A stretch of 38,458 bases of DNA from Treponema sp. (GCA_031282065.1 JAITEL010000157.1:1-38458); one strand, 5' to 3'. Counted from the stretch's first letter, positions 1 to 38,458 are shown. Notes: generated from the letters alone by a model not told the origin. Translations and numbers: made by a program.

Positions 1-119
1 CTATTTTTACATGCCCTCGCTGCTTCGGTAACAGGGGAGTTACCTGTTTGAATTGTTTTTGGCTGAGTTCCATGTCTCCAGTATATCATATTTCATTAGT
101 GTGAACACGCCCTAGTACC

Positions 120-1874
120 TTATGCACGGCTTTCCCCGGCAAGACCCTTCGCCTTATCCATAAATTCCGCTATATGCAGGCTCGCAAGCCTCACCTCATG
201 CACCTGTTCCCGTACCTCATGGGAAATTCCCTTCAAGGATTCCACCTCCTTGTGGATCTCCCCGCTCCCCCGGTTTATCGCCCCGGTTCCTTCCCTCACC
301 TGCTCGGTCATCTCCTGAATGACCGTTAAGCCCTGCAGAATCTGACCGCCTCCTGCGGCCTGTTCAGTCACCGCATTATGGATGACGCCAAAGGAGGCGT
401 TCATGGTATTTATCTCCTTGAAAATGGTATCCATAGTTTGCAGGGTTTCCCGGGAAACCCCGCTTATCTGGTTAATGGCTTTCTCCATGGCGGTGATCTC
501 TGTGTATATCGCGGTGGACTCCTTACTGGACAGTTCCGCCAGCTTGCGGATCTCCCCGGCAACCACCGCAAAGCCCTTGCCGGACTCCCCGGCATGGGCG
601 GCCTCTATGGCGGCGTTCATGGCCAGAATGTTGGTTTGAGCCGCGATATTGGCAATGGTCTGGTTCGCGTTCTGCAGGGCTGCGGACCGGCTCTGGATTA
701 CGGCTAATTCCTCGGAGAGCCGGGACAGGAGCTTATGCCCTGCTTCAGAGGAGGTACTTAACACCGCGGTGGTTTCCCCGGCGCGGGTTGCCACGGAACG
801 GATAGAGCCGATATTGGCGACCATTTGTTCTATGGCGGCAGAGGACTGACTAATGTGTTCTGTCTGGGTTTGGACCGCCTGGTTGAGGGACTGGATAGAG
901 GCAATGATGTTTTCGACCGAGGCGGCGGTCTGCTGAACCGATTGAAGCTGGGAATCCGCCTTGGTCTGAACGGTCTGCATGGAGCCGTTGATCACCTCCA
1001 GGGCTTCGGATGACTGGTTGACGATGGTGTGGAGGGCTTTGCCGGTGTTGGTCATTTTCAAGAGGTGGGACTGGAGGCTGTCTATGGCCTTATGCAGGCT
1101 GTCCCGGATATGGACGAGGGAACGCTGCATGAGCCCCAGTTCGTCATTCCGTAAGCGGGATATGACCACATCGAAATTGAGCTCTGCCAGGGAACCGGCG
1201 ATGTGTTCCACTTCTCGTATCGGCTTGATGAAAGAGGCAGAAACGATAAAAGCAATAAGGCCTGCGACAAGAATCACCATGATCATGGCTAACACAAAGG
1301 CAATGAGGGCGCGTTGTTCCAGGGCTTTGATGAAGGAGATATCATAATCCAGTCCCAAAACCCCGACGGTAAGCCCGTTTTTGACAATAGGGGAGAACAT
1401 CGATACCAGCGTACCAAACTCGTTAACGACCGGCTTCTTAGTTATCTGCTTGATTTGAGTTTGGTATGCTATGCCCGCCTCCGAACCTATTTCGTCAATA
1501 GCATAGAGCGGGCTAAGCAAGCTGGCAGGGTCTTCAGGAGTCGCATCGGTATCCAACAAAAACTGTAATTGATCGCCGACCAGCTGCATATAATAAATAT
1601 AGGTCATATCGAAAGCATTCCGTACCTTGTCCAACTCACCGGTTAATGCCCAAAACTCATCCGAAGACGCCGCTGCTTCCCGCGCAAGATAGGCAGGATC
1701 CGCTAAGACCGGGTATTGGGTCTCGATCAGAGCTGCCACCCGCTTCAGCGTATCTTGGTAGGTCTCTTTGATGTACCTGCCGTATTGGATATACATTATT
1801 ATCCCCATTCCCAAAGCCGCCGCGACACTTAACCCGACAAAAACCAAAAAAAACTGCGTTTTAAGACTCTTCAT
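120..1874 (-). CDS. Methyl-accepting chemotaxis protein
   Basis: A 584-residue transmembrane chemoreceptor. A first membrane helix lies at about residues 8-28, an extracytoplasmic sensory region at about 29-188, a second helix at about 190-213, then a HAMP linker and a long coiled-coil signalling domain. The highly conserved receptor tip that contacts CheA and CheW is visible as the motif [18 protein letters not shown] followed by [13 protein letters not shown]. The ligand region looks like a single Cache-type fold (it contains [12 protein letters not shown] before TM2), but the ligand cannot be read from sequence. A Shine-Dalgarno AAGGA lies 8 bases before the start. It starts 4 bases after the stop of the upstream sensor/MFS fusion, so the two are almost certainly co-transcribed. 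No C-terminal CheR-binding pentapeptide is seen. Confidence 0.95.
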
Positions 1875-1878
1875 ACGA

Positions 1879-4800
1879 TCATTCCTTTATCTTTATTCCT
1901 TTTACCGGTACCCGAGAAAGAACCATAAACCCTATAAGGCACAGCACCGCGCTCAAGGAAAAGAGCTGCATCCCCCGGCTGATGTTAGGAGCGCTTGCTA
2001 TGAAACTGAAAACCAAGGGGCCTAGGCCCAGACCCAGATTCTCGACTACCGCGTATACACTCAAGGCAGTGGCAGGGGAAACAGAGCCATCCTCCTTATA
2101 TAAGGCAGCATAATAGGTTTGGATATTCGTCATCGCGAAGATACTAGCCACCGCCAATATTCCTATGGTGAGCACCAGCATAGGGACCGTCATCCTCAGG
2201 GAAAACAGGCAGATAGCCCCCGCGTTGAGGAACAGGGAACCAAACACTATCCCCTTGACCGGAATCTTATGGGAAACATACGCGCATAAACTGGTACCAC
2301 AGAGAATTGTAAACAAACCGTTGAGAAGCATCAACTGCCCTATATTGGATTCCTGGAGCCCCTGTCCGCTTCCATAGAGGGGCATGAAATAGGAAACAAA
2401 GCTCATGGAGGCCATATAGGGCAAGGCCAGTAAGCCTAAGGTTCCCAGAACCGCGGGCCTCAAGAGAAAGTGAAGCAGCCTCCGGGGAGTTCCCCGGTTT
2501 TTTTCAGGGTCTTCTTTTTTCACCGGGATAGCCTCATAGATATGGGTTAGCAGCTTAGAACGGCTTGAAAAGACCGTGATGGCCAGGAGCAAGGCGGCAA
2601 CCAGGGAAGCACAGAGATAGACCATACGGTAGGAGAAGAACTCCGCCACCATAGAACCGAAGACCACCCCTATGTTTATCCCCGCCAGATAGGAAGCATT
2701 AGAGTGAGCAAAACCCTGGTTCACCTCTTCCAGGCTTTTTTGCGCGGCGATGATCGTATTGCTCACCAGCACTATGGTACCGGTGGAAAAACCGATCAGC
2801 CCATGGGCAAGGCCTAAATAGAGGATGTTCGGGGCGCTAAAAGATAGGACCTGGCCCATACAGATACCCAGGGCGCCCAGGAGACAGAGCCGTTTAAGGC
2901 CGAACCTGTCTATGATACCGGGAACCACCAGAAAGGCCAGGATAATGAAAATGATGTCTGCGGTAAAGGGCAGGGTAAGCACAAAGGCTTGAGGCAGCTT
3001 GAAAACAGGCCGGTACAAGGCAGCCGCATAGAGAGGCAGGGTGGCGCTCTCCAGATTATTGGCCGTAAACATAAAGAAGAGTATGCCCCGCAGCAGCTCA
3101 GGATGGAACACCGGGGCCCGGTGTTCCCGGTATTCGGCTTTATTGGCTTGGAATGCCTCCCCTATGAGAATACACTCCAGCATGATAAAGAAGAGGGCAA
3201 TCGCGGTGGCCGCAACCATGAGGACCATCTGGATGAGCATGCTCCGGGTCTGCTCGTTAAACCGCGCTCTGTCATAGCCCGTTTCTATCAATCCCAGGAT
3301 GTTCTTTTCTGCATCGAATAGGGGGCCGCAGACAAACAACCAGGTTCCCCCGCCCTCGGCACTGGGAGCAAGCCTATGGATATAGGTACGGGTTTTAAAC
3401 ACTTCCTGGTAATACGCTGCTTTGTTCCCGACGGGGTACCAGGTACCCCGGCTGTATTCCGTATCATAGACCGAATAGAGGCCGCCCTCCTGAAACCTCC
3501 AGAGGCATTGATACACGTACTTTCCCTTCCATTGAAACTGGGTGAACAAGGTTCGCAGACCCCGGTCTAAACGCCGGTAGGCTTCGCTCTCAAAATCCCC
3601 GGCAGAGGAAATCGAAATCAGGGTCTGGAGGTCCACGGACCCTGCGCTGAGCCGGGATATGTTTTCCAGGTCCAGGAAGGTGTTTTCATTATACTGGCGG
3701 TGCATGTAGTGGATCAGGAGGCTCGCCGCAATCCCCCCGCCCAGGACCACCCCTATTCCTGAAAGGAGGCTTATCTTCAAGGCAAAACTCAGCTGCTTTC
3801 GGGCCACATAGCGGATGCTCAGGAAGCCCAGGTAGAGCCCAAGCAGCAGGGCCGCCAGGGCAAGGACAAAGAGGCTTATCCGTTTGAACCTGTCCCCGGA
3901 GGAATAGCGGTACTCCTCCAGGATCTCCCAGCCCCCCCGGGGTGTTTTAATGAGCAGATGATCTGCCCTTGCGGCAAAAAGGCTTTCGTTCCGGTAATTC
4001 AGCGCCGTATAGGGTGCGGTTCCCGGAAGCGCCCGCTGTAAGCTTGTATCCCCGGCGGTATCAATAAGCAGGATTTCCCCCCGTGCCATATCCGTGTATA
4101 TGAGCCTATGGCTGTCATCGGATATAGCCATCCAGGGAAACCGGAACGGTTCCGTTGGCCATGCACGGATAAAGTCCCCTGAGAAGCCGTACTGTTTCAG
4201 GGTTCCTCCTTTGGTAACCGTGCTAAGCCGGCGGCTTGCAGGATTGATATGGAAATACCGGAGATCCCGGAAGGCCTGGGGATAGTCAAAAAAGGCGATT
4301 ACTTCCCTCCGAGCTAATTCAGATTTCCCCTGAGTTAATTCAGGTTCCTCCTGAGCTAATTCAGATTTCCCCTGAGCTAATTCAAATACCTCCTGAGCTA
4401 ATTCAAATACCTCCTGAGCTAATTCAGGTTCCTCCTGAGCTAATTCAGGTTCCTCCTGAGCTAATTCAGGTTCCTCCTGAGCTAATTCAAATACCTCCTG
4501 AGCTAATTCAGATTTCCCCTGAGCTAATTCAGGTTCCTCCTGAGCTAATTCAAATACCTCCTGAGCTAATTCAAATACCTCCTGAGCTAATTCAAATACC
4601 TCCTGAGACCGGGGGAAATCCCCGGCTTGCTCAGGCGGTTCCAGGAATACCCGTTCAAGCCAAAACCCCCGGTCTCCCAGGCGAACCACATAGAGGCTGC
4701 CCTCATAGACCGTCATAGCGCTGATTTTGCCCTTGGTGATGATAAAATCCTCGTTGGTATAGCGATAGGCGTAGAGTTCTGCTATGAAGGCGCCGTCGGG

Positions 4801-5172
4801 AGAGTATTTCAGGATCCGTTCAACATTCTCTTCAAAGGCGCCCCGGAACTGCGCATCCAGGACATAGAGGTTATTCTGTTCGTCCAGTTCTACCCGTTCC
4901 GCTCGGTAAAATGAACGGGGGCTATGGGGTTTTCCCTGGACTTGGCAGAGCAGCTTCTTTTCAGGGGATAAGACCGTAAGGGTTTGGGCGTTATTTTCAA
5001 TGACGGCGATCCGCTGGGAGTTGCCGCTTCCCCAGGAAGGCCCCCGGAGTCTGGCCCTGGTATCCCAGGGCCAGAGGGTGAGGGAATCTTTATGGAACCA
5101 TAGGAATGCCCCCAGTGCTGCAAAGATAATGGCGAGTATCAAAACACGGTTTGCCATTCCTTTGTTTGTCAT
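1879..5172 (-). CDS. Propeller/sensor/MFS-transporter fusion membrane protein
   Basis: A 1097-residue multidomain membrane protein. Order: N-terminal membrane anchor (about 8-25); an extracytoplasmic region (about 40-425) with repeated strand patterns such as [13 protein letters not shown] and [11 protein letters not shown] that resemble NHL/YWTD beta-propeller blades; an inserted run of fourteen 7-residue ELAQ repeats (about 190-287); two helices at about 432-451 and 468-487; a Cache-like sensory segment (about 490-640, with [15 protein letters not shown] at its end); a helix at about 645-667; then a C-terminal 12-helix major facilitator domain (about 690-1090). MFS proteins are normally about 400 residues, so the sensory half is an addition. 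The start overlaps the stop of the DUF2156 gene by 4 bases and an MCP follows after 4 bases, which points to a sensory role beside transport. Substrate unknown. The propeller assignment is by pattern only. Confidence 0.85.
4311..4604 (-). repeat. 21-bp in-frame minisatellite, 14 units
   Basis: Fourteen perfect-length 21-bp units lie head to tail inside the sensor/MFS fusion gene and encode 7-residue units ending in ELAQ. Three unit versions occur: EVF-ELAQ (6 copies), EEP-ELAQ (5) and GKS-ELAQ (3), mixed in no simple order. Because 21 is a multiple of three, gain or loss of units would change protein length without a frameshift. In 11 of the 14 units the sense strand contains AGGAGG. The repeat sits within the propeller-like domain, probably as a surface loop. 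Confidence 0.97.
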
Positions 5173-6164
5173 AGGCTTTGCTTACCGGCCTTGGTGAAGG
5201 TGCACAGGTACTTCCGCCACAGTTCATGGGCGCTCAGATGGGATTTGAATTGACGAAGCCCGCTATTCCCCATATCATCGTTTATATCCATATATTCGGC
5301 ATCGGTTATATACCTGCTAAACATCGTGTAAATGAGATACACAAACAGACCCGGTATGATGCCTTTCCCGAAATACAGAAAAGCAACTTCGGTGTTTCCT
5401 TTTTCGCATATAATATACCCCGCAGGAATGCCCTCATAATAGCAAAGAAGCCCTTTTTGAACACGCTCGTCGAAAAGAGACACCATAATTCCCAGGGCTT
5501 TTTTTTCGCATCCGCAGAAGGATTCACAATACTCACAGTCTTGCGCCTTGCACCACTGCTTTTCTATTTCAAGGCAAAGATGAACATTCGCTTTTGTCAG
5601 GGGATGCAGGGAAACAGAAGGGTTATCCAAAAAATTCTTTAGGCGTTTCCGTTTATAGTAATTAATGGATCCCGATAATTCAAGCAGATCCTTTGTCCTA
5701 TACACGTAGGCACTGTTCTTTTCTTTGTATTCGACTTGTATATCATAGCCATTGATGGCTTTATATTCCTTAAGGAAGCGGTCTTCCACCGCAAAGACCC
5801 TTAAAGCAGGCAGTCCTATACTCCTGACTAAATCGTACAATCTATCAACGATTTGCTGGAGCGAATATGCAACACTGCCCTGAGGCCGGTGAATAATAAA
5901 ATAGACCGGGCTATCCCTAAAGAAATATACACTACATAGATACCCGCTTATAATTTTATAGAGCCCGTTAAATTCAATGGACCAGGATGCAATGATCGCC
6001 GCGCTCCGTTCCTGCAATCTGCTGTCTTGCTCGTATCCTTTAAATATCGGATAACTGGCTTGGTCTGCCGGTACAAAGCCTTGTTGTTGGAAAAAATCAT
6101 ATACTTTGATGAATTGTTCGTTTATAGTATTTCGCCGCTTCACCAGGGATGTCAACGCTTCCAT
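5169..6164 (-). CDS. DUF2156 (GNAT-fold, lysyltransferase-C-like) protein
   Basis: A 331-residue soluble protein of the DUF2156 family, which shares the double GNAT fold of phosphatidylglycerol lysyltransferase C-terminal domains. The diagnostic pieces are YYKRKRLKNFL in the middle, the HPLTKANVHLCLEIEKQWC segment, and the C-terminal MDINDDMGNSGLRQFK, equivalent to the family's N-x-D-D-x-G-x-x-G-L-R-x-x-K signature. A cluster of five cysteines (CKAQDCEYCESFCGC, about residues 207-221) is unusual and could bind metal. The start is supported by AAAGGAG 8 bases upstream. It is the first gene of the operon with the sensor/MFS fusion (ATGA overlap) and the MCP. The acyl donor and acceptor are unknown; a lipid or protein aminoacyl transfer is only possible by analogy. 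Confidence 0.85.
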   Translation of the reverse strand: MEALTSLVKRRNTINEQFIKVYDFFQQQGFVPADQASYPIFKGYEQDSRLQERSAAIIASWSIEFNGLYKIISGYLCSVYFFRDSPVYFIIHRPQGSVAYSLQQIVDRLYDLVRSIGLPALRVFAVEDRFLKEYKAINGYDIQVEYKEKNSAYVYRTKDLLELSGSINYYKRKRLKNFLDNPSVSLHPLTKANVHLCLEIEKQWCKAQDCEYCESFCGCEKKALGIMVSLFDERVQKGLLCYYEGIPAGYIICEKGNTEVAFLYFGKGIIPGLFVYLIYTMFSRYITDAEYMDINDDMGNSGLRQFKSHLSAHELWRKYLCTFTKAGKQSL

Positions 6165-6942
6165 GAATAACTCCTTTTTTGCATAGTAAAAATATACGAC
6201 ATAATATTAAGAGGCAACTGCCCAGTAAGGCCCGGCTGGGTAATTCCTACCAAGGTCTCACCCCCATTTCTTACCGGTCTATGCAGTGAGTACTTCCCGG
6301 CAATTTCCAAGAGCCTCGCGACGGCCGACTGCTCCCCGGAGACTCCCATCTCCCGGAGTTTCCGGGCGGCTTGCTCCTTTTCTTTATCGCTTCCTCCGCC
6401 TTCCTTATTAGCCTCTCATAACCTATCACTTTGATCTCTTCCCATCTCACTAAACTCTTTATAGCCCCCATAGATCTCCCCCTGCAACTGCATGGTCATT
6501 CGTAAGACATTCTCCCCGTCCCTATCACCTCCTCCATAAGCCCTCCCAATCGCCTTCTGCACCTCATGGCGATACTTTAGCATATAAAAGGGTAGTAATA
6601 ACCCCAAATCCCCCTCTTCCAGCATCCTTACACTATACTCGGGAAACTTGAAACTCGGTACCTCATAGAGATGTTCTCTCCCTCCAGGAAACTCAAACTA
6701 TCCGCCAAGGAACGTTTCAGATGAGCATTCACTGTTTCCGTCCCCCGGACGAGTAACACTGCTGTCCGCGGGATAGTGAGTACCGATTCCTTTGAATCAG
6801 ACCCACGAGTATACCGACTGGACACCTTTCTCAAGATATTTAAGGATAAATAATGGGGAGGGGGGGAGTACATGAAGACGAAACACAGACGTCTAGATAG
6901 ACTGACATAAGCATTTTCCTTTATAATTTGAAGTTGTTTCAA
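6152..6942 (-). pseudogene. Broken Rpn/PD-(D/E)XK transposase-type nuclease fragment
   Basis: Three reading-frame pieces on the minus strand line up as the C-terminal two thirds of an Rpn-type (YhgA-like, PD-(D/E)XK) protein. The first piece runs from 6942 and contains SVLTIPRTAVLLVRGTETVN and GENISMRYRV. At about 6655-6660 a one-base frameshift moves the message into the frame reading PSFKFPEYSVRMLEEG and then LGLLLPFYMLKYRHEVQKA. In that frame a TGA at 6416-6418 interrupts the text, which continues in the same frame as EANKEGGGSDKEKEQAARK and LREMGVSGEQSAVARLLEI. The N-terminal catalytic part is missing. The family name comes from recall of the LLLPFY-type motif; the frameshift and nonsense codon are read directly. 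Confidence 0.65.
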
Positions 6943-6964
6943 AATTTCGTATTTTGGAACAACC
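6931..6964. repeat. Short inverted repeat resembling a MITE terminus
   Basis: The arms GTTGTTTCAAAAT and ATTTTGGAACAAC pair over 13 positions (one G-U) around a 5-base loop. The right arm closely resembles the terminal repeat of the MITE at 22927-23033 (TTTTGGAACA). It lies just upstream of the broken Rpn gene. It could be a relic of the same element family or a simple hairpin. Confidence 0.5.
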
Positions 6965-7489
6965 TAAAATGTTAAGATGATAATATAAGATTTATACATC
7001 AAAGTCAAGCGTTCAAATTGGATTTGTTGTTAATAAGTGATAAGCTCACCCCTAAGACTCACGAGGGAAAAGATCGCTCCTCGGATATATGAGAAGGATG
7101 AAGTACCCCAATGAGTACGAAAGAGCTGGCCCTGACGCGGCTGATGGGCGGTACTTGGCTATGTAGCGGCTGATATGTTTAACTCAAGGCAAGTAGCTTA
7201 ATATGGTATCTATACTAATGAGGGAAAATCAGACCAGACTTTATCTCTTTTAGCTTGCTTGGGATAGTTAGCGACCATCGAACTCACTATTTCAGGTTAT
7301 TGGGAAACCCCTGGGGATCTCAAAAAAGATCTTGTTAAGAACAAAGTACCAAAAAATGATGAAAAAACAGCAAAAACATGTAACACTTACTTGAAAAATA
7401 TGTTAAAATAATGGATAGATTTTGATATTCCCAAGTGAATTTCTAGCAGGAATTTAGAGGAAGGGAATATATTTTGAAGGAGTAATGTT
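6965..7489. other. Intergenic stretch without a convincing gene
   Basis: About 525 bases with no supported gene. A short reading from 7111 on the plus strand, MSTKELALTRLMGGTWLC, ends at a stop and weakly recalls the N-terminus of integrase-type transposases of the kind remnant at 37176-37400; the match is too short to call. The right end probably carries the promoter of the secreted-protein gene: an extended -10, TG-T-TAAAAT, with TAAAAT at 7404-7409. Confidence 0.4.
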
Positions 7490-8140
7490 ATGAAACGATT
7501 TGTCTTTTTCTTACTGGTAATGGGTATAGTGGTATCATTGTTCGCTCAAATCCAATTACCGGAACATCGTTTTGCGTCAGGGGACTGGAGTCTTAGTGGT
7601 GACCGGGCCTACCAGAATGACGTAAATGCTCGGCTTGCTAAAGTCAATATTAAAGTCCCCCAAAGTGGATCTATGCTGTATGAGTTTAATGTCCGGTATG
7701 AGTCAGGTGCCGAAGATGGGCATGGGGGATTCGGATTACATATCTTTGCCGATAAGGTATACGATGGCCCTTCCTGGGGCAGTGGCAAATCCTACCTATT
7801 ATGGCTTAATTATGATGAAAACCCTTTAAGCGATTCTATTCCCAAGGGCTTAAGTGGTCAGATTTACCGGAGTTATACTAATTCCTGGATGGAACTGGTG
7901 CAAAGTATTGATCTGAATCAGTTTGCAGACCTCTTGACTATTGATAATCTGGCAGAGGCTGTATCTTTTAAAATTTGGGTAAATGGTGATACCGGAGAGG
8001 TTCGTGTGTATGATCCTACAGATCCTTATCTTGCAACGTATTATTATTTTAATATAGATAATAAGGACGTACCGCTGAAAGGAGATTGGGTGGCCGTACG
8101 GACTAATGGGATCAAGTTGTCCTTTGCTCCTGAGCAATAA
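7490..8140 (+). CDS. Secreted hypothetical protein
   Basis: A 216-residue protein with a clear signal peptide: MKRFVFFLLVMGIVVSLFAQ, with probable cleavage after the FA-Q region at about residue 19. The mature part is rich in aromatic and strand-forming residues (FNVRYESGAEDGHGGFGLHI, KIWVNGDTGEVRVYDP) and looks like an all-beta, possibly jelly-roll or concanavalin-like domain. The start is supported by GAAGGAG 9 bases upstream. It stands alone between a degraded region and a strong terminator. I do not recognise a named family; similar secreted proteins are, from memory, found in other treponemes. An envelope or extracellular role is inferred only from the signal peptide. Confidence 0.85.
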   Translation: MKRFVFFLLVMGIVVSLFAQIQLPEHRFASGDWSLSGDRAYQNDVNARLAKVNIKVPQSGSMLYEFNVRYESGAEDGHGGFGLHIFADKVYDGPSWGSGKSYLLWLNYDENPLSDSIPKGLSGQIYRSYTNSWMELVQSIDLNQFADLLTIDNLAEAVSFKIWVNGDTGEVRVYDPTDPYLATYYYFNIDNKDVPLKGDWVAVRTNGIKLSFAPEQ

Positions 8141-8164
8141 AAAGTAAAAATTTCCATCTTTGAT

Positions 8165-8214
8165 CCTCCTCTAAACACCGTAAGATAGGCGGGTTTAAGA
8201 GGAGGAGGTTTTTT
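8165..8214 (+). terminator. Rho-independent terminator of the secreted-protein gene
   Basis: A stem of CCTCCTCTAAAC (8165-8176) with GTTTAAGAGGAGG (8193-8205, one bulged A) is followed by a run of six T at 8209-8214. It lies 25 bases after the stop codon. Confidence 0.85.
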
Positions 8215-8337
8215 AAGAAAGCTATCTGCCTCTCTCAAGAAATATTTGGTGGTGATCTACAAAGTATGATAAAGGGGTAAAGACACTAGAGGCACAAAGA
8301 AGTACTAAGGAATGATGTCAATCACTATAGCAATCAA

Positions 8338-8535
8338 GTGCTCCCATTGCCGGGGGAGAAAAGGAGCGCTGAGGGCTATAGGATATGGGTAGACCGATAT
8401 GAATGTGAGAGCTGCCGGTATTGCCGACTAAAAAAGCAGTGGAGCAAGGCGAAAGTCTCCCCAGAATGGGGACTACTTGCTTTAGGGTACAATTTGAAGC
8501 GGATATACGGGATAAACAACCAAAAATCGGCCTGA
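8338..8535 (+). pseudogene. IS1182-like transposase remnant with internal deletion
   Basis: A 65-residue reading that looks like two conserved parts of an IS1182-family (DDE) transposase joined together. The first part, VDRYECESCRYCRLKKQWSK, matches the Cys-rich segment of this family. Directly after it comes PEWGLLALGYNLKRI, which corresponds to the extreme C-terminal motif normally roughly a hundred residues further on. The catalytic glutamate region between them is gone, so it cannot be functional. It lies convergent to fdhF, just before the fdhF terminator hairpin. The family call is by motif recall. Confidence 0.55.
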
Positions 8536-8589
8536 ACCGGAACCATACATCCCAAGATTCTAAACATTCAGAAAAACCACATAGACAAC

Positions 8590-8628
8590 AAAAAGGGCTG
8601 TCCAGAAATTGTATTTTCTGGACAGCCC
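8590..8628 (-). terminator. Rho-independent terminator of fdhF
   Basis: A perfect 14-bp stem, GGGCTGTCCAGAAA (8595-8608) with its complement at 8615-8628, encloses a 6-base loop; on the minus strand it is followed by five T (8594-8590). It lies about 40 bases after the fdhF stop. Confidence 0.9.
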
Positions 8629-8667
8629 CTTCACGAACGTTAATCCTTCAATAAGCTGGGCAGCCTA

Positions 8668-10911
8668 TCATGCATGTCGTGCAAAGGGCGAAGCACTTTG
8701 GCTTTGCTTGTACAAACCTTCCTGTACTCTTCCCTTCTTTCCTTTGATTCCCATCTGCTCGCGAATTTCCGCGTATTCCTCAAGGATGTACTTTTCCGCC
8801 CATGCTTGGTCGGCGATTTTTTCCACACGACAGGCGGCGTACTTGTATTCTGGGGTGTTGCTCACCGGGTCCAGGGAGGCCTGGGTCAACTCGTTGCACG
8901 CACCTATCCACCACTGATAGGTCATATAGAGTGCACCTCGTTTTACACGTTCGGTAGGCAGGCAGCGCGTTATACAGTAACCGCGTTTGGAGATTACTTT
9001 GATCAGTTCGCCCTTATGGAGGCCGAGCGCCTGGCAATCCTCAATGCTCATCTGCGCCCAGCCGGGTTCATCCTCAAGGTTACGCAGCAGGCGGCAGTTG
9101 CCCGTCATTGTACGCACCGAGTAATGGCCGACCTCCCGCACGGTGGAAAATACCATGGGGTACTGGTCATTTTCGAGTTCTTTTGGCGGACGCCAGTCCG
9201 TTCCGTAGAACTTCGCCCTTCCGTCCGGGTGGGCAAACTTGCCGCCCTTATGGAGGTACGGCGTTCCCCTATCGGTCATGGCCTTGTCCCTGCACGGCCA
9301 TTGCACGCTGCCTAATTTTTCGATTTTCTCATAGGTAGCTCCGGCAAATCCCGGACACAGATCAATGAGCTCGCTCCAGATTTCCTCGGTATTGTTATAG
9401 TGCATGGGGTAGCCCATAGCCGTGGAAATGGCGCAGAGGATTTCCCAGTCGGTCTTCACATCGCCTTGGGGCTCAATGAGCTTGCGTATGCGCTGAAAAC
9501 CACGGTCACAGGAAGAATAGACCCCTTCATGCTCGCACCACCCCGTCGCGGGGAGGAGAACATCCGCGTGGCGACCGGTCTTGTTCATAAAAATATCCTG
9601 CATCACGACGAAATCGCATTTGTCCAGAGCTTCCCTCACCTCGGCAAGGTCGGGATCCGACTGTGCGGGGTCCTCTCCGAATATGTAGTAGGCGTGAATC
9701 CGTTTCGCCGGATCCTGTTCGTGCAGCACCCGGTGCGGCACATGGGTAATGGGACAGCCGATCTCCCCGGGCAGTTTTTCAACGCCCCAGGCCTTTTCAA
9801 ACTTTTCCCGTATGATCGGGTCGGTAACGCTCTGGTATCCGGGGAAACAGTTCGGCAGCGCGCCCATATCGCAGGCACCCTGCACATTGTTCTGTCCCCG
9901 CACCGGGCCTATACCCATAGAGGGTCCCCCGAAGTTGCCGGTCATAATGGCAAGGTTGGCAAGTCCCTTGACCACATCCACCGCCTGGGCAAACTGACAG
10001 ACTCCCATGCCGTAGAGTATCATAGAACAGCCTGAAGTCGCGTACATCCGGGCGGCCTTGCGTATGTCCTCTGCGGGAACCTGGGTTATTCCCTGCGCGT
10101 ATTCCGGTGTGTACTTTGCCACGATGGGCACGAGCTCGTCGAAACCGCTGGCGTGCTGATCAATAAATTCTTTATTGATCAGATTTTCATTGATGATGAC
10201 ATTGGCAATGGCATTCACCAGCGCGAGATTCGATCCGTTTTTGAGCTGAAGATGCATATCCGCAATGCGGGCGGTCTCAATCCTGCGGGGATCCACACAG
10301 ATGATCTTCGCCCCTTTTTCTTTGGCACGGACTATCCTGCGCGCAACAATAGGATGAGAATCCGCTCCGTTATAGCCAAAAATGAAGAGAAGTTTAGCGT
10401 CCTCGATTTCCGGGACACCCATGGACATTGCGCCTGAACCAAGCGAAAACTGTAGACCCGCTACAGAAGGCGCGTGTCATATACGTGCGCAGTGGTCAAC
10501 ATTATTCGTGCCAATACATGCACGCATGAATTTCTGCATGATGTAGTTGGCTTCGTTGCCCGCACCGCGCGCCGAACCCGTCCCCATAATGGCGTTGGGG
10601 CCGTACTTTTCCTTTATATCGCTCAGACGATGGGCCACATAGGAAATGGCCTCGTCCCATTCGACCTCTTCAAAGACGCTGCTCCTGCCGCCTTTGCGGA
10701 TCATCGGCTTTTTAAGACGCTTGGTAAGGATCTGCGGATCATTAAGGTAATCCCAGCCATACCAGCCCTTGAGACATAGCGTCCCCTCATTGGTGCGGCC
10801 GTTTGCCGGCGCGGCTTCCAGAATCTTGTTCTGTTCGGTGTCTACCGTGAACAGGATCTGACATCCCGCACCGCAATATGCACAGGTACTCTGAATCTTT
10901 TTTGTTGACAT
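8668..10911 (-). CDS. fdhF: Selenocysteine formate dehydrogenase H (FdhF)
   Basis: Molybdopterin formate dehydrogenase of 747 residues when UGA at 10477-10479 is read as selenocysteine (residue 145). The Sec context is VDHCARI-Sec-HAPSVAGL, matching E. coli FdhF Sec140-His141. The N-terminus carries the [4Fe-4S] ligands Cys10, Cys13, Cys17 and Cys46 and the conserved Lys48 of CLKG. Later parts include GANKEG-like cofactor segments (PVRGQNNVQGACDMG) and the C-terminal molydopterin-dinucleotide-binding domain. Without readthrough the product would stop at 144 residues and leave a 586-residue orphan. Start supported by GAAGGAG; a strong promoter and a terminator frame it as a single-gene unit. 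It oxidises formate or, in acetogenic treponemes, reduces CO2 with hydrogen in a hydrogenase complex; no hydrogenase gene is in the window. Odd: its termination codon is also UGA, followed at once by in-frame UAG. Confidence 0.96.
10450..10466 (-). promoter_or_regulatory. Bacterial SECIS hairpin
   Basis: On the mRNA, a perfect 6-bp stem CUGUAG/CUACAG encloses the loop CGGGU and begins 10 bases after the in-frame UGA. Distance, apical size and the GGU-containing loop match the bacterial SECIS element bound by SelB in fdhF of E. coli. Confidence 0.85.
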
Positions 10912-10935
10912 TATGCTCTACTCCTTCATAGGTGC

Positions 10936-10964
10936 ATAATAGCATACAAGGCCTGAGTCGTCAA
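10936..10964 (-). promoter_or_regulatory. Sigma70-type promoter of fdhF
   Basis: TTGACG (10964-10959), a 17-base spacer and TATTAT (10941-10936). The predicted start of transcription is near 10929, leaving a leader of about 18 bases that contains the Shine-Dalgarno GAAGGAG. The very short leader leaves no room for a long riboswitch such as the Moco motif. Confidence 0.8.
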
Positions 10965-11079
10965 GCGCAGCTTTGTTTAGAGGGTATATGAACAGTCAGG
11001 AGTGAGCGCCGAGCAGGAAACATACTGAAGGAGGAACGCATACCCCTTGCCCCGCCCTAATGCTGGGCGGCACCCTGAC

Positions 11080-11523
11080 CTAAGCCTGCGCGGTCAGGTG
11101 AAAGTCAGACTTCATTTCCCTGACCTCTTTCAGGATATGAATCGAACCTTTGGCCGAACTCATAGCGGCAATCTGCAGGAAGTAGTCTATACCCGCTGTC
11201 AGTCCTGCTGGCATAATCACCTTGAGTGTCCGCGGCTCGTTCACCGGGATGATCTGGGCCTTGAGCTCCTGGGCGTCTTGTACACTCTGGAAGAACACGC
11301 AGGTCTGGGCTTCATGCGCCGGGTCGCTTCCGATTTTAAGACCGTAGCCCCGGATCACCAGCACGTTCCCTATGGCCACTTCCTTTTCCAATGCCATAAA
11401 ATCCCGCTGGAATACCTCATAGCAGTTTATCCGCTCTCCCTTACAATCGTTGACTAGCTCCACCGTCGACGGCTTCTTGGCGAAGAAGATGGCTCCCCCT
11501 CCCAGAAAGGGTGCACCATACAA
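11080..11523 (-). pseudogene. Chimeric fragment: D12 adenine methylase joined to DUF4469
   Basis: An open 147-residue frame made of parts of two unrelated families. Residues 1-50 (APFLGGGAIFFAKKPSTVEL, then VNDCKGERINCYEVFQRDF) match the N-terminal motif-I region of D12-class DNA adenine methylases (consensus E-P-F-x-G-G-G-A). Residues from about 51 (GNVLVIRGYGLKIGSD, CVFFQSVQDAQ, MPAGLTAGIDYFLQIA) match the C-terminal Ig-like DUF4469 domain, of which a complete copy is at 34239-34988. The methylase catalytic DPPY motif and the DUF4469 protein's DNA-binding half are both absent. It reads as a deletion or recombination junction that happened to stay in frame. A Shine-Dalgarno is not evident, so expression is doubtful. 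Confidence 0.6.
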
Positions 11524-11982
11524 CCTATGAGGCCGGATAAGCCCCAGAATGGTTCAGGCAAGCGTCTGCTTGCCCCCGTACTACATACCTAGTGCTAGGC
11601 CGGGTGGAATCAGGGTCTCCCTGAAGGTGTTCGCTCACCTGTCCGGTACTTTCTATACCAGGTTTCTGCCCGTTATATTTTATAGACCCTGCGGGTTTTT
11701 GTCCGGCTTTTCCGGCATGAAACGGGCGGTTCAGCCTTTAGGATTCCCAAAATCTTCTCTGCCGCTTCTGGACGCTGTTCTTCTCTGAGCTGTCTTCCCC
11801 CCGCCTGAAGCACGAATTTTGGTTTCTATATCCCCTGATCCTTGAAAGATACAGGACTTGACCCTGTCGTGGAAGTTTGCTATATGTTGGTTTCAGCATG
11901 GTAATGAATACCGTTTCTGCGGGAAACGTTTCCGGTGTATCGTTTTTGAATACTCAATCATAATGCTTACGAGGAGAAGTAC
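11524..11982. other. Intergenic stretch without a gene
   Basis: About 460 bases with no supported gene on either strand. A short inverted repeat CAAGCGTCTGCTTG lies near 11559-11572. The last 15 bases carry the Shine-Dalgarno of the FmdE-family gene. No clear promoter hexamers could be chosen. Confidence 0.5.
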
Positions 11983-12525
11983 ATGGACTCAGTGGAAAGA
12001 GAGCGGGAACTTTGGGAGCGGGCGGTGGCCTTCCACGGGCATAGCTGCCCGGGCTTGACCATAGGGTACAAGGCAGCGCTTTATGCACGGGACGTGCTTG
12101 ACCTGCACTTTTCCAAGGACGAGGAAGTGGTGTGCGTAACGGAAACCGACGCCTGCGGGGTTGACGCAATCTCCGTCGTGCTGGGCTGCAGCCTTGGAAA
12201 GGGCAATCTCCTGTTCCGGTTACGGGGAAAACAGGCCTTCTCTTTTTTCAACAGGAAAACGGGAAAAGGCGTCCGCCTGGTCATGCGGGATATGCCGAAG
12301 CAGGGTAAGACCCGGGAAGAGGTGCAGCAAGCAATGATGAACACCCCCCAGGCTCAGCTCTTCGACCGGAAGGAGCCTTCCTTTGAACTCCCCGAAGAGG
12401 CGAGGATTTTCCCTTCCCTTGTGTGCGAAAGCTGTGGAGAGAAAACCGCGGAACCCTATATTCGTCTGCAAGAAGGTAAAAAGGTCTGTCTCGACTGTTT
12501 CTCCTCATACAGCCGCTTCATGTAA
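11983..12525 (+). CDS. FmdE-family protein with C-terminal zinc ribbon
   Basis: A 180-residue protein of the FmdE family (named after subunit E of molybdenum formylmethanofuran dehydrogenase). The signature FHGHSCPGLTIGYKAA is at about residues 17-32, followed by ETDACGVDAISVVLGC and SLGKGNLLF; the Cys and His of these motifs are conserved in the family. The C-terminus is a zinc ribbon with CESCGE and CLDC (about 147-172). The start follows GAGGAG by 6 bases. In bacteria such proteins are often found with molybdenum or tungsten enzymes and are thought to act in metal or cofactor handling. The nearby fdhF makes a role in formate dehydrogenase maturation plausible, but that is inference, as the two genes are divergent and about 1 kb apart. 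Confidence 0.88.
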   Translation: MDSVERERELWERAVAFHGHSCPGLTIGYKAALYARDVLDLHFSKDEEVVCVTETDACGVDAISVVLGCSLGKGNLLFRLRGKQAFSFFNRKTGKGVRLVMRDMPKQGKTREEVQQAMMNTPQAQLFDRKEPSFELPEEARIFPSLVCESCGEKTAEPYIRLQEGKKVCLDCFSSYSRFM

Positions 12526-12675
12526 ACGGCCTGCACCCGAAAAGGAGCAAACCCCTACCCGCTGCCTAAGCCGGGTTCGGGACTCCCCCTCAATGGCCGT
12601 CCTGGAGTGAAACCATGCCACATAATATTTCTTTTATTTAAAAGATAGCATACTATGATGAAGGGAGTGTTAAAA

Positions 12676-14187
12676 ATGGGTAATACAGAGAGCGGCCGGC
12701 AGGCTGTGCAGGTAAGCAGTGCTTCTGAGAGGGGAGCCGCAGCAGCGGATATAGGGCTTATAGGCCTTGCGGTGATGGGGGAAAACCTGGTGCTTAATAT
12801 GGAAAGCAAGGGCCTCATGGTAGCGGTGTTTAATAGAACCGGGGCAAAGGTGGATAGTTTCATCCGGGGCCGTGGGGCGGGTAAAAAGATCCTAGGCCAT
12901 AAGGATCTTGCCTCTTTTGCCCGGGCCCTCAAGCGGCCCCGGAAGGTCATGATCATGGTCAAGGCCGGAGCAGCCGTGGATGAAACCATTGAGCACCTGC
13001 TGAAGGTCATGGAAAAGGGGGACCTCATCATAGACGGGGGCAATTCCAATTACCAGGATACCATCCGGCGTACCGCCTATGTGGAATCGAAAGGACTGTG
13101 GTACATCGGTACCGGCGTGTCCGGGGGCGAAGAAGGGGCCCTTACAGGGCCATCCCTTATGCCCGGAGGCTCCCCTGCGGCCTGGCCTCTGGTAAAGCCC
13201 ATCTTGCAGGCAATCGCCGCCAAGGTTGAAGGGGATGTTCCCTGCTGTGACTGGGTGGGCGAGAACGGGGCGGGGCATTTCGTCAAAATGGTCCACAACG
13301 GCATCGAATACGGCGATATGCAGCTTATCTGCGAGACCTACGATATATTGAAGCAGGTCCTGGGCCTTTCCTACGATGCTATGGGGGATGTCTTTGAGGC
13401 ATGGAATCAGGGGGACTTGAACAGTTACCTCATCGGGATCACCCGGGATATTCTGCGCTTCAAAGATACCGACGGAGAGCCTCTGGCCGAGAAGATCCTG
13501 GATACCGCGGGGCAGAAGGGGACTGGTAAGTGGACGGGGATAGCGGCCCTGGAACTGGGGGTTCCCCTGACCTTGATAGGGGAAGCGGTGTGGAGCCGCT
13601 GTCTTTCTGCCGCCAAACAGGAACGGGTCCGCGCGGCTCAGATCTTCTCCGGCCCGAAGATCACCAAACCGGCGGAGGGGGAGGCCTTTATCCAGGATGT
13701 GGAGAAAGCCCTCTATGCAGCAAAGGTGGTCTCCTATGCCCAGGGCTACCTCCTCATGAGGGAAGCGGCGAAGGAATACCACTGGAACCTTAACTACGGC
13801 GGTATTGCCCTTATGTGGCGGGGAGGCTGCATCATCCGGTCCGTGTTCCTGGGGAAGATCAAGGAGGCCTTTGACAAGCAGCCGGACCTGGAGAACCTGC
13901 TTTTGGATCCCTTCTTCACCGCTATCCTGGAAAAGGCCCAAGCCTCGTGGCGCCGGGTAGTGGGTGTGGCCGTGGAGAGGGGCATCCCGGTTCCGGCACT
14001 CTCCAGCGGCCTGGCCTACTTTGACGCATACCGCAGCGACCGGCTGCCGGCTAACCTGCTCCAGGCGCAGCGGGATTACTTTGGGGCCCATACCTATGAA
14101 CGGGTAGACCGGCCTGGAGGTACATTTTTCCATACCAACTGGACCGGTCATGGAGCGGCTACCCGCGCATCCACCTATACGGTCTAG
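12676..14187 (+). CDS. gnd: 6-phosphogluconate dehydrogenase, decarboxylating
   Basis: Oxidative pentose-phosphate enzyme converting 6-phosphogluconate and NADP+ to ribulose 5-phosphate, CO2 and NADPH in the cytoplasm. The N-terminal Rossmann motif GLIGLAVMGENLVLNM, the substrate loop GGNSNYQDT, GVSGGEEGA and the catalytic HNGIEYGDMQ are all present, and the C-terminus keeps RDYFGAHTYERVD. I chose the start at 12676 because AAGGGAG lies just upstream of it; frames starting at 12655 would place this signal inside the gene. That gives 503 residues, a little longer than the usual 470-480, because of an Ala/Ser-rich N-terminal extension of about 25 residues. The KDG-kinase-like gene follows after 30 bases, so the pair is likely an operon. 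Confidence 0.96.
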   Translation: MGNTESGRQAVQVSSASERGAAAADIGLIGLAVMGENLVLNMESKGLMVAVFNRTGAKVDSFIRGRGAGKKILGHKDLASFARALKRPRKVMIMVKAGAAVDETIEHLLKVMEKGDLIIDGGNSNYQDTIRRTAYVESKGLWYIGTGVSGGEEGALTGPSLMPGGSPAAWPLVKPILQAIAAKVEGDVPCCDWVGENGAGHFVKMVHNGIEYGDMQLICETYDILKQVLGLSYDAMGDVFEAWNQGDLNSYLIGITRDILRFKDTDGEPLAEKILDTAGQKGTGKWTGIAALELGVPLTLIGEAVWSRCLSAAKQERVRAAQIFSGPKITKPAEGEAFIQDVEKALYAAKVVSYAQGYLLMREAAKEYHWNLNYGGIALMWRGGCIIRSVFLGKIKEAFDKQPDLENLLLDPFFTAILEKAQASWRRVVGVAVERGIPVPALSSGLAYFDAYRSDRLPANLLQAQRDYFGAHTYERVDRPGGTFFHTNWTGHGAATRASTYTV

Positions 14188-14217
14188 GATGGCTATGCTA
14201 TTTTTGGAGGTATTATT

Positions 14218-15360
14218 ATGACATCCTTATCCATTCCTGCTGCGGCAGGAGCACGGCATGATCTCTTGGCTCTGGGAGCCTTGGTTACCCGCTTAGATCC
14301 GGGGATCATTCCTTTTTCCGAAGCGAGCGCCTATACGCTCCATGTTTCCGGAGGGGAGTACAATGTGGCAAGCAATTTGTCCACCTGTTTCGGTTTACGG
14401 ACCGCGCTTGCCAGCGCTATGGTGGACTATCCCCTGGGGAAACGGATCGAATATGCGGTACGAAAGGCCGGGGTACACCCCTATTTCCAGCGCTTTGCCT
14501 TTGATGGGGTCCGGGGCCCGAACATGGCCATTGTGTGGAGCGACCGGGGCCAGGGCCTACGCGCGCCGGTGGTATTTTACAACCGGTCTAACGAGGCTGC
14601 GGGGCGGCTCAAACCGGGGAGTTTTGACTGGAACCGTATCTTTGCTCCTGAAAAGGCAAGCCCCCCGGTTCGCTGGTTCCATTCGGGGGGGATCTTCTCG
14701 GCCCTCTCCCCAAGCACCCCGCAGCTGGTCATTGAGGCCATGGAAGCGGCTAAAAAGGCAGGGGCGGTGGTTTCTTTTGATCTCAACTACCGGGCAAAAC
14801 TCTGGGCCGTGGCTGCCGCAGAACAGGGGCTTAGCCCGGAACAGGCCAGCCAAGGAGCGGCGCAGATCCTGCGTAACATCGTAAGCCATGTGGATGTCCT
14901 TGTGGGGAACGAAGAGGATCTCCAGAAGGGCCTGGGGCTTACCGGGCCGGAAGTGGACTCCCGCGCAGCACAGGCAGCGGGCAAACTGGATCCGGGAGCC
15001 TTCTTAGGCATGATAGAAAAGACGGTCAGGGATTTTCCCAACATCAAGGCAGTGGCCACCACCCTGCGGGAAGTCCATTCTACCAACCGGCATTCCTGGA
15101 GCGCGGTCTTGTGGCTTGAGGGTAAGAGCTATCTGGCTCCGACCTGTGAACTGGATGTGTATGACCGGGTAGGCGGGGGGGACGGCTTTGCCTCAGGACT
15201 CTTCTATGGGCTCCTTGCCGGCAAAAGCCCTGAAGAAGCCTTACGCCTGGGCTGGGCCCACGGCGCCTTACTTACCACCACTCCGGGAGACACCTCTATG
15301 GTGAGCCTGGATCAGGTAGAAGCCTTTGCCCAAGGCGGCTCTGCCCGTATTCAGCGCTAG
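14218..15360 (+). CDS. PfkB-family sugar kinase, likely 2-dehydro-3-deoxygluconokinase
   Basis: A 380-residue ribokinase-fold (PfkB) kinase. GGEYNVASNLS near residue 45 fits the KDG-kinase form of the first PfkB signature, SFDLNYRAKLW the central strand, and DRVGGGDGFASGLFYG the second signature with the catalytic Asp of GGGD. Closest by recall to KdgK, which phosphorylates 2-keto-3-deoxygluconate in the Entner-Doudoroff or uronate routes. Start supported by GGAGG. It follows gnd by 30 bases on the same strand; the pairing suggests joint use of sugar acids. Substrate is not proven by motif, since PfkB kinases differ subtly. Confidence 0.85.
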   Translation: MTSLSIPAAAGARHDLLALGALVTRLDPGIIPFSEASAYTLHVSGGEYNVASNLSTCFGLRTALASAMVDYPLGKRIEYAVRKAGVHPYFQRFAFDGVRGPNMAIVWSDRGQGLRAPVVFYNRSNEAAGRLKPGSFDWNRIFAPEKASPPVRWFHSGGIFSALSPSTPQLVIEAMEAAKKAGAVVSFDLNYRAKLWAVAAAEQGLSPEQASQGAAQILRNIVSHVDVLVGNEEDLQKGLGLTGPEVDSRAAQAAGKLDPGAFLGMIEKTVRDFPNIKAVATTLREVHSTNRHSWSAVLWLEGKSYLAPTCELDVYDRVGGGDGFASGLFYGLLAGKSPEEALRLGWAHGALLTTTPGDTSMVSLDQVEAFAQGGSARIQR

Positions 15361-15377
15361 GCTTAAGGTCGTGCCTG

Positions 15378-15478
15378 CGTCGTGCCGCGACGTAAGGCAG
15401 CGTCGTGCCGCGATGTAAGGCAGCGTCGTGATGCAACGCAGGGCAGCGTCGTGATGCGACGTAAGGCAGCGTCCTGAT
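15378..15478. repeat. 23-bp tandem repeat cluster, copy A
   Basis: Four imperfect 23-bp units begin at 15378, 15401, 15424 and 15447, with a partial fifth from 15470. Each unit opens with CGTCGTG, has CGACG or a variant about ten bases on, and ends in AAGGCAG or AGGGCAG. The CGTCG...CGACG part is palindromic, so each unit can form a small hairpin. A related cluster is at 34151-34232. It lies between kdgK-like stop and a bidirectional terminator. Confidence 0.9.
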
Positions 15479-15480
15479 AC

Positions 15481-15511
15481 AAAAGAGGGGGCCTTCTTGG
15501 GGCCCCCTTTT
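15481..15511. terminator. Bidirectional terminator between convergent genes
   Basis: GGGGGCC (15487-15493) pairs with GGCCCCC (15501-15507). A T run follows on the plus strand (15508-15511) and an A-rich run (15481-15484) gives T on the minus strand, so it can end both the kinase transcript and the UroD-like transcript. Confidence 0.85.
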
Positions 15512-15524
15512 CCTTGGATGTTCC

Positions 15525-16586
15525 TTATTTTGATAAGATATGATGGAGCTTTTCACCGAGGGCTATGGCTTCTTCCCTCGTGGGGGTGGAAGTCTGAATG
15601 AACAGGCCCCTGCGGCCAAAAAAATCAAGGAGCTGTTTTGAATAGTCCGCCAAATCCGCCTGGGCGTCGCCGAGGTGATCCCAGTAATTATGGCGCAAAC
15701 ACAAGACCGTTTTCCCTGCTGCAGCATCCCGAATCTTTTCCCAGTCCGGCACCTGGGGGATCGTAAAATCAAGGCCCCGCAGGCCCGGGGTTTCCATCAT
15801 GGCTCCCACCACGTTCTGCACATTGCCGCAGGAGTGGATTACTATGCCCCCGGCCGCCTCGGAAATCTTGGCATTGTAGGCCACACCGAATTCCCGGTAC
15901 AGCTTGGGCGATAAGAGGGCCGCCGTATCATCGCTGACACGCACCCCTACTTCACGGGGGATGTGCCATACCTCATGGCTTATGCTGTAAAAGTTCGTGA
16001 TCCGCTTAAACTGTTCCTTGATATAGAGAATGGTCGCTTCAGTTACCTTCTCCAAAAGGGCATGGACTTCCTCAGGATAGGTCAGGGTTGCTTCAATAAA
16101 AGAGGTATAATCCCAGATGAGGGAAGCCGTTACCAGGGGGGAGGGAACATTAACCACCCGCAGGGGGATTGAAGAGTGGCTCTGGAGGTAGTCCAGGCGT
16201 TTCCAGGCATCCTGGTACACCGGGTTGTTCAGGGGATCCGGTATTTCCAGGGTATACACATCCTCTACATTCTCCTCCCGGATGAGGGGCGTTATCCAGG
16301 GGTCTGCCTCGTCATTCACCTTGTACTCGCAGCCAAAGGCCGCAGCCACAATGCCTATGCCCTTGTTGGGCTTTATGTTGGGAAAGCCGTAATCGTAGAC
16401 CCCCTCCCGTTTTGCGGCAAAATCCTCGGCCCAGCGTATTTCCGCATCATCATCGTGAAAGAAGTCTTTGGTTGCCCCATGAAAGGGGCCCACCTCAATG
16501 ATAAAAGGAACCTCCTCCAGGTCTTCCAGCCGCCAGTTTGCGGCGATCCGTTTTTTCTTGGTTTCTATATCCAGTATTTCGCTCAT
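15525..16586 (-). CDS. Uroporphyrinogen decarboxylase-like methyltransferase (MtaA/CmuA type)
   Basis: A 353-residue protein of the UroD/MtaA/CmuA superfamily. HSCGNV (plus strand position near 15835) is the zinc-binding His-x-Cys motif of the methyltransferase branch, and the C-terminal segment GLFIQTSTPTREEAIALG fits the fold. No haem genes are nearby and the UroD N-terminal signature is lacking, so a corrinoid or other methyl transfer is more likely than haem synthesis. I place the start at 16586 because AAGGAG lies 7 bases before that ATG; an upstream in-frame ATG at 16658 would add 24 residues without a ribosome site. It is convergent with the kinase gene. The methyl donor is unknown; no corrinoid protein gene is adjacent. 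Confidence 0.82.
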   Translation of the reverse strand: MSEILDIETKKKRIAANWRLEDLEEVPFIIEVGPFHGATKDFFHDDDAEIRWAEDFAAKREGVYDYGFPNIKPNKGIGIVAAAFGCEYKVNDEADPWITPLIREENVEDVYTLEIPDPLNNPVYQDAWKRLDYLQSHSSIPLRVVNVPSPLVTASLIWDYTSFIEATLTYPEEVHALLEKVTEATILYIKEQFKRITNFYSISHEVWHIPREVGVRVSDDTAALLSPKLYREFGVAYNAKISEAAGGIVIHSCGNVQNVVGAMMETPGLRGLDFTIPQVPDWEKIRDAAAGKTVLCLRHNYWDHLGDAQADLADYSKQLLDFFGRRGLFIQTSTPTREEAIALGEKLHHILSK

Positions 16587-16763
16587 GTAATCTCCTTTTC
16601 CCCTTTTTCTCAGCTTGCTCGCTTTCTTATTATTGAGGCTTATGAAAGGATATGTCAAGATAAAGCCGAAAAGGACGCCTTTACGCCCCGGGAGCTTTTC
16701 ATGGCCGCGCTGGAACGGTACGAACAGGGGAGGCCCCCCAGCCGCGGGACGTTTTCTATAGGT

Positions 16764-17546
16764 TTATTCGGGGACTCCATCTGCCGGTTTTGAAAGCAAT
16801 TCCATGATACGAAAGATAGTTGAGGGGGTGTTACTGCTTATAAACTGTTCCCGCTCTGGGGCAGGGAGATATTCAGCCAAACGGGCAAGATAGCGCAACA
16901 TATCCACTATGCCGGATAGGGTAACTGACCCATCCCAGGCAGGTTCCGGTAGCGGAGCTTCAGGCTTTTTTTCGTGTTTTTTGAGCATCTGCCGCGCGGC
17001 TTCCTGCTCTGCCAAAACCTGCTTTATCGTGTTCCGAATCTCAGGGTTACGGGGATTAAACTTGAGGTTAGCGCTTAATACCTCCAGGGCATTAGCATAC
17101 CGGCCCTGTTTGCACAGGACCATCCCCAGCTTGTTCGCCGCTTGAGCCCAGCCGGGTCTGCAACGCAGAGCCTCCCCGTATTCAGCGCGGGCATGGCTAA
17201 GGCGCCCCTGAGCTGCTAAGAGCCCCCCATAGTTGTAGTGCAGCACCGCATTATCCGGCTCCAAGGCTAAGCCCCGGCGGAATAGGACCTGCCCCCGGGC
17301 ATATTTCTGTAAAGCCCCACAGATGATTCCCAGCCCGTTATAGGCCGCTACCGCGTGAGGGTCCCTGGTAAGTATGGCGGTAAAGGTTTCCAGGGCTTTC
17401 TGGAACTTCCCTTGGCGGAGGAAACCGTGAGCCGTAGTAAGGAGGCTCTGGATGGACTGGTGATGGCTTATATTCCTGGGGGCTCTCCATTCCTCCTTGC
17501 CGGTGAATGCCGCTTCCGGGCTTAGCTGCTCCCTGGGCTCCATCAT
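16764..17546 (-). CDS. TPR-repeat protein
   Basis: A 260-residue protein with about four tetratricopeptide repeats between residues 35 and 175 (AHGFLRQGKFQKALETF, AAYNGLGIICGALQKYARG, LHYNYGGLLAAQGRLSHA, NKLGMVLCKQGRYANALEV). A charged linker and a helical C-terminus follow. There is no signal peptide, so it is probably cytoplasmic. Its ATG overlaps the TGA of the upstream exported LamG/FN3 gene (ATGA), so the two are translationally coupled. TPRs are protein-binding scaffolds; a partner role for the exported protein is inference. Confidence 0.85.
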   Translation of the reverse strand: MMEPREQLSPEAAFTGKEEWRAPRNISHHQSIQSLLTTAHGFLRQGKFQKALETFTAILTRDPHAVAAYNGLGIICGALQKYARGQVLFRRGLALEPDNAVLHYNYGGLLAAQGRLSHARAEYGEALRCRPGWAQAANKLGMVLCKQGRYANALEVLSANLKFNPRNPEIRNTIKQVLAEQEAARQMLKKHEKKPEAPLPEPAWDGSVTLSGIVDMLRYLARLAEYLPAPEREQFISSNTPSTIFRIMELLSKPADGVPE

Positions 17547-19201
17547 TCAAGTATCCTTAAAGGCCGTGCGGCAATTTCCCGGGAAAACCCACCGATGTGA
17601 GCTGTTTCCAGGTGATCGTAGGCGGCTACGGCAAAATAGTAGAGGGTGCCATTTTTGAGGCCCTCAATGCGTACGGCAGTACGGTTTCCCACATTGATGG
17701 GAGAGGGCCCCAAGCGCGAGCCTTCCCCAAAATAATCCCCCTGGGACGTCCCGTAGTACACCAAATAGCCGGCTAAATCCGCATCATTACTGGGCCTCCA
17801 GGAGAGATCCACCACCCCGTCTCCTGCAATGGCGGTGAGCCTTGAAGGCGGCGGCGGCGGCTCATTAGGCTGGTAGTGTATCCGAATCGTATCCAGGTAG
17901 GGACTGGTTTCCCCATCTCCGCTGGGATAAAACACCGCGGCGAGCTGGACAAATCTCCCGCGGATTCCAGACAGAGGGGTTCCTGGTATCAGGAGCTTCC
18001 AGCCGGCTCCCGGGGAAGCTTCCCCAGGAGCGCTTGGGGTCCAGTCATAGGGGGATTCTGCAGTACGGATAAAAAATTGGAGAGCCGAATCATCGGAAAA
18101 CCGAAATTCCCCGCTCTCGGTATATTCATTCTGCACAAGGCCCCCAAAGTTAGCGGTTCTTCCCCCGGCAACCTCAACCATGAGGACCGTGGTGTTGGTT
18201 TCTCCCAGATCTATGGGCCGGGTTTCCATGCGCCCCCCCTGGATGGGGTATTTATGGAGCACCGGATCCGTGATGAAGCGGCTGTAGAGCTTCAGTTCAT
18301 CCAGCATACCCATGAAGCGCTCCCCAAGGCTGAGGCGCCCCTCTTGGCCTATGCGGGGATAATAGACCTGCCCCCCTTCTTTGCCTCCGGCGGTAACATA
18401 GGTAAGGGCTTCAAGATAGCCATCCACCAGGTATTCCAAGAGTCCGGTATCCGCATCAAAGCGAATGAGATGATGGCTCCAGGTTTTCGGAATCAGGGGC
18501 TTGGAGCCTTCCAGCGTGATGCTTATCCTATCAGCCGGGGCATTCAGGTAAAAGAAATCCAGAAACGTCCAGTGCAGCCGGTTTTTGGCAGCCGTACACT
18601 GGATTCGCTGCAAGCTCGACGCTCCTTGGCCCTGCTGCTTGGAGGCTATCCAGGACAGGAGTTGCTCCCCATTTTCCAGGTTTACCGGAAAGAGCCAAAA
18701 TTGGATAGTGAAATCCCGAAGCACCTGCCCTGGAGCAAGCAAGGCCCCCTGCCGGGGGCTAATGACTAAGGGGGCTTCTGTAGGGGCCTTCTGCAGCCGG
18801 TTTCCTGAAAACAGGGCCGCCCCCATCCCGATCCGGGCAAAGCGCCGGTCTGCGCTGGACAGTCCTTCCCCCGTCTTTACCTGGTAGTGGCCCATACGAT
18901 CGGTAAAAAGCTCAGGAGCCCCTGCATCAAAGGACAGGTCCATATCCAGGGAAGGATCGGTATCGGAACGCAGAGCCGAAGAAAGAATCAATACCGGATA
19001 GGGTCGTATGGAGGCTATTTCCGTGATACCCCTGCGGTTCTCCACCATATTCCAGCTCGCCCCGCCCCCGATGACTAAGGTTTTTTCCCCGGCCCCGTAA
19101 AGCTGCGGAGAAAGCAGCCCCACAGTATAGAGGATCACCGGTATCCAGAAGCCCGGCAGAAGATTTTTTATGTACATAGTTACTTGCATAGTTGGTTTCA
19201 C
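17543..19201 (-). CDS. Exported protein with LamG-like and fibronectin type III domains
   Basis: A 552-residue protein with an N-terminal hydrophobic segment (NLLPGFWIPVILYTVGLLSP, about 13-32) acting as a signal peptide or anchor. A concanavalin/LamG-like domain (about 90-320) shows the typical FTIQFWLFP and MLDELKLYSRFI motifs. A second beta region follows, then a fibronectin type III domain (about 455-545) with VDLSWRPSNDADLAGYLVYY and LKNGTLYYFAVAAYD, preceded by a proline run. Such combinations bind carbohydrate or other surface ligands. Three in-frame ATGs lie close together at the start, and the ribosome site is weak, so the exact start is uncertain by up to 8 residues. It overlaps the TPR gene by 4 bases and is divergent from uvrC. 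Confidence 0.82.
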   Translation of the reverse strand: MKPTMQVTMYIKNLLPGFWIPVILYTVGLLSPQLYGAGEKTLVIGGGASWNMVENRRGITEIASIRPYPVLILSSALRSDTDPSLDMDLSFDAGAPELFTDRMGHYQVKTGEGLSSADRRFARIGMGAALFSGNRLQKAPTEAPLVISPRQGALLAPGQVLRDFTIQFWLFPVNLENGEQLLSWIASKQQGQGASSLQRIQCTAAKNRLHWTFLDFFYLNAPADRISITLEGSKPLIPKTWSHHLIRFDADTGLLEYLVDGYLEALTYVTAGGKEGGQVYYPRIGQEGRLSLGERFMGMLDELKLYSRFITDPVLHKYPIQGGRMETRPIDLGETNTTVLMVEVAGGRTANFGGLVQNEYTESGEFRFSDDSALQFFIRTAESPYDWTPSAPGEASPGAGWKLLIPGTPLSGIRGRFVQLAAVFYPSGDGETSPYLDTIRIHYQPNEPPPPPSRLTAIAGDGVVDLSWRPSNDADLAGYLVYYGTSQGDYFGEGSRLGPSPINVGNRTAVRIEGLKNGTLYYFAVAAYDHLETAHIGGFSREIAARPLRILE

Positions 19202-19249
19202 CGATAGTTACAACGGGTGCGTTGTATTGCTCCCTTTTCCTTTTATAGT

Positions 19250-19267
19250 ATACTCAATATTGAGTAT
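19250..19267. promoter_or_regulatory. 18-bp perfect palindrome in the divergent uvrC intergenic region
   Basis: ATACTCAATATTGAGTAT reads the same on both strands and sits 48 bases above the LamG-protein start and about 97 above uvrC. Its TTGAGT half could act as a -35 toward uvrC, with TCATAT 18 bases on. A dimeric repressor operator is the natural reading; no regulator gene is adjacent and no named box was matched. Confidence 0.6.
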
Positions 19268-19363
19268 CGTGCAGTATGAAAAATCATATATCCTTCAGAA
19301 CAAAGAAGCATGCAGATAGAAACAAACATCAAGGATATCTCTTGTTTATCGGCATAAAGGGCC

Positions 19364-21286
19364 ATGAATTCAGCAGGGTTTAAGGAAGAGTCCGGGCATT
19401 ACGCTGAGCTTAAAGCTCGCTCCTATGAGGCGCCCGGCGAGCCTGGGGTGTACCTTTGGCGGGATGAAGCGGACCGCATCATTTACGTGGGGAAAGCCCG
19501 GGTATTGCGGAACCGGCTCAAGTCCTATTTCTCAGGGACTCAGGATGCTAAGACCGAGGCCCTCCTGCGCCATGCCCGAAGCATCGAAACCATCATCGTG
19601 GCCAGTGAGTACGAGGCCCTGCTCCTGGAAAACACCCTCATCAAAGAGCATGCCCCTAAATACAACATCAACCTCAAGGACGGCAAGACCTATCCGGTCA
19701 TCCGTATTACTGCCGAGCCCTTTCCCCGGATCTTCAAGACCCGGCATATTATTGCAGATACCTCCCGGTACTTCGGCCCCTTTCCCCAGGTACATGCAGT
19801 GGATACCCTCCTGGCCTGTATCGACAAGCTGTTTCCCTTGCGCAAGTGCCGGGTCTTTCGGAAACGGGAAAGCCCCTGTATGTATTACCATATTAACCGC
19901 TGCCAGGGTCCGTGCTGCGGCAAGATAAGCGAAGAAGCCTACCGGGTCCATGTAGAACGGGTCCAGCAGGTGCTTGCCGATACAGGGTCCACCGAATCCC
20001 TCATCATGGAGCTGAGTGTGCAGATGCATGCAGAGGCTGCGGCATTGCGCTTTGAACGGGCGGTCCAGTTTCGGGACGCGATTAAGGCCCTGGAGGAGCT
20101 AAGCGGCCAGTGTACTGCGGTGGCAGACCTGGATCCTGCAGCCCGGGATTACATTGCCTGGGCCAGCGAGGGCATCTTAAGCACCTTTACGGTCTTTTCC
20201 CTGCGCGGGGGTAAGATGATAGGCCGGGAACTGTTCCGTACCCGTTCTGCGGCAGGTGAAGCAGAATCCCTGGAAACCTTTGCCTCCTCCTACTATACTC
20301 CGAACCGGCCCCCGCCGCCGCATATCTACCTCGGCCCCTGGATCCAGACGCCCCAGGCTGAAGGCGAGGCTGACCCAGGGTTCCAAAGTCTCTGCCGCTG
20401 GTTTACGGAGCAATTCGGGTATACCCCGGTCATTAGATCCCTGGCCGAGCAGACTTCCCCCCAGGGGCCTGCATCGGATCGCCGCCATTGGGCGGTACTG
20501 GCTATGGCCCGGCACAATGCCCAGGAAGACCTTCGGCTCAGGCTTAAAGAGCGGGGAGCCGGTCCTGCGCTGGACGAACTGGTTCAGGCCCTGGGTCTCA
20601 GCAGGAGGCCGGAACGGATCGAAGGCTTTGATATTGCCCAGCTCCATGGCAAACACCCGGTAGCTTCGCTTATTTCTTTTAGAGAGGGGAGGCCTGACCG
20701 GAAGAACTACCGGTACTTTAAGCTGCGCACGGTGGTGGGAGTGGTGGATGACTTTGCGGCCATGCGGGAAGCGGTGCACCGCCGCTACAGCCGGCTCCTG
20801 AGGGAAGGAAAGGAACTGCCGGATTTGATCCTTATTGACGGGGGTATTGGTCAGGTGAATGCGGCCCAAGGAGTGCTTGATGCCTTAGGGCTAGACTGCG
20901 ATGTGGTGGGTCTTGCTAAACGGGATGAGGAACTGTGGCTCCCCCATAGGTCCGCGCCTATCCGGCTTTCCAAACGCTCGGAGGCCCTCAAGGTGCTGCA
21001 ATGCCTGCGGGATGAAACCCACCGTTTTGCCACCTCCTTTAACCAGCGGCTGCGTTCAGAAGACCTGTTCTTCCCGATCCTCGAATCGATAACCGGGATA
21101 GGGCCCAAACGGGCACGGCTTATCATGAAAACCTACGGTCATATAGAGGCCATAGCCGGAGCGGATCCCTCCGGTATGGCTACAGCCTGCAAGATCAGTA
21201 AAGCCTTAGCCCAGACGGTCAAGACCGTGGCGGGTATAGCCCTGGAAGACCAACAGCGCGCCCAAAAACGCCTGGCCCCGCCCTAG
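19364..21286 (+). CDS. uvrC: Excinuclease ABC subunit C
   Basis: The nucleotide-excision-repair nuclease that makes both incisions with UvrAB. The GIY-YIG domain is at about residues 24-100 (GVYLWRDEADRIIYVGKARV, with the arginine and the catalytic Glu in ALLLENTLIKEHAP), a Cys-rich stretch CMYYHINRCQGPCCGK at about 166-181, the UVR coiled segment at about 205-240, the RNase H-like C-terminal nuclease (IEGFDIAQLHGKHPVAS and LILIDGGIGQVNAA) at about 415-560, and tandem helix-hairpin-helix motifs at the end (ITGIGPKRARLIMKTYG). Length 640 is normal. No strong Shine-Dalgarno is visible before the ATG. Confidence 0.97.
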   Translation: MNSAGFKEESGHYAELKARSYEAPGEPGVYLWRDEADRIIYVGKARVLRNRLKSYFSGTQDAKTEALLRHARSIETIIVASEYEALLLENTLIKEHAPKYNINLKDGKTYPVIRITAEPFPRIFKTRHIIADTSRYFGPFPQVHAVDTLLACIDKLFPLRKCRVFRKRESPCMYYHINRCQGPCCGKISEEAYRVHVERVQQVLADTGSTESLIMELSVQMHAEAAALRFERAVQFRDAIKALEELSGQCTAVADLDPAARDYIAWASEGILSTFTVFSLRGGKMIGRELFRTRSAAGEAESLETFASSYYTPNRPPPPHIYLGPWIQTPQAEGEADPGFQSLCRWFTEQFGYTPVIRSLAEQTSPQGPASDRRHWAVLAMARHNAQEDLRLRLKERGAGPALDELVQALGLSRRPERIEGFDIAQLHGKHPVASLISFREGRPDRKNYRYFKLRTVVGVVDDFAAMREAVHRRYSRLLREGKELPDLILIDGGIGQVNAAQGVLDALGLDCDVVGLAKRDEELWLPHRSAPIRLSKRSEALKVLQCLRDETHRFATSFNQRLRSEDLFFPILESITGIGPKRARLIMKTYGHIEAIAGADPSGMATACKISKALAQTVKTVAGIALEDQQRAQKRLAPP

Positions 21287-21359
21287 GAGCCTTTACGTCC
21301 ACACCCTCAAATCCGGTGCCGCACCCGTTAATCACCGGCACGGCATGGTTTCCTCAATA

Positions 21360-21500
21360 TCATTTCTCCAAGCAGCCATCGTCCTTCTCTAAGCACCGGC
21401 AGGCCCTCTTCAAGGGGCAACGGTTCCGCTTAAAGGGTATGGTGTGGTGCTTATCATAGGCTAGGTATACGGAACAGGAGGAATGGCAATACTCCGCCAT
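21360..21500 (-). CDS. 46-residue Cys-rich small ORF after the radical SAM gene
   Basis: A short frame starting 9 bases after the radical SAM stop codon. It encodes 46 residues with six cysteines (positions 5, 9, 28, 33, 35, 42) in the arrangement C-x3-C ... C-x4-C-x-C-x6-C, for example CHSSC near the start and CPLKRACRC in the second half, with several Lys, Arg and His. There is no separate ribosome site, so it would depend on coupling to the upstream gene. The cysteine spacing suggests metal binding. Whether it is a metal-binding partner, a substrate peptide of the radical SAM enzyme, or chance cannot be decided here. Nothing was recognised as a family. Confidence 0.45.
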   Translation of the reverse strand: MAEYCHSSCSVYLAYDKHHTIPFKRNRCPLKRACRCLEKDDGCLEK

Positions 21501-21509
21501 GAGGCCGCT

Positions 21510-22382
21510 TCAGGGAAATACCTGGATGGGGAGGTTTTTCTTGTGCAAGGGCACCGAAGAGCGTGCCAGGGCTGCTTTGAGGGATGCGGCCCGTTCCTCC
21601 AGGTAAGCCGGGGCTAAGGCAGCAGTCAGCGGATCCGTAGGGGCAGGCCGGGCCTTGCCGTACAGCTGGAGGGCCGCTATTCCCGGCGGCGGCTCCCCGG
21701 TCTTGCCTGCCCCTTGAATCCCGGCCAAGTCCACCACCAGCCTTTCCCAGGCTGCCGCCTCTTGTGGCGGCGGCCCCTTGCCCTGTATGGAGCAGAGCAT
21801 GGTTTGGAGGGTTACCGGAGCACAGGCCAGGAAGTCCTTGATGGTCCTGATAAGCCCTTCAAAGGGCACAGGAGATCGGGCCATGAGCCTATACCAGGCT
21901 TCTGTCCCTGCATCCAGCTTGAGCCATATATGGAGAGCCAGAGGACCGGTGGCAGCCCGGCATAAGCGCCGGAAGGTTCGCCCGTTGCGAAGGCCCGTGC
22001 CATTGGTGATAAGCACCAAGGCCGCATCAGGTACCCGCTCATCCCGGATCCGGGCAGCCGCAGCTAAGGCTTCAAAGAACAGGGGGGAAAGGCTCGGCTC
22101 CCCATTACCGGAGAAACAAATATCCTTAACCGCTATGCCTTGCTCCCCTATCCTGGACAGTTCAGAGAGAAGCTGCCTCTCCATAAGGGGCAGCGAAAAG
22201 GGCCTGTCCCCTTTGAAAGGAAATACCTCGCAGTAGGGACAATCAAAAGAACAGCGTTTGCGATCCGGAAAGAGGTTTATCCCCAGGGAAAGCCCCTGGG
22301 AGCGCCGGGAATACACCGGGTATACCAAACCCCCCTCCTCCCGTTGTCTATGGTTTGCTATAGGCCCTATGTGCATCTGCAT
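21510..22382 (-). CDS. Radical SAM protein (COG0731-like)
   Basis: A 290-residue radical SAM enzyme. The [4Fe-4S] motif CSFDCPYC (C-x3-C-x2-C) is at about residues 44-51, preceded by the SRRSQGLSLGINLFP segment typical of the COG0731 group of Fe-S oxidoreductases. The SAM-binding GNGEPSLSP (GGE-like motif) follows at about 97-105 and LVLITNGTG at about 128-136. Start at 22382 is supported by GGGGGA 10 bases upstream, but that site lies inside a 9-bp hairpin (22393-22417). Substrate unknown; the tRNA-wyosine enzyme TYW1 shares the core but its other domains are absent. A 46-residue Cys-rich ORF follows 9 bases after the stop. Confidence 0.85.
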   Translation of the reverse strand: MQMHIGPIANHRQREEGGLVYPVYSRRSQGLSLGINLFPDRKRCSFDCPYCEVFPFKGDRPFSLPLMERQLLSELSRIGEQGIAVKDICFSGNGEPSLSPLFFEALAAAARIRDERVPDAALVLITNGTGLRNGRTFRRLCRAATGPLALHIWLKLDAGTEAWYRLMARSPVPFEGLIRTIKDFLACAPVTLQTMLCSIQGKGPPPQEAAAWERLVVDLAGIQGAGKTGEPPPGIAALQLYGKARPAPTDPLTAALAPAYLEERAASLKAALARSSVPLHKKNLPIQVFP

Positions 22383-22392
22383 CTTTTCATGC

Positions 22393-22417
22393 TCCCCCTA
22401 GGCTTACTCTAGGGGGA
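22393..22417 (-). promoter_or_regulatory. Hairpin sequestering the radical SAM Shine-Dalgarno
   Basis: A perfect 9-bp stem TCCCCCTAG/CTAGGGGGA with a 7-base loop. The 3' arm contains GGGGGA, the only plausible ribosome site for the gene starting at 22382. There is no T run after it, so it is not a typical terminator. It could block translation until melted by temperature, a protein, or a ribosome translating an upstream frame that ends in the loop at 22404. Confidence 0.6.
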
Positions 22418-22593
22418 TTTTACTGAACGTACAAGCCCAGCAGTCGTTGCCTCCGGCGTCCTCTAATACCACCGCATCCCTTTGGGCAATGGGGCTGGCC
22501 AGAGGACCATATATAAAAGAGCAATCCCGGAACATAAAAAAGCAAATTTGGAACAGTAAAACAAATAAACAATATGCAACGTGAGGTATTGTT

Positions 22594-22773
22594 ATGGAAC
22601 CAAAGCTTTTAAAAAGAGAAGCCATTAGGCTTGCGGGGTTTGCCCTTAAAACAAGGTCAAAAGGCGGGGAAAACAAAAGGGAAATTCCACAATTCTGGCA
22701 AGAATATCTAAGCGACGGAAGGGTAGAAAAATTGCATGGCGAATCTTTTCTTAAAAGCCCATACCGGTTGTAA
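22594..22773 (+). pseudogene. Truncated GyrI-like/AraC effector-binding domain
   Basis: A 59-residue frame with GTGAGG ahead of its ATG. MEPKLLKREAIRLAGFALKT and then ENKREIPQFWQEYLSDGRVE match the N-terminal third of the GyrI-like small-molecule-binding (AraC effector-binding) domain, normally about 155 residues. The match ends at GESFLKSPY and the frame stops three residues later. The cut coincides with the point where the PnuC-like remnant on the other strand loses homology, so both were trimmed by one event. Unlikely to be functional. Confidence 0.65.
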
Positions 22774-23165
22774 AGAAGCAGCTTATCTTGCAGGTACATT
22801 AACAAGGCCATACGGATCAGTATCTGCGCAAATAAAAGCCATCCAGAAGGATTTTTTTAGCCGGTAGATAGGTCCCTAACAGGAATCCAAAGGTAACGCC
22901 GATTTCCAGAATCTGAGAGAGGGTAGAAGCTGTTCCAAAACCTCAATGTATATTATGGGTTTAGGTGAATACATTCTGTTCAGAACTGGGTACTTGGAGT
23001 TCGGAACTCCGGCGCGGGTTTTGGAACAGGCTCGGTAGTAATACCTTTAAAATAATACATGCTATAGGCTATACCGAACACAAGCATCAGGTAAGTTAGC
23101 CCTGTAACAGACCAGTCAAGCCCTTTCCAGGCTATGACTAAGCCCAGTACGCCCCCTGCTTCAAT
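22760..23165 (-). pseudogene. PnuC-like small membrane protein gene, broken by MITE and frameshift
   Basis: Read on the minus strand, GLVIAWKGLDWSVTGLTYLM and VFGIAYSMYYFKGIT lead into a MITE. If the MITE and one copy of its 5-bp target duplication are removed, the frame continues without a break as TLSQILEIGVTFGFLLGTYL. A run of seven A (plus-strand T at 22852-22858) then shifts the frame; one extra A would restore KKNPSGWLLFAQILIRMALL and MYLQDKLLLY. Homology ends at about 22765. The WLLF...LLMYLQDKLLL pattern resembles nicotinamide mononucleotide (PnuC-type) transporters. No start codon is present and the 5' part overlaps the 3' end of the rsm22-like gene, so the N-terminus is also missing. 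Confidence 0.6.
22927..23033. mobile_element. 107-bp MITE with 5-bp target duplication
   Basis: A non-coding element with near-perfect terminal inverted repeats: AAGCTGTTCCAAAACC at the left and the complement of GAGCCTGTTCCAAAACC at the right (one insertion and one mismatch at the outer end). It is flanked by GGTAG at 22922-22926 and 23034-23038. An internal hairpin GGAGTTCGGAACTCC is present. Excision in silico restores the PnuC-like frame, which confirms the ends. The parent transposase is not in the window. Confidence 0.85.
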
Positions 23166-24376
23166 AGCGAAAGCATGTCCATCATCAAAGCCCCGGTTTT
23201 AGGATCCCGCTTTTCCGGGGAGCCGGGCTTAAGCAGTACCAGTTCCCCGGATGTACCGCTTTTCCTTAGGTCCCCCTCAATCACCAGAACCAGCCCCCGC
23301 TCAGAACAGCCGTAGCGCCCATACCGGTTGGAAGGGTAAGACAGCGGAAACCTATCTGAGAGAATCCGTACCGCCAGGGTGTTCTCTTCCCCCTGGAGCG
23401 TTTCCTGTGCTGCTCCTCTCGGCCCGGTAAGGAGAAAACTCAGGGGGGCCCGTTCCTTAGGAAGCCCTGCAGCAGCAGAAAGGTTATGTAAGGCTACAGG
23501 CGCATCTTCCGTATCCAAGGAAAAATGGCACCACTTGGCCTTTCCCCCCGGACAAGGACAGGCCCCCTGATGAGGACAGGGCGCATAAGGCACCTTTCCT
23601 TGTTTAAGCAGCGCGCTCCGCAGCGCCGCAAGCCATTCCCCAGACCAGGGAACCCCTGGTTCCAGCACCAAGATAGAACCATCTGGGGCAACCAGGGAGG
23701 AAAGAAGCCGGCTGGTTTTATCCGCTGCCTCTTGCAAAGCCCTGGTATCCGCTTGGGGGATTTTCTCAAAACGTTCATTGAATACCTGGAGAGCGGAAAC
23801 CAAGCGGACCTTAGGGCCGTATATCCGCGCTCCCAGGGGTGCATGGATGGGCTTGATTATCCAGGGAGAGGCGCCTGCCAAGGCCTGAAAGAGCCGCTTT
23901 CCCGCATTCAGGGCAGCGGCGCTTCGATCCAAACATCGAAATTCCAGGGGAAGCTGCCGTATATCAGGCCGGGCTATCCAAAGGGCCAAGACCAGGGTCA
24001 AGGGACCAGCGCCTAGGTCGAGAACAGCATCCCCTGCAGCAAAATCCAGGGCTAGCCCCGGGAGGAGCCGGCAGAGGCGATAGCTGTTCCACGGGAGAAA
24101 ATACCGAAGATAGGCTGAAAGCAGGCCCTTCCTGGTTAAATAGGAATCACTGCGCTCGCCTCGACTGCTGGTGAGCAGCCGGGAAAGCTCCGCAGTTTCC
24201 CGATAAAGAGTAACCCGAAAACGCCGGGGCAGGGGAAACACCTGGTCTATCAAGCGGGGGAGGTCCTCCAGGGTACGACGAACTTCAGCAGTCAAGGGTG
24301 GGAAAAGGTACATCCTGGTGTTTGAGGGTATGAGCTGCTCCCCCTGAACTTGTACCAAAGGTTTATCCCTTTGCAT
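23138..24376 (-). CDS. Rsm22-like rRNA methyltransferase family protein
   Basis: A 412-residue SAM-dependent methyltransferase. The SAM motif VLDLGAGPLTLVLALW is at about residues 120-135, and the Cys cluster CPHQGACPCPGGKAKWCHFS at about 270-290 is the mark of the Rsm22 (mitochondrial small-subunit rRNA methyltransferase-like) family. A longer frame opens at 24511 but lies almost wholly inside der; I chose the ATG at 24376, which overlaps the der end by 14 bases. No good ribosome site is seen, consistent with coupling to der. A role in small-subunit rRNA modification is by family only. Confidence 0.8.
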   Translation of the reverse strand: MQRDKPLVQVQGEQLIPSNTRMYLFPPLTAEVRRTLEDLPRLIDQVFPLPRRFRVTLYRETAELSRLLTSSRGERSDSYLTRKGLLSAYLRYFLPWNSYRLCRLLPGLALDFAAGDAVLDLGAGPLTLVLALWIARPDIRQLPLEFRCLDRSAAALNAGKRLFQALAGASPWIIKPIHAPLGARIYGPKVRLVSALQVFNERFEKIPQADTRALQEAADKTSRLLSSLVAPDGSILVLEPGVPWSGEWLAALRSALLKQGKVPYAPCPHQGACPCPGGKAKWCHFSLDTEDAPVALHNLSAAAGLPKERAPLSFLLTGPRGAAQETLQGEENTLAVRILSDRFPLSYPSNRYGRYGCSERGLVLVIEGDLRKSGTSGELVLLKPGSPEKRDPKTGALMMDMLSLLKQGAYWA

Positions 24377-25754
24377 TCCGGGGGGCCCTAGAATCACGCA
24401 GCTCAATGGTGATGGGTATCTGGGAGAAGCCCAGATTCTGGCGTATCTTATTACGCAGATAAGACACATACGCCGCACTGACCGCCTGGGGGCGGGATAC
24501 AAAAAAGACAAACTTCACCGGCTTATGCGAAACTTGCAGGGCGTACTTTACTTTGAACCGGGTCTGGGGGCCTATGGGCGGGGGATACTCCTCAAGCCAT
24601 TGCTCCAGGGCCCGGTTGAGCTGGCTGGTATCAATCTGCCGTATGAGCTGCCCGTACAGTCTCAATGCAGTATGCAACAGCTTGTCTATCCCAGTTCCAT
24701 CTTTGGCGCTTACCGGAATAATCGGCGCATACTCCATCTTGGCAAACAAGAAGCGTATCCTATCCTGGACCGCCTGTACCTGGTTCTTCACCTGGGGCAG
24801 GGTATCCCATTTGTTGAGGACCATGATGATACCCCGTCCCTGCTCATGGGCCAAAGCCGCTATCTTTTTGTCCTGATCCGAAAGCCCTTCCTTTGCATCT
24901 ATCACCAGAAAAACCAGATCCGCCTGGGCTATGGCCTTGATGGCCCGGTTCACCGAATAGTACTCAATATTTTCTGTAACCCGAGTTCTCCGCCGTATCC
25001 CCGCGGTATCCAGAATTTTGAAGGCCCGGTCTTTATACCAGAAGCCTCCTTCCACCACATCCCTAGTGGTCCCCGGTATATCGCTGACTATCGAAGCCTG
25101 AGAAGAGGTGAGCCGATTGGACAGGGTGGACTTCCCGGTATTGGGCTTTCCCAGGAGGGCAATACTGATGGTTTCCTGCATCTGCTTAAGATAGGGTTCC
25201 GGCTCACGGACCTGGGAAAAATCAAGCCCCCTTAGGATCGCCGCTTCCAGCTCCGTCACATGATCCCCATGTTCTGCGGATATCATAAAAAGCCGCTCAA
25301 AGCCATAGGACAGGCAATTCCAGGCATCTTGCTCCCGGCGGCCTCCCTCGGTCTTATTGACCGCCACCAGCAGCCGGTCCTGAAAAGGCCGCAGGAATTG
25401 GATAAATTCTTCATCCTCATGGGTGATTTCCCCGGCTTCTACTATGAGGATGATCCTATCCGCCTGTTTCAACGTCTCCAGGGTTCGCGCTTGCACGAGT
25501 CCATCAAGGCTTCTCATGGCATCATCCGCTGCTTTTTCCAGCTTAAATCCCCCGGTATCAATGAGCCTTATAGGTTTCCCCTGGATAAACGTATCCATTC
25601 CCACCGGGTCACGAGTAACCCCTGGGGTGGGATCGGTGATGACCCTTCGGGTATGGACCAGACGGTTGAACAGGGTAGACTTGCCCACATTGGGCCGCCC
25701 CACCAGCACGACTACCGGGAGATTTTGGTAGTGCTTATCGGGATCGAATTTCAT
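24363..25754 (-). CDS. der: GTPase Der (EngA)
   Basis: Essential ribosome-assembly GTPase acting on the 50S subunit. Two G domains stand in tandem: the first with GRPNVGKSTLFNRL at about residues 18-31 and DTGGF, the second with GKPNTGKSTLSNRL at about 205-218, SDIPGTTRDVVEGGFW and DTAGIRRR, plus NKWD and SAKDG. A KH-like C-terminal domain (KFVFFVSRPQAVSAAYVSYL) completes the family layout. At 463 residues the length is normal. The start overlaps the ptsI end by 20 bases, so it is expressed from the same transcript. Confidence 0.97.
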   Translation of the reverse strand: MKFDPDKHYQNLPVVVLVGRPNVGKSTLFNRLVHTRRVITDPTPGVTRDPVGMDTFIQGKPIRLIDTGGFKLEKAADDAMRSLDGLVQARTLETLKQADRIILIVEAGEITHEDEEFIQFLRPFQDRLLVAVNKTEGGRREQDAWNCLSYGFERLFMISAEHGDHVTELEAAILRGLDFSQVREPEPYLKQMQETISIALLGKPNTGKSTLSNRLTSSQASIVSDIPGTTRDVVEGGFWYKDRAFKILDTAGIRRRTRVTENIEYYSVNRAIKAIAQADLVFLVIDAKEGLSDQDKKIAALAHEQGRGIIMVLNKWDTLPQVKNQVQAVQDRIRFLFAKMEYAPIIPVSAKDGTGIDKLLHTALRLYGQLIRQIDTSQLNRALEQWLEEYPPPIGPQTRFKVKYALQVSHKPVKFVFFVSRPQAVSAAYVSYLRNKIRQNLGFSQIPITIELRDSRAPRNAKG

Positions 25755-27492
25755 AATCGCCGGGGAAGTGTTCGGCCATCCAGGCTTCTACCAGGAGGGT
25801 AACGTGGTGATAGGAGGTGCACTTAAGGACCTGTTCTGCCAGGATCCGGCACTTTTCAAGGGCTACCCCTCGGACGATCTGTTTAACCTGGGGGATAGAC
25901 TGAGCCGTCATACTAAACTCATCCAGCCCCAAGCCTAAAAGCAAGGCCGTTGCGGAGGGGTCTCCGGCCAACTCGCCGCACATGGCTGCGGTAATTCCCT
26001 TTTCATGAGCGCTCCGGATGATCTTTTTGAGGTACCTGAGCACTGCTGGATGCGAAGGCTGGGCCAGGTAATTGACCCGCTCGTTTCCCCTATCCACTGC
26101 CAGGGAATACTGGATGAGATCATTGGTTCCGATGGAAAAGAAATCCGACCGTTCCGCCAGAATATCCGCGGTCATGGCCGCGGCAGGCACTTCAATCATG
26201 ATCCCTACTTCCATAGCATCGCTATAGGCTTGGTTCTTCCTGCGGCACTCGGCTTTGGCCTCATCAAGGATACTGAGAGCCTGCTCCAATTCCTCGATCC
26301 CAGAAATCATCGGAAACATGATCTTCAAATTTCCGTTGATACTGGAGCGCAATAAGGCCCGCAATTGAGTCTTAAAAAGCTCAGGCCGGGAAAGGGAAAA
26401 CCGGATGGCTCGCCAGCCCAGGAGGGGGTTCTTTTCATCCGTGGCCTGAAAATTGGGTAACAGCTTGTCTCCGCCGTTGTCTAGGGTTCTTATGGTTACC
26501 GGCCGGCCTTCCATGACTTTGAGGACATGACTATATGCCTGGTACTGCTCCTCTTCCGCAGTGGCCTGTTTTGGGGTGAGGAAAAGGAATTCTGAACGGT
26601 ACAATCCTATGCCCTCTGCACCATAACGGAAAACCTGATCCGCTTCTTCGGGAATTTCAATATTGGCCTTGAGGTAGACCCGATGCCCGTCCTGGGTCTC
26701 AGCAGGCAGTTCCCGCAGTTCCAGGAACTCATCAAAGCGCTTACGGTATTGATCGATAAGCCCCTGGTACTGCCACAAAACCTGGGTATCTGGGTTAATG
26801 ATCACCTCTCCAGAAGTACCGTTTACCACCAGGCTATCATCCTCGTTGATCTCTTTGGTGATAGTGGAAAGCCCCAACACAGCGGGAATAGCAAAGGCCC
26901 GGGCCAGAATGGCCGTGTGGGAAGTCCTTCCCCCTGCATCCATCACAATGGCCTTGACCCGTTCTTTATTCATGGCTAACACATCTGAAGGCAGCAGATC
27001 ATGGCTCACCAGGATTACATCGGACTTGAGATCCGCTAGGGAAAATTTCTTAACGGAAAGCAAGTGATGCATCACCCGACGGGATACATCGGAAATATCC
27101 GCAGCCCGTTCGCGGAACTGGGAATCAGGAGAAGCCATTAAGCACTGGGACAATTCGCGGGAAATATCCCAGAATACCCATTCTATATTCTGCAGGCTCT
27201 CTTTGAGGTGATCCTTAATTTGGTCCTGAAAGTCCGTATCTTCCAGCATCATAAGGTGAGACTGAAAGATAGCGGCCTGTTCTGGGCTTACATCCCGTGA
27301 GGCCCGTTCATACAAGTTTTTGACTTCTTCCATCGCTTCACGATTAGCCGTAAGGAACCGCTTCCATTCGGGTTCGACCTGGGTTTTCCGTATACTATAG
27401 CGGGGAATCTCGGGAAAATCGTCCTCCAAATACAAAAAGGCCTTTTCGATAGCTATACCCGGAGACACAGGAATACCGCTGAGTTTTTTCAT
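25735..27492 (-). CDS. ptsI: PTS enzyme I (phosphoenolpyruvate-protein phosphotransferase)
   Basis: Cytoplasmic enzyme that passes phosphate from phosphoenolpyruvate to HPr. The phospho-histidine motif GGRTSHTAILARAFAIPAVL is at about residues 186-205, the PEP-binding barrel shows GAEGIGLYRSEFLFL and FFSIGTNDLIQYSLAVDRGN, and the catalytic Cys is in MCGELAGDP. Length 585 is normal. No HPr or EIIA gene lies next to it, so HPr is elsewhere or this EI serves a regulatory PTS, as suggested for other treponemes. There is no Shine-Dalgarno before its ATG. It heads an overlapping operon with der and the rsm22-like gene. Confidence 0.96.
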   Translation of the reverse strand: MKKLSGIPVSPGIAIEKAFLYLEDDFPEIPRYSIRKTQVEPEWKRFLTANREAMEEVKNLYERASRDVSPEQAAIFQSHLMMLEDTDFQDQIKDHLKESLQNIEWVFWDISRELSQCLMASPDSQFRERAADISDVSRRVMHHLLSVKKFSLADLKSDVILVSHDLLPSDVLAMNKERVKAIVMDAGGRTSHTAILARAFAIPAVLGLSTITKEINEDDSLVVNGTSGEVIINPDTQVLWQYQGLIDQYRKRFDEFLELRELPAETQDGHRVYLKANIEIPEEADQVFRYGAEGIGLYRSEFLFLTPKQATAEEEQYQAYSHVLKVMEGRPVTIRTLDNGGDKLLPNFQATDEKNPLLGWRAIRFSLSRPELFKTQLRALLRSSINGNLKIMFPMISGIEELEQALSILDEAKAECRRKNQAYSDAMEVGIMIEVPAAAMTADILAERSDFFSIGTNDLIQYSLAVDRGNERVNYLAQPSHPAVLRYLKKIIRSAHEKGITAAMCGELAGDPSATALLLGLGLDEFSMTAQSIPQVKQIVRGVALEKCRILAEQVLKCTSYHHVTLLVEAWMAEHFPGDYEIRSR

Positions 27493-27499
27493 TGAGTGC

Positions 27500-27529
27500 A
27501 GGATACCCTAAAAAGGAGGTATATGACAA
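27500..27529 (-). promoter_or_regulatory. Candidate ptsI promoter next to the start codon
   Basis: TTGTCA (27529-27524), an 18-base spacer and TATCCT (27505-27500). Transcription would begin within a base or two of the ptsI ATG at 27492, which would explain the missing Shine-Dalgarno. The -10 matches consensus at only four positions. Confidence 0.3.
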
Positions 27530-27633
27530 GTACAAACCAAAACTTCTGCATTTACTTTAATAAGATACGAAATTACTATGACAATTATAAAATAATAGCA
27601 TCAAAAGGAAAAATCCTCATTATGCAGATACTA

Positions 27634-27707
27634 TGGGCGATACAAGAGTCGAACTTGTGACCCCCAGCGTGTCATACTGGTGCTCTAACCAACTGAGCTA
27701 ACCGCCC
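27634..27707 (-). tRNA. tRNA-Val (anticodon GAC)
   Basis: A 74-base cloverleaf. The acceptor stem GGGCGGT/ATCGCCC pairs with one G-U; the D-loop has AGCTCAGTTGGTTAGAGC; the anticodon stem CCAGT/GCTGG encloses ATGACAC, giving anticodon GAC; the T arm has GTTCGACTC. The discriminator is A and CCA is not encoded. Confidence 0.95.
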
Positions 27708-27813
27708 TTACTTACCCGACATTCCTCTATTTTCTACAAACTCCTGTCGAGTAATAACTCTTAAACCTTATCACACATAACCATAATGTGCAAGTATCTG
27801 GAAAGAAATAACT

Positions 27814-28287
27814 TCACACCCTCTCACGAATAACCACATTGACCTCAATCCTACCACAAGGACCCAAGTCCATAGGGACGATCAGGGCCTCCACTTTGAG
27901 GTTATTCGATACCTCCATATTGTCACCGGTAAAAAGCGCGGGGGGGGTCAAGTCAAACTTAAACCCCAAATCATGGAGTTTGGTAACCGCTTGACCGGTT
28001 ATCATATTGGCTAATTCCTGTATCGTTGCCTTGGCCATTTCATCCATGACGGTAAATTTTTCACCGCCGTTCATAGCACCCGCCACTGCCAAAGCCGTCT
28101 CTTTCGTCATATCGAAGATAACCCGCCCTTCTACGTCTCCTGCAAGACCCACTAAAGCCGCAACCCCCTGAATCGCCATGGTCGCCGACTTAAGGTAGAG
28201 TGAGCCACGAACAATCTCAGTACCAAGAACTTCTTTGAGAATATTATAGGTCGATTCAACAAAAGGGTTAATATATTCAACTCTCAT
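27814..28287 (-). CDS. cheX: Chemotaxis phosphatase CheX
   Basis: CheY-P phosphatase of spirochaetes, 157 residues. The catalytic helix motif is visible as ATIQELANMITGQA (Glu and Asn of the E-x2-N pair, about residues 88-91). It carries the usual N-terminal INPFVESTYNILKEVLG. AAGGAG lies 7 bases before the start, 5 bases after the cheW-cheR stop, so it is the last gene of the che operon. In T. pallidum cheY follows cheX, but here no cheY is found; a tRNA gene comes about 107 bases later. Confidence 0.93.
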   Translation of the reverse strand: MRVEYINPFVESTYNILKEVLGTEIVRGSLYLKSATMAIQGVAALVGLAGDVEGRVIFDMTKETALAVAGAMNGGEKFTVMDEMAKATIQELANMITGQAVTKLHDLGFKFDLTPPALFTGDNMEVSNNLKVEALIVPMDLGPCGRIEVNVVIRERV

Positions 28288-28291
28288 ATTA

Positions 28292-29650
28292 TTACTCCTT
28301 ACCAGAATTAGCTTTTATATACAAAAATGCAGAGATAGGATCTCTCCCCATAGATGTCCACGTATCCCCAGACAATAGCTCATTTTTTCCAAGAATAATG
28401 ATCCCTTTATCTTTCAGTTTTTCAGAGCAATCCGCGAGTAAACGTTCTTGACTGTCTAGCGAAAAGAAAGAAAAAATATCCCTGGCCAGAATAATATTTA
28501 AATCCGGCAAGGAATTATTATTCAAAACATCATGGTATTCAAACACAATTGAATCCTTGATAACTTGATTAAAAGTATACCCATTACGTCCTTTAACCAT
28601 GAAACTACGGCAATATTCCGGCATTTTGTCTAGATCAAAGGTCATATTAGGTGCATCTGCTATGGCCATGATATCATTATCATTGGCCCAGATTTTTATG
28701 TGCCCATTCGGATACCGTAATCTCAGTATACAAGCAAACGAAAAAGTTTCATACCCCTTTCCACACCCCAGTTCCCAGACCTGGATATTACTGGAATTCA
28801 TATCCGGCAGAATTTCTTTGACCTGGGCGGCATAGGCATCGCTCCAAAACTCACCGGTATAGGGAGAATAAAAATCCGCCAGATACTCCTCAGCCTCTGA
28901 GTCATTCTTAAACTGCAAATCCGCATCAGTACGAGTGCTACTCCATTCGACAAATTGTTTGCGAAACCATTCGTCGTTAATGGGGCTGACATAAAACTGC
29001 TTCAATGCAGCAAGACTTTCTTTTATGAACCCAAGGGTCGTGTCCGATATAGCAGCCAGCCCTTCCCGGGATTGCTCTGGGGTAGAAGCTGGAGGTACAT
29101 AGTAGCTATCCCCAGGAACCTCCTGAATAGCGGTTCGCGGCTTCTGCTTCTCCTCTTCTTTTTGACTAAACATCCGCATGACATCAAGAATGACATAGAG
29201 ATATCCCTGCTTTTCCACGACTCCGGTGATGAATTTGATATTGACTTCTCCAAACATAGGATGAGGCGGCTGAATAGTCTCAGAATTGATACCCACCACC
29301 TTGTCTATCTTATCAACAATGGCACCATACACCCGATCATCAAGATGCAGGATGAGCATGTTTTCCTGACCATCGACCCGGCGCTCGCTTTTCATGTGAA
29401 AGAAGACTCGGAGGTCAATGATGGGAATAATATCCCCTCGAAGGTTATACACCCCCCTCACAAAGGAGACCGCATTAGGCACATAGGTAAACTTATCTGC
29501 CTTGGCAATCTCCTTAACATTCATAATATCCACTCCATAATCTTTACCCGCCAGGGAAAAGGTTACCATCTTAAAATCAACTGTATCGACTCGTTCTTTC
29601 TGTTGCTGCAACTCGGCGTTTACCGTTGCTAAGTCTTTAATCACCGCCAT
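28292..29650 (-). CDS. cheW: CheW-CheR fusion chemotaxis protein
   Basis: A 452-residue protein joining a CheW coupling domain (about 22-165; FSLAGKDYGVDIMNVKEIAK, GVYNLRGDIIPIIDLRVFF) to a CheR-like methyltransferase domain (about 205-448; WELGCGKGYETFSFACIL as the SAM motif, LPDLNIILARDIFSFFSL). This long CheW is the normal form in treponemes. The CheW part links receptors to CheA; the CheR-like part may methylate receptors or act as a scaffold, and the NVLIYF-type core of CheR is altered here (ILARDIFSFF), so catalysis is not certain. Start supported by GAGG. It lies 11 bases after cheA and 5 before cheX. Confidence 0.93.
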   Translation of the reverse strand: MAVIKDLATVNAELQQQKERVDTVDFKMVTFSLAGKDYGVDIMNVKEIAKADKFTYVPNAVSFVRGVYNLRGDIIPIIDLRVFFHMKSERRVDGQENMLILHLDDRVYGAIVDKIDKVVGINSETIQPPHPMFGEVNIKFITGVVEKQGYLYVILDVMRMFSQKEEEKQKPRTAIQEVPGDSYYVPPASTPEQSREGLAAISDTTLGFIKESLAALKQFYVSPINDEWFRKQFVEWSSTRTDADLQFKNDSEAEEYLADFYSPYTGEFWSDAYAAQVKEILPDMNSSNIQVWELGCGKGYETFSFACILRLRYPNGHIKIWANDNDIMAIADAPNMTFDLDKMPEYCRSFMVKGRNGYTFNQVIKDSIVFEYHDVLNNNSLPDLNIILARDIFSFFSLDSQERLLADCSEKLKDKGIIILGKNELLSGDTWTSMGRDPISAFLYIKANSGKE

Positions 29651-29661
29651 AGTTTTCCTCG

Positions 29662-32061
29662 CTACCGTATTGATGCTTCACGGATTTGACGTTGTTCCAA
29701 TTCCTTGCGAAGACCCAGCTCCAAGAGCTGACTCACGTCAATAATAAGAGAAACCGATCCATCCCCCAGGATCGATGCGCCTGCAATGCCTGGAGAATTG
29801 GTGTACTGATCCCGCAGCGGCTTAATCACCACGTCCTCCTCACCAATGAGGCTATCTACCATGAAGCCCATCTTCTTTTCAGCGCTTCCCACAATAACAA
29901 TGAAGTTATACTCCTGCTGTTTCTCGGTCTTTATCCCAAAAAGCCGGTTAAGCCGGAGCAGAGAAACTACGTCATTGCGGATGTTGAAAACCTCATAGTT
30001 GTCAATCTTCCGGATCTCTTCCGTCTTGATCCGTAGGCTCTCGATAACCGAGGTAATGGGGATGGAGTAGATTTCAGAACCAACCCGCACCAGCAGACCC
30101 TGAATAATCGCCAAGGTAAGGGGCAGTTTAATGATGAATTTGGTCCCCTTTCCCCGTTCAGAACTGACCGTAACCGTACCGTTGAGCTTTTCAATCTGCC
30201 GGCGGACCACGTCAAGGCCCACCCCCCGGCCTGAGATGGAGGTAATGCTCTTAGCCGTGGAGAAGCCCGGCTCAAAAATCAAGTTAAATGCCTCTATATC
30301 GGTCAAGACCTTGTTCGGATGGATGAGTCCCCGCTCAATGGCTTTAGCCTTGACCGCCTCCACATCAATACCCTTACCATCATCACCGATCTCAATGATG
30401 ATCATGTTACCTTCATTGGTCGCCTTGAGGAGCACCATTCCCTCTTCGGGCTTGCCCGCGGCTTTGCGCTCTTCCTGGGATTCAATGCCGTGATCCACCG
30501 AATTGCGAACCGAGTGCATGATGGGATCCAAGAGGTCTTCAATAACCGATTTATCCAGTTCTGTTTCTTCCCCTTCCACCACGAGGTTTATCTTCTTGTT
30601 AAGGCTCTTGGAAAGGTCTCGTACCAAACGGGGGAAGCGTCCGAAGATCTGACTAATCGGTACCATGCGGATCCGCATGACCCCTTCCTGGAGCTCACCG
30701 GTGATACGCCCCAGATTCTGAGAGGTGGAACGGAATTTACCGACATTACTCTTCACCGAGGCTTCAAAGCCATCAAAAAGGGAGAAGATATCCCCGTATT
30801 GCTCGCCAATCTCTTTGCGTATGTCCTTGATAGAACGACCGCCTTGGATGCTTTCCAGATACCCAGGCAGGCTATCAAAGAGGCTTTTAATTTTATCCCG
30901 ATAGGTGGCTTCCAAGGCATGAAGATCATTGACCAGGTCACTAAACTGATTACTTATTTGATTAAAGGTCGCCTTGGTGATAACGGTTTCAGAAACCAGA
31001 TTAAGCAGGTCGTCAATCCGCTTGGAGTCAACCCGCAGTATAGAACCCGCCTCTTTTCCGGCTTTTTTGGCATCTGCCGCTTCTTTGGCAGTCCCGGCCT
31101 TGGCCCCGCTTCCGTACTCCTCCCCTTGAGCTGGAGCAGCCTTGGAAGCCGTCACCGCTGGAGCAGCTTTGGGAACCGCTGCACCTGGAGATGCAGCCTT
31201 AACCGGTTCTGCTTTGGATGGGGCTCCCTCAGGAACGGAAATCACTCCTATTATATCGTTTATATTGACAATATCTGCCCCAATACTCACGTCAGGAATC
31301 ATCACATGCCGCTTTAACTCATCAATGCTCTTACGGCTGGATATATAATAGTCCACTACCGGGAAGAAATTATCTTCATAGAGCTGCTCGAAATCCGGGG
31401 AGGTTTTCAGTATCGTACCGTCTTCTTTGAGAGATGCGTATATTTGGATACCTCCCACGGTATTCATCAGCCCGCTTTCATCAAATTGCACGGAAATCCG
31501 ATAAATCGGCACCCCGCTCTCCCCAGATTCCTTGAGCTCCAGTAAATCGTACTCTGAAAGCCCTCCCACGGCTTTGACTGCGACCACTGCTCGTACAGGA
31601 GGCGAGGGTGGAGATCCCACCGCAGGAACAGCCGCGGACTTGGAGGCTTTTTTACGACCCGATCCTTCAGGCAACAAGACGGAAAGACGTCCCTCTATGG
31701 CAGAGGTATCCGCGGTGTATACGGAACCGTCCATACGCTGGGTAATCATTGCCTTGATGATATCAATAGCCGCTAGAAGGGTATCAACCACATCCTCATT
31801 TATGGTGACGGCATCGGAACGAATAGCATCCAATACATCCTCAACCAGATGGGTAAAATGGGACAGTTCCATCATTTCTACGGTAGCCGCTCCCCCTTTC
31901 AGGGTATGAGCTGCTCGGAAAATCTCATCCACCGCATCTCGGTTTCCACCCTCATTTTCAAGAACGAGAATATTCTGTTCTAGGGTATCAACTTGCATTT
32001 GGGCTTCACTGAAAAAGTCCTTAAGCAATTCTTCGTTATTGGGATCTAGATAGTCACTCAT
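29662..32061 (-). CDS. cheA: Chemotaxis histidine kinase CheA
   Basis: A 799-residue receptor-coupled histidine kinase. The HPt domain starts the protein, with the phosphorylated histidine at residue 52 in FRAAHTLKGGAATVE. A long Ala/Pro-rich linker with a P2-like region follows, then the dimerisation helices, the ATPase domain (MHSVRNSVDHGIE as N box, IEIGDDGKGID as G1, GFSTAKSITSISGRGVGLDV as F and G2 boxes) and the C-terminal CheW-like domain ending near LLELGLRKELEQRQ. It is the first gene of the che operon. There is no Shine-Dalgarno before its ATG; a good promoter lies so close that the message would be leaderless. Confidence 0.97.
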   Translation of the reverse strand: MSDYLDPNNEELLKDFFSEAQMQVDTLEQNILVLENEGGNRDAVDEIFRAAHTLKGGAATVEMMELSHFTHLVEDVLDAIRSDAVTINEDVVDTLLAAIDIIKAMITQRMDGSVYTADTSAIEGRLSVLLPEGSGRKKASKSAAVPAVGSPPSPPVRAVVAVKAVGGLSEYDLLELKESGESGVPIYRISVQFDESGLMNTVGGIQIYASLKEDGTILKTSPDFEQLYEDNFFPVVDYYISSRKSIDELKRHVMIPDVSIGADIVNINDIIGVISVPEGAPSKAEPVKAASPGAAVPKAAPAVTASKAAPAQGEEYGSGAKAGTAKEAADAKKAGKEAGSILRVDSKRIDDLLNLVSETVITKATFNQISNQFSDLVNDLHALEATYRDKIKSLFDSLPGYLESIQGGRSIKDIRKEIGEQYGDIFSLFDGFEASVKSNVGKFRSTSQNLGRITGELQEGVMRIRMVPISQIFGRFPRLVRDLSKSLNKKINLVVEGEETELDKSVIEDLLDPIMHSVRNSVDHGIESQEERKAAGKPEEGMVLLKATNEGNMIIIEIGDDGKGIDVEAVKAKAIERGLIHPNKVLTDIEAFNLIFEPGFSTAKSITSISGRGVGLDVVRRQIEKLNGTVTVSSERGKGTKFIIKLPLTLAIIQGLLVRVGSEIYSIPITSVIESLRIKTEEIRKIDNYEVFNIRNDVVSLLRLNRLFGIKTEKQQEYNFIVIVGSAEKKMGFMVDSLIGEEDVVIKPLRDQYTNSPGIAGASILGDGSVSLIIDVSQLLELGLRKELEQRQIREASIR

Positions 32062-32070
32062 ATAGGATTA

Positions 32071-32098
32071 ATTTTATACATAATTAAAGTTACGTCAA
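32071..32098 (-). promoter_or_regulatory. Candidate promoter giving a leaderless cheA message
   Basis: TTGACG (32098-32093), a 16-base spacer and TAAAAT (32076-32071). The start of transcription would fall near 32064, about 3 bases before the cheA ATG at 32061. The 12 bases before the ATG (TTAATCCTAT and neighbours) hold no ribosome site. Confidence 0.5.
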
Positions 32099-32195
32099 GA
32101 TAGTTTAGCCGCTTTTACAAAATGAACCGGCGCTTTTTATCCTTACTGTACCTTTCCCCCATCCTTCTGTAAGGGCTCTCACCGGTACCGGCTGC

Positions 32196-34028
32196 TCATT
32201 CGCTTACAAAGACCATATCCATTTCAGGGATTCGCACCGCGGCAAGGACGAGGGAGACCGGTTCATTCGGTTCCCGATCCTGTTTGACAAGCACCTGGGT
32301 CTCTAAGCCCAGGGCAGGGATCATGACCAGGGAACGGTTACCCCGCTTTTCCAGCATCACCCCTTCCCAAGAGGAGCCTTTTTTATCCGATAAGTACACC
32401 GCGATCCAGTGGGACCGGGAGGCTCGTTCAGCCTGCACCGAGGCAAGGCTTGCCGCTTCTCCTGCACCCAGTCGAAGGAGGAGTTCCTCTTCCCCCAAAG
32501 GCGCCTCCTGCCGCAGAAAGGCCCGGATCTGCTGGTGGGCCAGGAGGTCCGTGTACCGGCGTAAAGGACTGGTAACTTGGGTGTATACATCAAGCCCCAA
32601 GCCCCAGTGGATGCCCGGTTTCACCGAAAGGGTCCGGGGGCGCATACAGCGGCGAAGCTGGTAGGAACCGGCCATACCCTCAAGCGGGGCATGGGGGAGT
32701 TCCCCGGTTTCCTGGCTTATATAGGGGAAGGGAAGCCGCCGCCGCAGGGCCCAGTGCGCGGCTCCTTCCCCGGCAAGGAGCATACATTCCCGAACCATAT
32801 CCGCAGACCTATAGGCTGCTATGGGTTCAATGGCTACCTGTCCCTCAGAAACCATGATATGTACTTCGGGGAAGTCCATGAACACCGCTCCTGCAGCACA
32901 CCTGCGGAAGCGGTTCTGTTCGGCTATGGTGAAGAGGGCCCTTAATTCCGGGGCCTTTGCAGCGTCCCCCCTGAGCAATGCGTCGGCTGCTTCATAGGTC
33001 AAACGGCTTACCTTGACCCAAGAACGGAGGATCTCCGTTTCCACCAGGGCCCCCGCTTCATCGAGGACCATCTTGAAGGACAGCGCGGGAGAGACTGCTT
33101 CCAGGCCCAAGGCGTATAAGGAGAGGGCTTCTTCGGCTAACATCAGGGAGGCCCCTTCAGGAAGGTAGAGCGTGGAGCCCCGGTTCCGGGCTTCCGCATC
33201 CACCGGGCTGCCGGGAAGGATCGAGGCCCCAGGATCCGCTACATGGACCCAGAGACAGGGGCCTTCCACGGAAATCGCATCATCCGGATCATTGCTCCAG
33301 GGATTATCAATGGCAAAGGCTTTCAGGTGGGTAAGATCCTGCCGCTCCTCATCCCGGGAAGGGGGAGCGACGGGAATGCTTGCAGACACCGGAGAGAGCC
33401 CGAACCGCAGGGGGTGCGGATTGACCCAGGGGGTCCAGCATCCTGTGTTGAGCAGCACCCTATGGGCCTCTTGAGGAGATTCGGGCAGCTTCAGGTCCTT
33501 GAGGGTACGGCTTTTATCGGTTTTACCATAGGCCAGGGCTTCCACATCATGGAGAAAGCGGCGATCCTCAGGAAACTTGAGGGTTCGAGCCTTGAGGCGT
33601 TCCAGGAAAGCCTCCCGCTCCGCCGCGTCCCGCTGTTTCTCCGTCCGTTTCTGGATTTCCGCCTCCACTTCCTCCCGAGGCCGGCCCTGTATCTCTTGCA
33701 GGGTTCCTAAGAAATACAAGCCGTCCTTGAAAAGCTCATAGGCGGCCCAGGCAGTGCTTGGGGTGTACGCACCGTACACCAATTCGGCGAGTGCTTGCAA
33801 GGAAACCCTACTCCCTTCCAGCAGTTCCCAGGCCGCACTTACATCTCCCTGGGGAAGGGCCTGTTCAAGGTTTGCCGGGGTACAGGGACCGGGATGGATG
33901 AGTTCAACGTCCTTTGCCCGAACCCGCAGAGATTCGCCTCCCCGCACCGATATGCCTATCTTCTCCCCTATGTCGGTTACCAGGGCAGGACGATTTTTAT
34001 ACACCACCAGGCTTTTTTCCCGTATCAT
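32196..34028 (-). CDS. RNase II/R-family exoribonuclease (RNB domain)
   Basis: A 610-residue protein with a central RNB catalytic domain. AIDNPWSNDPDDAISVEG at about residues 245-262 carries the aspartates that bind magnesium, and YTQVTSPLRRYTDLLAHQQI at about 495-514 is the second conserved block. An N-terminal winged-helix/SH3-like region (SLVVYKNRPALVTDIGEKI) and a C-terminal OB-like domain complete it. I chose the start at 34028 because the protein's similarity begins at MIREKSLVVYKNR; a frame from 34184 would run through the 23-bp repeat cluster. It lacks the S1 and basic tails of RNase R and so resembles the shorter RNase II-like group. It degrades RNA from the 3' end. Confidence 0.88.
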   Translation of the reverse strand: MIREKSLVVYKNRPALVTDIGEKIGISVRGGESLRVRAKDVELIHPGPCTPANLEQALPQGDVSAAWELLEGSRVSLQALAELVYGAYTPSTAWAAYELFKDGLYFLGTLQEIQGRPREEVEAEIQKRTEKQRDAAEREAFLERLKARTLKFPEDRRFLHDVEALAYGKTDKSRTLKDLKLPESPQEAHRVLLNTGCWTPWVNPHPLRFGLSPVSASIPVAPPSRDEERQDLTHLKAFAIDNPWSNDPDDAISVEGPCLWVHVADPGASILPGSPVDAEARNRGSTLYLPEGASLMLAEEALSLYALGLEAVSPALSFKMVLDEAGALVETEILRSWVKVSRLTYEAADALLRGDAAKAPELRALFTIAEQNRFRRCAAGAVFMDFPEVHIMVSEGQVAIEPIAAYRSADMVRECMLLAGEGAAHWALRRRLPFPYISQETGELPHAPLEGMAGSYQLRRCMRPRTLSVKPGIHWGLGLDVYTQVTSPLRRYTDLLAHQQIRAFLRQEAPLGEEELLLRLGAGEAASLASVQAERASRSHWIAVYLSDKKGSSWEGVMLEKRGNRSLVMIPALGLETQVLVKQDREPNEPVSLVLAAVRIPEMDMVFVSE

Positions 34029-34150
34029 CAGGCTCAGTCTAGCATAGTACCCTAAAGCATGAGAAGTAGGCAGTATGTATATGGGAAGCCGAAAGGCTCC
34101 CAAGCCCCCGGCTGTGCGCCCTGAGCAGCGTAAGCTAAGGCGCCTCCCTG

Positions 34151-34232
34151 CGTCGAGACACGACGCAGGGCAGCGTCGAGGCACGACGTAAGGCGACGTT
34201 GCGATGCGACGTAAGGCAGCGTCGAGGCGCGG
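34151..34232. repeat. 23-bp tandem repeat cluster, copy B
   Basis: Three 23-bp units begin at 34151, 34174 and 34197, with a partial fourth from 34220. They share the pattern CGTCGAG or CGTTGCG, then CGACG, then AAGGCAG or close variants, with the cluster at 15378-15478. It lies between the HU/DUF4469 gene and the RNase gene, which are on the same strand. Confidence 0.9.
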
Positions 34233-34238
34233 AGGAAC

Positions 34239-34988
34239 TTAGGGGTTTGCCGGAGGGGTTCCCACGGTAAGGGGGAACTCGTAGCTTATGGCCCGGGGTT
34301 CCCGAACCAGGGTGGTGGAGTTGGAAAAGCGCGTAACGACCTTGAGGGTATACACGCCGGCGGCCAGGGCAGGAACGCGGAACAAGAGCTTCTTGGGCTG
34401 GTTCTCCGCCAGCCTGTGGCTTACCGGATGCTCCGTGCCGCTAGAGTCCACAAAGAAGACCCCCAGGCCCTGCTCGTCTTCGGGGGCTATTTTTATCTTG
34501 TCCCCGGTTACCGCCAGGTCTTCGTCGGGGCTTATCGTGCCGTCGGTCTTGCCCGTGGAAAGGTCGGTAACCAGAGCGATAAACGCACCGGAATCCTTCT
34601 CGCCCAGGACCTCCACGCCCACGGCCTCCAGGGCGGAGCGCATATCCGCGCAGGGGCTTACGTCGAGCCCTATCCGGTGGACTGCCGGGTCAAAGCTGTG
34701 GGACGCGCCTATCCAGCTGCCGCTTACCCGCGGGGATATGCGCACGCAGCCGTCCTGTACCGCGAAGCCCTGCACCAGGGCGTCGCGGACCACTTCGTCC
34801 CGGACCGCCAATACGCTCAGAATGGTCTCCAGGCGCAGTTCCGAACGGGCAGCGACGATCCGCTCGGCGATGTCCCCGTTGCGCAGGGTGTTCCCCGCGG
34901 TGGAGACTTCCGCGATGCGATCATTTTCGATATCTTGGGTGAGGAGGTTACGCTTGAGCCAGACCTTCCAGATTGCTTTCTTTGCCAT
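34239..34988 (-). CDS. HU-like DNA-binding protein with DUF4469 domain
   Basis: A 249-residue protein. The N-terminal 120 residues fit the HU-like DNA-binding domain found with DUF4469 in Bacteroidetes and spirochaetes (WKVWLKRNLLTQDIENDRIA, GNTLRNGDIAERIVA). The C-terminal half is the Ig-like DUF4469 domain (GDKIKIAPEDEQGLGVFFVD, RVPALAAGVYTLKVVTRFSN). AAGGA lies upstream of the ATG. Function is unknown; a nucleoid or chromosome-associated role is possible. A broken copy of the same C-terminal domain is fused to a methylase fragment at 11080-11523. Confidence 0.82.
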   Translation of the reverse strand: MAKKAIWKVWLKRNLLTQDIENDRIAEVSTAGNTLRNGDIAERIVAARSELRLETILSVLAVRDEVVRDALVQGFAVQDGCVRISPRVSGSWIGASHSFDPAVHRIGLDVSPCADMRSALEAVGVEVLGEKDSGAFIALVTDLSTGKTDGTISPDEDLAVTGDKIKIAPEDEQGLGVFFVDSSGTEHPVSHRLAENQPKKLLFRVPALAAGVYTLKVVTRFSNSTTLVREPRAISYEFPLTVGTPPANP

Positions 34989-35009
34989 ACTGTACCTTCC
35001 TTAATAAAA

Positions 35010-35261
35010 ATGAACTCTTATTATAGTGAACACTTACTCGTGAGCGCTCGTCAAGTGGCCGCGGGCAGCCGTCAAACTACGCCCGGTAAAATACCTGAGG
35101 GGAAGCCGCTTGCGTTGAAGTTACTGATACCGCAGGGCAAGCCCTGCGCTTGTTCCTTCCATCATAAACCGACCTCCAAAAGTGCATGGGACCCTCCCAA
35201 GACGCCGCTGTTCTACAGGCTTATCCGGGATATGCTGGATAAAAAAGGGGCTGCTCACTAA
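35010..35261 (+). CDS. Small hypothetical protein (uncertain)
   Basis: An 83-residue frame from the ATG at 35010, in the gap between two minus-strand genes. The second half (GKPLALKLLIPQGKPCACSF, then KSAWDPPKTPLFYRLIRDML) looks coding-like in composition, but there is no ribosome site and the frame extends upstream over the HU/DUF4469 gene. The stop overlaps the end of the lipoprotein gene by 4 bases. It could be the 3' remnant of an older gene. Confidence 0.3.
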   Translation: MNSYYSEHLLVSARQVAAGSRQTTPGKIPEGKPLALKLLIPQGKPCACSFHHKPTSKSAWDPPKTPLFYRLIRDMLDKKGAAH

Positions 35262-36052
35262 TGTTGTTCGGCAATGGCTAAAGTCCATACGGCCTTAGTG
35301 GCAGGATCCGTCCAGGTTTCCAGTACATAAAAGCCCCCTAAGGTCCCAGCAGACTTTACTTCATTGCTGTTTATTGTTGAAGAAGACGAAAAGGCCCCTC
35401 CTGAGTTCTGGGTCGTTTCCACCTTGGAGGTTACGGTGTTTGAGAGAGATTCAATAATTGAAAAAACCGCATTTTCATAGGAGGCAATCACCGTATCCTT
35501 ATGGTACAAGCGGGGTCCTGCAAATCCAACCCCCACCCAGAAACCGGAAATCTGTTTCGGCGGATTATCCACCCACCCGGGCCGCTCGTTTTTAGCCGCG
35601 TATTGATGCCTAATCGGGAGGCTCCGGGAAGCTCGATACCGGGTACGGACAAAAACCGCCTGGTGTTCGATCCAAACATCCTGTTGGGGATCAAATTCCA
35701 GAACCTCCCGGTAATTTCGATACCCTTCCTCATCGTACTGTAAGGTTACTTGATGTTCGGATCGGTAATCAAAAAAGCCGGTTCCGATCTCCACCCGGTG
35801 TAAGACTTCCCCCCCCACCCTTTGGAAAAAAGCTACTCGCCGGGCAGCATCTTCCAGGGCTAAAGCAATCGCCTCCTGCTGGTTCATCCGTACCCCTGCC
35901 ACACCGATAAAGATCAATTCATTCTGTTCTTCATTCACCGGTGAAAGGTTCCAAAAATCCCGTTCTCTGAGAGTTGAAACCTGAAGAGTATTCGGAGCAT
36001 TAGCACAAGAAAACAAGAAGGCCGAACAAACGAGCACAACATACCATGGCAT
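35258..36052 (-). CDS. Probable lipoprotein, LPP20-operon partner
   Basis: A 264-residue lipoprotein with signal MPWYVVLVCSAFLFSC and a lipobox ending at Cys16 (AFLFSC). The start at 36052 is chosen because GAGGAA lies 9 bases upstream; an in-frame ATG at 36097 would precede the signal peptide by 15 residues. The mature part has an LPP20-like block (FIGVAGVRMNQQEAIALALE and DAARRVAFFQ) and a C-terminal GFWVGVGFAGPRLYHKD segment that repeats the same theme. It follows the LPP20-type lipoprotein after about 50 bases. Envelope location is inferred from the lipobox; no function is known. Confidence 0.8.
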   Translation of the reverse strand: MPWYVVLVCSAFLFSCANAPNTLQVSTLRERDFWNLSPVNEEQNELIFIGVAGVRMNQQEAIALALEDAARRVAFFQRVGGEVLHRVEIGTGFFDYRSEHQVTLQYDEEGYRNYREVLEFDPQQDVWIEHQAVFVRTRYRASRSLPIRHQYAAKNERPGWVDNPPKQISGFWVGVGFAGPRLYHKDTVIASYENAVFSIIESLSNTVTSKVETTQNSGGAFSSSSTINSNEVKSAGTLGGFYVLETWTDPATKAVWTLAIAEQH

Positions 36053-36103
36053 AAGGATATTCCTCAAAGGTATGGAGGATCCATCCTCCATACCCAACCT
36101 GCT

Positions 36104-36676
36104 CTACTGGGTTACCGCCTCAGGTTTCGTGCTAATCCGCTCTAATTGCTGATCCATCAGCTTGAGGGCTTCCATGGCTTTAAACTCCGCATACTTGGAA
36201 GCTTCATTCTCAATAATATTCGCAGCAGCTCTAGCCGCGTCAGCCTTACTATAGGATATGAGAACCCAGAAAGTCCCATCCTTGGCCTGCTCCCGCTTCA
36301 CCGGTATCGCACCGCTTAGAGTGGTTTGGGTCAACTGCCGGCCAACGATTTCAGAAAACTCAAGGCTGGCTTGGCTATTTTCCGTACCTGCTGAACGGGC
36401 ATAGTCGGTGATCATGGCCTGCACATTGGCATTGAGCTGGAAGGCCAGAGATTGCCGGGCCCGGGACTCTGCCATAGTGATAGACTGATTAACCGTAGAC
36501 AGCTTTGCACTCCCGATCCCGAAGATCGCGTCCTCCTGCACCGGCGGATTCATGACGAAATCCGGTAGATCCGCTTGGGCTCTACCCTGTGGAGGAGACG
36601 AAGCACAGCCTGCTACGGTCAAGGCTGTCAAGGCCAAAACGAGGAAAAGAAAATGATGCCTGTTCATTTTTTTCAT
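36104..36676 (-). CDS. LPP20-family lipoprotein
   Basis: A 190-residue lipoprotein with a signal sequence and lipobox LTVAGC (Cys24). The mature part has the LPP20 features: DLPDFVMNPP then FGIGSAKLSTVNQSI, AESRARQSLAFQLNANVQAM and the helical TQTTLSGAIPVKRE region, with a polar helix at the C-terminus. AAGGAG lies 8 bases before the ATG. It is probably anchored to the outer or inner membrane. It is the first of two lipoprotein genes in a row; the leader upstream contains an inverted repeat (36724-36767). Confidence 0.87.
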   Translation of the reverse strand: MKKMNRHHFLFLVLALTALTVAGCASSPPQGRAQADLPDFVMNPPVQEDAIFGIGSAKLSTVNQSITMAESRARQSLAFQLNANVQAMITDYARSAGTENSQASLEFSEIVGRQLTQTTLSGAIPVKREQAKDGTFWVLISYSKADAARAAANIIENEASKYAEFKAMEALKLMDQQLERISTKPEAVTQ

Positions 36677-36723
36677 AAAGAACTCCTTGAAAACAACATT
36701 AAGGTCTTATACAAGAACCTTAT

Positions 36724-36767
36724 ATCAAAGGGTGTAGGTGAACGATTTACCCAATCACCCCTTTGAT
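36724..36767 (-). promoter_or_regulatory. Inverted repeat upstream of the lipoprotein operon
   Basis: ATCAAAGGGTG (36724-36734) pairs with CACCCCTTTGAT (36756-36767), one bulged base, around a 21-base loop. It lies 48 bases above the LPP20-type start. It may be a leader structure or an operator. No T run follows, so it is not a terminator on the minus strand. Confidence 0.4.
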
Positions 36768-37175
36768 GCATTATAAATACCCCATAGTATGGATTTGTCA
36801 GGTAGCTTTGCCCATTCCTCATCATCAGGATGTATTGCTCCATTCGGTCCGGGATATGGGAATTCTTGCTAAAACGCAACCGACAGGTCAGTATCACAAA
36901 CCCCTTCATTTACTCTATCTACCTAGCAATATAACACTTTAGCCGGTATTTGTCAGCTATTCTAACCAAGATCCCTTATTGAAGTCAATAAGCCGCATTG
37001 CCTCATAAAAAACCTTACCCTAATACTCTCTTCCGGGGGAGGGGCCGGAGGGCATCATGGGTTTTACGATAAAAAAAACACGGCGGATGGGATGGAAACT
37101 TGGAAGGGATCGCCTGGCTGCGGCGTATCTGGGTCTTCTCCTGGTAGTGCAGAGGAAAGCTCTGAGCCCCCGTAT
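36768..37175. other. Intergenic stretch without a convincing gene
   Basis: About 400 bases with only short, unsupported frames. A 78-residue minus frame (36673-36909) has no ribosome site and covers the lipoprotein leader, so I do not call it. The right end may carry further decayed transposase sequence. Confidence 0.4.
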
Positions 37176-37400
37176 CCGGGAATCTTGGAGAGTGACCGCG
37201 TTCACCGCTGCGGAGAACGGGATGCCGGGGAGTTTTACTTCACCCTGGACGCCACCAATGTCGTTTCCGGGTGGGTCAACTCCCTCTACTCCTCAATAAT
37301 AAAGCCCAAAATGCGTGCTGGAGGCCCTTCCCTCTTTATCCGATTCGACGGCGACTACCGCTCCGACGTTATCAGCCATATCCTCCTAGCCTGCGGCGAT
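37176..37400 (+). pseudogene. Degraded integrase-core (DDE) transposase fragment
   Basis: PGILESDRVHRCGERDAGEF followed by YFTLDATNVVSGWVNSLY matches the start of an integrase-core domain (the aspartate block E-x-D-x-V-x-H-x-G and the second D-A-T-x-V-x-x-G-W block); the first Asp is kept in ESDRVH. Homology then passes to another frame as LLNNKAQNACW and to others again, so there are at least two frameshifts within 100 bases. The third acidic residue region is not recognisable. It is a decayed insertion sequence of the integrase-type found in treponemes; family name not assigned. Confidence 0.6.
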
Positions 37401-37442
37401 CTCTGTCCTCCCTCCTTCACCCCTTTTTATATACGCTAGCCC

Positions 37443-37572
37443 TGGGCGTGAGGCAACGCATAATCCGAAATGCCTCAAAGAGAAATGTTACCCAAGCTAT
37501 TCCTTCTCCCTTATCGTCCCGCTTCTTTGCTGAAATAGCCGCTATCCGCATGTGGGGGTGGCGGGGGCTCTC
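37443..37572. other. Short stretch, probably decayed transposon DNA
   Basis: No gene or motif seen. It lies between a degraded transposase and a dispersed repeat, so it probably belongs to the same decayed element. Confidence 0.25.
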
Positions 37573-37742
37573 GTCATTGCGGGGAGCGCAGTGAACCCGT
37601 CATTGCGAGGGGCGCAGCCCCGAAGCAATCCAGACAGGAAAGTCCCCGTTCAGACCCCCATGGCTACGGGTTAGAACCCCGGCGCTGGAAGTTCGGTTGC
37701 CGGTGCTGCGGGAGTGGATTGCTTCGCTTTGCTCGCAATGAC
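37573..37742. repeat. Dispersed GTCATTGCGAG palindromic repeat element
   Basis: The left arm GTCATTGCGAGGGGCGCAGC (from 37599) leading to CGAAGCAATCCA, and the right arm TGGATTGCTTCGC ... GCTCGCAATGAC (37714-37742), are inverted copies about 80 bases apart. A second partial left arm is at 37573-37590. Elements with these arms occur in many unrelated bacterial genomes as mobile palindromic repeats. No coding content. Confidence 0.85.
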
Positions 37743-38196
37743 AGGGCTAGGGTCTCCCGATCTCACCGTTTCCGTATCCTCCGCCTGTGGTTACTAAGAG
37801 GAACCGCCTAGCAGGAAGTACCTGCGAAAAAGAACCGTAAGGAGCCAGGGGACTATGCTCAGGAACGGGGTATTCCCCGGGAAGCAGGGGGTTTTGAATG
37901 GCTTTTGCATTAAGGAGTTTGAATATGCTCTCTATATGCTTCTCCATCCTCGTGTGCCGGTCGTTTTGAAAGGTAAAATCAAGTTCCCATCTGAAGAAGG
38001 GTAGGTTTTTTCAGATCAATTAGGATGTAACATGCTCATAGGGAGGGGTAAATGAAGTATATCAGGTACATTACATAAGGCCCCCAATATGGGACCTTAT
38101 AGAACATGAACATTAAAGCAGTATGCTAAATGCCAAGCTGTGGTAGGCCTTCTGTTTTTGGTCAGGCTAAATCCTTAAAACAGACACTAACCTCCA
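37743..38196. other. Intergenic stretch without a convincing gene
   Basis: About 450 bases. A 66-residue minus frame (37747-37947) has no recognised motif. A hairpin TAAGG...CCTTA with CCC/GGG lies near 38076-38100. Nothing else supported. Confidence 0.4.
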
Positions 38197-38268
38197 TGGA
38201 CGATACTGGATTTGAACCAGTGACTTCTACCGTGTGAAGGTAGCACTCTCCCGCTGAGTTAATCGTCC
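38197..38268 (-). tRNA. tRNA-Val (anticodon CAC)
   Basis: A 72-base cloverleaf. Acceptor stem GGACGAT/ATCGTCC; D arm ACTCAGCGGGAGAGT; anticodon stem CTACC/GGTAG with loop TTCACAC, giving anticodon CAC; T arm CTGGTTCAAATCCAG. Discriminator A, no encoded CCA. Together with tRNA-Val(GAC) the window supplies readers for GUC/GUU and GUG codons. Confidence 0.95.
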
Positions 38269-38406
38269 AAACACAAAATAACCCTGTCAATAAAATACTA
38301 TCCAGACTCTATTGATGTCAAGAGGACATCGGTGTTTAACCAGGGCTTCTGCATTTAGTTTTAAGAACAGATGAAGGGGGAGGGATCATAGTCCAAAGAA
38401 AGGAGT

Positions 38407-38458
38407 ATGGACATAGCAAGACTGAAAGAAAAACTGGAAGGGATAGCAGACCCCCGGC
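38407..38458 (+). CDS. Start of a probable ISAs1-like transposase (partial, window edge)
   Basis: The last 52 bases open a frame reading MDIARLKEKLEGIADPR. The IADPR-type ending is typical of the N-terminus of ISAs1-family (H-repeat-associated) transposases. AAAGGAG stands just before the ATG, with a very short 1-base gap, so the true start could be elsewhere. A candidate element end, CAGGGCTTCTGCATTTAG, lies at 38341-38358. The call rests on 17 residues. Confidence 0.4.
   Translation, partial: MDIARLKEKLEGIADPR

Follow-up and report, generated by a model that had tools for sequence, protein, structure and literature searches.

The window, that is the whole stretch of DNA analysed (38,458 nucleotides), is an entire contig from the 2.65-Mb assembly of a Treponema sp. 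Its kin genomes are, by name, Treponema/Spirochaetaceae metagenomes and apparently come from termite guts, the host being read from isolate codes and lineage. Close to one end of the contig, three minus-strand genes encode a DUF2156 enzyme, a long protein joining a propeller, a sensor and a transporter, and a chemoreceptor. The 4-base overlap (ATGA) between the DUF2156 and fusion ORFs and the 4-base gap between the fusion and the chemoreceptor are exactly those claimed in the initial annotation of this DNA. The features are as follows:

99..114, minus strand: end of an insertion-sequence-like element present in many copies, just past the 3' end of the MCP gene (16-mer count)
120..1874, minus strand: methyl-accepting chemotaxis protein (MCP), 584 aa, with a Cache-like sensor, a sub-threshold HAMP and MCPsignal (Pfam and adjacent orthologues)
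1879..5172, minus strand: propeller-Cache-MFS fusion protein, 1097 aa
1903..3108, minus strand: 12-TM MFS domain, residues ~689-1090, motif A degenerate (Pfam, motif/charge analysis)
3271..3630, minus strand: single Cache-type sensor, residues ~515-634, between TM helices 463-510 and 636-683
3907..4305, minus strand: NHL-type beta-propeller, second part, residues ~290-422 (AlphaFold, Foldseek)
4306..4607, minus strand: 21-bp x 14.4 in-frame minisatellite coding heptads, residues ~187-289 (TRF)
4633..5058, minus strand: NHL-type beta-propeller, first part, residues ~39-180, after TM helix 4-26 (AlphaFold strands, Foldseek, HMM)
5169..6164, minus strand: LPG_synthase_C/DUF2156 double-GNAT-family protein, 331 aa, first gene (Pfam, PDB 2hqy profile, orthologue in genome G009)
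5508..5552, minus strand: four-cysteine cluster C205-x4-C210-x2-C213-x5-C219 (homologue alignment)
6299..6697, minus strand: decayed copy of an element gene (314 aa when intact), upstream of the operon (tblastn)

The 16-mer at 99-114 occurs 22 times genome-wide, and most copies sit about 100 bp from the end of a contig. A repeated insertion element seems to end here and to have interrupted the assembly, which would explain why the contig stops near the MCP gene. On contig C21 a second propeller-sensor gene starts behind the same 16-mer. On the other side of the operon, the remnant at 6299-6697 shows 46% identity (tblastn, E 1.4e-25) to a gene of genome G003 (L034:8478-9422). This unclassified 314-aa element gene, intact in G003, repeatedly flanks the module and is found degraded at L035:860-1120 and 8827-8907. 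Elsewhere in the window, positions 8668-10911 (-) encode a formate dehydrogenase-like protein with one in-frame TGA at codon 145 (context ARI-U-HAPS); it is probably a selenoprotein that mechanical ORF calling divided into two. A related 23-bp repeat (GCGTCG..GACGTAAGGCA) forms two arrays, at 15377-15478 and 34150-34226, that seem to be intergenic. A CheA gene and then a CheW-CheR fusion gene occupy 28292-32061 (-), about 26 kb from the MCP.

The fusion protein is organized as a TM helix, an NHL-type propeller, two TM helices, a single Cache, a further TM helix and a 12-TM MFS. An AlphaFold model of residues 1-688, built on 23 homologues (mean pLDDT 81), places TM helices at 4-26 and 425-458, propeller strands at 39-176 and 289-422, a TM helix with stalk at 463-510, the Cache/PAS fold at 515-634 and another TM helix at 636-683, with the MFS thereafter. 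The structure prediction that the initial annotation had called for returned both the propeller and the PAS/Cache fold that it had suspected. NHL propellers rank first in Foldseek (E 2.6e-9, probability 1.00), the propeller profile matches the NHL domain of TRIM2 (HMM, E 8e-7), and the fold match to solved NHL domains assigns the domain to the NHL beta-propellers. The sensor, modelled as a PAS/Cache fold between TM helices, is a single Cache (sCache). Taken alone, it matches the Cache-type sensors of WalK, KinD and Tlp proteins in Foldseek, Tlp3-leucine among them. The Pfam profile sCache_3_2 gives a weak match in 12 of 21 homologues and none in the window's own sequence.

The propeller is split by the minisatellite. 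The length of 1097 residues given initially was confirmed, with the correction that about 105 of them are tandem repeat (TRF). The encoded heptads are predicted helical with low confidence (AlphaFold) and match, by composition, designed coiled coils in the PDB. Such an insert is found in none of the other eleven aligned fusions, and an exact search with the repeat core found it nowhere else in the window's own genome or in ten other genomes of the genus. The insert therefore appears to be a young, species-level feature. Its copy number, taken from a metagenome assembly, is uncertain. Changes in copy number would preserve the reading frame.

A full MFS domain, as first proposed, is recognized above the curated cut-off across about 12 TM segments (MFS_1, PF07690, residues 700-1052, E 1.9e-19, 70.3 bits vs a cut-off of 33.4, near the full profile). 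Within the fusion it is conserved best, with 63% mean column identity against 41% in the N-terminal half, and it is therefore under selection. As to its subtype, comparison with PDB profiles gave no significant match, the best being a triacylglyceride transporter entry (E 0.14), and the MFS_1 sub-matches are, weakly, drug-efflux models. Examination of motif A, also proposed initially, gave a divided answer. The motif is near-canonical in the window (compared with G-x-x-x-D-R/K-x-G-R/K-R/K) but degenerate across its relatives: the acidic position is D in the window only and E, N, G, K, Q or P in the others. Motif A is degraded in other Spirochaetota families too. Moreover, the MFS domains of the termite-spirochaete family have zero conserved charged residues in the predicted TM cores, a result that is indicative since the TM limits derive from hydropathy averaging. 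N805, Q811, N943 and Q946 are invariant or near-invariant in the window's family, while the same four positions are R, E, D and R in most other sampled families, with the exception of family f3 and a few single sequences. That the family's MFS has lost these conserved membrane charges speaks against its being coupled to protons or sodium and suggests a receptor, a facilitator or a flippase rather than an ion-coupled pump. The idea of a dead MFS used as a receptor, raised in the initial annotation, is thus favoured by motif A and the charge loss, but an uncoupled transporter fits as well; together these features lean towards a "transporter-like sensor" or an uncoupled transporter.

The DUF2156 protein matches the LPG_synthase_C/DUF2156 Pfam profile (E 1e-14, 54.8 bits vs a cut-off of 27.5) and PDB 2hqy (profile match, E 1.5e-23), and retains the G-L-R-x-x-K motif. 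Its orthologue in G009 is 80% identical. The initial description as a double-GNAT DUF2156 protein with a Cys cluster holds: cysteines 205, 210, 213 and 219 are invariant in 43 of 43 aligned module homologues, including the orphan triplets described below. The window's protein has five cysteines in the cluster, four of them the invariant ones. The four-Cys cluster is missing from the DUF2156 paralogue of the same genome and, as read from the sequences, from the DUF2156 of family f39, and 2hqy has just W-C-x4-C in this region. The cluster is a possible metal or Fe-S site. DUF2156 family members are known to aminoacylate lipids, using aminoacyl-tRNA (PMC9437257). None of the MprF structures matched the protein by profile comparison, and membership of MprF was rejected, the 331-aa protein having neither an N-terminal flippase nor any other Pfam domain. 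Since it is nearer to the uncharacterised Bacteroides protein 2hqy than to MprF structures, lipid aminoacylation is no more than a candidate activity. Four loci (L093, L095, L096 and L098) carry tandem triplets of four-Cys-type DUF2156 genes with no sensor-MFS nearby, and the neighbours of these orphan triplets include no consistent partner.

Relatives were sought in 200 genomes of the family and 393 of the phylum. A scan of genome contigs with the single protein gave no matches, and relatives were recovered by an alignment-based scan. A full-length or near full-length fusion is encoded by 21 of the 200 family genomes. The possibility that sensor and MFS are joined by a sequencing error, named at the outset as a refutation, was rejected on the strength of these 21 genomes with intact full-length fusions. 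A four-Cys DUF2156 is present in all 21 and in 12 of the 179 others (Fisher p 2.6e-20, phylogeny ignored). It adjoins the fusion wherever the contig shows the neighbourhood; every informative locus has between one and three DUF2156 genes upstream of the fusion (L078 has a fragment only). Co-occurrence of the three genes, which the initial annotation had put up for checking, is therefore upheld for fusion and DUF2156 (21/21), while the MCP neighbour is lineage-specific. In a pairwise comparison of the window with G009 (L035:3960-6923 for the fusion), dS is about 0.35 for the fusion, 0.75 for DUF2156 and 0.94 for the MCP, with dN/dS of 0.37, 0.15 and 0.19 respectively. The low dS of the fusion relative to its neighbours possibly reflects recombination or a crude estimate.

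Most family loci include a 914-948-aa class III cyclase directly upstream of the DUF2156-fusion pair. This cyclase carries its own propeller, Cache sensor and HAMP, and its sensor is homologous to that of the fusion (hhalign E 5.7e-19). In one locus (L080) cyclase and DUF2156 lie within a single ORF and in another (L065) two ectodomains precede one MFS. No propeller-Cache class III cyclase was found in the window's genus, and two fusion genomes (G067 and G171) have neither the cyclase nor an adjacent MCP. Four loci have a gene of the NhaC transporter family next to DUF2156 or to the cyclase. Ddl was considered as a regular module member and rejected: one f1 locus and three related sensor-MFS loci are too few. 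In another family, L051:1606-16069 (-) groups genes for Ddl-like ATP-grasp, double-sensor MFS, ABC_sub_bind, alanine-racemase-like and cNMP-binding transporter-like proteins; next to this cluster are two propeller-sensor ORFs, one or both of which encode a cyclase.

The third gene encodes an MCP according to its MCPsignal domain (E 1.6e-26), its HAMP scoring 21.1 bits, under the 25-bit cut-off. Its sensor resembles that of the fusion (hhalign E 6.6e-5, probability 64%). An orthologous MCP lies directly downstream of the fusion in the window and in G009 and G003, all of the window's genus, with a gap of 4 bases in the window and about 8-12 in the two others. It also lies beside decayed fusion remnants in G010 and G013, the decayed-fusion case reaching a third genus. 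In G208 (L068), of a different genus, the orthologue is directly upstream of DUF2156, in reversed order. The MCP orthologue is adjacent in four fusion genomes without a full cyclase. A different MCP of about 700 aa follows the fusion in L072 and L080, where the cyclase is also kept. We read the MCP as an alternative signalling output replacing or joining the cyclase. Just past the MCP in the genus lies a second propeller-Cache protein (L033:569-2797, L035:9315-11468), with a C-terminal tail of ~130 residues in place of the MFS; it has no Pfam match.

Propeller-Cache-MFS ORFs were also recovered by profile search in several other Spirochaetota families. The gene order is cyclase, fusion, DUF2156 in f39 and fusion, cyclase, formyltransferase in f51, f27, f11 and f12, while in f3 the fusion is followed by a SpoIIE phosphatase. 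Shorter sensor-MFS proteins without a propeller adjoin dCache-SpoIIE proteins. The recurrent logic is a sensor-MFS together with a signalling enzyme bearing a similar sensor and, usually, a group-transfer enzyme. Elsewhere the signalling place is filled by a class III cyclase, by a SpoIIE phosphatase or by another MCP; the window's MCP is a lineage-specific part, and the chemotaxis link is not the core of the system. The transporter-to-chemotaxis link proposed in the initial annotation thus survives as a repeated adjacency of orthologous MCPs, but not as a general property, other outputs being used elsewhere. That no described system has this set of genes was borne out: a search of the open literature, most subscription papers lying outside its coverage, found no account of the architecture. 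It is very probable that fusion, DUF2156 and an exchangeable signalling receptor form a module, apparently an undescribed spirochaete module with a swappable signalling output (cyclase, SpoIIE phosphatase or MCP).

As to the function of the module as a whole, we can only infer. The propeller-Cache ectodomain would bind an extracytoplasmic ligand and so set the conformation of the MFS, which would be a ligand-controlled, probably not ion-coupled, facilitator or flippase. Its cargo would be a compound that DUF2156 makes or modifies in the cytoplasm (an aminoacylated lipid or small molecule), or a precursor. The receptor encoded alongside has a sensor of the same kind and would report the same or a related cue, in the window's genus to the chemotaxis array. 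We prefer this mechanism tentatively, judging it somewhat less than evenly probable. The cargo role is attributed to the DUF2156 product through guilt by association and is weakened because other families have a formyltransferase or no such enzyme. The formyltransferase of sister families would be another tailoring step and, taken with DUF2156, would fit modification of an exported molecule. Further points go against the mechanism: DUF2156 triplets exist without any fusion, G067 and G171 have the fusion with neither partner receptor, and the charge loss of the MFS fits a non-transporting receptor equally well.

In such a receptor the MFS would no longer transport and would be a binding and signalling body passing its state to the MCP or cyclase, in the manner of CbrA-type or UhpC-type transporter sensors. 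Degenerate motif A and the replacement of conserved TM-core charges by the amides N805, Q811, N943 and Q946 agree with this, the invariant N/Q network could bind a ligand, and the partner is always or usually a signalling protein. A precedent exists in CbrA, where an SLC5 transporter is joined to a kinase (PMC8871633). Against it stand the conservation of the MFS, the highest in the fusion, its lack of any signalling output, the fact that such charges may be absent from MFS uniporters and flippases too, and TM limits estimated from hydropathy only; we regard a non-transporting receptor as somewhat unlikely. The ectodomain type, mounted on both MFS and cyclase or else paired with a phosphatase or chemoreceptor, also allows a related scheme, rather unlikely in our view, of an undescribed class of signalling system in Spirochaetota in which the sensor-MFS, possibly non-transporting, and its signalling partner are one membrane complex reading the product of the co-encoded aminoacyl- or formyl-transferase, for example a self-made signal.

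Cache domains commonly bind amino acids and carboxylates. The MFS might accordingly import a nutrient (an amino acid or small peptide) that is also sensed by the Cache and reported by the MCP or cyclase, with DUF2156 using or modifying the import. The Tlp3-leucine match of the sensor and the NhaC-family neighbours are compatible with such sensor-controlled uptake, but conserved coupling residues are absent in the window's family and the MFS_1 sub-matches point, weakly, to drug efflux, making it doubtful. It is more doubtful still that only DUF2156 and the fusion are one unit, the MCP being a chance neighbour and chemotaxis unrelated. MCPs are certainly common (27 MCP domains above the cut-off in this genome), most relatives have none at the locus, and MCPs with this sensor occur widely in the family at sites apart from the fusion. 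However, the gaps are tight, the orthologue recurs upstream of the DUF2156-fusion pair in G208 and beside remnants in G010 and G013, and in L072 and L080 the fusion is followed by an unrelated MCP. Since adjacency recurs in separate lineages, chance placement is improbable, although a single chance case is conceivable.

Among known systems, CbrA offers the closest working analogy and MprF the closest biochemical one. CbrA/CrbS-type SLC5-fused histidine kinases likewise join a secondary-transporter body to signalling parts, and whether transport itself signals is open there as well (PMC8871633). There, the transporter is the input on a kinase output within the same protein; here the sensor is the input, the MFS stands in the output's place and the signalling enzyme is encoded by a separate adjacent gene. 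By Pfam the fusion lacks a kinase domain, which separates it from the CbrA type. MprF, a bifunctional lipid aminoacyl synthase and flippase, similarly couples a DUF2156/LPG_synthase_C enzyme to a multi-TM protein, but in a single polypeptide, whereas here the genes are separate, the partner is a sensor-bearing MFS rather than a flippase domain and the enzyme has an additional four-Cys cluster. Cache-HAMP-class III cyclases, Cache-SpoIIE proteins and Cache-MCP receptors share the type of extracytoplasmic sensor with TM flanks; their output is cytoplasmic, while the fusion has a 12-TM MFS instead, plus a propeller. Eukaryotic nutrient transceptors and UhpC are MFS proteins used as sensors, but without the separate ectodomain sensor or the co-encoded transferase that are both present here.

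If true, this would be a natural example of a receptor in which a transporter has taken the place of the output domain, with the output of the partner switched between cyclase, phosphatase and chemoreceptor inside a single phylum. Whether an extracytoplasmic sensor can gate an MFS becomes a testable question. Related genes occur in better-assembled spirochaete genomes beyond the termite-gut family, which may include cultured species. The module gives a functional context to the four-Cys subfamily of DUF2156 and to sensory genes in the bacteria that dominate termite guts.
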